From Thalassolituus oleivorans MIL-1 (lineage in GTDB: Bacteria; Pseudomonadota; Gammaproteobacteria; Pseudomonadales; Oceanobacteraceae): DNA of 64,000 nt. The notes beneath the pieces were generated by a model. That model searched no databases and was not told the origin of the DNA. It saw only the letters and a list, made by a program, of their open reading frames with translations. This document shows positions 1 through 64,000 of the stretch, piece by piece (position 1 is the first letter of the stretch; every line of letters starts with the position of its first letter). The position numbers and the translations under genes were made by a program. The stretch covers positions 1,647,001 to 1,711,000 of the forward strand of contig NC_020888.1 in the NCBI RefSeq assembly GCF_000355675.1, read 5' to 3'.

Positions 1-40
1 GCGCAGCTCGAGCCTCCAAGGACGGATTTACGGCGGGTCA

Positions 41-133
41 GCGAATGAAGCCGGATACGCCCTGAATCTCGTAGCGAATAAAGCCGGATAGGCCCTGAAG
101 CTAGCGGCGAATAAAGCCGGATATGCCCATACA
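41..133. repeat. 33-bp tandem direct repeat, about 2.8 copies
   Basis: Three successive units begin at 41, 74 and 107, each opening with GCGAATRAAGCCGGATA and spaced exactly 33 bp; the third is cut short near 130-133. Because the period is a multiple of three, the minus strand reads as an 11-residue repeat (FRAYPALFA-like), but no convincing gene goes with it. The unit sits immediately upstream of leuB. There is no spacer between units, so this is not a CRISPR array. It looks like an intergenic repeat family member; function unknown. Confidence 0.8.
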
Positions 134-160
134 GAATTGCAAATATAGGTTGAGAAAAGA

Positions 161-1240
161 ATGAGCAAAAACATACTCGTACTACCGGGCGACGGTATTG
201 GCCCAGAAATCGTCACCGAAGCGGTGAAAGTATTAAACACTGTGAATGAAAAATTTAACCTCGGCCTGACCCTAGAGAATGGTTTGGTCGGTGGAGCGGC
301 CTATGACGTACACGGTACGCCGCTGCCAGAAGAAACCATGAGCAAAGCGCGTGCAGCCGACGCTATTTTGTTAGGCGCTGTGGGTGGTCCTAAATGGGAT
401 GCCCTAGAAGATCGCGAATTACGTCCTGAAAAAGGCCTGTTAGGTTTGCGTTCTGGTTTGGAATTGTTCGGTAATTTACGTCCTGCGATTTTGTATCCGC
501 AATTGGCCGATGCCTCTAGCTTGAAGCCTGAAGTTGTTTCTGGCTTGGATATTTTGATCGTACGCGAACTGACCGGTGGTATTTATTTCGGCAAGCCACG
601 CGGCATTCGCGTGTTAGAAAATGGCGAACGCGAAGGCTATAACACTTACGTTTATAACGAATCTGAGATTCGTCGTATCGCTCGCGTTGCATTTGAATCG
701 GCGATGAAACGCAATAAAAAATTGTGCTCCGTGGATAAAGCCAACGTATTAGAAGTGACTGTGCTGTGGCGCGAAATTTTAATTGAAGTTGGTAAAGAGT
801 ATCCTGAAGTCGAGTTGTCGCACATGTATGTCGATAACGCCGCGATGCAGCTGGTTCGCGCACCGAAGCAGTTTGATGTGATGGTTACCGGGAACATGTT
901 TGGCGATATCCTGTCGGATGCTGCAGCGATGCTCACCGGATCTATCGGTATGTTGCCGTCGGCGTCGTTGGATAAAGACAACAAAGGTATGTACGAACCA
1001 TGTCATGGTTCGGCACCGGATATCGCAGGTCAAGGCATTGCTAATCCATTGGCAACCATCTTGTCAGCGGCGATGATGTTACGCTATTCACTGAATGAAG
1101 TAGCGGCAGCCGATGCGATTGAAGCGGCGGTAAGCAAGGTATTGGATCAAGGCTTACGCACAGGTGATATCTGGTCGGCGGGTATGGAAAAAGTTTCCAC
1201 TGAACAAATGGGCGAAGCAGTTGTTGCTGCTTTGCTATAA
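161..1240 (+). CDS. leuB: 3-isopropylmalate dehydrogenase LeuB
   Basis: Catalyses NAD-dependent oxidation and decarboxylation of 3-isopropylmalate, the third step of leucine synthesis, in the cytoplasm. The 359-residue product has the family's usual length. It starts [17 protein letters not shown], carries the substrate loop [10 protein letters not shown] and the metal/cofactor motif [14 protein letters not shown], and ends with the NAD-binding [15 protein letters not shown] segment. The ATG follows a purine-rich GAGAAAAG ribosome site. asd follows after 18 bp, as in Pseudomonas. leuC and leuD would be expected upstream, but the window starts with a repeat, so linkage cannot be judged. Confidence 0.97.
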
Positions 1241-1258
1241 GGATAAAAGGTTTTAAAC

Positions 1259-2383
1259 ATGTCTCTACAAAAAGTAGGCCTAGTCGGCTGGCGCGGCATG
1301 GTGGGCTCTGTGCTCATGCAGCGCATGCAAGAAGAAAAAGATTTCGACCTGATCGAGCCGGTATTTTTTACCACCTCTCAGGCGGGTAAAGCAGCTCCAG
1401 ATTTCGCTGGTAAAGATTGCGGCACTCTGTTGAGTGCGTTTGATATTGATGCGTTAAAAGCGCAGGACGTGATCATTACCTGCCAAGGTGGCGATTACAC
1501 CAAAGAAGTGTATCCAAAGCTGCGTGAAGCAGGCTGGAATGGTTATTGGATCGACGCTGCGTCTTCATTACGTATGGCGGAAGATGCAATCATCGTTCTT
1601 GATCCAGTGAACAATAAGGTCATCGAAGCGGGCATTCAGAGCGGCGTTAAAACCTACGTCGGTGGTAACTGCACCGTTAGTTTGATGTTGTTGGCATTAG
1701 GCGGTTTGTTCGAAAAAGATTTGATTGAGTGGGTTGCTCCGCAAACCTATCAAGCGGCTTCGGGTGCTGGTGCGCAGAATATGCGTGAGTTGATCAGCCA
1801 GATGGGTGCTATTCACAGCGATGTAAAAGCCAAGTTAGATGATCCAGCGACGGCTATTTTGGACATTGATCGTCAGGTGGCAGAATTTATCCGCAGTGAT
1901 GATTATCCAAAAGAACAGTTTGGCGCACCTTTGGCGGGAAGTTTGATCCCTTATATCGACTCACAATTGGTTTCTGGCCAGAGTCGTGAAGAGTGGAAGG
2001 CTCAGGTTGAAGCCAATAAAATTATGGGAACGACTGAAAAGCCAGTGCCTATTGATGGCTTGTGTGTGCGTGTCGGTGCGATGCGCTGTCACAGCCAGGC
2101 GATCACTATCAAGCTGAAAAAAGATATTCCAGTCAGCGAGATTGAAGCTATTTTGGCTGCCCACAATGATTGGGTAAAAGTGATTCCAAATGAGCGCGAA
2201 GCCAGTATGCATGAGCTTACACCGGCAAAAGTTACCGGTACATTGAGCATTCCTGTTGGGCGTATCCGTAAGTTGACCATGGGCCCAGAATACATTTCTG
2301 CGTTCACTGTTGGTGACCAGTTATTATGGGGCGCGGCTGAGCCACTTCGCAGAATGTTGCGCATTTTGCTTAATGCTGCTTAA
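1259..2383 (+). CDS. asd: Aspartate-semialdehyde dehydrogenase Asd
   Basis: Reduces beta-aspartyl phosphate to aspartate semialdehyde, the branch point for lysine, threonine, methionine and diaminopimelate. The 374-residue protein is the Gram-negative type: N-terminal NADP fold ([18 protein letters not shown]), active-site cysteine near residue 138 in GGNCTVSLM, and the substrate-binding [11 protein letters not shown] region. It lies 18 bp after leuB and is followed by a strong hairpin terminator, so leuB-asd forms a transcription unit. The usg paralogue found between asd and fimV in some pseudomonads is absent. Confidence 0.97.
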
Positions 2384-2398
2384 AAAATAGGCAAAAAA

Positions 2399-2423
2399 GA
2401 GCGGGGCATTGCCCCGCTTTTGA
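2399..2423 (+). terminator. Rho-independent terminator after asd
   Basis: A perfect AGCGGGGC/GCCCCGCT stem with a tiny AT loop is preceded by an A-run and followed by TTTTGATCTCTTTT. It lies 16 bp after the asd stop codon. Confidence 0.88.
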
Positions 2424-2495
2424 TCTCTTTTCTCGAAATAATTCTCTAAGTGTTTCATACGTCACGCTTTTATCCCTGCTAAGCTGGGCAAAATA

Positions 2496-2524
2496 TTGCG
2501 CAAACTACTTTTATATTTGATACT
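2496..2524 (+). promoter_or_regulatory. Candidate sigma70 promoter for fimV
   Basis: TTGCGC at 2496-2501 and GATACT at 2519-2524 are 17 bp apart in the 257-bp gap between asd and fimV. This is pattern matching only. The rest of the gap (2425-2640) holds no gene that I can see. Confidence 0.35.
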
Positions 2525-2640
2525 ACCGACTGCTTATGAATGGAATCGATAAGTAAGCTGGGTCAGGAATATCTATAAAAAAGCCGTTTTAGTAAAACGC
2601 TGGCGAGCGAATCGCCTGAAACGACAACAAGGAAGCAATA

Positions 2641-5600
2641 ATGAAGCGCCTACTTGCGAATAGCTTGCTGCTGGCTGGAGGTCTGACGTTATCGTCTGAA
2701 CTGCTGGCTTTAGGCTTGGGTGAAATGACTCTGAAGTCTGCACTCAATCAACCGCTAAATGCAGAGATTCAACTGGTTGATGCAGGTGATCTGACTCAGT
2801 GGGAAATTAAACCCTCACTGGCGTCGGCCAATGACTTTGAACGTGCAGGCGTTGATCGTTATTACTTTTTAACTAAGATTCAGTTCAAAGTTGAAGGTAA
2901 CCGCGTTTTGGTCACTTCTAAAGACGTGATCAACGAACCATTTTTAAATTTCTTGGTAGAACTGAACTGGCCTGCTGGTCGGGTACTGCGGGAATACACC
3001 GTATTACTAGATCCGCCAGTCTTCCAAGAAGCGACGATCAATCCGTTGGTTGCCACACCGGCATCATCGGTGACATCGACCACCTCCGTGACTTCGCAAC
3101 AGCCTGCTGGAGCTCCGGTGGCTGGTGCGCAGCCGTCTTATAATCGTTGGGCTAATGAGGCAGCCGCACCTGGTACCTACAAGGTTCAGCCGAATGACAC
3201 TCTATGGCAGATCGCTGTAGCGACTCGTCCGGATCGTGCTGTATCACCGCAACAGATGATGGTGGCGTTACAAGAAGCGAATCCAAACGCCTTTATCGAC
3301 GGCAATATTAATCGCCTTAAATCCCATGAAACTTTGCGCGTTCCAACTGCGGATGAGATCCGTGGTGTGCCAACACAGCAAGCTGTTGCAGAAGTTGCTC
3401 GTCAGAACCAAGCGATTAAAGCTGGTGCTGCACAACTTGATGCTACCGGTCGTAAGAATTCTGGTACAGGTTCTCGCGCTTCAGAAACGGGTGGTGAAGT
3501 TCGTTTAGTTACCGCGCCAAGCAATAACAAAGATGCGCAGGGTGCTAGCGGCGAAGTTGGTCGTGGTAGTGCAAGCCGTCAAGAGGCAATGGAAGCTGAT
3601 TTGTCTATTGCGCTAGAGAACTTAGACAAAGGCCGTCGTGAAAACGAAGAGCTAGCCAAACGTCTAGCGGCTCTTGAAGAACAGATTAATACTTTACAAC
3701 GCTTAGTCGCATTGAAAGATGATCAACTGGCTAACATGCAAGTCGGTGGTTCAAATACTAAAGCAGCTAATGCTGAAGTAAATCCACAAGCTACTGATGC
3801 TGTCGTTGCTAAACCTGTTGATTCAGCCGCTGAAACTGCCGTTGTCGGTGAAAAGTCTGCGGATGGCGCAACGACGGAAACAGCTAAAGACTACAACTAT
3901 GCTGCGGAAACTGATCCTAAAGCGGCAGTAGAGCCAAGCGCAGAAGCGGCGGCTAATGCTGAAGCGGAAGCCATTAAAGCGCGTAAAGAACGATTAGCTA
4001 AGTTATTAGCAGCTGAAGAAGCGGCTAAAGCCAAAGATAAGAGCATTCTTGATCAGGTCATGGAGTTTCGCGATGAACTTATGATCGGCGGTGGAGCATT
4101 GCTTATTGGTTTGCTTGTTCTGGTTGGTTTGCGTCGTCGTAAAAAATCAGACGACAACACTCAAGACGAAACCGCCGACTTCGATGAAGAACCGGTGGTG
4201 ATGGGTGATGGTAAGTTTGATAACGAAACGTTAGATAACTTTGATTTAAGCGATGATGATCTTGCCGTAGCTGAAACTAATTTTGGCGATGAAGATCTTG
4301 GCCTGGATGAGTTTGCAGAAGAGGACGAAGGTAAATACGAAACCGTTGCCCAAACTGAAGATGCCATTAGCGAGTCGGAAATCTACATCGCTTATGGAAA
4401 GTTTGATCAAGCAATCGACTTGTTATCCTCGGCAATTCAGTCTGAGCCAAGCCGCACTGATTTACGATTGAAATTACTTGAGCTTTATACCGAAGTAGAT
4501 GATGCGGAAGCGTTTGCAAAGGCTGAAGGAGAACTGAGTGAGCTTGGCGATATTATCGCTAGTACACAGGCAGAAGATTTGCGTAAGCGTTTATCATCTC
4601 CTCTAGATCCTATGGTTGCGGGAGCAGCCGTTGTTGCTGGAGCAATGTCTCTAGATGACGGTCAAATTCCATCGCTCGATGACGAGAATGATGAATTTGC
4701 AGGTGGTTTAGACTTTGGTGATGCATTGGATTTTGGTGATGATACTGAAACCGTTGCTGACGATGGTCTCGGAAAGTCTTTAGAGGAAGTACCATCTTTA
4801 GATTTAGACGCTAACGTTGATTTCGATGTCGCGAGCGAAGGCCCAAAGTTATCGCTTGATACGCCAGATTTGGATGACGAGTTTGACAGCGAAAGTGATG
4901 AGCTTGAGTTTGATGTTGCAGAGTCGGTCGAGCTAGCTGAAAAGAAAGCGGACGATGAGCTCGACGAATTTGATTTCGATTTGGGTGATGACGCTGATGA
5001 GTCAATAGAATTTGATGAGCCTGCTGTAACAGAAGTGGCTGCAATTAAGGATGAACTCGTAGCTGATGACTTTGATTTTGCAGAAGATGAAATGGAAGCT
5101 GAGTTAGATCTCGAAACCATTGATTTTGCTGAAGAGCCAGAGGCTGTTGTTACTACCGAAGTGGAAGATGAAGAACTCGATTCTGAAGACGACGACTTAG
5201 TGGAACTCGCTGAGACGACGGCAGAGGCGCCGGCTTCAGGAGATGATGTTTTAGCTTTCGATATGGACGCAGAAACGGGCTTTGAGTCTGACGATAGCGA
5301 TGTTGATTTGCAGTCATTGGAAGCAGAACTTGACGCTATTGGAACTGAAGCTGCGGATGCGGAAATCGTATCTGGCGCTGATGATCTTGATGAAGCTATG
5401 CCTATGGCCGATGTTCAAGATGATCTAGCCGAGGCCGAAGATGATTTGGCAGAGTTCGATCTAGCAATTGCCGATGATGCAGAAGCTAACGATGATGAAG
5501 TAGCGACTGAAGACGATGACCTGTCTATTCTTGATGGCTTAAGTGCCGGTGAAGATGACAGTGCGGCCGAGTTGATTGGTGGTATCGATTTAGATGAACT

Positions 5601-5790
5601 AGCGGCGTCAGATGATGAGTTTGATTTCTTAGCTGGTACCGACGAATGCGCTACTAAGCTCGACCTTGCTCGTGCCTACATCGATATGGAGGATGTTGAT
5701 GGTGCGAAAGAGTTGCTACAAGAAGTTGTGCAAGAGGGTAGTGATCAACAGAAGCAGGATGCTCGCGAGTTAATGGATAATCTCGCCTGA
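2641..5790 (+). CDS. fimV: FimV-type polar hub protein (LysM, TM, acidic tail)
   Basis: FimV proteins organise the cell pole for type IV pili and signalling by binding peptidoglycan on one side of the inner membrane and protein partners on the other. Seen in order: signal peptide (1-23), FimV N-terminal domain (to ~125), LysM at ~176-240 (GTYKVQPNDTLWQIA), a coiled coil at ~320-370, a single membrane segment at ~480-497 followed by RRRKK, then ~500 very acidic residues, and the conserved C-terminal TPR-like FimV domain (~1005-1049). At 1049 aa it is longer than P. aeruginosa FimV. truA follows after 3 bp. Position between asd and truA matches Pseudomonas. Confidence 0.95.
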   Translation: MKRLLANSLLLAGGLTLSSELLALGLGEMTLKSALNQPLNAEIQLVDAGDLTQWEIKPSLASANDFERAGVDRYYFLTKIQFKVEGNRVLVTSKDVINEPFLNFLVELNWPAGRVLREYTVLLDPPVFQEATINPLVATPASSVTSTTSVTSQQPAGAPVAGAQPSYNRWANEAAAPGTYKVQPNDTLWQIAVATRPDRAVSPQQMMVALQEANPNAFIDGNINRLKSHETLRVPTADEIRGVPTQQAVAEVARQNQAIKAGAAQLDATGRKNSGTGSRASETGGEVRLVTAPSNNKDAQGASGEVGRGSASRQEAMEADLSIALENLDKGRRENEELAKRLAALEEQINTLQRLVALKDDQLANMQVGGSNTKAANAEVNPQATDAVVAKPVDSAAETAVVGEKSADGATTETAKDYNYAAETDPKAAVEPSAEAAANAEAEAIKARKERLAKLLAAEEAAKAKDKSILDQVMEFRDELMIGGGALLIGLLVLVGLRRRKKSDDNTQDETADFDEEPVVMGDGKFDNETLDNFDLSDDDLAVAETNFGDEDLGLDEFAEEDEGKYETVAQTEDAISESEIYIAYGKFDQAIDLLSSAIQSEPSRTDLRLKLLELYTEVDDAEAFAKAEGELSELGDIIASTQAEDLRKRLSSPLDPMVAGAAVVAGAMSLDDGQIPSLDDENDEFAGGLDFGDALDFGDDTETVADDGLGKSLEEVPSLDLDANVDFDVASEGPKLSLDTPDLDDEFDSESDELEFDVAESVELAEKKADDELDEFDFDLGDDADESIEFDEPAVTEVAAIKDELVADDFDFAEDEMEAELDLETIDFAEEPEAVVTTEVEDEELDSEDDDLVELAETTAEAPASGDDVLAFDMDAETGFESDDSDVDLQSLEAELDAIGTEAADAEIVSGADDLDEAMPMADVQDDLAEAEDDLAEFDLAIADDAEANDDEVATEDDDLSILDGLSAGEDDSAAELIGGIDLDELAASDDEFDFLAGTDECATKLDLARAYIDMEDVDGAKELLQEVVQEGSDQQKQDARELMDNLA

Positions 5791-5793
5791 TCT

Positions 5794-6618
5794 ATGACTG
5801 ATACCCGTCGTTACGCCGCCGTTGTTGAATACAACGGCGCGCGTTTTCATGGTTGGCAACGCCAAAAACACCATGATGAACCTACCGTACAAGCAGCCCT
5901 TGAGGCAGCACTTTCTAAGGTCGCGAATCATCCCGTTGAAGTTGGCTGCGCTGGCCGTACCGATGCCGGTGTTCATGCCACGCGCCAAGTGATTCACTTT
6001 GATAGTCATGCCATTCGCACTAATTACAGTTGGTTGATGGGTGTAAATACTAATCTTCCTAGTGGCGTTGCGTTGCAATGGGTTGATGCAATTGACGATG
6101 AGTTTCACGCCCGCTACAAGGCAAAAGCGCGTCGCTATCGCTACCTCATTTATAACAATCAAGCGCGGCCAGCGTTAATGCATGATCAGTTAACCTGGTG
6201 GAAATACCCACTCGATGCCGACCGTATGCATGAGGCTGCACAAGCTTTGTTAGGTGAGCATGATTTCACCTCGTTTAGAGCTAAAGATTGCCAAGCGAAG
6301 TCACCGATAAAAACCATGCATGCAATTACTGTTAAACGCTGGGGCTCCATTATTATGGTAGAGCTTGAGGCGAGCGCGTTTTTGTATCATATGGTGCGTA
6401 ATATTGTGGGGGTGCTACTGCCTATTGGTGAGGGTCATCAGCCAGTAGAGTGGATGGCAGAGGTATTGGCGCAGCAAGATCGAACAAAAGCAGGCGTTAC
6501 GGCTCCGGGCGGAGGTTTGTACTTCGTTGGTGTGCACTATCCTGCCCAGTTTGATATTCCTTGTGATCCTTGGGGACCCGCTTTACTTGAGCCAATTTTA
6601 CAGTTGGAGGCTAAGTAG
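5794..6618 (+). CDS. truA: tRNA pseudouridine(38-40) synthase TruA
   Basis: Isomerises uridines 38-40 in the tRNA anticodon arm. The 274-residue protein begins with the TruA signature (AAVVEYNGARFHGWQRQ) and carries the catalytic aspartate in CAGRTDAGVHATRQV near residue 56, plus the late AFLYHMVRNIVGVL segment. It starts 3 bp after fimV, so it is probably co-transcribed. In Pseudomonas trpF follows directly; here a convergent lipoprotein gene and an AraC regulator intervene. Confidence 0.96.
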   Translation: MTDTRRYAAVVEYNGARFHGWQRQKHHDEPTVQAALEAALSKVANHPVEVGCAGRTDAGVHATRQVIHFDSHAIRTNYSWLMGVNTNLPSGVALQWVDAIDDEFHARYKAKARRYRYLIYNNQARPALMHDQLTWWKYPLDADRMHEAAQALLGEHDFTSFRAKDCQAKSPIKTMHAITVKRWGSIIMVELEASAFLYHMVRNIVGVLLPIGEGHQPVEWMAEVLAQQDRTKAGVTAPGGGLYFVGVHYPAQFDIPCDPWGPALLEPILQLEAK

Positions 6619-6626
6619 GTCGGGCC

Positions 6627-6652
6627 GCTTCACTTACAGTGAAGCAGCCTTT
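6627..6652. terminator. Hairpin terminator between truA and a convergent gene
   Basis: GCTTCACT and AGTGAAGC form a perfect 8-bp stem around a TAC loop, followed by a short CCTTTCG tract. It lies between the convergent truA and lipoprotein genes and could serve both strands; the T-tract is weak. Confidence 0.5.
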
Positions 6653-6665
6653 CGTCTGCTTAGGG

Positions 6666-7637
6666 TTAATTCAGGCTCCAAGGTAATTGGTATAAACCCA
6701 GTTTGTTACCTTGCATACTATTTTGCTCAAAGATAATCCCTTTTTCGGTTACCAGAACGACGTCGTTACTGAACATCGGTGGTTGACCGATAATAACGGC
6801 AGTTGGCGAGTAGAAGGTGTCCTTGGGTGTTTCTGCTACGACCTTGTTGTCCTGAAGATATACCAAACTTCCCTTTAGATAATCAGTGAGTAGAAAGCCG
6901 TTGGCTGTTGGAAGGAAGTCATCGAGTACGGTGCTTTTTCTTTCATAAACGGGTACAAAATCACCGCCGCTACCATCTGGTTGACGTTCGATATAGCCGA
7001 ATTGAGCTGTAATGGTTCCGCTTTTCATTGCGGTTGTATATAAGCGGTCGCCCACCCATTTAATACCGTTAGCAAAATATTCGAAATTATCAGCCCAAAC
7101 TTGAAGGTCGGCCACGGTGGTTGGATCAGACAGGATAATTTTAAAAATACGGCTGTCGCCAGAGTCTGAAAAATATAGGTTACCTTCATCATCAACCTCC
7201 ATTCCATTAGCTATCTGGACATCCGCCAGTGGTGAAAGAGTGGTGAGCGTCATTGACGGATGCATGCCATCTGTTGAGCTATTGGTAATGGCCGAATCCA
7301 TCGGCACTATTTCGCCACCAATAAGAAAGGATTTTAAAAAATCTGGCGAGCTTAGATTATTGCAAACTCCATAGAGGTAATTATCGCGGACAATAATTCC
7401 TTCAACGGTGCAGTCGCCATGAAAGGTATCCAGTTTAATGAAACTACCATCAGGCTTTTTAACGATTTCAAAAACGTTTGAGCCACCTGAAACAAACAGT
7501 CGTCCGTCGTCTGTAAACAGTAGATTTTCTGCGTCAGGTACATCGTCAACAATGGTTTGACTCTCAGATCCACAACCTGAAAGAATGATGGAAAATAGGC
7601 CTGCGGCCACCCATTGGCTTATTTTATCGTTGTTCAT
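6666..7637 (-). CDS. Predicted lipoprotein with a beta-propeller-like (SMP-30/NHL-type) fold
   Basis: About 323 residues from the ATG at 7637, chosen because GGAG lies 7 bp upstream and it places a lipoprotein signal (MNNDKISQ..., lipobox ILSGC) at the N terminus; an upstream start at 7679 would bury the signal. The body has repeated short strands such as ENLLFTDDGRLFVSGGSN and GMEVDDEGNLYFSDSGDSRIFKI, typical of six-bladed SMP-30/gluconolactonase-like propellers. Likely anchored to a membrane facing the periplasm; substrate unknown. It is divergent from an AraC-type activator 120 bp away, which may control it. Confidence 0.65.
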   Translation of the reverse strand: MNNDKISQWVAAGLFSIILSGCGSESQTIVDDVPDAENLLFTDDGRLFVSGGSNVFEIVKKPDGSFIKLDTFHGDCTVEGIIVRDNYLYGVCNNLSSPDFLKSFLIGGEIVPMDSAITNSSTDGMHPSMTLTTLSPLADVQIANGMEVDDEGNLYFSDSGDSRIFKIILSDPTTVADLQVWADNFEYFANGIKWVGDRLYTTAMKSGTITAQFGYIERQPDGSGGDFVPVYERKSTVLDDFLPTANGFLLTDYLKGSLVYLQDNKVVAETPKDTFYSPTAVIIGQPPMFSNDVVLVTEKGIIFEQNSMQGNKLGLYQLPWSLN

Positions 7638-7757
7638 AGCACGCTCCAGTTGCATATTTATTATAAGAATAACAACCATAATTTACCGTCACGCATCGGA
7701 GTAGAGGCTTTAAGGCCAGATTTTCGGTCAGGGATGGTCAAGAAAGGATTCATCTCC

Positions 7758-8807
7758 ATGTCTTTAAATACTCGTGCGGCATATTCAGATTCAGCGACGC
7801 CAGTATGGCTTGCGCAGCAAGTTCCTGATGCCTACGTAAGCTTGTTAAAAAAATGGGGTAGCGCCAGTGATATCTCCGCCGGCCGGCCTAACATATCGTT
7901 AGGCGATCTGCTGAATATCATGGCTGCAGTGTTAGAGAATGAGTCAGATTATCTGGCGGGCGAGCTTGGTTGGCAGCTACAGCCTACGGCGTATGGCGAT
8001 TTAGGCCAAGCAATGATGTGCGCCTCCTCACTACGACATTGTTTAGAGTTATTACAAGATTTTGGCCCTCTAGTGTCTCTGGGGGTATCCAGTTTTGATG
8101 TCACTCAGACCGACGAGATTTGCACTATCCATCATATGGTAACGCCTTGGGTGAGCTCTAATTTGCAAAATCTTTGGAACGCGAGTTGTTTGTTCAGTTG
8201 GCGTAGAAGTTTTCATTTCTTACTGGGCGGAGAGTTTGAATCGCGCATTTCGTTAAATCATGCTGCGCCACTTTCGTATGATGCAGCACAGTTGTTCGAG
8301 CGCTTTGGACAAGTGGATTTTGATCAGGCGGAATGCTCGTTATCATTTTCAACGACGTATCTTGATTTGCCTTTAGTGTTACAAAATTCAACGGTACTTG
8401 CCCAAGCACTGACTCGCTGCCGAGAGCGGCAACTGTTGAGCTATCAGTACGAGCATAGGACAACCGTCGCGAAGGTTAAGGGCTTATTAAAGTGTTCAGT
8501 GGATGGTTACCCTCGGCTGGAGGAGCTGGCGGACATGTTGCATATTTCTGCACGCTCGTTGCGGCGTCATCTGGCGGCTGAGGGCTTTACCTATAGCGTT
8601 TTATTAGAGCAAGCTCGAATAAGGGATGCCGCTGACTTATTGGTGTTGCAACATATACCGATTCAACAAGTTGCCGAATCGTTGGGGTATTCGGATTCGT
8701 CCAATTTTGCTCGCGATTTTCGACAATGGGTTGGCTCTTCTCCGAGTGAATATCGGCGCTTGGCCAAAGGCAAAAATTTGGTGCCGGTGGGTGAAAGTAT
8801 AACTTAG
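7758..8807 (+). CDS. AraC-family regulator (arabinose_bd-type N domain)
   Basis: 349 residues from the ATG at 7758, with AAGAAAGGA upstream; an in-frame ATG at 7734 is possible. The N-terminal ~190 residues resemble the ligand/dimerisation domain of the OruR/ArgR-like AraC subgroup (GDLGQAMMCASSLRHCLELL). The C-terminal two-helix-turn-helix domain shows PRLEELADMLHISARSLRRHL and VAESLGYSDSSNFARDFRQW followed by GSSPSEYRR. Its divergent neighbour is the lipoprotein at 6666-7637, the obvious candidate target. The pair interrupts the truA-trpF order. Confidence 0.85.
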   Translation: MSLNTRAAYSDSATPVWLAQQVPDAYVSLLKKWGSASDISAGRPNISLGDLLNIMAAVLENESDYLAGELGWQLQPTAYGDLGQAMMCASSLRHCLELLQDFGPLVSLGVSSFDVTQTDEICTIHHMVTPWVSSNLQNLWNASCLFSWRRSFHFLLGGEFESRISLNHAAPLSYDAAQLFERFGQVDFDQAECSLSFSTTYLDLPLVLQNSTVLAQALTRCRERQLLSYQYEHRTTVAKVKGLLKCSVDGYPRLEELADMLHISARSLRRHLAAEGFTYSVLLEQARIRDAADLLVLQHIPIQQVAESLGYSDSSNFARDFRQWVGSSPSEYRRLAKGKNLVPVGESIT

Positions 8808-8895
8808 CGTCTCGCTGAGGCTGAATTGATCTCTTTAAATAACTTATACCGTTATCTTCAAGGCGCTTTCAATTGTGACGCCGCTTAACTCTCTT

Positions 8896-8904
8896 TGCTA
8901 TCAT
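8896..8904 (+). promoter_or_regulatory. Candidate extended -10 promoter for trpF
   Basis: TGCTATCAT matches an extended -10 element (TGnTATAAT) about 60 bp upstream of trpF. No good -35 is present at the right distance, which an extended -10 can tolerate. No trp leader peptide or attenuator was seen. Confidence 0.4.
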
Positions 8905-8963
8905 GCTTCGTCTATTTTTATAGCTCTACATGACGGAGCTGAATCTCAGTAGGAGAGCAGGGC

Positions 8964-9605
8964 ATGTTGCGGACACGCATTAAAATTTGCGGTATTACCC
9001 GAGCCGAAGATGCAACGGCTGTCGTTGATGCAGGTGCGGACGCATTAGGCTTAGTGTTTTATCCTCCCAGTCCGCGTGCGGTCGATATTGCTGCGGCGAA
9101 AATTATTGTTGCCGATGTGCCAGCGTTCGTAAGCGTTACCGCTTTGTTCGTAAATCCTACCGTAGAAGAGGTGCAAAGCGTTTTAGATAGCGTTAGAATT
9201 GACCTACTTCAATTTCATGGTGATGAAGAAGATGCCTTCTGTCGGCAGTTTAATCGTCCCTACATCAAAGCCCTCCGTGTCCGGCAAGCGTCGGACCTGG
9301 TGGCGTCGTGCCTGCGGTTCCCAAACGCACTGGGCATCCTTCTAGATAGCTATAAGCCGGGTGTGCCCGGAGGAACAGGAGAGACATTCGATTGGTCTCT
9401 GGTTCCAGCAACACCACCAAAACCTATTATTCTTGCCGGTGGCCTAGCCCCCGAAAATGTTGCTGCCGCGATTGAACAAGTCGCGCCGTTTGCCGTCGAT
9501 ATAAGTGGCGGCGTAGAAGCAGCAAAAGGGATCAAAGATCACGGCAAAATCAACGAATTTGTAAAAGAGGTGTACCGTGTCGACCAACACAGACTTCAAT
9601 GTTGA
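8964..9605 (+). CDS. trpF: Phosphoribosylanthranilate isomerase TrpF
   Basis: Converts N-(5-phosphoribosyl)anthranilate to CdRP in tryptophan synthesis. The 213-residue TIM-barrel protein shows [13 protein letters not shown] with the catalytic cysteine near residue 10, QFHGDE in the middle and the phosphate-binding [10 protein letters not shown] and VDISGGVE motifs near the end. GGAG lies ~12 bp upstream of the ATG. Its last 29 nt overlap the start of trpB in another frame, suggesting translational coupling. It stands alone rather than fused to trpC as in enterobacteria. Confidence 0.96.
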
Positions 9606-10791
9606 ACTTCCAGATGAGCGTGGCCATTTCGGTATTTTCGGCGGACGTTTTGTTTCTGAAACACTGACAGCAGCGCTTGATGAGCTGCAATCTACCTACG
9701 AAAAACTGCGTGAAGATCCTGAGTTTCAGGCGCAATTTGATTCGGACTTAGCCCATTATGTGGGCCGTCCATCCCCGTTATATTTGGCCGAACGTCTTAC
9801 TGAATATTGTGGTGGTGCGCAGATTTATCTGAAGCGCGAAGATTTAAACCACACCGGCGCTCACAAAATTAACAACACCATAGGCCAAGCCTTGTTGGCT
9901 AAGTTTATGGGCAAGAAAAAGATCATTGCCGAAACCGGGGCTGGCCAACATGGCGTAGCTTCTGCAACCGTAGCCGCGCGCTTCGGTTTGGAATGTAAGG
10001 TATTTATGGGCTCGACTGACGTTGAGCGCCAGAAGCTCAACGTCTATCGCATGAAGTTGTTAGGCGCAGAGGTTGTGTCAGTAACATCGGGGACCAAAAC
10101 CCTGAAAGATGCGATGAATGAAGCGATGCGTCATTGGGTTACGAATGTCGATGATACCTATTATGTGATCGGCACGGCTGCGGGCCCACATCCATATCCT
10201 ATGCTGGTTCGCGATTTCCAGAGCGTGATTGGTCGTGAAACGATTCGCCAATGCGATACCCAAATCGGTCGTCAGCCTGATGCTGTGGTTGCGTGTGTTG
10301 GTGGCGGTTCAAACGCGATTGGTATGTTTTATCCTTACATTAAGTATCCAGAAGTTGCCATGTATGGTGTTGAAGCCGGCGGGTTAGGTTTGCATGGCGA
10401 TGATCATGCTGCGCCGCTAAGTAAAGGACGCCCGGGCGTACTGCACGGCAACCGTACTTACTTAATGGAAGACGATAATGGCCAAATCATGAGCACGCAT
10501 TCGATTTCGGCAGGCTTGGATTACCCTGGCGTTGGCCCAGAGCACAGCTGGTTGAAAGACGTTAAGCGTGCTCAATACGTTGCCGCTACGGATGACGAAG
10601 CGATGGATGCTTTCCATAAACTGACGCGTTTAGAAGGCATTATGCCAGCGTTAGAGTCTGCCCATGCCGTTGCGTATGCGATGAAGCTAGCGGCGACTAT
10701 GAGCAAAGATCAGGTGATTGTGGTGAATCTTTCTGGGCGTGGGGATAAAGATATCCATACTGTTGCCACGTTAGACGGTGTAACCGCTTGA
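9577..10791 (+). CDS. trpB: Tryptophan synthase beta chain TrpB
   Basis: Condenses indole with serine using PLP. At 404 residues it is the standard length. The PLP-lysine (about residue 97) lies in [10 protein letters not shown], the phosphate-binding loop is [11 protein letters not shown], and a late NLSGRGDKD segment is present. The GTG at 9577 was taken as start because AAGAGG precedes it and it opens just before the conserved [16 protein letters not shown]; this overlaps trpF by 29 nt. trpA follows only after a 231-bp gap filled by a palindromic repeat, unlike the usual tight trpBA junction. Confidence 0.97.
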
Positions 10792-10795
10792 TTAT

Positions 10796-10913
10796 GAACC
10801 TGCTGCGCTCGGAAATACGGCGTTAAAAATCAGCTCGGTATGCTCATGTACGACTTGTACACTGCGCTACCTCGCTGATTTTTGCCTTGTCTTTCCATCG
10901 CTCGCGACGGTTC
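10796..10913. repeat. 118-bp imperfect palindromic intergenic element
   Basis: The outer ends GAACC (10796) and GGTTC (10913) are inverted. Inside, AAAAATCAGC (10825-10834) pairs with GCTGATTTTT (10874-10883) and the centre is TGTAC-GACTT-GTACA, so the whole stretch folds into a long imperfect hairpin. The outer arms also align with mismatches (GAAA, GCG, CG blocks shared). It looks like a REP/MITE-type non-coding element lodged between trpB and trpA. No ORF is present. Just after it, TTTAGGTATAGCT occurs twice in tandem (near 10921-10947). Confidence 0.75.
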
Positions 10914-11022
10914 TGAAGCTCTTTAGGTATAGCTTTTTAGGTATAGCTCTCTATAGGGTGCTCAGAAATAATTATTCTTCCTCGCGATCAACATATCGAG
11001 AGGAATTGGTAGGATTAAAAAA

Positions 11023-11826
11023 ATGTCTCGTATCAATACTGTATTTACTGCTTTAAAAGAACAGGGTCGCCAAGCGCTGATCCCCTACGTAACGGCGGGT
11101 GATCCGCTGAAAGAATCTACTGTGCCTATGATGCATGCGATGGTAGAAGCCGGTGCCGATATCATTGAATTGGGAGTGCCGTTTTCGGACCCAATGGCTG
11201 ACGGCCCGACCATTCAATTGGCGTGCGAACGCGCGTTAGAGCACGGTACGTCATTGCGTGATGTATTGGCTATGGTGACGGAATTCCGTAGCAAAGATAG
11301 CGTTACTCCGATCGTGTTGATGGGGTATTTGAACCCTGTTGAAGCCATGGGTTATCAGGCGTTTGTCGATGCTGCTATTAAGGCGGGTGTTGATGGTGTT
11401 TTGATGGTGGATTTACCGCCAGAAGAAGCGCACGACGTTGATAGCATCTTCAAAAAAGCAGGGCTGGATGTGGTCTATTTGATTGCGCCAACCACCACTG
11501 ATAAGCGTATCGAAAGCATTGGTCACGCTGGTAGTGGTTATGTGTATTACGTGTCTATCAAGGGTGTGACTGGCTCGAATACCTTGGATATTGATGACGT
11601 TGCACGCAACTTAGAGCGTATTCGTAAGCACGTTAGCATCCCTGTCGGTGTGGGCTTTGGCATTCAGAACGGCGAAACTGCCGCCAAGGTTGCGAAAATT
11701 TCTGATGGTGTGATTGTGGGTAGTGCGTTGGTTAATCGTATTGCCGCAAACCAACACCAACCAGACGTTGCGATTAAAGAAGTGTCCGACATATTAAGAA
11801 CGATGCGTTTAGCGATGGACGCGTAA
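11023..11826 (+). CDS. trpA: Tryptophan synthase alpha chain TrpA
   Basis: Cleaves indole-3-glycerol phosphate and channels indole to TrpB. The 267-residue TIM barrel contains the catalytic glutamate in [17 protein letters not shown] (about residue 50), the aspartate in [10 protein letters not shown], and the phosphate-binding [14 protein letters not shown] and GVIVGSAL motifs. Because of the repeat upstream, trpA may be transcribed from trpF-trpB or from its own promoter. folC follows 10 bp later; accD, often found here, is missing. Confidence 0.97.
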
Positions 11827-11836
11827 GCCAGTCATT

Positions 11837-13129
11837 ATGTTGCAAACATTTTCTAGCGTAGACGAGTGGTTAACCCATCTTGAAGGCATTCATCCGGCGG
11901 AGATCGAACTAGGTCTAGCGCGTGTCTCCAAGGTTGGAGCAGCAGTGGGCTGCTTACGAGCTGCACCACTGATGATTTTGGTGGGTGGAACCAACGGCAA
12001 AGGGACCACCAGCGCGCTCATAGCAGCTTTATTACGCCAACGTGGATTGCGCGTTGGTGTATACAGTTCGCCGCATATTTTGCGTTACAACGAGCGCGTT
12101 AGTATTGATGGTGTTGATATCAGCGACGCTGATTTATGCGCAACCTTTGCTCATATCGAAGCCGCGCGTGGAGATACGACGCTCACGTATTTTGAATTCG
12201 GTACGTTAGCGGCGTTGATTTATTTTCAACAGCAGGGTGTCGATGCCTGTGTGATGGAAATTGGATTAGGCGGTCGTCTTGATGCGGTGAATATCGCAGC
12301 CGCGGATATTTCCGTAGTGACCAGTATTGGTTTGGATCATCAGTCTTGGTTGGGTGATACGGTCGCAGAAATCGCTTATGAAAAGTGCAGTATCGCTCGC
12401 AAAAACTGTTTTCTAGTTTGCGGTCAGCCGGATGCTCCCGATACTGCTGCAACAACAGTGGAGAATATTGGCGGGCAGTTTGTTGGGCGTGACGATGAAT
12501 TTAGCGCTCGACGAAGCGATTCCGGTGTGGAAGTGCGATTTCGTGATAGTCGCGGTAGTCCGCAATGTTGGGCTTTACCGACACCTAAAATTCCTTATCC
12601 AAACGTTGCTACTGCCATTCAAACATTGGCTTTGATCAATCAATTGCCGAGTTATGCCGAGGTTGTTGAGGTAGTTTCGACCTTGGCTGTTCCTGGGCGA
12701 TTACAGACATTTGATTTTGGCGCTCTGCGTTTAACTCTTGATGTTGCCCATAATCCTCAAGCAGCTGAGTTTATTGGTCAGCAGTTAGTTCAAGTGGACG
12801 GTATTGTGCTCGGTATGTTGGGCGATAAAGATGTCGAGGGTGTATTGCGGGTTTTACCAGCAAGTAAGGTTTTCCATCTTGTTAGTCTGACTCAGTGTCA
12901 TCGCGGTTTAAGTGCTCAAGCATTGCACGCTCGCGCCGATTTTGCTGCAGACATTCAAGTGCAAGAGTGGGATACCGTTGAACAGGCGCTGAATATGTTA
13001 ATAGCGACAAATGCAACAGGACATTGGCTTATTGCTGGGTCATTTTATACGGTTGAAGCGGCTCAAATTTGGCTAAATGCTCATCAAGCTGATCGGCAAA
13101 TGCAGAGCAGCGGACAGGGAGTTGCATAA
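11837..13129 (+). CDS. folC: Folylpolyglutamate / dihydrofolate synthase FolC
   Basis: Adds glutamate to dihydropteroate and to folates using ATP. The 430-residue Mur-ligase-family protein has the P-loop VGGTNGKGTTSALIAALL at ~50-67, the MEIGLGGRLDAVN metal/omega loop and the C-terminal LDVAHNPQAAEFI segment. It begins 10 bp after trpA and its stop overlaps the next ATG by one base. In E. coli and P. aeruginosa accD precedes folC; here trpA takes that position. Confidence 0.95.
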   Translation: MLQTFSSVDEWLTHLEGIHPAEIELGLARVSKVGAAVGCLRAAPLMILVGGTNGKGTTSALIAALLRQRGLRVGVYSSPHILRYNERVSIDGVDISDADLCATFAHIEAARGDTTLTYFEFGTLAALIYFQQQGVDACVMEIGLGGRLDAVNIAAADISVVTSIGLDHQSWLGDTVAEIAYEKCSIARKNCFLVCGQPDAPDTAATTVENIGGQFVGRDDEFSARRSDSGVEVRFRDSRGSPQCWALPTPKIPYPNVATAIQTLALINQLPSYAEVVEVVSTLAVPGRLQTFDFGALRLTLDVAHNPQAAEFIGQQLVQVDGIVLGMLGDKDVEGVLRVLPASKVFHLVSLTQCHRGLSAQALHARADFAADIQVQEWDTVEQALNMLIATNATGHWLIAGSFYTVEAAQIWLNAHQADRQMQSSGQGVA

Positions 13130-13683
13130 TGGAACTACACCTTAAAAAGCGCATATTAGGCGCGCTCGTCACGGTTGGTATCGCTGCATTGGTGCTGCCT
13201 GTGGTGCTAGATGGTTCACGTACTCATCGCGGATTGAGTTCAGACATTCCTCCCATGCCAGAGCCACCTCAGTGGTCAACGTTAGAAGATGAACGAAAGG
13301 TGAGGAAAGAGCTGGAGCAGTTAGCCAGCGGTGAAGCTGAAAAAATGGTATCCGTACCTGATATCGTAGTGGTTGATCATGACGATACCTCTCGCGGTGG
13401 AGCTCAAAGTGATCGCTCAAGTTTGGATGATGAGCAAATGCCATATGCATGGACATTGCAGATTGGTGTCTTCTCTCAGCGCGATAACGCTCATCGCTTA
13501 CGCGATAAATTACGCGGGTTAGGTTATAAGGCTTATGTGCAAGAATTCGCCGAAACAAAGCATACAGGCGTTTATGTTGGGCCCGAATTAACGCGCGCGA
13601 AGGCTGAAGAATTACAAGCAGCACTTAAAGCAGAGTTGAAGCAGAAAGACATCTATCTGCGGCGCTACAAGGCTGAGAGTTAA
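13129..13683 (+). CDS. SPOR-domain inner-membrane protein (DedD-like)
   Basis: 184 residues: a short cytoplasmic start (MELHLKKRILGALV), one membrane helix (~9-27), a linker rich in charged residues, and a C-terminal SPOR domain (~100-180; WTLQIGVFSQRDNAHRLRDKL, GYKAYVQ, GVYVGPELTRAKAEEL). SPOR domains bind denuded glycan strands at the division septum, and DedD-type proteins support constriction. Position between folC and cvpA is the same as dedD in E. coli and PA3110 in P. aeruginosa. One-base overlap with folC. Confidence 0.88.
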   Translation: MELHLKKRILGALVTVGIAALVLPVVLDGSRTHRGLSSDIPPMPEPPQWSTLEDERKVRKELEQLASGEAEKMVSVPDIVVVDHDDTSRGGAQSDRSSLDDEQMPYAWTLQIGVFSQRDNAHRLRDKLRGLGYKAYVQEFAETKHTGVYVGPELTRAKAEELQAALKAELKQKDIYLRRYKAES

Positions 13684-13732
13684 TCCACAGAAGAGCCCAA
13701 CGATTAGAGCTTTCTTACCCAGCGTGCTTTGG

Positions 13733-13738
13733 TATACT
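13733..13738 (+). promoter_or_regulatory. Candidate -10 element upstream of cvpA-purF
   Basis: TGGTATACT reads as an extended -10 (TATACT at 13733-13738), 33 bp before the cvpA ATG. No convincing -35 or PurR-type operator was recognised nearby. Confidence 0.4.
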
Positions 13739-13770
13739 GCGCGCTTTCTTGAAGTACTCAGAGGCAACGA

Positions 13771-14265
13771 ATGGCGGTAATTGATTGGGTGATACTGGCC
13801 GTTGTCGTGGTGTCGGCCCTGATCAGTCTAAAGCGCGGCTTTGTGAAAGAAGCGCTATCACTTGCCTCGTGGGTCGCAGCATTTTTGGTTGCGCGCTTCT
13901 TTAGCGCCAACTTGGCAACCTTACTGGTTGGACAGATTGAAACGAACTCTCTTCGTTGGATCGTCGCTTTCGTTATTCTTTTTGCAGGCACTTTAGTTGT
14001 CTGTGCTTTACTGAACTATCTATTGTCTGAAGTTGTCAGGATGACGGGACTGAGCGGTACGGATCGGGTTTTCGGTATGGTCTTTGGACTTGCCCGCGGC
14101 CTTTTGATCCTAGTTGCGATTGTGTTTTTGGCGCAGTTCACGCCAGTGGCACAAGATCAGTGGTGGCAGGATTCCCTCTTTATACCTCACCTAGAAACAG
14201 TTGCTGATTGGGCGCGAAAAACGCTGCCATCAACAGTAACTCAGGTGATGACGACTACTAATTAA
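13771..14265 (+). CDS. cvpA: CvpA family membrane protein
   Basis: 164 residues with four predicted membrane helices (about 3-20, 27-50, 62-86, 103-125) and the family N-terminal pattern IDWVILAVVVVSALISLKRGF. In E. coli CvpA is needed for colicin V production and bile or envelope tolerance; the biochemical role is unclear. It lies 27 bp before purF, the conserved cvpA-purF pairing. Confidence 0.92.
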   Translation: MAVIDWVILAVVVVSALISLKRGFVKEALSLASWVAAFLVARFFSANLATLLVGQIETNSLRWIVAFVILFAGTLVVCALLNYLLSEVVRMTGLSGTDRVFGMVFGLARGLLILVAIVFLAQFTPVAQDQWWQDSLFIPHLETVADWARKTLPSTVTQVMTTTN

Positions 14266-14292
14266 ACTCTAGCTTTTTGAGGTTACACGCGC

Positions 14293-15816
14293 ATGTGCGG
14301 AATAGTGGGTATTGTCGGCAAATCCCATGTCAACCAGGCTATCTATGATGCCCTGACAGTATTGCAACACCGTGGTCAAGATGCCGCGGGTATCGTGACT
14401 AGCTACGGCAACAAACTGTGTTTGCGTAAAGATAATGGTCTCGTGAGTGATGTATTCCGCACTCGTCATATGCAGCGCTTACTGGGCAATATGGGTATTG
14501 GCCATGTGCGTTATCCAACGGCAGGTAGTTCGAGTTCGGCGGAAGCTCAGCCGTTCTATGTTAACTCGCCTTATGGGATTACCTTGGCACACAACGGTAA
14601 CCTGACTAATACAGAAGAGTTGGCAGACGATATCTATCGCGAAGATCTACGTCATATTAATACGACGTCAGACTCTGAAGTCTTGTTGAATATCTTTGCT
14701 CACGAGTTGCAAGAACAGCGTCAGTTGCTACCAACGCCAGACGTTATTTTTAAAGCAGTGAGCGAAGTTCATAAGCGTATTCGTGGTGGCTATGCCGTGG
14801 TTGCTATGATTAGCGGCTATGGCATCGTAGCTTTCCGTGATCCTCATGGTATTCGCCCTGCGATTTTCGGCTCTCGCGAGACTGCGACAGGCATGGAATA
14901 CATGGTTGCCTCTGAATCGGTTGCTCTAGATGCGCTTGGTTATAAAATCGAACGCGACATAGCACCTGGGGAAGCGATTGTTATCACAGAGGATGGTCAG
15001 TTGTTTACTCAGCAATGTGCTGAGCACACTGAGCTAACGCCGTGTATTTTCGAACAGGTTTATTTTGCGCGTCCTGATTCTATTATTGATGGCGTTGCAG
15101 TTTATAAAGCGCGTTTGCGCATGGGTGAAAAGCTGGCAGAAAAGATTTTGCGTCAGTACCCTGATCACGATATCGACGTTGTGATTCCAATTCCAGATAC
15201 GAGCCGTTCATCTGCCTTGGAATTAGCCAATCGTTTAGGCGTGAAGTATCGCGAAGGCTTTATGAAAAATCGCTACATTGGCCGCACCTTTATTATGCCG
15301 GGCCAGCAGTTGCGTAAAAAATCCGTTAAGCAAAAGCTTAATGCCTTGGATTTAGAATTCCGCGGTAAAAACGTGTTGTTGGTCGATGATTCCATTGTTC
15401 GCGGTACAACGTGCGAGCAGATCATCGAAATGGCTCGCGATGCTGGCGCGAATAAAGTGTATTTTGCTTCAGCGGCTCCGGCGGTTCGTTACCCTAATGT
15501 TTATGGTATCGATATGCCGGCGAAAGAAGAGTTTATCGCTCACGGTCGAACCACAGAAGAAATCGCCACGGCAATTGGTGCCGACTGGTTGGTGTATCAA
15601 GATATCGACGATCTCGTTTCTGCGTGTTTAGAAGGCAGTAAAACATCAGCCAAGAGTTTTGATTGCTCGGTATTTAACGGCAACTACATCACTGGCGATA
15701 TTAACGATGAGTATTTCGAACGTCTTTCTCAGCTGCGTAATGATGCAACAAAAGAAGGTAAGCGCGTTGTAGAAAACGTTGCAATCGATCTACATAACGA
15801 TGAAACCGAGTCCTGA
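14293..15816 (+). CDS. purF: Amidophosphoribosyltransferase PurF
   Basis: First committed step of purine synthesis: PRPP and glutamine to 5-phosphoribosylamine. The 507-residue protein starts MCGIVGIVG, exposing the catalytic Cys2 nucleophile of the class II glutaminase domain (1-~230). The C-terminal phosphoribosyltransferase half has the PRPP loop [13 protein letters not shown]. It uses the E. coli-type form without a long propeptide. metZ follows after 12 bp as in Pseudomonas. Confidence 0.97.
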
Positions 15817-15828
15817 GGGGATCAGGTA

Positions 15829-17043
15829 ATGAAGGATTTTTCAGAATTTAATGGCCGTTATCAATCCGATTTAACCGATGCCGGATTTGATACGCTAGCA
15901 GTGCGAGCTGGACAAGTTCGTACTCATGAGTGTGAGCATTCAGAAGCTATCTTCACGACTAGCAGTTATGTATTTAACTCGGCCGCAGAGGCAGCTGCGC
16001 GTTTTTCTGGCGAAGTGCCGGGTAACGTCTACTCACGCTACATGAATCCAACCGTTCGCACCTTTGAAGAACGCTTAGCGGCACTTGAAGGTGGTGAACT
16101 GTGTGCTGCTACTGCATCCGGTATGGCGGCTATTTATTCTGTCTGTATTGCTCACATGCAAGCGGGTGACCACTTAGTGTCGTCACGCAGTGTATTTGGT
16201 AGTACCAATATTCAGTTCGAACGGTATTTGCGTAAATTCAATGTCGATATTACCTACGTTGATTTATTGGATATTGATGCTTGGCGCGCAGCGATTAAAG
16301 ACAACACTAAGATGTTGTTTTTAGAGTCGCCGTCAAATCCGTTAACTGAAATTGCGGATATTCGTGCGTTGGCTGAATTAGCCAAAGAAACCAACACTTT
16401 ATTGGTGGTGGATAACTGTTTCTGTACCCCAGCGCTGCAAAAGCCGTTAGCGTTAGGTGCCGATCTGGTTATTCACTCGGCCACCAAATATATCGACGGC
16501 CAAGGCCGTTGTATTGGCGGTGCAGTGGTGGGGTCTGCGGAATTAATTGAGCCGGTTGTTGGTGTATTGCGTTCCGTTGGTCCAACCATGAGCCCATTTA
16601 ATGCGTGGGTGTTTTTAAAGGGGTTAGAAACACTTGGTCTGCGAATGAAAGCGCACAGCGAGAACGCATTGGCGTTAGCGCAATGGTTAGAACAGCATCC
16701 CAAAGTCACCAAAGTCAATTATGTGGGTTTGCCTACGCATCCTCAGCATGAGCTTGCCATGAGTCAGCAAACTCTGGGGGGCGGTGTCTTGTCATTTGAG
16801 GTCGCCGGAGGTCGCGAAGCGGCTTGGAAGGTCATCGATGCTACACGTATGATCTCCATTACGGCGAACTTAGGTGATACTAAAACGACGGTGACGCATC
16901 CGGGCACGACGACCCATGGTCGTTTAACCGATGAGCAGCGCGATGCTGCAGGTATTAGCCAAGCCTTGATTCGTATCGCCGTTGGTCTAGAAGATGTTCA
17001 AGACATTATTGCGGATTTAGCCAGCGGCTTAGACGCTCTGTAA
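15829..17043 (+). CDS. metZ: O-succinylhomoserine sulfhydrylase MetZ
   Basis: PLP enzyme that makes homocysteine directly from O-succinylhomoserine and sulfide. 404 residues of the Cys/Met-metabolism family, with PLP-lysine near residue 220 in SATKYIDGQGR, the aspartate in VVDNCFCTPALQ and a late NLGDTKTTVTHPGTTTHGR substrate loop. The purF-metZ order is the Pseudomonas arrangement and favours MetZ over MetB or MetC paralogues. A clear terminator follows. Confidence 0.93.
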   Translation: MKDFSEFNGRYQSDLTDAGFDTLAVRAGQVRTHECEHSEAIFTTSSYVFNSAAEAAARFSGEVPGNVYSRYMNPTVRTFEERLAALEGGELCAATASGMAAIYSVCIAHMQAGDHLVSSRSVFGSTNIQFERYLRKFNVDITYVDLLDIDAWRAAIKDNTKMLFLESPSNPLTEIADIRALAELAKETNTLLVVDNCFCTPALQKPLALGADLVIHSATKYIDGQGRCIGGAVVGSAELIEPVVGVLRSVGPTMSPFNAWVFLKGLETLGLRMKAHSENALALAQWLEQHPKVTKVNYVGLPTHPQHELAMSQQTLGGGVLSFEVAGGREAAWKVIDATRMISITANLGDTKTTVTHPGTTTHGRLTDEQRDAAGISQALIRIAVGLEDVQDIIADLASGLDAL

Positions 17044-17053
17044 TCTGTTAGCG

Positions 17054-17084
17054 GCATCTGCGGGTTATCCCCGTAGATGCTTTT
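17054..17084 (+). terminator. Rho-independent terminator after metZ
   Basis: GCATCTGCGGG pairs with CCCGTAGATGC (one G-U) around a short TTATC loop, followed directly by TTTT. It lies 10 bp after the metZ stop. Confidence 0.8.
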
Positions 17085-17160
17085 CAAATTCCCTTAAAAA
17101 CTGGATTTTATCCTACCTTTACCCTTAAGCTCGAAGGCTGTCGATTTTTAAGGTGTCCTC

Positions 17161-18078
17161 ATGGCTGAGCCAATTGCCAACGCATTAGAACAACTCAATA
17201 AAGTTATCCTTGGTAAAGAGCCAGAACTAAAACTAGCGCTGACGTGCTTGTTGGCAAAAGGTCATCTGCTGATTGAAGACTTACCGGGCATGGGCAAAAC
17301 TACCTTGTCTCATGCATTGGCTAAAGTGTTGGGCCTTGATTACAACCGGATTCAATTCACCAGCGATTTGCTGCCTGCGGATATTCTTGGCGTCAGTATT
17401 TTCGAGCGTGAAGGCGATCACGGACAATTCCGTTTTCATGCGGGTCCTGTTTTCAGCCAGTTATTGCTTGCTGACGAAATTAATCGCGCTACACCTAAGG
17501 CGCAAAGCGCCTTGTTAGAGGCGATGGAAGAAGGCCAAGTCACCGTCGAAGGCGAGACGCGTCCATTGCCCGATCCATTCTTTGTGATAGCCACTCAAAA
17601 TCCGATTTCTCAGGCGGGAACATTTCCCTTACCAGAATCACAGCTCGACCGTTTTTTAATGTGTATTCAATTAGGTTATCCCGATGAGCGTGCTGAACGT
17701 GAATTGTTAGAAGGGGTGGATCGTCGTTCGATGATTGCAGGTCTAAATGTGACCATCGACCATGCCATGCTAACTCGATTACAAGCGGCGGTACTCAAAG
17801 TTAAAGCGTCGTCCAGTGTCTTGGACTACTTACAACGTATTGTCGCCTTTACGCGCACCCAAGGTGGCTACGCTTATGGACTATCGCCACGCGGTGCACT
17901 GGCGCTGCTGCGTGCCGCCAAAGCATGGGCCGTGGTGCATAAACGTTTGTATTTGTTACCCGAAGATATTCAGGCCGTACTTCCTGCGGTAGCGGATCAC
18001 CGTTTAGGTGATAGTGCCGGTGGTGGTGCTCATAGCGCATCGCAAACAATTTTAACGCGCGTGCCGGTATTGCTTTAA
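17161..18078 (+). CDS. MoxR-family AAA+ ATPase
   Basis: 305 residues with Walker A LPGMGKTTL (~41-49), Walker B LLLADEINR (~101-109), and sensor motif VIATQNPI followed by the QAGTFPLPESQLDRF arginine-finger region. MoxR ATPases act as chaperone-like remodelers, usually with partner proteins encoded next door. It is the first gene of a three-gene run: 3 bp separate it from a DUF58 gene, which overlaps a transglutaminase gene. That is a widespread operon of incompletely known role in the envelope. Confidence 0.92.
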   Translation: MAEPIANALEQLNKVILGKEPELKLALTCLLAKGHLLIEDLPGMGKTTLSHALAKVLGLDYNRIQFTSDLLPADILGVSIFEREGDHGQFRFHAGPVFSQLLLADEINRATPKAQSALLEAMEEGQVTVEGETRPLPDPFFVIATQNPISQAGTFPLPESQLDRFLMCIQLGYPDERAERELLEGVDRRSMIAGLNVTIDHAMLTRLQAAVLKVKASSSVLDYLQRIVAFTRTQGGYAYGLSPRGALALLRAAKAWAVVHKRLYLLPEDIQAVLPAVADHRLGDSAGGGAHSASQTILTRVPVLL

Positions 18079-18081
18079 ATC

Positions 18082-19044
18082 ATGCGAGCTTTTTTTCAAC
18101 GACGTTGGGCTACATGGTTAGATCAACGTATACCAAGTACTGCGATGTTAGCCTTATCTCATCGTTCGGTATTTATATTACCGAGTCGAGTTGGTTTCAT
18201 GCTCGGCTTTGTTTTGTTGGTTATGCTGGTAACGGCCATTAATTATCAAAACAGTCTGATTTATGCCGTCACGTTTTGGTTATTTAGCGTTGCACTGACG
18301 AGTATGTGGTTCACCTTCGCTAATTTGTCTGGCCTAACGCTGACAGCAGGGCACGCAAATCCAGTGTTTGCCGGAGAAATGTTAGATCTACCGGTAACCC
18401 TTTCTGCGCAACCTAAGCGCATGGCCGCTGGAGTTCTGGTGGGTTATCGCGGCGAGCCCTTAGTGATGCACACAATTCCTGCGAATGGACGTGTCATTGC
18501 GCGCTTATCGCAGCGAACCACGAAACGTGGTTATTTTAAAGCCGGGCGTTTACGCGTCGAAAGTCGCTTTCCATTAGGGTTTTATACAGCATGGTCTTGG
18601 GTGGCACTCGACTACCGTGTATTGGTATATCCCGCGCCCGAATCTTCACCTTTGATTTTAGGTGACGGCGAAGAGGGGGAAACGGTACTAGGTGCTATTG
18701 CACATAGATCGGGGGAGCAAGATTTTAATGGCCTGCGTAATTATCAGCCTGGCGATTCGATGCGACAAATTGCCTGGAAACATTTAGCTCGTGGCAAAGG
18801 GTTAATGACTAAACAATTCGATCACGACGATGGCGCACTCTGTTGGTTGCGTTGGGATAACGTGAATGTCGCCAACGTAGAGCGCCGCTTATCACGACTT
18901 TGTGGCTGGGTATTAGAGGCTCATCACAATGGTTGGCGCTACGGTTTACAATTACCGACTATAGAAATTCCGCCCGCAAATAGCGACGTTCATCTACAAG
19001 CCTGCTTAGAAGCCTTGGCGTTATATGGGCAGGATAAACAATGA
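18082..19044 (+). CDS. DUF58 domain membrane protein
   Basis: 320 residues. Two membrane helices lie at ~36-75, followed by a beta-rich stretch and the DUF58 signature DFNGLRNYQPGDSMRQIAWK (~213-232) with LARGKGLMTKQFD. DUF58 proteins often have a vWA-like fold and accompany MoxR ATPases. Spacing to moxR is 3 bp and the stop overlaps the next start by 4 bp (ATGA), so coupling is likely. Confidence 0.9.
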   Translation: MRAFFQRRWATWLDQRIPSTAMLALSHRSVFILPSRVGFMLGFVLLVMLVTAINYQNSLIYAVTFWLFSVALTSMWFTFANLSGLTLTAGHANPVFAGEMLDLPVTLSAQPKRMAAGVLVGYRGEPLVMHTIPANGRVIARLSQRTTKRGYFKAGRLRVESRFPLGFYTAWSWVALDYRVLVYPAPESSPLILGDGEEGETVLGAIAHRSGEQDFNGLRNYQPGDSMRQIAWKHLARGKGLMTKQFDHDDGALCWLRWDNVNVANVERRLSRLCGWVLEAHHNGWRYGLQLPTIEIPPANSDVHLQACLEALALYGQDKQ

Positions 19045-21104
19045 AACAAGCGGCCAATGCGATCCCTCGAATTTCTTTACTCTGGTTGCTCGCTGGATTT
19101 GGTTCTTCGTTGTTACTGCATACTGAACACTTACCCATTTGGTTTTTAATTCCATTAACTATCTGTGTCGGCTGGCGGGCGTTAACTCATGCGGGGCGAT
19201 TACCGTATCCAAATAAGTTGGTTAAAACACTGGTTGTCATGTTATCGGGTGCGGTTGTCGTTATTTCGTTTGATCGACAATTGTCGCTGGAAGGAGCATC
19301 CGCTTTTTTAGTGATGGCGGCTATGCTGAAATTACTTGAGATGAAAACTCAGCGCGACGCTTATGTCGTCGTATTTATCAGCTATTTTTTATTAGTTTGT
19401 GGATTTTTATTCAATCAATCCATTACTGCAGCGCTTATTGGCATTAGTTCTGTGTGGATTATTACTAGCTCTATGGTCGCACTGCACATGAGTACCCCGG
19501 CGGGTAATGTGGGTGCACTCCCTATTGCGCGTTACAGCGCTTCGGTATTGGCAGCGGCCTTACCCTTTATGCTTTTTGCTTATTTGTTATTTCCGCGTTT
19601 AGGACCGTTATGGAGTATTGGCTTACAGTCGAAAGATGCACATACAGCGCTGTCGACGGAGATGGCACCGGGTGATATCGCCAGTTTAAGTCAGTCGGAC
19701 AAATTAGCCTTTCGAGTAACCTTTGATGACAATCGACGTCCACCTCAAAATGAACTTTATTGGCGCGCATTAATGCTGGATTTTTACGATGGCAATGCAT
19801 GGCAGCCATCGAAACCTGTGACTACGGCTAAATGGTTTAATCCTCGCGATCTTGATAATCGAGATGATCAAGGTATTGGCTACGACATTATTCAAGAGCC
19901 GACCGATCAGCAATATTTATTCTCACTACGCGGTGTTCAAGCGTTAGAAGAGAATACCGGTGTGACCAATGCAGATTTTCTATTAGCCCGTAAACCATTA
20001 TTTCAACGGCTACGATATCGTGCGTGGTCTGATCCAACGGCCAGCAATCAAGCTGATGGATTGACCTGGCTTGAGCGCAAACAATATTTACAATTGCCCA
20101 GTCAGGGTAATATCAAGGCTCGGCAGTGGGCCAATGATTTGTATTCTGGGGCCGTAACCGACTGGGCATTTGCACAAAGCATTTTGACCTATTTCCGACA
20201 AAATCCTTTTTTCTACACATTAGAACCACCGCTACTTAAAGATAACGATATTGACGAGTTTTTATTTAGTACCCAGCGCGGTTTTTGTGCCCATTATGCC
20301 TCGGCGATGACGTTTGTTGCGCGTTCGGTTGGTATACCTGCGCGAGTCGTTGTCGGGTATCAAGGTGGTGAGTGGAATGCGCAAGAAAACTATTTGACGG
20401 TACGTCAATACGATGCTCATGCGTGGGTGGAGTTATGGATTCCTACTATGGGGTGGATGCGGTTCGACCCAACGGCAGCGGTCGCACCGGATCGAATTGA
20501 ATATGGCCTAGAGCGAGCAGTAGAAAAGGAAGGTACTTTTTTACGTGAGCAAATATTCTCTAGCCATAAAATGCGCGGTATAAGCTGGATTAACAGTCTG
20601 CGTTTAAAACTTGATTCGGCTAACTACTATTGGCAGCGCTGGGTGCTGTCTTACGATAAGCAGCGCCAAGGTAAGTTATTAAAGCAATGGTTTGATCGCG
20701 GTAGTTATCTTGATGGCCTCTATATGCTTGCGGCTGTTTTGGGTGGATTGTTTCTATTGTCGGCTATTGTGTTGTGGTGGCGAGATAGACCAAAGCAATT
20801 GCCGCCGTTACAACGAGCTTGGGTGGCGTTACAGAATCGCGCACAGCGCAGTGGACTGGAGCCATTAATAGGTGAAACCGGCTCCAGTTACTTAGCGCGT
20901 TTAGGTCTTGCTTGGCCTGAACTCGATCAACAGAGCCGTGACGTTGCCAGTTTAATGGATGCGTTTTTATACGGTGAATTAAGTGAAAAAGCGGATAAGG
21001 CTGACTATAAAATGCTGGTTAGGCGATTAGGGCAGTTGCGTAAAAGCCTTCGGCCACGGACAAAAACATCCGCTACCAGCAACGTTCATAAAGGGACCGT
21101 ATGA
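19041..21104 (+). CDS. Transglutaminase-like membrane protein (TgpA/DUF3488 type)
   Basis: 687 residues. The N-terminal ~190 residues hold several membrane helices (DUF3488 region), then a periplasmic transglutaminase core with catalytic Cys in TQRGFCAHYASAMTF (~417), His in YDAHAWVELW and Asp in MRFDPTAAV. A further membrane helix (~550-575) precedes a cytoplasmic DUF4129-like tail. P. aeruginosa TgpA has this architecture and is essential there. The last 78 bp overlap a convergent gene on the minus strand. Confidence 0.92.
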   Translation: MKQAANAIPRISLLWLLAGFGSSLLLHTEHLPIWFLIPLTICVGWRALTHAGRLPYPNKLVKTLVVMLSGAVVVISFDRQLSLEGASAFLVMAAMLKLLEMKTQRDAYVVVFISYFLLVCGFLFNQSITAALIGISSVWIITSSMVALHMSTPAGNVGALPIARYSASVLAAALPFMLFAYLLFPRLGPLWSIGLQSKDAHTALSTEMAPGDIASLSQSDKLAFRVTFDDNRRPPQNELYWRALMLDFYDGNAWQPSKPVTTAKWFNPRDLDNRDDQGIGYDIIQEPTDQQYLFSLRGVQALEENTGVTNADFLLARKPLFQRLRYRAWSDPTASNQADGLTWLERKQYLQLPSQGNIKARQWANDLYSGAVTDWAFAQSILTYFRQNPFFYTLEPPLLKDNDIDEFLFSTQRGFCAHYASAMTFVARSVGIPARVVVGYQGGEWNAQENYLTVRQYDAHAWVELWIPTMGWMRFDPTAAVAPDRIEYGLERAVEKEGTFLREQIFSSHKMRGISWINSLRLKLDSANYYWQRWVLSYDKQRQGKLLKQWFDRGSYLDGLYMLAAVLGGLFLLSAIVLWWRDRPKQLPPLQRAWVALQNRAQRSGLEPLIGETGSSYLARLGLAWPELDQQSRDVASLMDAFLYGELSEKADKADYKMLVRRLGQLRKSLRPRTKTSATSNVHKGTV

Positions 21105-21686
21105 GCCGTGCTTCATATCGTTCACCATATTAGTGAATAAACTATCTTCCGATAGCGTACAGAGGGCACCAAAGCCATAAGCGCCATAGTAACTTAGCTG
21201 GTAGGCATTGCTGTTTTCAACCTTGTACAAGGCTAAACCCGGGCTAGCCGACAGTGGTAGCTCATCTTCAGGTTTTAATACCAGCAACTCCATACGCTGA
21301 CCATTCAAACGTTGAAAATCGTCGATTTGCTCTGTTGTGATAGAAGCGGGTGCTAGTGCTATGGCGCGTAATTCTTGCTTAGTAAAGTGGCTTAATAATG
21401 AATCTAAATGACGCTGACTTACCGCATTGCATAAGCAATCGGGATTCCATAGGTGCAACAGAATAATTTGCTGTTCAATCTCGCTTGCGGGTAAGCGCTG
21501 CAAAATGGCCGACAAGGCTGTGTCCACAGCGCCTATCTGCATCGCTTCAACAGGATCGGTGTCTGCGACAAATGGCCTTAGTTGTTTCTGTTGAAACCAC
21601 CAAAGACCAAAAAGAGATCCTCCCAGCCAAAGAGTGATAAGGGCGATTAAGAGTATGTGTTTAACGGTTGAGGTAGATGTCGTCAT
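21027..21686 (-). CDS. Membrane-anchored thioredoxin-fold protein (DUF6436-like)
   Basis: 219 residues from the ATG at 21686; upstream in-frame codons back to 21797 lack support and would run into the divergent gene. One membrane helix (~10-28), then a soluble domain with HLWNPDCLCNAVSQRHLDSL, a CxC motif at the position of a thioredoxin-like active site, and a later LALYKVENSNAYQLSYYGAYGFGALC. Probably periplasmic. TATAAT lies only ~9 bp upstream of the ATG, so the mRNA could be nearly leaderless if that is the -10. Its 3' end is antisense to the end of the transglutaminase gene. Confidence 0.7.
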   Translation of the reverse strand: MTTSTSTVKHILLIALITLWLGGSLFGLWWFQQKQLRPFVADTDPVEAMQIGAVDTALSAILQRLPASEIEQQIILLHLWNPDCLCNAVSQRHLDSLLSHFTKQELRAIALAPASITTEQIDDFQRLNGQRMELLVLKPEDELPLSASPGLALYKVENSNAYQLSYYGAYGFGALCTLSEDSLFTNMVNDMKHGSYGPFMNVAGSGCFCPWPKAFTQLP

Positions 21687-21776
21687 GGCTGAATTATAAC
21701 AGACTGTAAGAATGTCACCCTCTAGGATTTTGGTGTATGTTAGCGCCATTCGTTGTTGCGCAACTGGAATTTCCTG

Positions 21777-22511
21777 ATGCCCAAGACCTTTCTTCAAGTT
21801 ACTGATTCAAGTTTTTCCGTCTTGGTTGAAGATGGCTCGATGCATGCTCCTGTATTGGTCGACGTGTGGGCACCGCACTGTGCTCCTTGTCGCGCGTTAG
21901 AACCTTGGTTAAATACCCTTCAGCTTTCCATGCCAAATCTAACGATTGTGAAGCTGAATGCCGAAGCAGAAGTTGCGCTGGCGCAACGCTGGCAGATAAA
22001 ACAATTACCGACCTTATTATTATTTGTTGGTGGCAAGTTGCAGGCTAGGGCAGCAGGAGTAATAACCGGTAAGCAATTACAAGAGTTCATGGCATCGGTG
22101 CTTATGCCTACGCAAATAAATGCAACCGATTCGTTAAACGCGCCTGCGCTACTCGCCGAATTAGAACAGCTTATCGTAAGTGAGCATTTTGAAGCGTTAG
22201 CGCAAAAAATAGCTACCCTGCCGGATGCGGTAACCCGCGCCCCGGCATTTCAACTATTAATCGCACGAGTAAATGCCCGTCAGTTTAAGCCGGAGCCTAA
22301 CGATATTCATCAACACTTAGCAGCCAGTATTCAGAACGCCCGGCGCTTGGCGGCTGGCGAGGATTACTGCCAAGCGATTGAGATATTGTTGGCCATCGAG
22401 GCCACACCCGATGAGCGCGAAATAATTGCTAATGCGCTACTACCCATTCTAGACACTATGCCGGATAGACGACGAGCGCATCAGTATCGACGCTTGTGGC
22501 TGCAGCGCTAA
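21777..22511 (+). CDS. Thioredoxin-domain protein, CnoX/YbbN-like
   Basis: 244 residues from the ATG at 21777; an in-frame TTG at 21753 exists but is unlikely. The N-terminal ~110 residues are a thioredoxin fold with active site WAPHCAPC (Cys 35 and 38) and cis-proline QLPTLLLF. The C-terminal half is helical and TPR-like (RRLAAGEDYCQAIEILLAIEA), as in the chaperedoxin CnoX (YbbN). E. coli CnoX has lost the CxxC pair, whereas the one here is intact. Cytoplasmic; no signal peptide. Confidence 0.85.
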   Translation: MPKTFLQVTDSSFSVLVEDGSMHAPVLVDVWAPHCAPCRALEPWLNTLQLSMPNLTIVKLNAEAEVALAQRWQIKQLPTLLLFVGGKLQARAAGVITGKQLQEFMASVLMPTQINATDSLNAPALLAELEQLIVSEHFEALAQKIATLPDAVTRAPAFQLLIARVNARQFKPEPNDIHQHLAASIQNARRLAAGEDYCQAIEILLAIEATPDEREIIANALLPILDTMPDRRRAHQYRRLWLQR

Positions 22512-22738
22512 AGCGGCGTTATTGTCATTTTGTCGAAAATGCGGGTCGTCTAACTTTTCCTTACAGGTCAATGGCTTAGCATTTGTTGTTAAGTTGTAAC
22601 CAACCGCAAAACTCATCCAGCAAACCCTCTAACTCCGACTATATTTGCTGTGTAATTTATCAGTAGAGCTAAGTTTTTAGTTCGATGAATTAAGCTGATG
22701 ATCAAATTAAGCTAATGCGAGGTTGGGGAAGTAATACT

Positions 22739-24382
22739 ATGGATAAGGCTAAAATCACGATATCACAGCGGTTGTTGCTGACTTTTAGTGCAGTATTTCT
22801 TGTAGTCGCGGCCTATCTGTTTTTTGAGGTATTGCAATATCGTGATGATATGTTGCGTGAAAAAAAAATAGAGCTTGGTCAGCTAATTGATGCTCAATCT
22901 TCACAGATTCAGGCTGTGATTCGTTCAGCTCAAGGCATGTCTAACCGTGAAGCGAAAACCCAAGCGGCCAATCTTGTGCGCCAAGTTCGTTATGATCAAA
23001 AGCAGTACTTTTTTATTATTGATGAAGATTTGAATATGGTCGTACATCCCTATCAGCCGGTACTTGAAGGTCAGTCGATGTTGGAGGCCAAAGATTCAAA
23101 AAAACGTGAATTATTTCAACGCATGAAAACCGAAGCGTTTAAGGACCGAGTTGGGTATTTGGAATATGAATGGCCCAAGCCGGGTAGTGATATTCCAGTG
23201 CTAAAGTTGACGGCTGTTACCAAAGTATCGGGTACAGATTGGATTGTTGGTACTGGTGTTTATATAGACGAGCTAGATGCCGCAGTGAATCAGCGTTTTA
23301 TTCGCGCTGGCATATTATTAACCGCTTGGGGGTTCGTCATGTGGCTGTTGGGTCATTATTTTGTGACTTCCATTCAGCGACCATTGGCGCGTATCGCACA
23401 AAACTTAACGGGTATGACTCAGGGCGATTTAAGTACTGAGTGTCCAACGTCCAGCACGGCTGAGATGGCTATCTTAGCGGAGGGCATTAATAGCATGCGC
23501 AAGAGAACGCAATCTCTCATTGCCGCAGTTCAAGACAATAGCCGTAATTTAACAAGGTCTACCGGAAAGTTAAAAACAAGCATGCTGATTGTAAGTGATG
23601 GCTCTGAGCGTCAGCACAAAGAACTTGATAGGATCGCGGAATCCATGACCATGATGGTGGATACGATATTCTTAATGGCGGGGCATGCGCGTGACGCAGC
23701 CGATGACATGCAGTCAGCTAGTCAGCATGCCTGTGAGGGCGAAACCATTATGGATCAAGCGCGCAATCGGGTGTTTTCATTGTTAGATCAACTCGAAACC
23801 TCCGCAGCGGCCATTACCGAACTCAATAGTTCAGCTGCTCAAATTGCCTCTGTTGCGGAGGTAATTGCTAGTATCTCAGAGCAAACTAATTTGTTGGCGT
23901 TGAATGCCGCGATTGAAGCTGCCCGAGCCGGAGAATCAGGGCGCGGTTTTGCGGTAGTCGCCGACGAGGTTCGCACATTGGCGCAACGCACAGGAGTTGC
24001 CACTGACGAGATTAAACAAGTGATTGAAGTGATCACCAGTGGTTCTAAAGCGGCCGTTGACGCGATGGAACAGAGTGCTGAAGAGACTAAGGCTTGTGCC
24101 GAAGATGTTGATCACGCCCAACAACAATTGGCACTTATTTCTACCGCTATGACGAAGGTTAAAGATCTTAATCTCCAACTGGCAGCCGGTATTACTCAGC
24201 AAGAACAGGTTGCCCGTGAAATGAATAATAATTTAGGTGAGGTCACACGTGCTGCAGACGAACATCAAGTGACCGCCAGACACTTAGATAAAGCTTGCAA
24301 TGCTTTAACGGAACTCTCTGATTCGTTAGAGCAACAATTAACTCAATTCCGCACCGATACTGATATCAGGGCTGCAATCTAG
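22739..24382 (+). CDS. Methyl-accepting chemotaxis protein with Cache sensor
   Basis: 547 residues from the ATG at 22739, which has GGGGAAG 8 bp upstream; the in-frame ATG at 22715 has none. Membrane helices at ~12-30 and ~189-209 enclose a single-Cache (sCache_2-like) domain with [29 protein letters not shown] and [14 protein letters not shown] follows (~210-265) and then the signalling hairpin with tip [19 protein letters not shown]. No C-terminal CheR pentapeptide. Monocistronic; the ligand cannot be read from sequence, though such Cache domains often bind small carboxylates. Confidence 0.93.
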
Positions 24383-24475
24383 ATAATTCTTACCGACAGC
24401 TTTGGCTCGCACTGGTTTCAATCGCCGTGCGGGCTAAGCATAATGAGCCAACTCGAAATTAAGAATGGGCACGTT

Positions 24476-25510
24476 ATGCAAAAGCGACAGCTAGGAACGA
24501 CGGATATTCAAGTAACCGAACTTTGCCTCGGTACAATGACTTGGGGCGAACAAAATACCGAAGCGGAAGCACATCAACAACTCGACTTTGCCCTAGATGC
24601 GGGTATCAACTTTATCGATACCGCCGAAATGTATCCTGTGCCTCCTAAGGCAGAAACCCAAGGTCGTACGGAACAATATCTTGGAACTTGGATAGCTAAA
24701 CGCGGCCGCCGTGATGACTTTATTCTGGCTACTAAAGTTGCAGGTCCTGGCGATTGGATGACGCATATTCGTAACGGCCCGCAACTCACCGCAGACCATA
24801 TTCAGCAGGCATTGGATTCTAGTCTTAAACGCCTACAAACTGACTACATTGATCTTTATCAGATTCACTGGCCCGCTCGACCGACCAACTTTTTTGGCCG
24901 TCTTGGTTATGAACACGATGATGTAGAAACGACCCCGCTTGAAGAAACCTTGTTGGCATTAAAAACTCAATTAGAAAGCGGGAAGATACGACACTATGGT
25001 TTGTCCAACGAAACGCCGTGGGGCACGATGAAAGTTCTCGCGCTTGCTGATAAGTTGGGGATGCCTCGCCCAGTCAGTGTGCAGAACCCATACAACTTAT
25101 TAAATCGTACTTATGAAATCGGTATGGCCGAAGTGTCGCATCGTGAGCAGGTAGGGTTATTGGCGTATTCGCCGATGGCATTTGGTATGTTGAGTGGCAA
25201 ATACCTGAATGGACAACGACCAGAGAACGGTCGTATCACCTTATTTAGCCGTTTTACACGGTATACTAGTGAGCAATCCGAAGCTGCAATTACGCGCTAT
25301 GTGGCACTTGCAAATGATATTGGTCTGTCACCGGCCCAGTTGGCACTCGCGTTTGTTACCCAACAAGGATTTGTTACTAGTAATATTATTGGTGCCACAA
25401 CGATGGCGCAGTTGGAAGAAAATATTCGCAGCGTTGATGTAATATTAAGCTCGGATGTTTTGGCAGAAATTGAAGTAATTCATAAAGCCATTCCAAACCC
25501 AGCCCCATAA
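24476..25510 (+). CDS. tas: NADP(H)-dependent aldo/keto reductase, Tas-like
   Basis: 344 residues if started at ATG 24476 (MQKRQLGTTDIQV), which aligns with E. coli Tas; ATG 24443 would add 11 unaligned residues. TIM-barrel aldo/keto reductase with FIDTAEMYPVPPKAETQG (catalytic Asp and Tyr), LATKVAGPG (Lys), YQIHWPARPTNFFG (His), plus VQNPYNLLNRTYE and the C-terminal GATTMAQLEENI cofactor segment. Substrate unknown; E. coli tas suppresses a tyrosine auxotrophy. MOSC follows 24 bp later. Confidence 0.9.
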   Translation: MQKRQLGTTDIQVTELCLGTMTWGEQNTEAEAHQQLDFALDAGINFIDTAEMYPVPPKAETQGRTEQYLGTWIAKRGRRDDFILATKVAGPGDWMTHIRNGPQLTADHIQQALDSSLKRLQTDYIDLYQIHWPARPTNFFGRLGYEHDDVETTPLEETLLALKTQLESGKIRHYGLSNETPWGTMKVLALADKLGMPRPVSVQNPYNLLNRTYEIGMAEVSHREQVGLLAYSPMAFGMLSGKYLNGQRPENGRITLFSRFTRYTSEQSEAAITRYVALANDIGLSPAQLALAFVTQQGFVTSNIIGATTMAQLEENIRSVDVILSSDVLAEIEVIHKAIPNPAP

Positions 25511-25534
25511 CTAACACTCCAAATCGAGGCGGCG

Positions 25535-26053
25535 ATGAACCGACAGCAAGCACTCTTTGGTCGTTTCAGTGCCGACCTTCCAGCGGGAAAAGTTGAATGG
25601 ATCGGCGTTCGTCCAGCGCGCCGGGAACCTATGATTCGGATAACCGAGGCGGAAGCCATCGCCTCGCTTGGATTGAAGGGCGATCGTCGTATGGACGGCA
25701 GTCCTGGTTCTGGTCGGCAAGTGACGTTTATTAGCGCCGAACATATTGATGTAGTTGCCCAGCTACTGAAATACAGCAGTATTGATCCCGCGCGCTTACG
25801 CCGCAATATTGTTATTAGCGGCGTTAACTTAAATGCATTAAGGCATCAACAATTTCGTATTGGCGACGCCATATTTCTAGCAACTGCTGCCTGTCATCCT
25901 TGTTCTCGCATGGATGAAGTGTTGGGGCAGGGCGGTCATGCCGCGATGCTGGGGCATGGTGGCTTATGCGCAAAGATATTGCGTGGTGGCAGCATAAAAG
26001 TAGGAGATGAAGTCGTGTGTTTATTGGATGGCGAGCGTTTGCCTGAAGGGTAA
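25535..26053 (+). CDS. MOSC domain protein
   Basis: 172 residues, essentially a lone MOSC domain: GLKGDRRMDGSPGSGRQVTFIS near the start, NIVISGVNLNAL, and the conserved cysteine in CHPCSRMDEVLGQGGHAAMLG (~123-146). MOSC domains bind sulfur or molybdenum cofactor and occur in MOCO sulfurases, YiiM and mARC-like reductases. Starts 24 bp after the Tas-like gene, so perhaps co-transcribed. Confidence 0.88.
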   Translation: MNRQQALFGRFSADLPAGKVEWIGVRPARREPMIRITEAEAIASLGLKGDRRMDGSPGSGRQVTFISAEHIDVVAQLLKYSSIDPARLRRNIVISGVNLNALRHQQFRIGDAIFLATAACHPCSRMDEVLGQGGHAAMLGHGGLCAKILRGGSIKVGDEVVCLLDGERLPEG

Positions 26054-26121
26054 ATTGTTCGAATTAAGTTGCAACTCTTACGCTGTTTGGTTATTTGTAA
26101 GGGAAAACTAAGGACAGTGCG

Positions 26122-26616
26122 ATGGAATTATTAAAACATTGGAAAGAAATCGTTAGTGTTGTGCTGGCAGGACAAAAGTCGAGCATTCATTGTTCTGTTG
26201 CATCCGTTGATAGCAACGGACTACCGAATGTCACGCCAATAGGCACCGTGTTTCTTCGGGATAATGCGACTGGGTATTATTTTGATACTTTCACCTCACA
26301 GCTCGCTAAAAATATTGAAACCAATCCTAATATCTGCCTGATGGCGGTGAATACCAAATCATCCTATTGGTTTAAATCACTATTAAAAGGACGGTTCGCG
26401 ACACCGCCAGGTGTGCGTTTGTATGGAACGGTCGGTGAGCTGCGCGAAGCGACGGCGGCAGAAAAACAAACGATAGAGATAAGAATAAAACCAACTCGCT
26501 GGATGAAGGGTAGTCAACTGATTTGGTCCGACTTTACCCATGTGCGTGATATCCAATTTACCCACTTTCGACCTGTTCAGTATCCCAGAATGATGGCGCA
26601 TTTGTGGAATGATTGA
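26122..26616 (+). CDS. Pyridoxamine 5'-phosphate oxidase-like flavoprotein
   Basis: 164 residues with the split-barrel FMN-binding pattern of the PNPOx-like superfamily: IHCSVASVDSNGLPNVTPIGTV, then TSQLAKNIETNPNICLMAVN and VRLYGTVGELREAT. The true PdxH C-terminal substrate motif is not seen, so this is a general FMN or F420-type reductase relative. Cytoplasmic. It lies in a run of small redox genes and precedes a glutaredoxin by 39 bp. Confidence 0.75.
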   Translation: MELLKHWKEIVSVVLAGQKSSIHCSVASVDSNGLPNVTPIGTVFLRDNATGYYFDTFTSQLAKNIETNPNICLMAVNTKSSYWFKSLLKGRFATPPGVRLYGTVGELREATAAEKQTIEIRIKPTRWMKGSQLIWSDFTHVRDIQFTHFRPVQYPRMMAHLWND

Positions 26617-26655
26617 ACCCTCGGTTTTGAAATTTCCAGAGCATGGAGCTATCAA

Positions 26656-26982
26656 TTGACGAAAATTATTTTATTGTTTCTCGCGTTAGTTGTTTTTGAT
26701 CAGCGCGATAAAATACTACATTACATTAATCCACCACCTGACTATGCCGCATTACATGATGGTAAGGTTATTTTATATGCCACCTCTTGGTGTGGTTACT
26801 GCAAAAAAGCTCGCCAATTTTTAGATCAAAAGAAGATTCCGTATTTCGAATATGATATTGAAAAATCGGAAGAGGGTAAGCGCCAGCATCGTGCGCTTGG
26901 TGGTAGTGGCGTGCCTGTTTTATTGGTAAACGGCAGTGTGATAAAAGGCTACAGTCCAAGTGAAATATTGGCGAACCTATAG
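26656..26982 (+). CDS. Membrane-anchored glutaredoxin-like protein
   Basis: 108 residues from a TTG start with GGAG about 8 bp upstream; no in-frame ATG is available. An N-terminal hydrophobic segment (TKIILLFLALVVF) serves as signal anchor, then a glutaredoxin fold with active site TSWCGYCKKARQFL (CGYC) and cis-proline GSGVPVLLVNG. Probably faces the periplasm. A strong bidirectional terminator follows. Confidence 0.85.
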   Translation: MTKIILLFLALVVFDQRDKILHYINPPPDYAALHDGKVILYATSWCGYCKKARQFLDQKKIPYFEYDIEKSEEGKRQHRALGGSGVPVLLVNGSVIKGYSPSEILANL

Positions 26983-27010
26983 AGGTTTAAGTAACGGTTT
27001 AAGTTGATGT

Positions 27011-27041
27011 AAATAACCCCTGCTTGCAGGGGTTATTTATG
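27011..27041. terminator. Bidirectional terminator between convergent genes
   Basis: AAATAACCCCTGC and GCAGGGGTTATTT form a perfect 13-bp stem with only TT between them. A/T tracts flank both sides, so it can terminate the glutaredoxin gene on the plus strand and the large lipoprotein gene on the minus strand. Confidence 0.88.
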
Positions 27042-27061
27042 TTTAAGCAGCGTAAGTATTC

Positions 27062-29413
27062 TTACTCTGTAGTCGATTCACCCGCAATATATCGGGGTGC
27101 ATCAGTTACGGTAGGAACCGCTTCGTTGTTTAGTGTCCCATTTACCGTAGTCGGCACCGGCACAGCAGGATCGTTCAATACTAAGCTAGTACATTGACCA
27201 TCGGTACGTTCCATTTTTTGTTCGATCTCTAAGGCTTTAACTACGTATTCGTCATCGCTGCCAACGACCACCGCATCCGCTATATTAAATGCGGGTGTGA
27301 AGTAGCCGCGTTCTGTGTCCGTTAGGCTAGGAATTCCCCATAAATCGCCTAGTCCTCCGTAGTTAAGCATAACGGTTTGACCATCGTAATTACCGGCGCT
27401 GCCGGTGCGATCATTGGCATCTTCATGACGATAGGTGAATTCTAAGGGCTTATCGAAGCTTACGATGTCACCCGAAGAGTCAATAAGGGCTGCCTGACGA
27501 TTCCAAGAATTAGGGCCAGTCTCAAATTCGTAGAAAACAGTCACAATTTCAGAATCATAAACATCAGTAGTCGCACTTAGGCTAGAGGTATCGGTTACCA
27601 TACCGCCGGAGCGAACTCCCCACGGATGCTGATTGTTGCTGCTATTTTCTGAATCGGTTGGATAGGCAACGGCATCGGTACTGATCATTAGTTCAAGTGT
27701 ATTCGCACCAGAATTGGATATGGTGTAAGTGATTGGAGATCCAACATCTGTGCTATCGGTTAAGTATGGGCCATCGTAGGTATCAAGATCCGACGATGTC
27801 ATACCAGCCTTAGGACAGTTTTCATAGCAATAGAGAGTTGCGGTGCCGCTGTCGAATAATTCACCTGTACCTGTTTCATTACCGGTGACAAACTCCTGCT
27901 TGAAGAAGGTGATTGCCGTGCTGCCCTCAAGAAATTGAACGCCTCCGCCTAACTGATTTGAAAACATATGAAGGTTTTGGCCTGACATTAAACTCATTGC
28001 AACAGGTGACTCTAGCTCGACTCGATTTTGTCCGTTTTCACCATACTCAACAGTGGCTGTTTTAATAAAGTCACCAGATTCAGAATCGTATACAACGATA
28101 AAGTTGGTGCCAGTATTGTTCGAATTATTCCATTCAAAGTATTCGAACTCGATACCATCAATATCGGTTAAATTCAGTGATATAACGGTGTTTTTCATTA
28201 AGCGTCCCTTAGCTTGGATTAATTCATACTCAGTGCCGGTAGTACCATCGAAGGTTTCTCGTTGAACGGTAACACCAGAAAGATCGTCCTGACCTCCTTC
28301 GGTCCAAATACCCCAATAGCTGGCATAACCGCGTGAATCATAGTTACCATCAATATCTGCGTCATACAAAAATGGAAAGCCGGAATTTAATTCGACCGAT
28401 GATCCGTTTGCTACTGAATATAAACCATAGCGCCAAACCGTTTCTGTAAAGCTATTGCGTGATAGGCAAGTGCCACTTTGGTCATCGTTTTTATAAGCCA
28501 GTTGCTCGAAGGTCGCCGCTTTTTGTAGTAGTAAATTGTCGCTGTTGTAAGAAATCGCAAAGGCTTTATTCGCCTCCGCGGCGTCGTTACCTATCTGGCG
28601 AAAGCCAGTTAATGCTATGCCGTTATCTTCCGATGGATTAACAACAACACTTGCCGCGGTTTCGTACATTTCTTCCGGCCCGCGAATGGATGACTCATAT
28701 AAGGTAAAGCCTTGGAAGCCAGCAAGCGTATCAACCGTCGCTAACTCCCCTTTACCGTAAGCATCTGGATCGTCTGAATCGAGTGCATCTGAGAATTGGT
28801 AGCTAAGAACAAAAGAACCAAAAGGGTTTTGTTCTGAAGCGCCTTCACTGATAACTCCGTTAACTCGAATCGCCTGACTGGAATCACCGTTATCCATAAC
28901 AAACCAAATATGCACATTCAATGGAGCATCCGACGCTTCGCCGCGAGTTGAGTCTACAGTGACTTCGGTGTAGTTAACGGCACCTTGGCTCCCGGAGCTT
29001 TGATCGTTATCGCCACTGTCGTTTTCAAAGCAACTATCCATATCTGCTAACACGGTATACGGCCCCTCATTGACCTCTAATTCAGGTTTTAGTTGGCCGA
29101 TAAAACACAAAATACTATCAACAGTTGCGAGTGGTTCTAGTGCTTCCAACCATACGTGAGAACGCTGCGGAGCATCACTATAGTCTGTTCCCGTTTCGAG
29201 GAAGCCTCCTTCTGATGCTGGGGCTTGGGCAAGGAATGCTGGTGCTTGATTTGTATCTGATGCTTTCGGCTCTACCAAAGATATTTGTGACGGTAGAACT
29301 AAGTCTGAGGAACTAATGGTATTCGTTGTGTCGCTGCTGGCTGAGTCTGAAGCGCCATTGCTGCAGGCTCCCAGCGCCAAACACAAGTTGAGAGCAAGGA
29401 GTTTTCTAGTCAT
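27062..29413 (-). CDS. Large lipoprotein of unknown function
   Basis: 783 residues. The N terminus is a lipoprotein signal (MTRKLLALNLCLALGACSNG, lipobox ALGAC, Cys 17) followed by a Ser/Thr/Asp-rich linker. The rest is acidic and rich in Gly, Asp, Ser and Thr with beta-strand-like repeats, for example YDSRGYASYWGIWTEGGQDDLSGV, and a few cysteines (DGQCTSL near the C terminus, YCYENCPKAG). No signature of a known enzyme is visible; such proteins are usually surface or periplasmic. Monocistronic: a terminator lies 3', and a 378-bp gene-free gap lies 5'. Confidence 0.75.
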   Translation of the reverse strand: MTRKLLALNLCLALGACSNGASDSASSDTTNTISSSDLVLPSQISLVEPKASDTNQAPAFLAQAPASEGGFLETGTDYSDAPQRSHVWLEALEPLATVDSILCFIGQLKPELEVNEGPYTVLADMDSCFENDSGDNDQSSGSQGAVNYTEVTVDSTRGEASDAPLNVHIWFVMDNGDSSQAIRVNGVISEGASEQNPFGSFVLSYQFSDALDSDDPDAYGKGELATVDTLAGFQGFTLYESSIRGPEEMYETAASVVVNPSEDNGIALTGFRQIGNDAAEANKAFAISYNSDNLLLQKAATFEQLAYKNDDQSGTCLSRNSFTETVWRYGLYSVANGSSVELNSGFPFLYDADIDGNYDSRGYASYWGIWTEGGQDDLSGVTVQRETFDGTTGTEYELIQAKGRLMKNTVISLNLTDIDGIEFEYFEWNNSNNTGTNFIVVYDSESGDFIKTATVEYGENGQNRVELESPVAMSLMSGQNLHMFSNQLGGGVQFLEGSTAITFFKQEFVTGNETGTGELFDSGTATLYCYENCPKAGMTSSDLDTYDGPYLTDSTDVGSPITYTISNSGANTLELMISTDAVAYPTDSENSSNNQHPWGVRSGGMVTDTSSLSATTDVYDSEIVTVFYEFETGPNSWNRQAALIDSSGDIVSFDKPLEFTYRHEDANDRTGSAGNYDGQTVMLNYGGLGDLWGIPSLTDTERGYFTPAFNIADAVVVGSDDEYVVKALEIEQKMERTDGQCTSLVLNDPAVPVPTTVNGTLNNEAVPTVTDAPRYIAGESTTE

Positions 29414-29791
29414 GATCTGAGGTCTCTATTCGGGGAGGTGGCTGCGATTTAATTGAGAAAATCAGCAGATGTTTTCACTCTAGTAGATGAATTAAAATGT
29501 GCCCGAAAAATAAGATGAGAATGATAAAAGCTAATTTTTCATAAACCTCTTCTTGTAATTACCATGACATTTTTACTGATTGGGTCGTTTTAGGACTTGC
29601 TTTCGGCTTGGCGGACTTCGCCCTTATTTGAGATTCTGTTGTACAATGTTATGAGGAATTTGCTAGCTTAGTAGCGTTTCTTAAGAGTTGAAAATAAACT
29701 AATTAATGTCACTACAGTAAATTTGGCATTGTATGATTTTTAACTTTCCGGTTTAGGAATGGTTTTTTGAAGTTTTAATTAGGCACGAAGC
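29414..29791. other. Gene-free AT-rich interval
   Basis: 378 bp between the divergent lipoprotein gene and the small membrane protein gene. It is AT-rich, with no ORF of conviction and no tRNA-like fold. TACAAT near 29643 is a possible -10. Both neighbours must take promoters from here. Confidence 0.5.
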
Positions 29792-30091
29792 ATGATCTTT
29801 TATATTTCTCATGGTATTGCAGGCTTGCTCGTATTCCTTTTCGGATATGAGCTCTTCAGAATATTCTTTGGTGATAGCGTTGAGGCCATAAAAGAGGAAT
29901 TGCGCAAAGCGAGAGGGGATGAATTTAATAAGTTACTTCGGGGGGATTTCGGGAAGGCGTTGGAGGGTCAATTTGTTGAGTTTAAAATTATTTTTTTCTT
30001 TATGTTAATGCTAGCAATATTTTTCGCATTGGGCGCAATACTAAATGCGATTATTTCGGATGTTTTTGAGCGTTTACAATATTTTATGTAG
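29792..30091 (+). CDS. Small two-helix membrane protein, unknown
   Basis: 99 residues. Hydrophobic helices at ~5-27 and ~66-90 flank a charged amphipathic middle (GDSVEAIKEELRKARGDEFNKLLRGDFGKALEGQ). AGG lies ~10 bp before the ATG. I do not recognise a family. AT-rich surroundings and isolation suggest accessory DNA. It may be a real small membrane protein; translation is unproven. Confidence 0.55.
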   Translation: MIFYISHGIAGLLVFLFGYELFRIFFGDSVEAIKEELRKARGDEFNKLLRGDFGKALEGQFVEFKIIFFFMLMLAIFFALGAILNAIISDVFERLQYFM

Positions 30092-30224
30092 CGATGACTT
30101 TGTTGGTGCGCTGTGCTCCAACGATATTAGAAATCGATGCTGTAATCACGAAATCCGCCATAGCCTCACCTAGAAATCTCGTGCTCTTCTCAGCAATGTG
30201 GGCTTTGATCGCCTATATCTATAC

Positions 30225-30241
30225 CAAGGAATGATTCCTTG
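30225..30241. promoter_or_regulatory. Perfect inverted repeat upstream of a chemoreceptor promoter
   Basis: CAAGGAAT-G-ATTCCTTG is an 8-bp perfect inverted repeat around one base, ending ~40 bp upstream of the TATAAT at 30283. It could be an operator; there is no T-tract for a terminator. Confidence 0.35.
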
Positions 30242-30282
30242 AGAATAAAACCTCCTCCGACTTGCGATTGCAGAAATTGGCC

Positions 30283-30288
30283 TATAAT
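30283..30288 (+). promoter_or_regulatory. Candidate -10 for the second chemoreceptor gene
   Basis: A consensus TATAAT lies 83 bp upstream of the ATG at 30371. The -35 region (TTGCGA, 15 bp away) is poorly spaced. No sigma28-type motif was seen. Confidence 0.4.
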
Positions 30289-30370
30289 GAATGTCATTCC
30301 CGCTCTGTTTGTGTGGGCTTTGGCCGTCGGCGTATAGCAGTCAAGCCGCCTAATTTGAAGGATTGCCATA

Positions 30371-32023
30371 ATGGTTCAGCGTAAAACAAAAATGGATGGT
30401 GTAGGAAAGACGTCGACTGTTTCTCTGAGTAAGCGTTTTTCCCTATTAATCATAGTACTCAGCGGTATCTTGCTGCTTGAAGCTGCCATGGTTATGAGTA
30501 AGAGTTGGGCGTTGGATTCATTAGCAGCTGGGGTAAGTAGCCATGATATTCCTATCTTGAATCGAGCCCATTCTCTTAAACTGGCGGTTGTAGAGGTACA
30601 GCAGTGGCTTACGGACATCAGTGCAACACGAGGTCTGGATGGACTTGATGACGGTTTTACAGAAGCTGAAGCAAATGCCGCACTCTTCACTCAGATAATT
30701 GGTGAGTTGCAGGTTCTCGATCCAGTCAACGCCTCCTCTTACAAGGAAATGCTACCGGTTTTTGATAACTATTATAAAACGGGTAAGAGTATGGCCCAAG
30801 CCTACGTGAGTGGCGGTCCTTCTGCTGGCAATGCCTTAATGTCTTCATTTGATGATGCTGCTTCAGCAATGTCAGAGCAGGTTGATGGCTTTCTTGCTCG
30901 CATAGAAGAACGTACAGATAAGCTCATGCTCGAGCAAAAATCATTAATTAGGTCGCTTGAATGGTGGTTTTTAGGTGTTTCTATATTGGTTTTTACGGGA
31001 TTGATGTCACTTTACTTTGCTATGAAAGGGGCGCTGGCTTGGCTGCCTAGAATCGTATATGCATTGGATTTGATCGCTAAAGGAGATCTTACTCACGAAA
31101 CGAAGTCACGGCGCAATGATGAAATTGGAGTTGTCGCGGAAGGGCTTGAAATAATGCGTAAGCAGCTAGTTGATGTGCTTCGGCGTGTGCGCGATTCAAG
31201 CCATCAGGTTTCATCCTCAACAGAATCTATGATGGTGATGGCGCAGCAAGCGAGCATAGGTTCAAACGCTCAGCAAAACGAAGTCGAGCAGGTTGCGACT
31301 GCAACAACTGAGTTAACAGCTAACGTTCAGCATATCGCAAGCAGTCTATCAGAAACGTCACAGTCGGCAGAAACTGTGTACGCAGATACTCGAAGTGCTA
31401 GCGAACTCGTGACTGGTGCCATTAGTGCAATGGATGATCTTTCGACTCAGGTCGACAATGCCTGTGACGCAGTACAATCCTTGGCGACAGAAACCGATAG
31501 CATCTCTTCGGTTTTGGATGTGATTCGTGGTATCGCCGAGCAGACTAACTTATTAGCACTAAATGCTGCTATTGAAGCAGCACGTGCTGGCGAGCAAGGG
31601 CGGGGCTTTGCCGTAGTTGCAGATGAGGTTCGATCTCTAGCCAGTCGTACACAACAATCGACTGAAGAAATTAATCGAATGATTGAACGCTTAGCAAAAG
31701 GATCAGAAAAAGCAGTATCGGTAATGAACTTAAGCCGAGACAAGGTACATTACGTTGTAGAACAAGTAGCGGGAGCTAATACATCACTGGAATCTGTTAC
31801 TGCATCTGTGGGGCGGATTAAAGATATGAATGTGGATATAGCCCGTGCAACTGAGCAACAGAGTTCGGTCTTTTCTGAGATTAATTTAAATATTGACCGA
31901 ATTAATCAGATGGCGGCGGAAACCGCTTCTGGAGCCAGTCATATGACCTCCGAAAATAAAAAGCTATCAGATACGTCGAGTGAGTTGGATCGGCTACTCA
32001 AACGCTTTAAGGTAGAGTCTTAA
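30371..32023 (+). CDS. Methyl-accepting chemotaxis protein
   Basis: 550 residues; AAGGA lies 8 bp before the ATG. Membrane helices at ~22-42 and ~196-218 enclose a ~150-residue helical periplasmic domain of four-helix-bundle type with no recognisable ligand motif. HAMP (~219-275) leads into the signalling domain whose tip is [19 protein letters not shown]. No CheR-binding pentapeptide at the C terminus. Unrelated to the Cache-type receptor at 22739 outside the signalling domain. Flanked by accessory genes. Confidence 0.93.
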
Positions 32024-32138
32024 TGAAGCTGAAGCTAGAGTTGATAAATATTTCGGCCAATTTAAATTTTTGAATTTGGCTTATATATTCTGTATATATC
32101 TAGATTTCCCCCTCTAAAATTTATTTCTTTAAAATTGT

Positions 32139-32168
32139 AAAGTCCCAGTGGTGTACTGGGGCTTTAAT
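32139..32168. terminator. Terminator between convergent MCP and orphan gene
   Basis: AAAGTCCCAGT and ACTGGGGCTTT form an 11-bp stem (one G-U) with loop GGTGT, followed by AATTT. A/T-rich sequence on both sides suits bidirectional use. Confidence 0.65.
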
Positions 32169-32195
32169 TTAAAAAATAACTGATGGGTATTGGTA

Positions 32196-32954
32196 CTAAT
32201 TATTAAAGATGTGAGTGTTCGAGACTGCATTCTCAGCTTCTTCACCCGTAACGCCAGGGCGAGAAACAACCACTTTTATCTCGTACCAACCGACATTGTC
32301 ACCAAAGGCACTTTCTTTATCCCAAGCAAGTATGCAGGCAGCTCCCGATCGTTTGGCTGTTTGCTCCATCAGGCCGCCCGGGCGATTGCATGGAAAAAAG
32401 GAATTAGCATCTACAATTGCTGGCTTATAGTATTTTTGTATACGCCCATCTTCGTGTACGCCGTCATCTTTTAGGTGGGTATCGTCGTTACTGTATATTG
32501 TGCCGTAAGCAGAGGGCATGCATACGATCACACCACCTTCATCAATTTCATATTTGCCACCATCAGATTGGCCCCAGAAATTACGTACTTTGCCTTCAAT
32601 ACTCGCCCCCGAGAAAGCACTGTTCAGGCCATCGGATATAGCGTCAATACTTGGGTTTACAATGATACCTTCGCCATCCGTTGCGGCGTCTATACCCGCC
32701 TTAGTCACAGCTCCCACAATCTTAACCACACCGCCAACCCAAAACAGATTGGTTTTACTGAACGCGGCGGAGCCACCTCCGTAAATAACCCTTAATGTGT
32801 AGCCAGCTTCCATATTGTCTAAAATAATACCCTTGTCATTGTTGGTGCTTAAGCCCATCCAAATAGCGAGTACATCTGCTTTCGGATATTGCTCCCAAAG
32901 GCGCGAAAGGTCGATAATATTGTCGTTTAAGTCTATATCAGATGAGCTGGCCAT
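32196..32954 (-). CDS. Orphan 252-residue protein, unknown
   Basis: A well-formed gene: AAGGGA lies ~8 bp before the ATG, with no signal peptide or membrane helix. The sequence is acidic and glycine-rich (GYTLRVIYGGGSAAFS, GGVVKIVGAVTKAGIDAATDGEG, DEGGVIVCMPSAYGTIYSNDD) with four cysteines. I recognise no family. Between residues ~47 and 165 several Gly-rich hydrophobic strands recur, suggesting a beta-rich fold. It sits beside an IS element in AT-rich DNA, consistent with acquisition. Confidence 0.6.
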   Translation of the reverse strand: MASSSDIDLNDNIIDLSRLWEQYPKADVLAIWMGLSTNNDKGIILDNMEAGYTLRVIYGGGSAAFSKTNLFWVGGVVKIVGAVTKAGIDAATDGEGIIVNPSIDAISDGLNSAFSGASIEGKVRNFWGQSDGGKYEIDEGGVIVCMPSAYGTIYSNDDTHLKDDGVHEDGRIQKYYKPAIVDANSFFPCNRPGGLMEQTAKRSGAACILAWDKESAFGDNVGWYEIKVVVSRPGVTGEEAENAVSNTHIFNN

Positions 32955-33184
32955 GATGGTTTCCCTTTATCAATGGAATATTGAAAAATCATTCTGAGTA
33001 GACGAATTTACTATGTCAAACATCTTTGTTTTCGTTTTTTTGAATTTTTATAACGAAATGAGCTATAACATTAGGTGAGTCATCGTTAATAAATAATATG
33101 ACTAATTGTTCAGTGTTATTTATGTGCTTATCACGGCTTGGACGGTGTTAGTTTCTGAGGAGCTGCTTAAAATTGCACGTATAA

Positions 33185-33201
33185 AAAAGGACCCAATAGG
33201 G
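33185..33201. repeat. Left half of a split hairpin plus 10-bp target duplication
   Basis: AAAAGGACCC (33185-33194) then AATA. The IS target duplication CCCAATAGGG is 33192-33201 and repeats at 34475-34484. Removing the IS and one copy restores AAAAGGACCC-AATA-GGGTCCTTTT, a perfect terminator-like hairpin. Confidence 0.9.
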
Positions 33202-34474
33202 CACTGCTGTCCCACAGTTTAGGGATCATATAACGAGCCTCATCTGAGGCTCATTTTTGTTTGGGTCGGGAGGCGACGGATTAAGCACCTCCTCAAGCGT
33301 CTTTCGCTCAAACAGATTCATCTGAAGCACCCTTAACATCCTCAGCACTGTCCAGCCAGAGCGTGCTGCATATCGCGCGTAAGCAACCAATAGATAGACC
33401 ATCATCGCTATCCATATCTGAGTCATTACCGCATTCCGGGATCGTCCCAGAAACGTCTTAATAGACAGGCTCTGTTTGATGGCCTTAAAGAAGAGTTCAA
33501 CCTGCCAACGATCCTTATAGATCCCAGCAATGGTTTTGGCTGAGAGGTCAAAATGATTGGTTAAAAACTCATAAGTCTTGTCTGTTTCTGAGCAATGGTA
33601 GACCACTCGTCTCATCGGAGGCGCACCTCGCTTCAGCGCATGTGCGCTGCTCGGCTGTATGTCCTGATCCGCTAATACACCACTGTTTGGCTTGACCGGA
33701 TAGTCGGCATGAATCTCATAGACTGCATTGGCTCGTAGTCGGGTGACAAAGAAAATTCCTTTATCTGTCAGTGTCTTATACCACTCGTAGTCAAAGTATC
33801 CTTTATCGAAAGCAACGATGCTTCCCTTGGGAAAATCGAATTTTCGTCCTTCGATCATGTCGTTTTCATTGCCATCACTGAGTGCCACGAACTCTGGGAT
33901 CAGAGTGCCATGATTCAGGCCGACACTCAGTTTCACGTTTGCGGTGTCTTCACGGTGCGCCGCCCAAGGAAACAAATTCATGGCCAGGTCAATGGCACTG
34001 GCATCCAGTGAATAGAGCGGATTCTTGAAGCGGAATTTGTGTTTGCCAGGTGTGTTCTTACAGCGGGCAAGCAACTTTCCGAATAGCCCTTGATAAAGCT
34101 CTGCTGGCTGCTTTTCATTGAGCCGGGCGAGTGTAGACCGAGCAATGGGCTTGGCCCCAAGGTGGTAGAGCTTATGGCGTTGAGCCTCCAGGTTAGATTG
34201 GACATCCCTCAGGCTCTGTCGATCAGAAACCTGGGATATAAACATGCCAATGAACTGATCCCATCGCGTAGCAGAGCGTAGTTTCTGGCCGGAATGATGG
34301 ATTTTTGCGAGGGACTCAAATTCATGTCTCGAAACTGGTTTGAGCAACTGATGAAAAGCGGTGTTATGATGTGACAAAGCCTGATTCCTTGTTTTTTCTG
34401 GTGTGTGGTAACAACAGAATAACACTTGGAGTCAGGCTTTTTTGTTTGCTGTCCCAAACTGTGGGACAGCAGTG
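33202..34474 (-). mobile_element. Complete IS4-family insertion sequence, 1273 bp
   Basis: Perfect 19-bp terminal inverted repeats: CACTGCTGTCCCACAGTTT at 33202-33220 and its reverse complement at 34456-34474. Flanked by 10-bp direct repeats CCCAATAGGG. One intact transposase gene fills it. GAGCCTCA-TC-TGAGGCTC followed by ATTTTT (33235-33258) faces outside transcription entering from the left. TGCTGTCCCA-AACTG-TGGGACAGCA (34448-34472) is a second hairpin at the right end. Everything is intact, so the insertion appears recent and possibly still mobile. Confidence 0.93.
33226..34377 (-). CDS. IS4-family transposase
   Basis: About 383 residues from TTG 34377, where AAGGA lies ~10 bp upstream and the product begins SHHNTAFHQLLKPVSRHEFE, the usual start of this DUF4372-type subgroup; a GTG at 34425 would add 16 residues. 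DDE catalytic residues are seen in YSLDASAIDLAMN, VAFDKGYFDYEW and the C-terminal YKDRWQVELFFKAIKQSL (Y-x2-R-x3-E-x6-K signature of IS4). No frameshift or internal stop. Confidence 0.93.
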   Translation of the reverse strand: MSHHNTAFHQLLKPVSRHEFESLAKIHHSGQKLRSATRWDQFIGMFISQVSDRQSLRDVQSNLEAQRHKLYHLGAKPIARSTLARLNEKQPAELYQGLFGKLLARCKNTPGKHKFRFKNPLYSLDASAIDLAMNLFPWAAHREDTANVKLSVGLNHGTLIPEFVALSDGNENDMIEGRKFDFPKGSIVAFDKGYFDYEWYKTLTDKGIFFVTRLRANAVYEIHADYPVKPNSGVLADQDIQPSSAHALKRGAPPMRRVVYHCSETDKTYEFLTNHFDLSAKTIAGIYKDRWQVELFFKAIKQSLSIKTFLGRSRNAVMTQIWIAMMVYLLVAYARYAARSGWTVLRMLRVLQMNLFERKTLEEVLNPSPPDPNKNEPQMRLVI

Positions 34475-34491
34475 CCCAATAGGGTCCTTTT
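34475..34491. repeat. Right target duplication plus other half of split hairpin
   Basis: CCCAATAGGG (34475-34484) duplicates 33192-33201; GGGTCCTTTT (34482-34491) is the second arm of the hairpin cut by the IS. On the minus strand the restored hairpin would be followed by TTTTTT, fitting a terminator for the upstream minus-strand trmK/aldehyde dehydrogenase unit. Confidence 0.85.
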
Positions 34492-34764
34492 AAATTTCAC
34501 ACCGTTATTTCTATTGTCAGTGTTATGGCGCAGGTTGTGTAATTGTATTCATATCTAGCGTAACGGCTGTTTGTGATAAAAGCCTGACGTTCACTGTTGT
34601 GCCGGAAATTACGACAGTTTTAGGTAGTTGCGCGGCGACTAGTGCTCTCAGCACAGCATCGAGGTGTTATAAGAAGTGTTGCTTAGTGTTAATTCCGCCT
34701 TGAACAGGGCCTCAGGCGGGAGGAGAGGTGTCCATCATGCGCTATTTAAGTAGAACTAGGTAAA
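34492..34764. other. Gene-free interval downstream of the TrmK-type gene
   Basis: 273 bp with no ORF of note. CCGCCTTGA/TCAGGCGG near 34700-34724 can form a bulged hairpin without a T-tract. Nothing else was recognised. Confidence 0.4.
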
Positions 34765-35502
34765 CTATTTTATTTTAAGGTGAAATTTAAATGGTGTCGG
34801 TTTGCCTTGCTGATCGTTAAATAATTGCGTTTTATACGCCTTTATAGCTTCACTGGCTAAGTTATTTCCACCTAATTCAATGCGTTGGTAATGCGCTAAA
34901 GTTTTCTCTAAATAATTTTGGCATATAACTGCCTGCTGTTTTGAATCCGCTTGCCAGATTGCTTTACCGGTAGGGCTGATTTCTGCGTTTTTGTTCGATT
35001 GGTTAGAGACCAATAGAATTTCATAAAAGCGCTTATTTTCTTCAATTAAGCTTTCTTGCTTTAGGCTAAATTGATAGCTTCTTAGGAGTTTTCGTAAGGC
35101 AAATTGATGATGTACAGGGCAGAGCAAAAAATCAATGTCAGTATTTGGATGGTTTTTAATAATCGTATCGATAAAGCGCATCATTAAATCGCCACCAACG
35201 CCAGCAATAATGACTAGATGTTTACCTTGAAAGTCTTTAAGGGGGAGTTGAGTAACGTCAAGACAGTGGGTCTGCCAATTATAATCTTCTAGGGGATAAA
35301 ATTGGTTTAGTTTACGGCTGAGCGTGTGCATCAGTTCCGGAACAATGTCCACAAAGTGTATGGTTGCTCTAGTGTTATGTTGCCTGTCTTTTGTTAGCAA
35401 AGAAGCGCCAAGCAACCCATGATCACAGCAGCAGTCCCAGATATGCTGGTAGTCTGCTGCAACCATGGATTTTAGCTGACCTAATCGTTTACTAAGTTTC
35501 AC
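34765..35502 (-). CDS. TrmK-family SAM methyltransferase
   Basis: 245 residues from GTG 35502, which gives the family start KLSKRLGQLKSMVAADYQHIWDCCCDHGLLG (SAM loop). Further motifs are IHFVDIVPEL, HLVIIAGVGGDLMMRFID (Asn/Asp-type catalytic region) and FLLCPVHHQFALRKLL. The family methylates N1 of adenine 22 in tRNA in Gram-positives. In gammaproteobacteria the relatives are less well characterised, so the target is inferred. It lies 24 bp after the aldehyde dehydrogenase. Confidence 0.8.
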   Translation of the reverse strand: MKLSKRLGQLKSMVAADYQHIWDCCCDHGLLGASLLTKDRQHNTRATIHFVDIVPELMHTLSRKLNQFYPLEDYNWQTHCLDVTQLPLKDFQGKHLVIIAGVGGDLMMRFIDTIIKNHPNTDIDFLLCPVHHQFALRKLLRSYQFSLKQESLIEENKRFYEILLVSNQSNKNAEISPTGKAIWQADSKQQAVICQNYLEKTLAHYQRIELGGNNLASEAIKAYKTQLFNDQQGKPTPFKFHLKIK

Positions 35503-35526
35503 GATTGTCGTCGATAAGCGTTGAGC

Positions 35527-37116
35527 TTACTTTTTATCAACTTTCCAACTTGATGCCATGCGTAATAATACTTTAGGGATAACTGTGACGTTCAGCATTA
35601 ACCACTGGAATACAGAGGTCGGCTTAGCGTATTTGGTAAGTTCCAGCATGGTTTTATAAATTGCTTCATCAAATGGGAACCACCATGCATTGTTTTTATT
35701 AATGCCCGGCATTAGATCCCAGTTAATGATTTTAGATTCGCTGACTTCGTGCAAACCGAGCGCACCGTGAGTGCGACCAATCCCTGATTCTTTCGGTCCG
35801 CCCCATTCGGTGTTGGCGATGCCGTGGGTATACAGGTGGTCATTAATTGCAATGGCTCCTGCTTCTAATTGCATCGCCACACGTTTACCGCGCGCGTTGC
35901 TGCTAGTCCATACAGATGCACTTAAACCGTATTGTGATTTATTTGCCAGTTCAATGGCTTCAGCTTCCGAACGTACTTTGACGATTGGCATGAAAGGCCC
36001 AAAAATCTCTTCTTGGATAAACGCCATATCCGGCGTTACGTCGGTGAGTAGCGTTGCAGGGAAGAAGTAACCTTTTTGCTCGCCTACAGGTTGAGACTGA
36101 GCAGCAATAGTGGCGCCATTATCAAGCGCTAATTGCAGCTCTTTTTCTAACGTTTGAAATTGCTTTTCCGTAGTGACTGAACCTAAGTCAACATCGTAGC
36201 CATTGGAGCCGTGACGCAGTGCTTTAGTTTTAGCAATGCTCATTGCAACAAACTCGTCATATACTTTTTCGTGCACGTAAACGCGCTTTACGCCACCGCA
36301 AGATTGACCGGCGTTTTGGTAGGCAGCCCACATGCCACCATTGACAGCTCGTTCAATGGAAGCATCTTCCAAAACGATCATGGCATCGTTACCGCCAAGC
36401 TCTAAACTGCAGGGTACTAAATATTCTGCGCAAGACTTCATTACTTGCTTACCAGCAAAGGTAGAACCGGTGAAGAATATTTTGTTAGCGCCATTTTCAA
36501 GCATTGAATCAAGCACTTTCGAGCCAGAACCCACTACATGAGTAAATAATCCTTCGGGTAAACCGGAGGCTTTGACGACTTGTTCAATGGCTTGGCCAAC
36601 CAGTGGTGTTTGCGCAGCAACTTTCAATACAACCGCGTTACCTGCCATCAGAGCCATGACCAATTCACCAAATGGAATGCTGAATGGGTAGTTCCATGGG
36701 CTAATGATCCCCAAAGTACCGATAGGTTGATAAACGCGCTTCGACCACTTGTTGAAAAACAACATGGATGACGGCGGCAATAATTGATCTTTCAATATTT
36801 TTGGCGCGTTTTTAACATACCAAGTAGCACCCATAATGGATGGCAATACTTCGGTATTCAGAGCGTCGATTTTCAGCTTGCCATTGTCTTGACTGATGAT
36901 TTCAGATAACTCATCGGCATGATCACGAATGTAGTCGGCCATTTTTAACACGTACTTGCCACGCGCTTTATACGACAGCTTTGCCCATTCCTTTTGGGCT
37001 GCTTTAGCACGTTTAAATACGTCTTCAAATTCGGCTTTAGTGGTTAAAGGTAAGCGACCAATCTCTTCCATCGTGGCGGGATTGATACTTACTTCGTAAG
37101 CGACTTCTGCATTCAT
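35527..37116 (-). CDS. NAD(P)-dependent aldehyde dehydrogenase
   Basis: 529 residues with all catalytic elements: Asn 142 in SPWNYPFSIPFG, the Rossmann FTGSTFAGKQVM, general base Glu 239 in LELGGNDA and nucleophile Cys 273 in NAGQSCGGVKR. After the catalytic domain (ends ~480) a ~45-residue tail (FQWLMLNVTVIPKVLLRMASSWK) is hydrophobic and amphipathic, resembling membrane association in long-chain aldehyde dehydrogenases. Substrate inferred only: possibly fatty or aromatic aldehyde. Divergent from the amidoligase cluster across 228 bp. Confidence 0.88.
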   Translation of the reverse strand: MNAEVAYEVSINPATMEEIGRLPLTTKAEFEDVFKRAKAAQKEWAKLSYKARGKYVLKMADYIRDHADELSEIISQDNGKLKIDALNTEVLPSIMGATWYVKNAPKILKDQLLPPSSMLFFNKWSKRVYQPIGTLGIISPWNYPFSIPFGELVMALMAGNAVVLKVAAQTPLVGQAIEQVVKASGLPEGLFTHVVGSGSKVLDSMLENGANKIFFTGSTFAGKQVMKSCAEYLVPCSLELGGNDAMIVLEDASIERAVNGGMWAAYQNAGQSCGGVKRVYVHEKVYDEFVAMSIAKTKALRHGSNGYDVDLGSVTTEKQFQTLEKELQLALDNGATIAAQSQPVGEQKGYFFPATLLTDVTPDMAFIQEEIFGPFMPIVKVRSEAEAIELANKSQYGLSASVWTSSNARGKRVAMQLEAGAIAINDHLYTHGIANTEWGGPKESGIGRTHGALGLHEVSESKIINWDLMPGINKNNAWWFPFDEAIYKTMLELTKYAKPTSVFQWLMLNVTVIPKVLLRMASSWKVDKK

Positions 37117-37344
37117 GTGGGATACCTGTTCTTATATATTGAACTTATTTTATGGTCAGATCTCGGTTCTTAGATCTTAGTGGCCGCGTTAGGCGGCAGA
37201 ATGGCGGTTATGCTATCACAATGGGGTTAGATCAATAACAAAGGAAGGGGTGTTTTTTAGCCAATATTCGGACAAAACATGCGATAGTTCAGCTATCCGT
37301 GTATTGTTAATACGATATTTCAATGAGGCGAAGTAGATCTCTAT

Positions 37345-38343
37345 ATGGTCGATATAAACAGCAGTGGATTTGAACTACCGCCGCAGCCATGCAAAGAAAA
37401 TGGTGATCCAAGGCGAGTGGGCTTTGAACTTGAATTTTCGGGCATCGATTTGATTCAGACTGTCGATACGGTTGAGCGCGTACTAAACGCGCATATTAGT
37501 CATAAAACCGAAGCCGAGGTTGAACTGACGAGCACCGAATTTGGCAAGTTCAATATCGAAATAGACTGGGCTTACCTCAAGTCAAAAGCCGCTAAAGAAA
37601 GTGGCCCAAATGAAGATCGTACATGGGTCGATCTACTTAGCCGTGTCGCCCCTCTGTTGGTTCCTATCGAAGTGGTTTGCCCACCTATCGCTGTTACTCG
37701 GTTAAACGAGCTATTACCAATGGTTGATGCATTGCGCGAGGCAGGTGCTGTTGGTACAGAGGAATCATTTATTTCTGCGTACGGCGTTCACGTTAATGTT
37801 GAGTTACCTGATCTAACGGCGAAGACATTAGGCACTTATATTCGAGCCTATGCGTTGTTGCAATGGTGGATAGTGGATACTCATAAAATCGACATTGCGC
37901 GGCGTATTAGCCCCTATATTGACTTGTATTCAAAAGCCTACTTAAGGCAGGTTTTATCACATCCAAACGCGGATATGGATCAAATATTTGACGACTATTT
38001 AGAGCACAATCCGAGTCGTAATCGCGGCTTAGATCTGTTGCCATTGCTAGCTACGATAGATGAAAAAAGAGTCCGAAGTGTCGTTGATGACCCACGAATT
38101 AAAGCGCGCCCAGCATTTCATTATCGTTTGCCAGATTGTCGTATTGAACATAGCGATTGGTCGTTGCTAGTGCCTTATAACTCTTGGCTAGTGGTCGAGA
38201 AACTAGCCAATATGCCAGAAGCTATTACTGAGCTATCGGCGGAATTTTTAAGTATCGAACGTCAGCGTCCACTGCTGGATATAAGTCGAACAGAATGGGT
38301 TGAGACAATAGATCAATGGCTAAAAGACCACGCGTTGGTGTAA
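37345..38343 (+). CDS. Amidoligase_2-type COOH-NH2 ligase
   Basis: 332 residues. Near the start RRVGFELEFSG (Glu 28, Glu 30) matches the metal/ATP-binding GxExE motif of the glutamine-synthetase-fold amidoligase family. ISAYGVHVNVELPDLTAKTL carries the conserved His, followed by a helical region (LQWWIVDTHKIDIARRISPYIDLYSKAYL). Such enzymes are predicted to form amide bonds in peptide tags, cell-wall peptides or metabolites. The 3' end overlaps a class I glutamine amidotransferase gene by 28 bp, giving a ligase plus ammonia or peptide-hydrolase pair. Family assignment from motifs and neighbours. Confidence 0.8.
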   Translation: MVDINSSGFELPPQPCKENGDPRRVGFELEFSGIDLIQTVDTVERVLNAHISHKTEAEVELTSTEFGKFNIEIDWAYLKSKAAKESGPNEDRTWVDLLSRVAPLLVPIEVVCPPIAVTRLNELLPMVDALREAGAVGTEESFISAYGVHVNVELPDLTAKTLGTYIRAYALLQWWIVDTHKIDIARRISPYIDLYSKAYLRQVLSHPNADMDQIFDDYLEHNPSRNRGLDLLPLLATIDEKRVRSVVDDPRIKARPAFHYRLPDCRIEHSDWSLLVPYNSWLVVEKLANMPEAITELSAEFLSIERQRPLLDISRTEWVETIDQWLKDHALV

Positions 38344-38990
38344 CCGGAAATGCACGTCGATGGGCTCCAAGTTGGTGGTGTACGTCATTCGCATTGCGGC
38401 TTATCGGTGCAACTCCTGAGCGAATTACAGTAGAGCATTCGCCGAGTGGACATCCATTAGATGCGTTAATTATTGGTGGCGGGAACGATATCGCGCCTGA
38501 ACATTATGGTGGTGATATTAATGCAAAAAGTAAAACAGATCCCGAACGCGATGCGCTAGAAATACAATGGATTAAAAAGGCACTAGATCAGGGCATTCCA
38601 TTGCTTGGTATTTGCCGTGGGGCTCAGTTAATAAATTCAGTATTGGGTGGCTCGTTATTCCAGGATATACGCGATACCCGAGTGCATACTCGGAATCGTC
38701 CTAGTTTATTACCAACTAAGCATGTCACGCTTGACCCCGAGTCTGGAATAGCAGGCATTTGCAAGCGAGGAGCGCTGTGGGTTAACAGTTTACATAGCCA
38801 AGCGGTTAATCGTCCTGGAGAAGGCTTAAAGGTAGTGGGGCGAGATCGTGATAATATTGTGCAGGCTATTGAAAGCACTACTGGTGCGCCAGTAAAAGGC
38901 GTGCAATGGCATCCCGAATATTTATTTTATCTACCGTCACAATTGGCGTTATTTCGTTGGTTGGTGTCGTGTGTGAAAGTGGGTCGATGA
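38316..38990 (+). CDS. Class I glutamine amidotransferase-like (C26 peptidase) protein
   Basis: 224 residues with a complete catalytic triad: Cys 100 in LLGICRGAQLIN, His 199 and Glu 201 in GVQWHPEYLF, and the oxyanion region LIIGGGNDIAPEHYGG. This resembles PuuD-type gamma-glutamyl hydrolases. It overlaps the amidoligase by 28 bp, so the two are probably made together. It could supply ammonia, or hydrolyse the gamma-glutamyl or isopeptide product of its partner. The extended WWCTSFALRLIGATPERI start is typical of amidoligase-linked relatives. Confidence 0.85.
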   Translation: MAKRPRVGVTGNARRWAPSWWCTSFALRLIGATPERITVEHSPSGHPLDALIIGGGNDIAPEHYGGDINAKSKTDPERDALEIQWIKKALDQGIPLLGICRGAQLINSVLGGSLFQDIRDTRVHTRNRPSLLPTKHVTLDPESGIAGICKRGALWVNSLHSQAVNRPGEGLKVVGRDRDNIVQAIESTTGAPVKGVQWHPEYLFYLPSQLALFRWLVSCVKVGR

Positions 38991-39019
38991 TTCTCTATTT
39001 CTAACGTTCGAGCATCTTT

Positions 39020-39442
39020 GTGATTTCTTATTTATTGTTATTTAGTTCCGCATTTTTAGCCGCAACTATCCTACCGTTTTACTCTGAAGTACTGCTATAT
39101 GCGCTACTGCGCGATGGTGGAGATCCGTGGATCTTGGTAGCTGTCGCAACCTTAGGCAATACGCTGGGGGCAGTTGTTAACTGGGTCCTTGGGCTTTATA
39201 TACTAAAATTTCAAAATAAGCGCTGGTTCTATTTTTCACATAAACAAATCGAAAAAGCGCAGGCATGGTTTCAACGGTATGGCGTATGGTCGCTCTTGCT
39301 AGCATGGCTGCCATTAGGTGGTGATGCGTTGACCCTGATAGCTGGCATTATGCGGGTTAAGTTTTGGCCGTTCTTGTTATTGGTAGGAATAGGAAAGGGT
39401 CTGCGCTATATATTTGTGGTGTATGTGGCGGGTTGGGTTTAA
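39020..39442 (+). CDS. YqaA/DedA-like (VTT-type) membrane protein
   Basis: 140 residues from GTG 39020; an in-frame TAA lies just upstream, so no longer form exists. Four to five hydrophobic segments. The motifs EVLLYALLRDGGDPWILVAVATLGNTLGAVVNWVLG and WLPLGGDALTLIAGIMR match YqaA proteins, small relatives of the DedA/SNARE-associated family with roles in lipid or ion transport. Lies 29 bp after the amidotransferase and in the same direction, so likely part of the cluster. A terminator follows. Confidence 0.85.
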   Translation: MISYLLLFSSAFLAATILPFYSEVLLYALLRDGGDPWILVAVATLGNTLGAVVNWVLGLYILKFQNKRWFYFSHKQIEKAQAWFQRYGVWSLLLAWLPLGGDALTLIAGIMRVKFWPFLLLVGIGKGLRYIFVVYVAGWV

Positions 39443-39519
39443 TACTCTTTGTTAAGGTAGGTTTAATTGATCAGGGTGCGAGCAAGCTAAGTAAGTTACT
39501 TTTGTTATTATTAAAAAAT

Positions 39520-39546
39520 AAAAGCACTCAATTATTGAGTGCTTTT
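39520..39546. terminator. Bidirectional terminator at the yqaA/MATE junction
   Basis: AAAAGCACTCAA and TTGAGTGCTTTT form a perfect 12-bp stem with loop TTA; T-tracts flank it on both strands. It overlaps the last codons of the convergent MATE gene. Confidence 0.85.
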
Positions 39547-40898
39547 TCTTCAGTACTTATAACTTCCGGCCTTTGGCTAATTAAATACAAGCGCCAGCAC
39601 AGTGCGATTGCCGCACAAGACAGGCCAATCACTAATCCCATCCAAAAACCTTTAGCCCCCAGTTGCGTGCTTTCGCCATAGGCCAGCCAGTATCCTGAGG
39701 TCAGGCCAATTAACCAGTAGGCGACGAAGGTAATTATCATTACAGCGACCGTGTCGCGATAACCGCGCAAAGCTCCGGCGGCGGCAATTTGCGCGGCATC
39801 CGATATTTGAAAGATAGCGGCATAAATCATTAAGGAGGACGCTACAGCAACCACCAGCGGATCGGGGGAGTAGAGTCCGGCGATATAGCTTGCACCCAAG
39901 ACAATAATTGTCGCGTTAAACAGTGCTAGTCCGAAGTTAAGCTTTACACCGAGCCAAGCCGTGGTTCGTGCGGCGATAATATCTTTACTGCCAAGGTGAT
40001 GACCCACTCGAACGGTGAGCGCCATACCAGCGCTTAGCGGGATCATAAAGGTGAGCGATGAAATATTCAGTGCTACCTGATGACCAGCGACGACGGTTGG
40101 CCCTAAATCGGTAATAAGAAGGGCAATCACGGTAAATAAGCTTACTTCAAAAAAGATGGCAATGCCTATGGGCATACCGATACGAAATAGGTCTTTGACG
40201 TATTCCATATTGGGGTGACGTACGTGTTCCCAGAGTGGGAATTCTTTAGTGATACGACGCTGGCGTGTATCCCATGCGTTGGCCACCATTAAAAATAGAA
40301 TGACGAGCAAGCTGCCTACACCACAACCGGGGCCGCCCATTTCTGGCATGCCCAGCGCACCGTATACAAAAATATAATTGAGTGGAATATTCATTAGTAG
40401 TGCTACCAGCATAATGCGCATTGGGAATACGGCATGGTTTACCGCTTCGGCGTAAAAGCGGTAGGCCAAGTAAATGCCAGACGGTGGCATACCGAGTGCA
40501 ATAAAATAGAGATAATCGCGAGCAATGATGGCGGTAGCGGTGTCTTCAATTATGCTAGGTAGACTGTAAGCGATAGCGGCTACGACGATACCGGCTAAGG
40601 CTCCGGCGACAAGCCCTAGATAGATGGCAGCAGCCAATAACCTTGGCATGGCGTCGCGTTGACGTGCGGCATTCATCTGCGCAGTCATAGGAGATAGCGC
40701 CACCAATATACCTGCCAGCAGCATCCAAATAGGCATCCAAATGGCAGTGCCGATTGCTACACCAGCAAGATCGCGAGTGCTAACATAGCCAGACATGATG
40801 GTATCAATCGTACCCATGCCAATTTGTGCTAATTGAGTCGCAAGAATGGGCAAAGTCAGGCGTATAATGGCTTTAACTTCTTGAGCTTTAAACGTCAT
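39528..40898 (-). CDS. MATE-family efflux transporter (NorM-like)
   Basis: 456 residues and about 12 membrane helices. Starts TLPILATQLAQIGMGTIDTIMSGYVSTRDLAGVAIGTAIW, the characteristic MATE N-terminal half, with the matching second half starting VSLFTVIALLITDLGPTVVAGHQVALNISSLTFMIPLSAGMALTVRVG. Exports cationic drugs or metabolites in exchange for Na+ or H+. The NorM branch is favoured by the helix 1 sequence, but substrates are not readable. The 3' hairpin lies inside its last codons. Confidence 0.92.
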   Translation of the reverse strand: MTFKAQEVKAIIRLTLPILATQLAQIGMGTIDTIMSGYVSTRDLAGVAIGTAIWMPIWMLLAGILVALSPMTAQMNAARQRDAMPRLLAAAIYLGLVAGALAGIVVAAIAYSLPSIIEDTATAIIARDYLYFIALGMPPSGIYLAYRFYAEAVNHAVFPMRIMLVALLMNIPLNYIFVYGALGMPEMGGPGCGVGSLLVILFLMVANAWDTRQRRITKEFPLWEHVRHPNMEYVKDLFRIGMPIGIAIFFEVSLFTVIALLITDLGPTVVAGHQVALNISSLTFMIPLSAGMALTVRVGHHLGSKDIIAARTTAWLGVKLNFGLALFNATIIVLGASYIAGLYSPDPLVVAVASSLMIYAAIFQISDAAQIAAAGALRGYRDTVAVMIITFVAYWLIGLTSGYWLAYGESTQLGAKGFWMGLVIGLSCAAIALCWRLYLISQRPEVISTEEKALNN

Positions 40899-41006
40899 GC
40901 CGCTAGTGTCCGTGATTCATAGGGGGTGCGATGATTAAAAATAGTTGTCGCGGCGCATTTTGCACTTAACACCGAGTAAGAACCAGCCAGATACCGATTT
41001 ATTACT

Positions 41007-41627
41007 ATGCCGATGTCAAATAACAGCGTTCCATTACATACCCTTCCGTTGGAGGGGGACTCTTTAGCTATTCCGCTACGCGTACTGGATGTTCAAGATT
41101 TGATTGAGTTGTTTGATGGCTTGTTTGCGCACAGTGAAAACACGCGTCTGATTGCTGGTGATAATGAGCCGGAATATTTACCTGCAAACGATGAGTGTTC
41201 ATATCATCGCCTAATTTTCGCTCATGGTTTTTACGCCTCAGCACTGCATGAAATCAGCCATTGGTGTATCGCAGGTAAACCGCGGCGCTTGTTGGTCGAT
41301 TTCGGTTATTGGTATGAACCTGATGGCCGCAGCCCGGAACGCCAGCGAGAGTTTGAACATGTAGAGGTTAAACCTCAGGCGCTTGAGTGGATTTTGTCTG
41401 AGGCTTGCGGTCGTAAGTTTTACCTTAGTACTGATAATTTGAACGGCGATCCGGTCGCGGTGGCGGCGGGTATTGCGCGTTTTCGGGCTGCGGTGGTAAA
41501 ACAGGCACAAAACTACCTTGCAAATGGCCTTCCTATGCGGGCAAGCGTATTAAAAAAGGCCCTGTTAGATTATTATCAACGACATTCACAATTTGGTGCG
41601 CACCTGTTTGCACCAGAACGAATATAG
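41007..41627 (+). CDS. epmC: Elongation factor P hydroxylase EpmC (YfcM)
   Basis: 206 residues. The HExxH iron motif lies at 81-85 in [16 protein letters not shown], followed by [34 protein letters not shown], both signatures of YfcM/EpmC, which hydroxylates the beta-lysylated lysine of EF-P. The first Met (41007) or the third residue Met (41013) could start translation. epmA, epmB and efp are not in this window. The last codons overlap the leader of a helicase ORF, whose real start is probably downstream. Confidence 0.92.
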
Positions 41628-41640
41628 AGCGGAGCAGGTT

Positions 41641-43056
41641 TTGTTAAAAAAACTGTTAAAAGCAGTTTCGGGAAAGAGTAAGGCGCCGACCAATACGCCA
41701 CCGAAGCAGCAATCCAAAAGCACGGCAGATACTAAAAAGCCAGCCGTCGCGAAGACATCCACTGCCAATAAGGGCAGTAAGCCGGCTAACACTACGGCAA
41801 AGACAAATGGTCCGCAGCACGCTGCGGGTCGCGAAAAGCACGAACATAAGCGCACTAAAGCAAATGCGGTTGTCGAAGCGCCGTGGGATATCAGCCAATT
41901 TAAGGTTGAACCTGAAGAAGGCAAAACGCGTTTCCACGACTTAGACCTTCCAGATTCTGTGATGCAGGGCATTCATAAACTCGGCTTCACTTATTGCACG
42001 CCTATTCAGGCCGAGAGTTTACCAGCAGCCTTGCGCGGTCGGGATACCATTGGCCAAGCACAAACGGGCACGGGTAAGTCGGCAGCGTTTTTGTTAACCA
42101 TTTTAAATCGCTTGCTCACTAATGTACCGGCAGAGCGTTTTGCCAGTGAACCCCGTGCTTTGGTAATTGCGCCAACGCGTGAGCTAGTGATGCAAATTGG
42201 CAAAGACGCTGAAGGTCTGGCCAAGTATACCGGCTTGAATGTTCTGACCGTCGTTGGCGGTATGGATTACGAGCAGCAACGTAAGGTTTTACGTGATGAA
42301 GTCGTCGATATTCTGGTGGCTACACCGGGACGTTTGATTGACTTTATGCGCAGCCAAGATGTGTTCCTCGATCAGATTGAAGTATTGGTGCTAGACGAAG
42401 CCGATCGCATGTTAGATATGGGCTTTATCCCTGATGTTCGTCGCATCGTGCGTTCAACGCCGCCCAAAGATGAGCGTCAAACGCTGCTGTATTCAGCAAC
42501 GTTCAACTACGATGTTCGTATTTTGATCGACCAGTGGACCAAAGATCCGCATCAGGTCGTGATTGAGCCTGAGCAAGTAACGACAGATCGCGTCGTGCAG
42601 AAGTGCTACTTAGTGGCAGAGTCTGATAAGTACCGTGTGCTTGAGCAGGTGCTAAACGAAGAAAAACCAGAACGTTGCATTATCTTCGCTAACCGTCGTG
42701 ATTTAACTCGTAATCTCTGCGACAAACTAAATAAGCACGGTCATGTGTCTGTGTTGTTGTCTGGTGAAGTTGCGCAGCAAAAACGCGTGCGCACGCTGGA
42801 ACGCTTCCGCGATGGGCATGTGAATATTTTAGTGGCAACCGATGTTGCTGGTCGTGGTATTCACGTTGATGGCGTTAGCCATGTGATTAACTACACCTTG
42901 CCAGAAGATCCTGAAGATTATGTTCACCGTATTGGTCGTACTGGCCGTGCAGGTGCTATGGGTGTATCTATTAGCCTAGTATCTGAAGACGATGCATTTG
43001 TGTTGCCTGATCTAGAAAAGTATTTAGGCATGAAGCTCGAACTTACTCAGCCATAG
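41641..43056 (+). CDS. rhlB: DEAD-box RNA helicase, RhlB-like
   Basis: 471 residues from TTG 41641, chosen because GGAG lies 6-9 bp upstream and the product then begins [14 protein letters not shown] as Pseudomonas RhlB does; a GTG at 41593 would overlap epmC. A ~95-residue Lys/Ala/Thr-rich linker precedes the helicase core with the Q motif ([11 protein letters not shown]), Walker [14 protein letters not shown] box [12 protein letters not shown] and [10 protein letters not shown]. RhlB unwinds RNA for the RNase E degradosome. The C-terminal tail is short, which favours RhlB over RhlE. Confidence 0.88.
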
Positions 43057-43125
43057 ACTTGGTGGGTTAATTAGAACGCGCGGTGGCCAATTTGCCGCGC
43101 GAGAAAGATGATTTGATATGAGTGC

Positions 43126-43782
43126 ATGGACCACATGACGATCAAAAAAATAATAATTATGGGTCTGTTTGGTAGCTTGTTAAATTTTCCACTCGCTGTC
43201 TGCACTCATGCAGAGCAGGGTGACGTGATTGACGCTGCTGAAAGCCTTAACGCTACTAATGCTGAGTCAGCGCCAGAGGATGGGGCAGTTACCTTAGACG
43301 AGCCGGTAGCAACACCTATTGTTAAGGGGGCGCTTGCCGTTACCCCGGAATGGACTGAGGCCTTTTTACACCGCACGCATTCGCCATTACTTGATGATCA
43401 CGTAAACGATAAAGTGATGTCGTTTTACTTTTTTGGCCGTCATGGCGAGCGCACCCTGATTGGTTTAGAACGAGTGCGCGGAGAGGACTATCACCAGTAT
43501 TTCACTCTATTGGTGTTTGATAACCAAACCTTGTTAGGTTTTTATCGCCATATTCATAGCTTTCCTACCAAAATATTGTCGTCGGGTGAGGTGCGTTTCC
43601 CTCGAGGCTACAACACTAAGCTAATCTTCAACGTATTGTCTGATACGTTTCCTACGCTATGCCAAGGCAAATTTATGCCGTGCATACCATGGATGGCTAA
43701 TGGTTCTGTCACGTCGTTTGAAGATTTGATTAAGTCGCCACAAGAAGAAGCGGCGATTAGTCAGGTCGAGAATACAGATTAA
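43126..43782 (+). CDS. Predicted exported protein, unknown
   Basis: 218 residues. An N-terminal signal peptide (IIIMGLFGSLLNFPLAVCTHA) is followed by a low-complexity acidic linker (~30-70). The ~140-residue domain (VMSFYFFGRHGERTLIGLERVRG, HQYFTLLVFDNQTLLGFYRHIHSF, VRFPRGYNTKLIFNVLSD) is one I do not recognise by name. ATG 43135 is an alternative start. Probably periplasmic. It ends 15 bp from the convergent hydrolase. Confidence 0.65.
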   Translation: MDHMTIKKIIIMGLFGSLLNFPLAVCTHAEQGDVIDAAESLNATNAESAPEDGAVTLDEPVATPIVKGALAVTPEWTEAFLHRTHSPLLDDHVNDKVMSFYFFGRHGERTLIGLERVRGEDYHQYFTLLVFDNQTLLGFYRHIHSFPTKILSSGEVRFPRGYNTKLIFNVLSDTFPTLCQGKFMPCIPWMANGSVTSFEDLIKSPQEEAAISQVENTD

Positions 43783-43797
43783 GTCGTCTGGACTGGG

Positions 43798-44547
43798 TTA
43801 AACCATTAGATTTAAGCGCGGACCGATTAAACTGGCTAGCCAGTCTCCAGCGTCCATTGGTAGGTCGTGTCCCGCGGTAGGATGTGTATCCAAGGGCTTT
43901 TGCCATTTTGATGCAATACGTGCGGTACAGGCTGACTTTACTAAATGATCTTTTTCCGCATTGTAAAACCACACATCTTTAATCGGTGCCGTTAACGGTC
44001 CGCGGTAGCGGCTAGCGGCCCACATCTGAGCGATTCCATTTCCCCACGTTAAAGGATGCTCGCGATTAAACGCTAGCCACCGATCTTGCAAGGATTTGCG
44101 ATCCGCTAAATTCATGGTCCAGCGCATAATGCAACTTTCTAATCGATCTCGGCCCGTGGCGTGTGCAACTAGTGATAGAAGTGCGGGTGCTTGCATGCGC
44201 TGCCATGGCAAAGACATATTCGCCAAACTGGTATTAATAAGATGCATGGCGGCGATTTCCGCGGGATAGCAACGCGCCCATTCCATCGCAATCATGGCGC
44301 CCATAGAGACAGCAACAATGATAACTGGCCCGTTATGTTGGGCGATCACTTGTTGGCGTACATCTTTCATTAATGCATGAATACTGGCGGGGGTTTTTTC
44401 GTTAAAGCGAAAACCGTTGCCGGGGATTTCAGGTCGAATGATATTCGTGCACCAAGGTGCTAATCGTTCAGGGAAATCTCCCCAGTGGAAATTACTGCGA
44501 ATTAATCCTCGTAGCATAACCACCGGCGGCAAGAGAGAATCTGGCAT
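43798..44547 (-). CDS. Alpha/beta hydrolase
   Basis: 249 residues with nucleophile Ser 81 in VAVSMGAMIAM, an oxyanion region near RGLIRSNFHWGDF, acid Asp in FYNAEKDHLVKSAC and the catalytic His in HPTAGHDLPMDAGDW. Cytoplasmic and soluble. The strand after the signal-like start reads VVMLRGLIRSNF instead of the more common HG oxyanion motif. It begins 4 bp after the TorF-like gene stop, so the two form a unit. Substrate unknown. Confidence 0.85.
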   Translation of the reverse strand: MPDSLLPPVVMLRGLIRSNFHWGDFPERLAPWCTNIIRPEIPGNGFRFNEKTPASIHALMKDVRQQVIAQHNGPVIIVAVSMGAMIAMEWARCYPAEIAAMHLINTSLANMSLPWQRMQAPALLSLVAHATGRDRLESCIMRWTMNLADRKSLQDRWLAFNREHPLTWGNGIAQMWAASRYRGPLTAPIKDVWFYNAEKDHLVKSACTARIASKWQKPLDTHPTAGHDLPMDAGDWLASLIGPRLNLMV

Positions 44548-44551
44548 CGAT

Positions 44552-45271
44552 TTACCAGATATTAAAGTAGCGATGAACGCTAAACTGAATGGTTGTACCG
44601 GCGTCGTAATCGCTACCTAGGTTAGTACGGTCGAGTACAAAGCGGTAATCCCACTTGTTATATGTACGACCAACACCAACGCGAAACTGCCAATAATCAT
44701 CTTGATGTTCTGCGCCGTAGTTGACGTTCTCATCAATTTCCAGATAACGATGTTGGGCGGTAAACAATTCAATAGAGAAGGTACCACGAGTCATGGTGTA
44801 ACCGAGCTCGAGCGAGCGATGAGCATAATTACTGCCCATATAAGCATCTGAGTAGCGAGTGCCAAGCGTTAATGCATCGTTGAATAGAATACGCGCAAAG
44901 GCTTCGTTGTAATTATCCCCATCCCGATCCATGTCGCCATGAAAGGTATAGCGAGTTGCGCCTAAGTCAACGGCGAAGCGTTCGCTAAGAGGGACATAAA
45001 CGCCACCAAAAGCATCAAACTCTGCTTGCACCTTGTCGCCATTACGATCAACTTGGCTACCCCAAATGCCGCCATAAAAACCGGTGTTACTGGTTGCTGT
45101 TGCACCGGCTTGTATAGCGACGTTGCCACCACTTTGACTTATGCCATCGCGCACGTATTCAGAACTTAAACCTAAGTCGGCATTGATTTCGGCATGGGTA
45201 GAAGTCGCAGAAATAGCCAAAGCGGCCGTTGCGAATAGTGTACGGATAGCAGATGCGCGGAATAAGGGCAT
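44552..45271 (-). CDS. TorF-family putative outer-membrane porin
   Basis: 239 residues with signal peptide cleaved after THA (about residue 27). The mature part starts EINADLGLSSEYVRDGISQSGGNVAIQAG, the N-terminal hallmark of this TIGR02001-type beta-barrel family, and ends with the aromatic terminal strand FSVHRYFNIW. Repeated alternating strands support a barrel. Precedes a hydrolase gene by 4 bp. The solute is unknown. Confidence 0.85.
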   Translation of the reverse strand: MPLFRASAIRTLFATAALAISATSTHAEINADLGLSSEYVRDGISQSGGNVAIQAGATATSNTGFYGGIWGSQVDRNGDKVQAEFDAFGGVYVPLSERFAVDLGATRYTFHGDMDRDGDNYNEAFARILFNDALTLGTRYSDAYMGSNYAHRSLELGYTMTRGTFSIELFTAQHRYLEIDENVNYGAEHQDDYWQFRVGVGRTYNKWDYRFVLDRTNLGSDYDAGTTIQFSVHRYFNIW

Positions 45272-45421
45272 GGTTCGGTCAGCTTTCTCGTCAAGTGGCA
45301 GTAGCGTTAATCTATGGCTACAGGCCTAGGTCACAATAAAATAAGGCGATCAGTGTAACGGATCACGAGGTCAGATCACACTACCTCCGCTAAGTTCTTA
45401 ACTTTACCTAGGCCGATTCTG

Positions 45422-46597
45422 TTAGCGTCCAGGATACCAACGTGTGAGTGCTGCCATGTGATGATGTTGTTGAGTTAGTGCGTCCGTTGGTGCCCAGTTT
45501 GCCATCGTTGCCGTTGCCGACATCAGAAAGTCAAAAAATGTTAAATGTCGACGTAAAATTCGCTGCTGGCGATGCGGCAAGATTGGATTGAACAGGCTGT
45601 GATAGCGGAATAGGTGGCGAGGGTTCTTCTTTACCCATAGCCATGACCCCATTTCTAATGTCATCGGTAAGTAACAACCGTTAGGTTGTGAGGTGCGATA
45701 GTCGTCGTATAGATAATCCCATACATCGCCACTCGTGGTGTAGCTGTGGGCCTGCGGTTCGAATAAATAAAGGTCGTGGTGAGGGTAGGTGTATTCAAAT
45801 AATTCAGTCATGGCATGTGCACTATCAATGCCGGGCCAAGGATCGACGCTTTTCGCATACGGAAACCACAGGCGATCTTTGGTACCGAATCCTGAGTGGC
45901 AATCTAGGCTCATGCAAAAAGGCTGGTCTTTTAAAGCGTGATGGATGGCATCCGTGAGTGCCTGATTTTCGGGTTCCATCGGTTTGTCGCGTTCGCCACG
46001 ATACCAAGGTAGTTTTGGACTGATGCGCTGCCCACCAACTAAAAAAGGGGTACGTTGCAGTGCTTCGACTGGAGCATTGCGCATGAGATCAACCCCGTTG
46101 GGGTTAGTGCGGCTGTTATCCGCCATGCCGCCGGGATTGACGATCGGTATGATAACTAACCGAATACGATGAAGCTGCTCAATAGCAGCGGGGTCCCAGC
46201 GCAGTCGGCGGATTAAGGTCTTTAAAAACGACAATATAACCTGAGTACCGATACGTTCGACACCGTGTACACCACCTACTAAAGCCAGTACTGGAGCATC
46301 TTTGCGGGTAGACCCCATCTCGATGACATAAAAGGGAAGGTGGTCTTCGCCGTGTTGAATGTGAGCAGGAACACGGATGCGCATGTGCTGGCTGCCTTCG
46401 TCGATAAGGCGTTCGAGCTCGGTTAGCTCAGGTAATGCGGCCTTAAGACGGGAAATGCGTTGAATCACTGCAGTTTGATCCTTATCCTCGACGGGCTGAG
46501 CATGAAACTCGCCTTCGCATCGTTGGTTAACGAAGCTTATGATAGCCCGTTTGTATTGCCGCCAGTATGGCAAATCACCCGAATCAGAGAAAGTCAT
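45422..46597 (-). CDS. M14-family zinc carboxypeptidase
   Basis: 391 residues. Zinc ligands are His 111 and Glu 114 (GGVHGVER) and His 234 (LDCHSGFG); the catalytic glutamate is Glu 315 in MTLEMGSW; NPNGVDLMRN forms the substrate pocket. No signal peptide is obvious, so it may act in the cytoplasm, for example on cell-wall peptides or other C-terminal residues. The start is only 2 bp from the divergent ABC transporter's likely start, so the two promoters overlap the neighbouring coding regions. Confidence 0.9.
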   Translation of the reverse strand: MTFSDSGDLPYWRQYKRAIISFVNQRCEGEFHAQPVEDKDQTAVIQRISRLKAALPELTELERLIDEGSQHMRIRVPAHIQHGEDHLPFYVIEMGSTRKDAPVLALVGGVHGVERIGTQVILSFLKTLIRRLRWDPAAIEQLHRIRLVIIPIVNPGGMADNSRTNPNGVDLMRNAPVEALQRTPFLVGGQRISPKLPWYRGERDKPMEPENQALTDAIHHALKDQPFCMSLDCHSGFGTKDRLWFPYAKSVDPWPGIDSAHAMTELFEYTYPHHDLYLFEPQAHSYTTSGDVWDYLYDDYRTSQPNGCYLPMTLEMGSWLWVKKNPRHLFRYHSLFNPILPHRQQRILRRHLTFFDFLMSATATMANWAPTDALTQQHHHMAALTRWYPGR

Positions 46598-46599
46598 CC

Positions 46600-48441
46600 A
46601 TGAGAAGTTTTCAAAGCACGCCGGTAGCCCCCCCCGAGCGTTTACGTCCGGCGTATTGGCTGAGTATTTTGTGGCCGTTTCTTATGGAGTATCGCGGGCG
46701 CTTGGTGTTAGCGGCGTTGTGTCTTGTTGCTGCTAAATTAGCCAGTGTCGGCATGCCATTTTTACTTAAGTACCAAGTCGATCACTTACAAGCCGTTAGC
46801 GAGCCGGTGTCTTGGTGGGTGGCGTTCCCTTTAACTTTGTTGGTTGCTTACGGTGCTACACGATTTTTAACGGTATTTGCTGGTGAAGTACGAGATTTGT
46901 TGTTTGGTCGCGTGACGGAACGGGCGATGCGCCGCATGGCATTAAAGGTATTTCGTCACCTGCATGGCTTAAGCTTAGCTTTTCATTTGGATCGTCAAAC
47001 CGGAGCGTTACAGCGCGACATTGAACGCGGTGTTAATGGCATCAGTTTCTTACTTAGGTTTTTAATTTTTAATATTTTGCCGACCTTGCTAGAACTACTA
47101 TTAGTTGTCGGTATTTTATTGGCGAATTACCCGCCAGTATTTGCTTTTATCACGTCGTTGGCGGTAACCCTGTATGTAATTTATTCCATTCGTGTAACGG
47201 AGTGGCGAACGCGCTACGTGCGTGAAGCGAATCAAATGGATTCGACCACGCATGCCCGTGCACTTGATAGTTTATTAAATTACGAAACGGTTAAGTACTT
47301 TACTGCAGAAGAACGTGAAGCAAGTGCCTACGATGAATCGCTAGCTAAGTGGGAGACCGCAAGGCGTATGAATCGTTTGTCGCTATTTACGCTAAATAGT
47401 GGTCAGGCTTTAATTATTAGTGTGGCCATGGCCGCCATGTTGATGTTCGCTGCCTATTATGTAATTGAAGGAATCATGACGCTGGGTGACTTCACCCTTG
47501 TGAATGCATTTATGTTCCAGTTGTTTTTACCGCTTAACTTTTTGGGTTTTGTGTATCGAGAAATTAAAGCGTCGATGGCGAATATCGAACGCATGATTGA
47601 TTTGCTAGACGAGGAAACAGCAGTTGCTGATAGCGGGCAAGATGTCCTTAAAGTCACCCAAGGTAAAGTTGAGCTACGCGACCTCAATTTTGGTTATCGT
47701 ACCGAGCGCACTATTTTAAAAGGCCTGAATTTAATCCTAGAGCCTGGCAAAACATTAGCAGTAGTGGGTGGTAGCGGTGCTGGTAAATCGACCATCACTA
47801 AACTGCTATTTCGTTTTTATGATCCGCAAGACGGTGGCATTTTTATCGACGGCCAAAATATTCGCAATGTACCGCAAAAGTCTCTACGCGAACGACTGGG
47901 TATAGTGCCCCAAGATACGGTTTTATTTAACGATACCTTACGCTACAACTTGCTTTATGCTCGGCCGGAAGCGACGGAAGCAGAGTTACTTGAAGTCGTG
48001 CGCATGGCTAGTCTTGATGGCTTGTTAAAGCTTTGCCCCGAAGGCCTAGATACTTTAGTAGGTGAACGCGGATTGAAATTATCTGGCGGTGAAAAACAAC
48101 GTATTGCGATTGCTCGAATGTTATTAAAACGCCCAGATATTATGGTATTTGATGAAGCGACATCCTCGTTAGATTCCCATACCGAGCGGGCGATTATGGG
48201 TGAAATTCGCCGAGTTGCCAAAGGCCATACGGCCCTTATTATTGCCCATCGTTTATCCACGATTGTCGATGCGGATCAAATCGCTGTACTGCAAGATGGT
48301 GAAGTATTGGAACAGGGTACGCATGCCGACTTATTAGTAAGAAAAGGAGCGTATGCGAGTTTGTGGCAAGCGCAGCAAAGTCAGTCGGTAATTGTCGCAG
48401 AGCAAATAGAGGAGGGTGGCGATGCACCTGCTGATCATTGA
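46600..48441 (+). CDS. ABC exporter, ATM1/HMT1-type (fused TM and ATPase)
   Basis: 613 residues from ATG 46600, with AGAGAAAG 7 bp upstream; ATG 46567 has none and overlaps the divergent gene. Six membrane helices (~20-300) then the nucleotide-binding domain: Walker A GGSGAGKST, Q loop VPQDTVLF, signature LSGGEKQR, Walker B IMVFDEATSS and H loop AHRLST. The YETVKYFTAEERE stretch in the membrane domain is typical of ATM1-like exporters of glutathione or sulfur compounds. Overlaps xni by 20 bp. Confidence 0.92.
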   Translation: MRSFQSTPVAPPERLRPAYWLSILWPFLMEYRGRLVLAALCLVAAKLASVGMPFLLKYQVDHLQAVSEPVSWWVAFPLTLLVAYGATRFLTVFAGEVRDLLFGRVTERAMRRMALKVFRHLHGLSLAFHLDRQTGALQRDIERGVNGISFLLRFLIFNILPTLLELLLVVGILLANYPPVFAFITSLAVTLYVIYSIRVTEWRTRYVREANQMDSTTHARALDSLLNYETVKYFTAEEREASAYDESLAKWETARRMNRLSLFTLNSGQALIISVAMAAMLMFAAYYVIEGIMTLGDFTLVNAFMFQLFLPLNFLGFVYREIKASMANIERMIDLLDEETAVADSGQDVLKVTQGKVELRDLNFGYRTERTILKGLNLILEPGKTLAVVGGSGAGKSTITKLLFRFYDPQDGGIFIDGQNIRNVPQKSLRERLGIVPQDTVLFNDTLRYNLLYARPEATEAELLEVVRMASLDGLLKLCPEGLDTLVGERGLKLSGGEKQRIAIARMLLKRPDIMVFDEATSSLDSHTERAIMGEIRRVAKGHTALIIAHRLSTIVDADQIAVLQDGEVLEQGTHADLLVRKGAYASLWQAQQSQSVIVAEQIEEGGDAPADH

Positions 48442-49195
48442 TGCGATGAATTTAATCCGTCGCGTTTATGCCGCTCTTGAGGGCGGCGAGTGGCCGGTAG
48501 AAGGCACTCGTGCTCGTTCAGTGACCATTGCAACGGCAACAGCAGAGGCTGTCGGTGCTAGTCATTGTGTCGTGGTATTTGAAGAAAAATGTGAAACATG
48601 GCGGCATACCCTCTGGCCTGATTATAAACTTGGGCGTGCGCCTATGGCTGAGACATTGCAAGCCGGTTTGCCTGAGATTCGAGCTGGCTTAACCGATGCA
48701 GGGCTCACGTGCATTGATGTCGCGGGTTGGGAGGCTGACGATATCGTCGCGAGTTTGGCCGACCGCGCTTCGGCGGGCGGGCTTGAGGTCACTATCCTAT
48801 CAACTGATAAAGGTTTTTGTCAGTTGGTGACACCGCGCATTCAACTGCGCAATCATTTTGATCGCACAGCCTTCGACGTTGAAGGCGTAAAGCAAAAGTG
48901 GGGATTACCGCCTCATCAACTGGTCGATTTTTGGGCAATGACCGGCGATACCACCAATCATTTACCCGGCGTTCCTGGAATTGGCCCTAAAGGCGCAGGC
49001 AGTGTGCTAGATACTTGTGGCTCGTTAGATATGGCCTTGGCTTTTCCACAGCTATTACCAGAAAAGTTGGCTGCAACGTTGGCTCAGTATTGGCAACAGG
49101 CTCTGTTGACGCGAGTGTTAGCGACATTGCGTCGAGATGTGCCGCTGGGTATGAATTTGCATGATTTACGTTGGCGACGCGGTCAAGTTAGTTAA
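48422..49195 (+). CDS. xni: Flap endonuclease Xni (ExoIX-like)
   Basis: 257 residues from ATG 48422, which has GAGGAGGG 5 bp upstream. The 5'-3' exonuclease/FEN fold has metal-binding acidic motifs MHLLIIDAMNLIRRV, VVVFEEKCETWRH, WEADDIVASLADR, ILSTDKGFCQLV and the helix-hairpin-helix PGVPGIGPKGAGSVL. Length close to E. coli Xni (251) and much shorter than the Pol I exonuclease domain plus polymerase. It overlaps the ABC exporter gene by 20 bp and may be translationally coupled. Confidence 0.9.
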   Translation: MHLLIIDAMNLIRRVYAALEGGEWPVEGTRARSVTIATATAEAVGASHCVVVFEEKCETWRHTLWPDYKLGRAPMAETLQAGLPEIRAGLTDAGLTCIDVAGWEADDIVASLADRASAGGLEVTILSTDKGFCQLVTPRIQLRNHFDRTAFDVEGVKQKWGLPPHQLVDFWAMTGDTTNHLPGVPGIGPKGAGSVLDTCGSLDMALAFPQLLPEKLAATLAQYWQQALLTRVLATLRRDVPLGMNLHDLRWRRGQVS

Positions 49196-49270
49196 AATCG
49201 GCCTCTTCGTTGTTCAATTGCGGCATATTGATTAAAATCCGCGCTCACTTATCACCCTTAGGTAACTGTT

Positions 49271-49687
49271 TTGTCCGTCGACATCATTGTTAGAGGTTAT
49301 CACCTCGATATTTATCAGCATGTAAACAACGGACGTTATCTGGAGTTTTTAGAAGAAAGTCGTTGGGATTTTCTTGGTCATCATCGTTTGGTCGAACAAT
49401 TTCAAGAGCGAGATCTCGCGATTGTCGTAGCCAATATTAATATCAATTATCGCAAGCCTGCGGTTTTCGGTGATGTGTTGCGAGTATCCACATCCGTTGC
49501 AGCAATTGGCAATAAGAGCGCGAAGTTTAGCCAAGAGGTCTGGCGCTTAGAAAACGGTGAACCGAAAGATTTGGTGGTTGATGCCGTTGTTACTTTTTGT
49601 TTGTTGGATGACGCAAGCCAAAATGCTGTGGTTATTAGTGGTGATGTTCGCGCTATTTTAGAATCGTTATTGGAGATCGGCGAATGA
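49271..49687 (+). CDS. fadM: Long-chain acyl-CoA thioesterase FadM (YbaW)
   Basis: 138-residue hot-dog enzyme. VRGYHLDIYQHVNNGRYLEFLEESRWD is nearly the E. coli FadM sequence and contains the catalytic Asp; VVANININYRKPAVFGDVL follows. FadM cleaves acyl-CoAs arising in beta-oxidation, such as tetradecadienoyl-CoA. TTG start at 49271 with AGG ~10 bp upstream; no alternative nearby. The stop overlaps the miaE start by 4 bp (ATGA). Confidence 0.92.
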   Translation: MSVDIIVRGYHLDIYQHVNNGRYLEFLEESRWDFLGHHRLVEQFQERDLAIVVANININYRKPAVFGDVLRVSTSVAAIGNKSAKFSQEVWRLENGEPKDLVVDAVVTFCLLDDASQNAVVISGDVRAILESLLEIGE

Positions 49688-50307
49688 ACCTGCAAGCGGT
49701 GTTAAACGAAATCAATGAATTTCTACTTTGCCCAACGCCTGAAGCTTGGATTGAAGAAGCGCTGAAGCAGCAAGATATCTTGCTCATTGATCACGCTAAC
49801 TGTGAAAAAAAAGCCGCAAATACCGCAATGACCTTACTGTATCGTCATCTTGATCGTGATGACCTGCTCAAGAAAATGAGCCAGTTAGCGCGTGAAGAGT
49901 TGCTGCACTTCGAGCAAGTGGTCGGGATCATGAAAGAGCGCGGTGTTCATTATCGCAACTTATCATCTTCGCGCTATGCCTCCAGCCTGCGCGAACAAGT
50001 GCGCAAAGGCGGAAACGGTTCGGATGAGTTGATCGACGTATTGATCATCGGTGCGCTAATCGAAGCTCGCTCGTGTGAGCGCTTTGCCTGTTTGTCACCT
50101 CATCTCGATGCGCGTTTGGCCAAGTTTTATCGTTCGTTATTGCGCTCGGAAGGGCGTCATTATCAAGATTATCTTGGTTTGGCACGACAGTATGCCAGCG
50201 CTGATATTAGTCAGCGAATCGACGAACTGCGTGCTGCAGAAAGAGACTTGATTCTAACGCCCGATACAGAGTTCCGTTTTCACAGCGGCGTACCGGCTGC
50301 GGCGTAG
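49684..50307 (+). CDS. miaE: tRNA-(ms2io6A37) hydroxylase MiaE
   Basis: 207-residue diiron ferritin-like enzyme that hydroxylates ms2i6A at position 37 of tRNA. Iron ligands are visible in HANCEKKAANTAM, REELLHFEQVV, IEARSCERF and SEGRHYQDYLG. miaA and miaB must be elsewhere. It begins inside the fadM stop codon. Together with fadM and xni it forms a compact run downstream of the ABC exporter. Confidence 0.95.
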   Translation: MNLQAVLNEINEFLLCPTPEAWIEEALKQQDILLIDHANCEKKAANTAMTLLYRHLDRDDLLKKMSQLAREELLHFEQVVGIMKERGVHYRNLSSSRYASSLREQVRKGGNGSDELIDVLIIGALIEARSCERFACLSPHLDARLAKFYRSLLRSEGRHYQDYLGLARQYASADISQRIDELRAAERDLILTPDTEFRFHSGVPAAA

Positions 50308-50319
50308 AAGCGTCTTTGC

Positions 50320-50505
50320 TTAATGCAAAAGGCTACAGGCTCGAATAATTTTGATGCAAAGCTCGGCCTCAGTGTTGTATTCCTCCTCGGAAATAACACC
50401 GGCTTTGAGGTCGCGAGCGGCTTGGGAAAGGCGCGCTTCGGCGTCCTTTAAATCAGTGAATAAGCGGTTTGCTTCTAACGCGCGAAGGGTTGTCGCTGCA
50501 GTCAT
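50320..50505 (-). CDS. Small conserved-looking protein, unknown
   Basis: 61 residues from ATG 50505, which has AAGGA 7-8 bp upstream; the longer form to 50541 lacks a site. Composition is helical and charged (LFTDLKDAEARLSQAARDLKAGVISEEEYNTEAELC), loosely like SHOCT-type short domains (L-x2-G-x-I-x-E-x-E-Y pattern). Convergent with miaE 12 bp away. Its role is unknown. Confidence 0.55.
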   Translation of the reverse strand: MTAATTLRALEANRLFTDLKDAEARLSQAARDLKAGVISEEEYNTEAELCIKIIRACSLLH

Positions 50506-50672
50506 GACTGGATCCTTTTTGATTATGTTTATGGGAAACACTTTTACCCTAGTTGCAGATTCTAAAGAGCGCTAGCGTGATACCCTTCTCCGCATTGCAA
50601 ATATGACAAAAAGTGGTGGCTGGCTGGTTGAAACCTATGCTTAGTTGCGACTGAAAATGTTAAGGACTCAAG

Positions 50673-51560
50673 ATGACCGATTCAGATATGCGTATTAGCG
50701 ATCTCACGGCTTGGCATGATGGTGAGCTAGGTGGGTATGATCGTTCTGGTTCTGAGAGTGAGGAAGGCTTTCATTTTCTTCATGGCAACGGTTTTTGTGC
50801 TCGTACTCTTGAGCCGGTTGCAGCTTTGTTACCTAACGACCGTCGGTTATTGTTTACCGATGCACCGGGACACGGCGTTTCACATAAGCCAGATAGCATT
50901 CAGCCTGATTGGAATGCTATGGCTGCAACCATTGCTGAAAGTATCATTTCGCGCACTAGTGGTCCTTTAGTTGGGGTTGGTCACTCAATGGGGGGCGTAA
51001 TGACGCTGCTAATGGCAGCGGCCCAACCTAATCTATTCACTCGTATTATCTTGCTAGACCCTGCGTTGTTTTCGTCTGAAATCCTATTAACACAGAGGTT
51101 GTTGCGCAAAACCGGTTTCTGGCAGCGAACAAAATTAGTTAAGGCAGTGCAACAGCGTCGTCGTCGCTGGCCAAGCAAGGACGAGCTGCAAAGTGATCTT
51201 GGCCGTAAGTCTTTATATCGGTCTTGGCACCCTAGTGCGCTTGATGCTTTTGTTGAGTTTGGAACATATTCTGACGGCGCTGAGCGTGTGTTGAGCTGTG
51301 ATCCATTCTGGGAGGCGTCGATATTTGGGTCGTACCCTTATCAACTGTGGCATTCCGTGCGTTCAGTTAAGTGCCCGGTTTATATTCTGGTTGCTGAAAA
51401 AAGTTACCCGTTTATTAACCGCGCGGCGCGGCGTGCAGCCAGTATAAATCGTAATGTGGCTTGGTTTGAGCAGCCAGGGACGCATTGCTTTCCCATGGAA
51501 GATCCTGAGGCAACAGCGGCTTTTATCAAGCGACTGGCAATCCCTGCAAGTGGTGGCTAA
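50673..51560 (+). CDS. Alpha/beta hydrolase
   Basis: 295 residues with oxyanion HGNGF at 37-41, nucleophile Ser 105 in GVGHSMGGVMTLL, and catalytic His in QPGTHCFPMEDPE. The cap region (~140-200) is rich in Arg and Trp. Soluble, cytoplasmic. Related in fold but not closely to the hydrolase at 43798. Substrate unknown; esterases, epoxide hydrolases and haloalkane dehalogenases all share this layout. Confidence 0.85.
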   Translation: MTDSDMRISDLTAWHDGELGGYDRSGSESEEGFHFLHGNGFCARTLEPVAALLPNDRRLLFTDAPGHGVSHKPDSIQPDWNAMAATIAESIISRTSGPLVGVGHSMGGVMTLLMAAAQPNLFTRIILLDPALFSSEILLTQRLLRKTGFWQRTKLVKAVQQRRRRWPSKDELQSDLGRKSLYRSWHPSALDAFVEFGTYSDGAERVLSCDPFWEASIFGSYPYQLWHSVRSVKCPVYILVAEKSYPFINRAARRAASINRNVAWFEQPGTHCFPMEDPEATAAFIKRLAIPASGG

Positions 51561-51661
51561 AAGCAATTGTCAATTCGTTGTTTTAAAATCTTTGTCAAAC
51601 TCAACTGGGTAGGCTATTGTGGCTTTACCATTGGTTTTATGAGTAAGACGAGTAGGAATTT

Positions 51662-52126
51662 ATGAACATGGAGATTCAGGCAGCGTTAGATGTTGCCGAT
51701 GAAACTGATTCATTTCTTCAGATCACTGATGTCATTTATGACAAAGAATCTGAGATGGGATATGACTCACTGACAGAAGCGGAAAAAACCGTTTATTGCA
51801 TCGATCAGCTATTGAGTGAAATGGAGAACGGCGGTTTCGTTCAATTCATTCATCACGAAGCCGGTGCTAGAGCTGAAGAAACGCTAGAATCACTTGAGCG
51901 AATCAAAGCTAAAGAGACCAGTATTTTACTGGATCGACTTCTTGATATGTTTGAAGATCGCCAAGTACCTACCGATGAAGATGAGCGCGTCGATTTGTTT
52001 GATCAAATCGAAAGCGAACATGCTGATGAAATCGCAGAACTAGACGATCGCTTCTATGATTCCGGTGAAAATCTCGTTGAGCTGACACTCTTATTTGTTC
52101 AGAAAAATCTAAAAGATTTTCGCTGA
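51662..52126 (+). CDS. DMP19-like acidic protein (DUF4375)
   Basis: 154 residues, very acidic and helical. The core LTEAEKTVYCIDQLLSEMENGGFVQFIHHEAGARAEETLESL (~38-79) matches the DMP19/DUF4375 domain (NGGFxQF followed by an A-E-E-T-x-E-A-like segment). Neisseria DMP19 is a dimeric DNA mimic that binds a repressor. Whether this one mimics DNA is inference from the fold family and charge. Monocistronic. C-terminal half has further acidic clusters (FEDRQVPTDEDERVDLFDQ). Confidence 0.75.
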   Translation: MNMEIQAALDVADETDSFLQITDVIYDKESEMGYDSLTEAEKTVYCIDQLLSEMENGGFVQFIHHEAGARAEETLESLERIKAKETSILLDRLLDMFEDRQVPTDEDERVDLFDQIESEHADEIAELDDRFYDSGENLVELTLLFVQKNLKDFR

Positions 52127-52259
52127 GCAATAATGTGCGTTCCTATTGCATCCAGTGTTTGCGATGCGATAGGACGTTATGAGTCACTATCCAAGAGAAT
52201 CATTCTGCTAAAACTAGCAATTATGGGTTAGTTTGGCGTCTTTTCGGCCATTCCCTAGG

Positions 52260-52409
52260 ATGACAGTCGTGCTACCATTACGTCAGGCTGGCTTAGCGCT
52301 TATCCTTTCGTTGATATTTGCCACCTTGCAATTGCTATTTTCACATGACTTATTGAATTTAAAGGATGCGTTATGGTCTCTTATTCCTGTCTTGTACGCT
52401 GGCTGTTAG
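52260..52409 (+). CDS. Possible 49-residue small hydrophobic ORF, doubtful
   Basis: Starts MTVVLPLRQAGLALILSLIFA and has one strongly hydrophobic stretch (~10-27); the stop lies inside the next gene, a 37-bp overlap in another frame. The upstream AGG is adjacent to the ATG, too close for a normal ribosome site. Could be an overlapping leader or membrane peptide, or chance. Confidence 0.2.
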   Translation: MTVVLPLRQAGLALILSLIFATLQLLFSHDLLNLKDALWSLIPVLYAGC

Positions 52410-52969
52410 GTGTTGTACTTTCCATTCTTATTATCTCTGGTGCTCAGGCTCTGAAAGTAGAAGGTATCAATATTGAAAATGAGTTGCCGTTGCTAGAGAC
52501 GCCATTGGTACTCAAAGGTGCCGGAGTTCGTACTAAGTTTTTCTATCATCTTTATGTGTGTGCTTTGTATCTTCCAGAAGATACCGCTGCGGATGAAGAC
52601 TTAGATATATTGGTCTACTTGTCCGCAGATAAGCCTCTGGCCATGCGTATTTATATCATTTCCGATATGATTACGGCAGATCGCTTTGCGGACGCGGCTC
52701 ATGAAGGTTTTGTACAAGCGACTCATGGCAATACGGCACCGATACAAAACGAAATAGAAACAATGGTTGGCGCATTTCGAACGACTTTGCAAAATCATGA
52801 TGTTTTTGATTTGGTATACGACCCAGAGCGTGGAGTTGTAATTTATCGCAACTCCGAAGAGCAGGCAGTTGTACCTGGTGCAGAGTTTAAGAAAGCTATG
52901 TTCGCAATCTGGCTGGGTGACGACCCGGTTCAAAGCAAGTTAAAGCGTGACATGTTGGGTGACAACTAA
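52373..52969 (+). CDS. Chalcone-isomerase-fold exported protein
   Basis: 198 residues with signal peptide (~1-28, LLGVVLSILIISGAQA). The mature part contains KGAGVRTKFFYHLYVCALYLPE, KPLAMRIYIISDMITADRF, and VYDPERGVVIYRNSEEQ, the pattern of the bacterial chalcone isomerase-like family, usually lacking isomerase function and perhaps binding fatty acids. AAAGGA precedes the ATG. Periplasmic. Its gene is followed ~100 bp later by the hybrid kinase. Confidence 0.82.
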   Translation: MVSYSCLVRWLLGVVLSILIISGAQALKVEGINIENELPLLETPLVLKGAGVRTKFFYHLYVCALYLPEDTAADEDLDILVYLSADKPLAMRIYIISDMITADRFADAAHEGFVQATHGNTAPIQNEIETMVGAFRTTLQNHDVFDLVYDPERGVVIYRNSEEQAVVPGAEFKKAMFAIWLGDDPVQSKLKRDMLGDN

Positions 52970-53067
52970 CGCGAATGTTGAGTTCAGCACATGCTGAACT
53001 CTGACTATTATTTAATGGTGATATTAAGCAAATGGATCTGCTAATAAATGGCAAAGGAAAGGGTTGA

Positions 53068-54708
53068 ATGCGCAATAAAGGCATGAATTCTGCTGTTCAG
53101 TTTAATCAGTTTTTACCTAGTCCCATCCCTGTGTTGGTCGTTGATGACGATCAGTCCGTTCTTGATGTTACTCGACTAGTTCTATCTCGCTTTCGATTTG
53201 AAGGCATTCCAATATCCGTTATAGAGGCCAGCAGTGCCGCTGCAGCACGGCAAATATTAGCGGCGCGTGAAGATATCGCCGTCATTCTATTGGATGTCGT
53301 AATGGAGCAGGATGATGCTGGACTCGTACTAGTTGAACATATTCGTAAGGTTAGTAATAACCAGAGAATTCGAATTATTTTGCGTACAGGACAAGCTGGA
53401 TTTGCTCCTGAGTATCGTGTTGTCCAAAACTACGACATCAATGATTACCTTGCGAAAAGCGATTCTACGCAAGAGCGTTTATTCGTGTCTCTGACCACCG
53501 CTTTACGCGGTTATAGGGATATTTTAACCGCGGAGTATTTTGCTGGACGAGTCGTTCAAGTTGAGCAAGAACGTGAAGTAGCGGCTAAAGCATCACAAGC
53601 TAAAACTCAGTTTCTCGCCCATATGAGCCATGAGATCCGTAATCCGCTTTCAGGAATTATTGGTATTGTTGAGTTGCTCGAAGGCGATAGTGATACTGAG
53701 GCTAAAGCATCGTTACTCAAAGATCTCAGTTTTACTGTGCAGGCGTTACTTGCAGTTGTTGATGATGTATTAGATGTTGCAAAAATCGAAGCGGGCAAGC
53801 TGCAACTGCATGAAGAAGGATTCAATATTCGTGATTGGTTACAGCGCAGTATGGCGATATTTTCGGCCAATATGCAGCGTAAAGAAATAGAATTTACGCA
53901 CATTGTTGCTGACGAGGTTCCTGACCTATTGATTGGCGACGCGGCCCGTATTCAACAGATACTGATTAACTTTTTAAGTAATGCTTACAAATTCACTAAT
54001 CGTGGTGGCATGGTTAATGTCAGTGTATCTGGTTGCAAAGCTGAGGAACGGTTTCTACTGCGTATTTGCGTAGAAGACGATGGTGCAGGAATAGAGTCGA
54101 ATCGTTTAGGCGAAATTTTTAATGCCTACGAGCAAGGGAGCTCCTCGACGTCTAAAAACTATGGCGGTACTGGCCTAGGCCTAAGTTTATGCCGTAATCT
54201 TGCCGAGGTAATGCACGGCTCTGTTGGTGTTGTGAGTGAGCCCGAGCGAGGCAGTCGTTTTTGGGTGGAAATTCCTTTATCGGTTGTTAATGTTACTCCA
54301 GCTCAAGCCGCTGAGGTTGTCGATACAAAAGGTCTAACGGTTGTCGTTTGCGAAGACGACGCGACCAATCAGAAGATATTGCGGGTCATTCTAACTCGAC
54401 AAGGAATGACCCCTCATATTTTTGATAATGGTCAAGATATGCTAGATAGCGGTGCGTGGCGTGAGGCTGATGTTATTTTAATGGATTGCCATATGCCCGT
54501 GTTAGGCGGTATTGAAACCACTGAATTATTACGTGAAATGGGGTGCAGTCTTCCAATTTTAGCGTTAACTGCAGGTGTTTCTGATAGTGAGCGACAGCGT
54601 TGTTTCGATGCCGGAATGGATAGCGTGTTGGCTAAGCCTGTCGACTTCCGGCTGCTGGATGAGCGTCTAAGAGCTCACGCGCGCTTGGGGCGTAAGTTAG
54701 AACAATAA
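53068..54708 (+). CDS. Hybrid sensor kinase: REC - HisKA - HATPase - REC
   Basis: 546 residues, no membrane helix. First receiver ~20-150 (VLVVDDDQS, phospho-Asp 76 in VILLDVVME). Coiled linker ~155-178, then HisKA with His 188 in FLAHMSHEIRNPLSG and an ATPase domain (NFLSNAYKFTN, EDDGAGIE, YGGTGLGLSLCRN). Second receiver ~430-540 has acidic CEDD and Asp 473 in VILMDCHMPVLGG, Thr in LALTAGV and Lys in VLAKPVD. A cytoplasmic phosphorelay node that takes input through its own N-terminal receiver. No cognate regulator adjacent; a terminator follows at once. Confidence 0.93.
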   Translation: MRNKGMNSAVQFNQFLPSPIPVLVVDDDQSVLDVTRLVLSRFRFEGIPISVIEASSAAAARQILAAREDIAVILLDVVMEQDDAGLVLVEHIRKVSNNQRIRIILRTGQAGFAPEYRVVQNYDINDYLAKSDSTQERLFVSLTTALRGYRDILTAEYFAGRVVQVEQEREVAAKASQAKTQFLAHMSHEIRNPLSGIIGIVELLEGDSDTEAKASLLKDLSFTVQALLAVVDDVLDVAKIEAGKLQLHEEGFNIRDWLQRSMAIFSANMQRKEIEFTHIVADEVPDLLIGDAARIQQILINFLSNAYKFTNRGGMVNVSVSGCKAEERFLLRICVEDDGAGIESNRLGEIFNAYEQGSSSTSKNYGGTGLGLSLCRNLAEVMHGSVGVVSEPERGSRFWVEIPLSVVNVTPAQAAEVVDTKGLTVVVCEDDATNQKILRVILTRQGMTPHIFDNGQDMLDSGAWREADVILMDCHMPVLGGIETTELLREMGCSLPILALTAGVSDSERQRCFDAGMDSVLAKPVDFRLLDERLRAHARLGRKLEQ

Positions 54709-54733
54709 AAAAGCGCTCAGTGAGCGCTTTTTT
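54707..54733. terminator. Bidirectional terminator after the hybrid kinase
   Basis: AAAAAAGCGCTCA and TGAGCGCTTTTTT form a 13-bp stem separated by one G; T-runs flank it on both strands. It starts at the kinase stop codon and is 21 bp from the end of the convergent Lon-like gene. Confidence 0.88.
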
Positions 54734-54753
54734 ATTGTTAGTGCTTTCTGGTT

Positions 54754-57144
54754 TTAATCGTTATCCGATTTTTTATCACTCATTTTGGCAATGGCTTCAA
54801 GGCGTCCAATGATTTCACCATTGACCGTACCTTGCGGGAATCCACCATCTTTATTTACTTCTCCAGCCTCACGATGCATTAATATTTCAATGGCTTGATC
54901 AACATGTTTAACGCAGTGAATTGCAAATTTTCCTGCTTCAACAGCAGCAACCACTTCGTCGTTAAGAATCAAATTTCTGCGATTAGAATAAGGGATAATA
55001 ACGCCCTGTTTACCAGTCAATCCGCGCGCTGAACACAAGCGGAAGAAACCTTCAATTTTTTCGTTTACACCGCCAATGGCTTGAACTTCCCCGTATTGGT
55101 TAACTGAGCCTGTGATGGCGAAGCTTTGGTCAATTGGCGTTTGGATCAAGGCTGAAATCAAACACACTAATTCACCCAGAGAGGCGCTGTCGCCATCAAT
55201 ATAGCCGTAGGATTGCTCCATAGCGATATGAGCCGATATGGCCAGAGGAAATTTTTGCGCATAGCGATTACCTAAAAAGCCGCTGAGAATCATCACGCCT
55301 TTGGAGTGAATCGCTTGGCCGAGGGATACCTCGCGTTCAATATCGACAACGCCTTTGCTGCCTGGGTACACGGTACAAGTGATGCGGGCTGGCGAACCAA
55401 AGCTGGTATCACCAAGAGACATTACGGTAAGACCATTTATTTTACCGATGGCTTCGCCGCTGGTTTCTAATAGAACGGTTCCGTCGAGCATTTGCTCAAA
55501 AAGTTTGTCGTATACGCGCCCTGTACGTTCTTGTTTTGCGGCGAGTGCGCGGTCAATATGAATCGGTTGGATTAATTCATCTTTAGCCATTAGGCGAATA
55601 AAATTCGCTTCAGCCAATAAATCAAACTGTTCACCAACACGCGCGCTTAATACGTCTTGTTGCTCTGCTAAGCGGGCACTGTAACGCACCATGCGTACCA
55701 CTGCGGCACGATCTAAATCGCTATAACCTTGTTCTTCGACGCGGCTTTTTAACAGTTGCGAATAAGCCACTAAATGATCTTCAGTTAGTGTGATGTCGTT
55801 ATCGAAATCGACGACAGCACGAAACAAGCGCTTAAAGTCTTCGTCGTATTCCTGAAGTAGGTAATAGATATTGCGCGAGCCAATTAACACCAGTTTAAAT
55901 TCGAGAGGAATAACCGCAGGTAGTAGTGAGGTTGTATTTAAAATGCCCATTTCAGAATAGGGCGAGTCCATTTTTAGCTCGTGTGATTGCAGTGCTCGTT
56001 TTAGTGCTTCCCATACTAACGGTTCGCCTAATACTTTATCGGCATCAAGCATTAAATAACCGCCATTCGCCTTATGTAAGGCACCGGGACAAACACGTTG
56101 GTAGTTGGTGACCAGCGCGCCTTGTTCACTGGCATATTCAATGCGACCAAACAAATTGGCGTAGCTTGGGTGCGGCTCATAAATAACAGGAGCGCCGCTA
56201 TCTGGGTTGTGATGTGTTGCAATGTTCGGTAATAGGGATTCTTCTAAGCTGCTGCGCTTTGCGTATTCTTCACGCAAATCCATAATGCGCTCTTCGACTA
56301 ATTCCTCCAATACTAAGCTTGGTAGGTATTCTTCCATTTCATTGAGATACTCCATCACAGGTTCGTGGCTAGCAAAATCTTTACGGATATGAGCCAACAG
56401 GGGAGTAATCGCATCGCGAATGGTTTCTTGGTTTAAACTGCGTAATTCATTACTGCTTTCGCGTTTCCATTGCGGTAATTCCGACAATTGATCGCTGAGC
56501 ATTTGCTCTAATTCGGCAATATCATTATGGAAGGTTTCGCGCTCTTCTTCGCTGAGTTGTGCAAATTCGGTTTCATCCAGAGCCTTGCCTTCGCGCATTG
56601 GTGTAAAGCTAATAGCATTGGAATCTCGATAAACCGCAACTCCCCGTTTATGTGCTTCACGTTCGACAGATTCGATGGCTTTGTCGTAACGACGATTAAA
56701 TACGTAGTCAATTGCTGATTTTTTTTGTTGATAGGCAGGGTGTTCTAGCGCAGCCGGAAATGTGGCTAGTAATTGATCAATTAATTCATTGATCAGTTTG
56801 CGAAATTCGCTCGCTTCATTCGGTAATAACGCCAGTGCTCTTGGTTCGCGCGGATTTTTAAAGTTGTTCATGTAACACCAGATATCCGGTGTCGGCTGAC
56901 GCTTGGCTTCGCTCTTTAAATAATCGCGGACATAGGATGAACGGCCTGTGCCCGTGTCGCCCATGACGAAAATATTATAGCCAGGTCGTTGCATGGCAAC
57001 GCCGAATTGAATGGCGTTAACAGCTCGATCTTGGCCGAGTACCCCATGAAAGGTTTCTAGATTGGCGGTTGTTTCGAAGTTAAGTGCGTTGATGTCGATG
57101 TGTTGGGTAACTTGTGCGGCAGTTAATTGCGTATTTTTTGTCAT
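54754..57144 (-). CDS. Lon-related ATP-dependent protease (YcbZ/LonB-type)
   Basis: 796 residues. N-terminal AAA-like region with P-loop GDTGTGRSSY (~62-71; Arg 68 replaces the usual Lys), a long helical insert (~110-330), then GALHKANGGYLMLDADKVL (Walker B-type region) and the Lon peptidase domain with Ser 653 in DGDSASLGELV and Lys 696 in GGVNEKIEG, 43 residues apart as in E. coli Lon. No N-terminal LAN domain. Members degrade unfolded or specific proteins; the substrate is unknown here. Monocistronic. Confidence 0.9.
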   Translation of the reverse strand: MTKNTQLTAAQVTQHIDINALNFETTANLETFHGVLGQDRAVNAIQFGVAMQRPGYNIFVMGDTGTGRSSYVRDYLKSEAKRQPTPDIWCYMNNFKNPREPRALALLPNEASEFRKLINELIDQLLATFPAALEHPAYQQKKSAIDYVFNRRYDKAIESVEREAHKRGVAVYRDSNAISFTPMREGKALDETEFAQLSEEERETFHNDIAELEQMLSDQLSELPQWKRESSNELRSLNQETIRDAITPLLAHIRKDFASHEPVMEYLNEMEEYLPSLVLEELVEERIMDLREEYAKRSSLEESLLPNIATHHNPDSGAPVIYEPHPSYANLFGRIEYASEQGALVTNYQRVCPGALHKANGGYLMLDADKVLGEPLVWEALKRALQSHELKMDSPYSEMGILNTTSLLPAVIPLEFKLVLIGSRNIYYLLQEYDEDFKRLFRAVVDFDNDITLTEDHLVAYSQLLKSRVEEQGYSDLDRAAVVRMVRYSARLAEQQDVLSARVGEQFDLLAEANFIRLMAKDELIQPIHIDRALAAKQERTGRVYDKLFEQMLDGTVLLETSGEAIGKINGLTVMSLGDTSFGSPARITCTVYPGSKGVVDIEREVSLGQAIHSKGVMILSGFLGNRYAQKFPLAISAHIAMEQSYGYIDGDSASLGELVCLISALIQTPIDQSFAITGSVNQYGEVQAIGGVNEKIEGFFRLCSARGLTGKQGVIIPYSNRRNLILNDEVVAAVEAGKFAIHCVKHVDQAIEILMHREAGEVNKDGGFPQGTVNGEIIGRLEAIAKMSDKKSDND

Positions 57145-57282
57145 GTATTTGCTGATTCTTTTGAAACTATGCCTTAACAGTATTGCGCCGATTTGTAATT
57201 GGCAAGACTAAACCTGTCACTTAGCGTTGCTTTTCATTTCTTGCTGGCGATAATTGCCGCGTTTTTGCTAAGAGGAGTGCGG

Positions 57283-57552
57283 ATGTCTATTCAACCTGAA
57301 GACAGAACCACCATGGATCTGTTTTCGCCTAGCCGACCAGGCAGGCCTAGAAGTAACCCGTACGATAGGGTGCAGCAGTCGCGGTATAACAAGCGCTCGC
57401 AGCGTATGCGTGATAAGCAATCTGGCTTTCACCGCTTAGAAGTGAAATTGCAGGCTGATGTTGTTGCCAGAGTTGACGAAGCCGCAGAAGAGCTTGGGCT
57501 TGCACGAGCGGATATTATCAATGAAGCGCTGCGCCAATGGCTGCACATGTAA
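57283..57552 (+). CDS. YbfE-like ribbon-helix-helix protein
   Basis: 89 residues from ATG 57283, where AGAGGAG lies 6-7 bp upstream; a longer reading from 57199 would add an unrelated hydrophobic leader. EDRTTMDLFSPSRPGRPRSNPYDRVQQSRYNKRSQRMRDK is close to E. coli YbfE, and the C-terminal FHRLEVKLQADVVARVDEAAEELGLARADIINEAL is a ribbon-helix-helix. YbfE is LexA-regulated in E. coli; I see no CTGT-N8-ACAG box in the upstream 140 bp here. Confidence 0.8.
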   Translation: MSIQPEDRTTMDLFSPSRPGRPRSNPYDRVQQSRYNKRSQRMRDKQSGFHRLEVKLQADVVARVDEAAEELGLARADIINEALRQWLHM

Positions 57553-57583
57553 CTAATTTGCTGTTATAGGCTTTCATAACTAC

Positions 57584-57612
57584 TTGATTTCAATGTGAGT
57601 TTTGGATACTGT
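57584..57612 (+). promoter_or_regulatory. Candidate promoter for the SRP RNA gene
   Basis: TTGATT (57584-57589) and TACTGT (57607-57612) are 17 bp apart, about 30-35 bp upstream of the SRP RNA start. Transcription would begin near 57620, at the palindrome. Confidence 0.4.
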
Positions 57613-57620
57613 ACCGGCCT

Positions 57621-57636
57621 CTTGAGCTAGCTCAAG
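57621..57636. repeat. 16-bp perfect palindrome before the SRP RNA
   Basis: CTTGAGCTAGCTCAAG reads identically on both strands, 8 bp upstream of the mature SRP RNA. It could be an operator or the 5' hairpin of a precursor RNA. Confidence 0.6.
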
Positions 57637-57643
57637 ACGTTAT

Positions 57644-57757
<114 letters not shown>

Positions 57758-57831
57758 CAAATTCCCCTGACTTTCCCTGCTCTACAAGGTATTATGCGAC
57801 CTATCGGTCAACCTTGGGTTTTAAAATTTCA

Positions 57832-59856
57832 ATGAGTTATCAGGTACTTGCGCGTAAATGGCGACCACGTTTCTTTGACGAAATGGTGGGTCAAGAGCAC
57901 GTGCTAAGAGCACTCATCAATGCCTTAAACGAAGGCCGCCTACACCATGCCTATCTATTTACAGGCACCCGTGGTGTTGGCAAAACTACCATTGCTCGAA
58001 TTCTTGCTAAATGTCTGAACTGCGAAGAAGGCGTTAGTGCCCGACCTTGCGGTGTTTGCGGTTCTTGTAAAGAAATTGCAGAAGGCCGATTTGTCGATCT
58101 TATAGAAGTGGATGCTGCTTCTCGCACCCGCGTTGAAGACACTCGCGAACTGCTTGATAACGTTCAGTACGCACCAACCCGTGGTCGCTTTAAGGTCTAC
58201 CTGATCGACGAAGTGCACATGCTTTCTTCGCACAGTTTTAATGCTTTGCTGAAAACTCTAGAAGAGCCACCAGCGCACGTTAAATTTTTGTTAGCAACTA
58301 CAGATCCGCAAAAATTGCCGGTGACTATTCTGTCGCGTTGTTTACAGTTCAGCCTCAAAAATATGACACCTGAGCGGATAGTTGAATATCTCGCACGGGT
58401 GCTAGACGCAGAGAAGTTTCAATACGAAGAACCTGCTCTGTGGTCGCTAGGACGTGCCGCTCAGGGCAGTATGCGCGATGCCTTAAGCCTAACCGATCAA
58501 GCTATTGCCTATGGCGAGGGTATTGTTGGCGAAGAGCAGGTCAACGCTATGTTAGGCACCATGGATCGCGGTCGTCTGTTTAAGATGGCGGAGGTTATGG
58601 CAAAAGCGAACGCTGCTGAGGTTATGAGTGAAGTGGCCGCAATGGCGGAACACGGACCTGATTTCGATGAAGTGTTGCAGGGGTTGTTGCATATTTGGCA
58701 CCGTGCCGCTTTAGCGCAAGTGGTGCCAGATGCTATCGAGAACTCACAAGGTGATCGTGATGCTATATTGAAGCTTGGTATGGCTATGCAGCCAGAAGAT
58801 TTACAGCTGTATTATCAGATTGCCCTCCAGGGTCGAAAAGATTTAGCCATGGCACCAGAGCCGCGCCAAGGTTTTGAGATGGTATTGCTGCGCATGCTGG
58901 CTTTCCGGCCTGCGCCAGATGTGGTTCCAGAACTCGATTTAGTCAGTGCCCTACAAGTGGCAACTGAAAAAAAAAAGACCCTAACGTCACAGCCTGATGT
59001 ACTCAGTGCAGCTGGTACGGCTAACGAAGCTGAGACTATTCCTGTAGCAGCCGACACCGTTAGTCGATTAGAGCCCTCCGTACCAATTGTGTCTGAAGCA
59101 GCAACGGTCGTTGTGGAAGAGGCAGTGCAGGTAGAACAACCTGTGAGTGTTGAGTCTGATGCGATTCCCCCTCTGGCAAATTCATCCGACCGTTTTGATG
59201 ATGTGCCAGCATTTTCTAGCGAGCCTGCATCTAACGTTTCAGCTAATAGCCTTGATGGCGTCACACCCGAAGACAGCATAGGTGTGCCTTGGGATAATCC
59301 ATCGCAAGAAGCGGGGTCAGAAAATAAACCAATTGCGCGCGGTATGGCGACCTCGTTGATGGATACGCCTGCCACTTCTGTCGCCTCGGCTATACCGGTA
59401 GCGGAGCAGCGCGGTACAATGGTTGCAACTGATACGGTATCTGTCGACACGGTTGAGCAAAGCGAACTGCCCGAATTACAGCCGCATACGTGGTGGCAAT
59501 GGGTCGACCGTCTCAAGCTTGCGGGATTACCGATGGCAATCGCACGCAACAGTGCTTTAGTACAAATTGCTGACGGCGTGCTGCGTTTTGATGTCGATCC
59601 GGCGCAAGGGGCATTATTTAATGAATCTCAGCGCCTACGAATCCAAGATGCACTCAGTGCATTGATTGCTGATGTGCGTATTGAGATGGAGTTGGTTTCA
59701 CCGCGAGGCGAGACTCCAGAGCAAAGACGTCAGCGCCTGCATGCTGAATCATTTTATGCGGCGAAGCAGGCGATTGAATCCGACCCTGTGGTCAATCATA
59801 TTTTGTCGGAAATGGGTGGTGCAGTTGTTGAAGAAACCATCCGTCCGGTTAGTTAA
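57832..59856 (+). CDS. dnaX: DNA polymerase III tau/gamma subunit DnaX
   Basis: 674 residues (tau) from ATG 57832, MSYQVLARKWRPRFFDEMVGQ being the conserved start. Clamp-loader ATPase: Walker A FTGTRGVGKTTIAR, zinc module CLNCEEGVSARPCGVCGSC, Walker B VYLIDEVHML, sensor LLATTDPQKLP. After ~380 comes a Ser/Val/Glu-rich linker and then the tau C-terminal domain that binds the polymerase (ends ~674). An A10 run at the end of the clamp-loader part suggests a shorter gamma form of ~388 residues. Followed by ybaB and recR, the usual order. Confidence 0.95.
   Translation: MSYQVLARKWRPRFFDEMVGQEHVLRALINALNEGRLHHAYLFTGTRGVGKTTIARILAKCLNCEEGVSARPCGVCGSCKEIAEGRFVDLIEVDAASRTRVEDTRELLDNVQYAPTRGRFKVYLIDEVHMLSSHSFNALLKTLEEPPAHVKFLLATTDPQKLPVTILSRCLQFSLKNMTPERIVEYLARVLDAEKFQYEEPALWSLGRAAQGSMRDALSLTDQAIAYGEGIVGEEQVNAMLGTMDRGRLFKMAEVMAKANAAEVMSEVAAMAEHGPDFDEVLQGLLHIWHRAALAQVVPDAIENSQGDRDAILKLGMAMQPEDLQLYYQIALQGRKDLAMAPEPRQGFEMVLLRMLAFRPAPDVVPELDLVSALQVATEKKKTLTSQPDVLSAAGTANEAETIPVAADTVSRLEPSVPIVSEAATVVVEEAVQVEQPVSVESDAIPPLANSSDRFDDVPAFSSEPASNVSANSLDGVTPEDSIGVPWDNPSQEAGSENKPIARGMATSLMDTPATSVASAIPVAEQRGTMVATDTVSVDTVEQSELPELQPHTWWQWVDRLKLAGLPMAIARNSALVQIADGVLRFDVDPAQGALFNESQRLRIQDALSALIADVRIEMELVSPRGETPEQRRQRLHAESFYAAKQAIESDPVVNHILSEMGGAVVEETIRPVS
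58967..58977 (+). promoter_or_regulatory. Putative programmed frameshift site in dnaX
   Basis: Ten A residues then G. In the dnaX frame the codons AAA AAA AAG give the heptamer A-AAA-AAG, the E. coli dnaX slippery sequence. A -1 shift would add DPNVTA and stop at TGA (58995-58997), giving a ~388-residue gamma protein. No strong downstream hairpin was identified, so transcriptional slippage is also possible. Confidence 0.7.
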
Positions 59857-59880
59857 TTAATCGATTGTTAGGAGAATTGT

Positions 59881-60207
59881 ATGATTAAAGGTGGAATGGG
59901 CAACCTAATGAAGCAAGCCCAAAAGATGCAAGAGCAGATGCAAAAAGCTCAAGCAGAATTGGCCGAAGCCGAAGTTACCGGTGAGTCTGGTGCCGGCTTA
60001 GTGAAAGTGACAATGAATGGTCGCCATGATGTTAAGCGCGTTGAGTTAGACGACTCCATCATGAGTGAAGATAAAGAGCTGTTAGAAGATTTACTAGCTG
60101 CTGCTGTCAATGCTGCAGTACGTAAAATAGAACAAAACAATCAAGAGCAGATGTCGAAGATGACTGCTGGAATGGGTCTACCGCCAGGTATGAAGCTGCC
60201 ATTCTAA
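59881..60207 (+). CDS. ybaB: YbaB/EbfC nucleoid-associated protein
   Basis: 108 residues: [29 protein letters not shown] followed by [23 protein letters not shown] and a Met-rich tail ([16 protein letters not shown]). Binds DNA as a small dimer and coats the nucleoid. Lies 24 bp after dnaX with GGAG 8 bp upstream, in the conserved dnaX-ybaB-recR order. Confidence 0.95.
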
Positions 60208-60229
60208 GATCAGAGCCGACGCGTTATTT

Positions 60230-60772
60230 ATGAAGTTGCCAGCGGAATACAAAGCTCTAGTCAGCGCCTTCGATTCTCTTCCGGGAATTGGCGAACGAGC
60301 GGCAGGCAGAATGGCGCGCTGGGCTTTAAACCGAGCCGGTGGTGATGAGCTTGCGCAGGCTTTGCAGTCGGCATTGCTGAGCATCCGCCCTTGCGAACGT
60401 TGCCAGATATACATATCCGAAGATCATTGTTCGGTGTGTGATGATCTCGCGCGGGGGCATGAATGGCTGGCGGTTGTTGCTGAGTTGGAGCAGGCGCAAA
60501 TACTTTGTGATCTGGGTTATTCGGGACAATTATTTGTTTTGCACGGCGTGCTATCGCCTGTCGCTGGTGTTGGGCCTTCGCAACTACCGTTGGCTGCCTT
60601 GCAACAGCGCGTAAGTAGCATAAAACCGAACACAGTATATTTGCTGTTAACCGGCTCTGTTGAAGGAGATGTTACCGCACAATATCTACAGCGTTTTTTA
60701 TTGGATTCTCATACGTTAATGCAGTCGTTTAGCGATTTCATAGCGCAACCGATGATTGGAGGGGCTAAATGA
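60230..60772 (+). CDS. recR: Recombination mediator RecR, short C terminus
   Basis: 180 residues, versus about 200 in most bacteria. N-terminal HhH region (SLPGIGERAAGRMARWAL), zinc site Cys 55, 58, 67, 70 (CERCQIYISEDHCSVC) and Toprim region HGVLSPVAGVGPSQLPL are intact. The final segment is abnormal: the usual R-I-A-x-G-x-P-x-GGELE-Y-x-D tail is reduced to IAQPMIGGAK. RecR with RecO loads RecA at gaps. The stop overlaps the rnd start by 4 bp. Confidence 0.9.
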   Translation: MKLPAEYKALVSAFDSLPGIGERAAGRMARWALNRAGGDELAQALQSALLSIRPCERCQIYISEDHCSVCDDLARGHEWLAVVAELEQAQILCDLGYSGQLFVLHGVLSPVAGVGPSQLPLAALQQRVSSIKPNTVYLLLTGSVEGDVTAQYLQRFLLDSHTLMQSFSDFIAQPMIGGAK

Positions 60773-61941
60773 GCCGCCTTGATATACCGGAGCCACTGTG
60801 GATTGCAGATCACGACGCTCTGACTGATGCCTGTCGACAATGGCTGACAGAAGACTACCTAGCCGTTGATACCGAATTTGTAAGAACGACGACGTTTTAT
60901 CCGCAAGCAGGTTTAATTCAAATAGCGGGAGAGAAGGGTTGTTACCTTATTGACCCTTTATTGATCAAGGATTGGACCCCGTTTGTTGAGGTATTGCAGG
61001 CGCCTACTGTACTGAAAGTATTTCACGCGTGCGCCGAAGATTTAGAAGTTTGTCGACGTTTGACCGGCGTTATTCCGCGCCCATTGGCGGACAGTCAACT
61101 AGGCATAGCACTAGCGGGGCATGGGGGCTCTATGGGCTTCCAGCGCGCAGTGATGGCGTTGCTAGAGATTGATCTACCCAAAGAAGAAACGCGCTCCAAC
61201 TGGTTGCATCGTCCTCTGCGTCCAGAGCAAGTAGATTATGCGGTGGCAGATGTTCATTACTTGTATCAGTTGTACCCTGTATTGCGTCAGCAGTTGCGAG
61301 ATCTCGGGCGAGAAGAGTGGCTAGCGGAAGATTGTACGCGTTTACTCGACGCATCTGATCAGATTGATGATTCGTATCTAGCCTTGTATCGCAAGGTTAA
61401 GTTGGCTTGGAAGTTGCGCCCGCAAGAGCAATATATATTGCAGCAACTGACTGTATGGCGCGAACAAGAAGCACGTAATCGTGATGTTCCACGAAATAAG
61501 GTTGTCGATGATAATTCACTGTGGAATATCGCGCGTTTTAAGGCTAAAAATCGCGATCAATTGGTGAAGGCAGGTGTTAAGCCGCCGATCGTTCGTGACG
61601 CTGGCAATATTTTGTTGAAAATTGTCGAAACGGCGATGACCAAAGATGAGGCCTTTTGGCCAGAGCAGCTTGATCGTCCCTTATCTCCGATCGCCGCGCA
61701 ATCGATGAAAGATCTAAAAGATGCCGTGACGCTCACGGCCGAGCAGCTCAATATACCAACTGAGCTGTTGGCTAATAAACGCGCACTTGAATTTGTAGTG
61801 CGCTCTGGGTATCACGACGGTCAATACCAGCTTCCCGAAGTGCTAAGTGGGTGGCGTAAGGATGTAATTGGCCAAACTTTATTGTTAATGATGACGCAGG
61901 GTGTAGCTGCGAGCAAAGTGGAAAAAAGCAATCATGAGTAA
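60769..61941 (+). CDS. rnd: Ribonuclease D
   Basis: 390 residues. DEDDy exonuclease residues are in place: Asp 34 and Glu 36 (AVDTEFVRT), Asp 91 (FHACAEDLEV), Tyr 157 and Asp 161 (VDYAVADVHYL). An HRDC domain follows (~210-290; LTVWREQEARNRDVPRNKVVDDNSL) with a second, weaker one near 300-370. Processes the 3' ends of tRNA and other stable RNAs. Overlaps recR by 4 bp and ycgL by 8 bp, so probably coupled. Confidence 0.94.
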   Translation: MSRLDIPEPLWIADHDALTDACRQWLTEDYLAVDTEFVRTTTFYPQAGLIQIAGEKGCYLIDPLLIKDWTPFVEVLQAPTVLKVFHACAEDLEVCRRLTGVIPRPLADSQLGIALAGHGGSMGFQRAVMALLEIDLPKEETRSNWLHRPLRPEQVDYAVADVHYLYQLYPVLRQQLRDLGREEWLAEDCTRLLDASDQIDDSYLALYRKVKLAWKLRPQEQYILQQLTVWREQEARNRDVPRNKVVDDNSLWNIARFKAKNRDQLVKAGVKPPIVRDAGNILLKIVETAMTKDEAFWPEQLDRPLSPIAAQSMKDLKDAVTLTAEQLNIPTELLANKRALEFVVRSGYHDGQYQLPEVLSGWRKDVIGQTLLLMMTQGVAASKVEKSNHE

Positions 61942-62218
61942 AATTTTGTGCGACGTCTTCAAGACAAAAAAGAAAGACGAAATGTATCTATACGTCACGC
62001 GTAAAGATGCATTTACTCGCGTACCTGAAGGGTTAATGACCATGTTTGGCAAGCCAGAGTTAGCAATGACCATGATCTTAACTCCAGAAAAATCGCTTGG
62101 CCGAGCGGATACAGAAAAAGTGTTAGCAGCGCTCGAAGAAAAGGGGTACTACTTGCAAATGCCACCGGCAAAAGAACCTTACATGCTCGATCTATTTTGC
62201 AAAATTGATAAAGAATGA
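61934..62218 (+). CDS. ycgL: YcgL-domain protein
   Basis: 94 residues: CDVFKTKKKDEMYLYVTRKDAFTRVPEGLMTMFGKPELAMTMIL and LEEKGYYLQMPPAKEPYMLDLF are the YcgL pattern. A small cytoplasmic protein of unknown biochemical function, widely linked with rnd and ycgN. Overlaps rnd by 8 bp and ycgN by 4 bp. Confidence 0.92.
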   Translation: MSKILCDVFKTKKKDEMYLYVTRKDAFTRVPEGLMTMFGKPELAMTMILTPEKSLGRADTEKVLAALEEKGYYLQMPPAKEPYMLDLFCKIDKE

Positions 62219-62655
62219 GCCATCAACCTTTTTGGGAGCGCAAGACGCTGGGTGAAATGACGTCTTCTGAATGGGAGTCGTTGTGCGATGGTTGTGCGCT
62301 GTGCTGCCTACATAAGCTCGAGGACGATGAAACCGGCGAGGTATATTACACCGATGTTCATTGCCGTTATTTAGATACGAACAATTGCCAATGCACAGAA
62401 TACCAGCAACGCAATACGCTCGTGCCTAGTTGCGTTTGGTTAACACCGGATCAAGCTCAGACTTTTTTTTGGCTGCCAGAAACCTGCGCCTACCGTTTAC
62501 TGGCGGAAAAAAAGCCGTTGTATGATTGGCATCCTCTGATTTCAGGTACGAAAGAGTCGGTACATGAAGCTGGAATTTCGATGCGCAACAAGGGCATAGC
62601 CGACAATTTAATTGACGAAGACGATTGGCAAGATCGCATCATATGGAAAGCATAA
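62215..62655 (+). CDS. ycgN: YcgN family cysteine-cluster protein
   Basis: 146 residues. Cysteines 24, 27, 30, 31 (CDGCALCC) and 50, 58, 60, 73 form the conserved YcgN-type Cys cluster, likely binding zinc or an iron-sulfur centre. Cytoplasmic, function unassigned. Starts within the ycgL stop; a membrane protein gene follows after 1 bp. Confidence 0.92.
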   Translation: MSHQPFWERKTLGEMTSSEWESLCDGCALCCLHKLEDDETGEVYYTDVHCRYLDTNNCQCTEYQQRNTLVPSCVWLTPDQAQTFFWLPETCAYRLLAEKKPLYDWHPLISGTKESVHEAGISMRNKGIADNLIDEDDWQDRIIWKA

Positions 62656-62656
62656 C

Positions 62657-63025
62657 GTGGATAGTGTAATAACGTATGGCCAATTTTGGCTGTTGTATTT
62701 AGTTTCAGCGCTAGTGGCGTATTGGTGCTGGGGAAAATTACTTTTTTGGGTGAAAACGCCGGGTGTCGGCTACTACTTATTCAGTTTGATCGGTGCGGTG
62801 CTTATCTTTACGCCGGTTCCTATTGAACAGGGTTCTATGTATTGGGCGCCAGGTTTTCTTGTGGTTGCCTTTACGTTTTTAATCAGTGGGCCAGAGTCTA
62901 TTAACTACTGCATTCCGTGGTTTGCAGCCGCATTGGCTATTGGTGCTGTCGTGTTGGGGGTGGGCTTATTGGTTTCTCTTATCCGCATGAAAGATGTCAG
63001 CGACGACTCAGAAGCTGGAGTATAG
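62657..63025 (+). CDS. Small polytopic membrane protein, unknown
   Basis: 122 residues from GTG 62657, which has GGAAAG 6 bp upstream and lies 1 bp after the ycgN stop; a longer reading back to 62612 would overlap ycgN. Three to four hydrophobic helices (~8-26, 36-52, 63-77, 86-108). No recognised family name, but its place directly after ycgN suggests operon membership. Confidence 0.75.
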   Translation: MDSVITYGQFWLLYLVSALVAYWCWGKLLFWVKTPGVGYYLFSLIGAVLIFTPVPIEQGSMYWAPGFLVVAFTFLISGPESINYCIPWFAAALAIGAVVLGVGLLVSLIRMKDVSDDSEAGV

Positions 63026-63040
63026 TCGTTTTTATCTGAA

Positions 63041-63062
63041 ACGACGCCTGTAGTGGCGTCGT
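63041..63062 (+). terminator. Hairpin after the ycgN operon
   Basis: ACGACGCC and GGCGTCGT form a perfect 8-bp stem with loop TGTAGT, 15 bp after the stop. The T-tract is weak (TAGTCTAG), so termination is only likely. Confidence 0.5.
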
Positions 63063-63361
63063 TAGTCTAGGCGGTAAATCCTATCTTTCGGCCGCCAATT
63101 TCTTCTTGTTTATTTCATCAATCTCTCTGATTTTCTTTCTTTTTTACTGCTCGCTTGTTTAATAAATGATCGGTTAACTGATTTATTTATTACTTTTCTG
63201 GCTAACCAGTAAAACTTTGCTAGTTTTATTTAGGCAGGTGTTGTTGATTTCATGGCGTATCGCGTCTGAATTTCCGATACCGCACTAACGTAAATATCTA
63301 TCAGGGGAGCTGTTCATAGGATTTGGGGCGTTACCGAATCAATGAACGAGAGGTTGGGACC
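63063..63361. other. AT-rich gene-free interval
   Basis: 299 bp without a gene, T-rich between 63100 and 63240. It must hold the promoter of the next gene; no clear element was recognised. Confidence 0.4.
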
Positions 63362-64000
63362 ATGGCAAATCATATATTTATTCTCGCAACGGTTATGCTG
63401 TTGGCTGGTATTTTCGGCGGCTTAGTAAACTATTACCTGTACGGTGACAAAGATCCTGACGCGGCAAGCTTGCCACGCTTTTTAGTGGTTGGGGTTGGTG
63501 CATCTTTCCTAGTGCCAGTGGTGCTGGATATGGTCAATAGCGAATTGGTTTTAGAGAGTCAGGGTGATCCGTCACAGTTGCTCATCTTTACCGGTTTCTG
63601 TTTGGTGTCAGCACTTTTGAGTCGATTCTTTATCGATAACATGTCCGATCGTATTTTGAACGAAGCGCACAGTGCGCGTCAGCGTTCAGAAGAGGTTGAA
63701 CAAAATCTTCGTATTATTCAAAGCGAATTATTACCTTTGATTGATACCGAAACCGAACATGATACCGCGAGTTTAGATCCGCAAATTACTCAAGCCAGTA
63801 CCGACTTGGATATTACCTCAGGGCAAGTGTTGAAAATCCTATCTAACGGTCGTTTTATTTTCCGTTCGTTGGCGGGTGTTTGCCGTGAAGCTAACCAAGA
63901 GGAGGTTACTGTATTAAAAACCTTGCAGGTGCTTACTTCGCGTAGCTTGGCAGGTAAGGTGAGTGGAAAAGATGGTGTGCGTTGGCACATTACAGAGAAA
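63362..64000 (+). CDS. Membrane protein resembling YEATS-associated helix proteins (partial)
   Basis: Open from ATG 63362 (GTTGGGA upstream) to the window's end, 213 codons so far. N-terminal helix (MANHIFILATVMLLAGIFGGLVNYYL), further hydrophobic helices at ~39-56 and ~72-88, a charged coiled segment (~95-120), then a soluble domain (~150-213) with NGRFIFRSLAGVCREANQEEVTVLKTL and SGKDGVRWHITE, which looks like a winged-helix-type module. This arrangement is reminiscent of the bacterial YEATS-associated helix-containing proteins; the YEATS domain itself, if any, lies outside. Assignment tentative. Confidence 0.55.
   Translation, partial: MANHIFILATVMLLAGIFGGLVNYYLYGDKDPDAASLPRFLVVGVGASFLVPVVLDMVNSELVLESQGDPSQLLIFTGFCLVSALLSRFFIDNMSDRILNEAHSARQRSEEVEQNLRIIQSELLPLIDTETEHDTASLDPQITQASTDLDITSGQVLKILSNGRFIFRSLAGVCREANQEEVTVLKTLQVLTSRSLAGKVSGKDGVRWHITEK

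Follow-up and report, generated by a model that had tools for sequence, protein, structure and literature searches.

A portable amidoligase, amidotransferase-fold and DedA gene cassette in Thalassolituus oleivorans, a candidate system for reversible gamma-glutamylation

We identified a compact three-gene cassette in Thalassolituus oleivorans MIL-1 which encodes an amidoligase, a class I glutamine amidotransferase (GAT)-fold protein and a small DedA/VTT membrane protein. The cassette is real and portable. The enzyme pair has reportedly been predicted before; the new and testable part is the link to a DedA gene, which recurs in four arrangements and involves two kinds of VTT protein. The cassette probably attaches glutamate to an amine, removes the glutamate again and moves something across the membrane. 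More specifically, we propose, with a probability of about 0.5, that this is a small cassette which moves horizontally and serves reversible gamma-glutamylation. In an ATP-dependent reaction, the amidoligase would couple a carboxylate, most likely the one at the gamma position of glutamate, to an organic amine; the GAT-fold protein would hydrolyse the same kind of gamma-glutamyl bond and not serve as an ammonia donor, and the DedA protein would carry the amine, the conjugate or a related lipid over the inner membrane. The identity of this cargo is speculative.

Gene Organization and Protein Families

The window, a stretch of 64,000 nucleotides of the T. oleivorans MIL-1 genome, carries the cassette as three consecutive open reading frames (Table 1). 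An earlier note, made from the letters of this DNA, had described an Amidoligase_2-type enzyme with a GxExE motif, overlapping by 28 bp a class I amidotransferase with an intact Cys100-His199-Glu201 triad and followed by a small DedA-like membrane protein; this description held throughout, and both profiles that it named for a search, PF12224 and PF07722, were matched above cut-off. In Pfam, the ligase frame matched Amidoligase_2 (PF12224; E 3e-65, 220.9 bits against a cut-off of 22) and no other family at E up to 1, the GAT frame matched Peptidase_C26 (PF07722; E 2.4e-45, 155.4 bits against a cut-off of 20.5) and also GATase (E 5.7e-14), and the DedA frame matched VTT_dom (PF09335; E 1e-16, 62 bits against a cut-off of 33.9). 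NCBIfam returned no family for the ligase, and the matches listed there for the GAT and DedA proteins were far under cut-off. The ligase and GAT genes share 28 nt (38316-38343). The ligase motif is G26-F-E28-L-E30, and all 65 rows of a ligase alignment keep G26, E28 and E30; likewise the GAT residues C100, H199 and E201 do not vary across an alignment of 63 rows. The genome (a single contig of 3,920,328 bases) holds one PF12224 match. Because the proteins are conserved in many other genomes, the three frames are not chance frames.

Table 1. Features of the cassette and its downstream flank, in window coordinates.
Feature	Position	Strand	Remarks
Amidoligase (Amidoligase_2, PF12224), predicted glutamine-synthetase-fold carboxylate-amine ligase	37345-38343	+	332 aa
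Class I GAT-fold Peptidase C26 protein, probable gamma-glutamyl hydrolase	38316-38990	+	224 aa
Small DedA/VTT membrane protein, YqaA type	39020-39442	+	140 aa, GTG start
Inverted repeat with T-run on the minus strand, possible terminator	39520..39546		Pattern scan, 12-pair stem

The inverted repeat lies between the cassette and a convergent MATE gene; the pattern scan found four terminator-like sites against 2.9 expected by chance. The promoter scan gave a single site, inside the DedA gene, where chance alone would give 5.4. The GC content of the cassette (0.44-0.46) is like that of the left flank, and the right flank has 0.48; recent import was therefore rejected as a reading of the composition.

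The Ligase and GAT Genes Form a Stable Pair

Among the best 80 of 564 confirmed relatives in named genomes, the GAT gene adjoins the ligase gene in 79 loci, and the 80th (L067) ends at a contig edge. The two genes overlap in most cases. The nearest relative in the collection scan, with 77% identity, is from a Thalassolituus metagenome-assembled genome (MAG). Within the order of the window, the ligase occurs in 74 and a GAT homologue (E 1e-25) in 72 of 293 genomes: 70 have both, four the ligase only (G006, G049, G074, and G204), two the GAT only (G094 and G132) and 217 neither, in counts uncorrected for kinship. The genes thus co-occur elsewhere, as the earlier note had supposed. Pairwise distances of ligase and GAT correlate at 0.85 over 38 loci, and 0 of 2000 permutations reached as high a value, although shared ancestry could account for this by itself. 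In one locus (L016, genome G174) the ligase is split over two overlapping frames with GAT and DedA genes intact, which represents a frameshift or a sequencing error.

PF12224 was also found in 24 of 398 genomes sampled across the phylum, 12 of them outside the order of the window. In ten of these 12 (G443 and G501, with still weaker matches, were left out) a GAT gene was adjacent in eight; the two loci without it, in G442 and G372, have the weakest PF12224 matches of the ten. Of the 61 genomes in the order of G578, 13 carry PF12224, 12 of them with a GAT gene nearby; G307 and G578 are counted in both this and the phylum sample. Of 11 plasmid hits seven were viewed, and annotation or ORF scans placed a GAT gene in three and none in four. 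Clustering of ORFs of at least 80 codons over the 80 loci gave GAT and DedA as conserved neighbours. The other clusters present in at least 15 loci, of which all but one minus-strand cluster of 18 loci were inspected singly, lie on the opposite strand, with example ORFs overlapping the cassette genes.

A DedA/VTT Gene Recurs in Several Arrangements

A DedA homologue follows the GAT gene in 37 of the 80 loci by blastp and in 38 by tblastn (one partial), while L032, L067, and L087 end before or within the expected place of this gene. In 33 of the 38 loci the gap between GAT and DedA is -8 to 13 nt. In 30 of the 74 ligase genomes a DedA match of about 139 bits or more lies no further than 3 kb from the ligase, and in 17 more such a match lies elsewhere in the genome; matches of at least 140 bits were found in 46 of the 74 ligase genomes versus 13 of the 219 others, again uncorrected for kinship. 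Ligase and DedA genes are neighbours without a GAT gene in G049 and G006, and in G098 with the GAT gene on another contig. In four of the 13 loci from the order of G578 (L161, L187, L189, and L190, all alphaproteobacterial), a different VTT protein of about 250-270 aa, which we take from its length to be TVP38-like, follows the ligase and GAT genes; the two proteins tested matched VTT_dom with E 3.9e-20 and 8.9e-24. These four loci belong to two genera of one family and may represent one event. In L192 a YqaA-type gene (VTT_dom, E 6e-13) sits immediately upstream and shares 7 nt with the ligase frame as called. Since these further arrangements exist, the DedA link does not reflect only one inherited gene order, and the tie of the membrane protein to the ligase is firmer than when the earlier note placed the two together.

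Two side observations concern such loci. In L161, L187, L189, and L190, the ligase-GAT-VTT set adjoins a trpE-like gene, and in L161 genes for a GATase (trpG-like) and a Glycos_transf_3 protein (trpD-like) then follow, as if the set were inserted in a trp operon. On an Azospirillum plasmid (L142, 4857-7942), a ligase gene lacking a GAT partner overlaps the gene of a response regulator; next come a gene annotated as a histidine kinase and, roughly 1 kb further, a DedA gene.

In a tree of 63 DedA proteins, E. coli YqaA and five solo copies of the Vibrio type are set apart from the operon copies. The side with the operon copies (57 rows, branch support 100/96) includes unlinked copies from some ligase-bearing genomes; long branches meet at this split and the bootstrap had not converged. 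Both DedA kinds are present in Vibrio pacinii (L207 and L194). On the ligase tree (78 rows, 39 with DedA), the presence of DedA takes 13 changes compared to 26.5 in shuffles, of which the well-supported branches alone force three. Over the 38 loci, distance correlations are 0.73 for GAT-DedA and 0.65 for ligase-DedA (0 of 2000 permutations as high), which common descent alone could produce.

These data bear on the explanation that ligase and hydrolase form an amine detoxification or salvage pair, with a DedA gene that often travels along but functions independently. The ligase-GAT core is stable, while DedA is linked in 38 of 80 loci, the ligase tree implies about 13 gains or losses of it, and the ligase-DedA correlation is the lowest of the three (0.65 versus 0.85 and 0.73). 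Set against a passenger role are the three genomes in which DedA stands beside a ligase that has no adjacent GAT, the other VTT kind in the same position in four alphaproteobacterial loci together with the upstream copy in another, and the clade of operon copies apart from ordinary YqaA. We regard this explanation as improbable.

Over 133 aligned columns, the window DedA protein and E. coli YqaA are 44% identical. In 38 aligned rows, with re-entrant helices placed by eye, E23 is invariant and the stretch WLPxGGDALTLIAGI contains no K or R. For the COG1238 DedA subfamily, an acidic residue is described in the first re-entrant helix and no conserved positive residue in the second (PMC10127716). 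That the DedA protein handles a lipid or envelope intermediate, as the earlier note suggested, is a speculative proposal by analogy with the DedA family.

Predicted Structures and the Chemistry of the Enzyme Pair

The predicted model of the ligase has the glutamine synthetase/GCS superfamily fold without the N-terminal domain of glutamine synthetase, and aligns only to the C-terminal part of that enzyme, from about residue 100. For the GAT model, the nearest named solved structures are the gamma-glutamyl hydrolases PuuD and SpuA, which by their entry names act on small gamma-glutamyl compounds; in these model comparisons the GAT is closer to free-standing hydrolases than to ammonia-feeding subunits. 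We infer the ligase and hydrolase chemistry as well as their opposition; the two proteins are best read as an opposing gamma-glutamylation pair and not as an ammonia-fed amidotransferase.

The earlier note had left two roles to the second enzyme, undoing the bond or feeding ammonia, of which the first is now favoured and the second disfavoured. Ammonia feeding would make the pair a two-subunit glutamine-dependent amidotransferase, in which the GAT protein frees ammonia and the amidoligase amidates a carboxylate of a metabolite or of the envelope, like MurT-GatD, a known ligase-glutaminase pair acting on peptidoglycan. The gene overlap, the near-strict pairing, the intact Cys-His-Glu triad and the wider GAT fold, which is that of ammonia-feeding subunits, would all suit such an enzyme. 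Still, we consider it unlikely: besides the proximity of the GAT model to PuuD and SpuA and the lack of the glutamine synthetase N-terminal domain in the ligase, ligases without an adjacent GAT gene exist in G006, G049, G074, G204, four plasmids, G442, G372, and G661, and those checked (G661 left out) retain most or all inspected residues (14 of 14 in three of the four GAT-less genomes of the order and 13 of 14 in the other). A ligase-GAT fusion was looked for and rejected, as all nine loci checked (L112-L120), with open frames of up to 603 codons (G242), have separate frames.

The earlier note had also mentioned cell-wall and peptide-tag roles, for which nothing was found. A system that modifies proteins or peptidoglycan, with the ligase attaching glutamate or a short tag and the GAT-fold peptidase detaching it, would resemble in architecture the Rlo operon of Pseudomonas aeruginosa, which brings together an ATP-grasp protein, a peptidase and a membrane protein, and in which mutations in the ligase-like and membrane genes rescue a peptidase mutant (PMC12239564). 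Such a system is very improbable here, given that no tag-like, wall or protease gene recurred among the ORF clusters (at least 80 codons) of the 80 loci and that the nearest GAT structures are named for small gamma-glutamyl substrates.

A lipid version can also be formulated, in which the target of reversible glutamylation would be a membrane lipid that bears an amine, or an amine linked to a lipid. Glutamate would be added by the ligase at the inner leaflet, the YqaA-type or TVP38-like DedA protein would flip the product and the hydrolase would reset it. We think this rather doubtful; if true, it would give the COG1238 DedA subfamily its first substrate and would represent a horizontally exchanged kind of membrane charge control.

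Relation to Known Systems

Iyer, Abhiman, Burroughs and Aravind reportedly predicted Amidoligase_2 (PF12224) enzymes with GAT neighbours in 2009, and their prediction reportedly likewise had a PF12224 ligase gene beside a GAT-like thiol peptidase gene in proteobacteria. To that prediction the cassette may add the recurrent DedA gene, the evidence for a hydrolase-type GAT and the presence and absence among congeners. PF12224 ligases have no established substrate that we are aware of. Open-access literature yielded no account of the three-gene cassette, nor, among the papers listed, any mention of a link between amidoligases and DedA proteins. With this link present in several arrangements, each family becomes a handle on the other: a metabolomic or lipidomic search for what a soluble ligase and hydrolase produce is easier than an assay of a lone membrane protein.

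PuuA/PuuD and gamma-glutamylanilide or 1-naphthylamine synthase (GoaS) systems likewise combine a glutamine-synthetase-fold ligase with a GAT-fold protein. PuuA and GoaS, however, are glutamine synthetase family proteins proper with the N-terminal domain, whereas the cassette ligase matches PF12224 alone and lacks that domain. These systems have catabolic oxidase or dioxygenase neighbours, where the cassette has a DedA partner and showed no such recurring cluster in 80 loci. In the aniline system, gamma-glutamylanilide synthase is paired with a GAT-like enzyme hydrolysing its product, and a similar GAT-like protein, NpaA2, is dispensable for NpaA1 function (PMC11335346).

The DedA protein shares with COG1238, which includes YqaA, the VTT domain and the identity given above, but the operon copies group apart and adjoin a ligase; the subfamily is described as having no established function or substrate, movement of neutral or positively charged lipids is proposed for it, and no mention of amidoligases was seen (PMC10127716). 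A YqaA homologue influences indium resistance (PMC8679861).

Phage amidoligase clusters (LUZ24-like phages, Arthrobacter phage Salgado) also have PF12224 near genes for gamma-glutamyl or glutamine-amide chemistry, with different partners, namely a gamma-glutamyl cyclotransferase (Salgado) and class II GATases. In Salgado (L212, 12160-14736), genes for a gamma-glutamyl cyclotransferase, a PF12224 ligase and a class II GATase stand in a row; gene 97, 'hypothetical' in the record and beside the amidoligase gene, encodes the cyclotransferase, of the GGACT type (E 2.1e-18). Taken together, the precedents of the aniline system, YqaA and Salgado point to gamma-glutamyl chemistry, although the class II GATase of Salgado would also suit ammonia supply.

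The yqaA gene of E. coli K-12 is found 72 nt upstream of gshA, a gamma-glutamyl ligase gene, on the same strand (L193, 884-2941). As a general parallel this was rejected: in the order of the window, the same-contig pairs compared by eye are far apart among the matches listed, and no GshA-like stretch was found near YqaA homologues in 18 loci of 13 genomes (about 1.5 kb either side).

The Site in the Genus and Portability of the Cassette

None of the four sampled congeners has the ligase. In three of them (G132, G178, and G199) the site is empty, with aldehyde dehydrogenase and MATE genes adjoining and 138-147 nt between the matches. The interval between these two genes, 37117-39527 in the window, is thus variable within the genus: in G104 it holds four genes (L134, 2477-8489), encoding a DUF6436 protein, an MHYT hybrid histidine kinase, an HD-domain response regulator and an HI0933-like flavoprotein, and in a Thalassolituus MAG (L032) an aldehyde dehydrogenase gene, with 86% identity, adjoins the ligase gene as in the window. 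On another contig, G132 has a full-length DedA gene and a GAT frame that is missing about 50 residues at its start, with no ligase gene, and this DedA protein is the sister of the window protein (97/91). These findings therefore indicate that the cassette was present in the genus on more than one occasion, or was lost from it. This pattern of presence and absence offers natural comparisons.

Flanking genes differ in most loci, and Desulfotignum rows (Thermodesulfobacteriota, MAGs) nest among gammaproteobacteria in the ligase tree. We conclude that the cassette is portable because of the empty sites, the mostly differing flanks and the relatives in other phyla. The aldehyde dehydrogenase was rejected as a pathway partner, as it is found in the four congeners without the ligase; an aldehyde dehydrogenase gene does, however, precede the ligase gene on one alphaproteobacterial plasmid.

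A phage or defence origin was likewise rejected. The ligase had no match in 50,697 phage records (tblastn), PHROGs holds no family for the ligase or the DedA protein, the GAT protein matches phrog_7218 (glutamine amidotransferase, E 6e-23), PADLOC has no family for any of the three proteins, and 21 pattern matches in a viral_contigs scan included no relative. Phage amidoligases are, however, present in a library of viral structures (best E 1.1e-6), so that distant phage kin do exist.

Two further genes were noted in the neighbourhood. A DDE transposase gene (DUF4372 and DDE_Tnp_1) lies on the minus strand at 33226-34425, about 3 kb from the cassette, and an EpmC family gene (EF-P hydroxylase, PF04315, E 9.1e-68) lies on the plus strand at 41007-41627.
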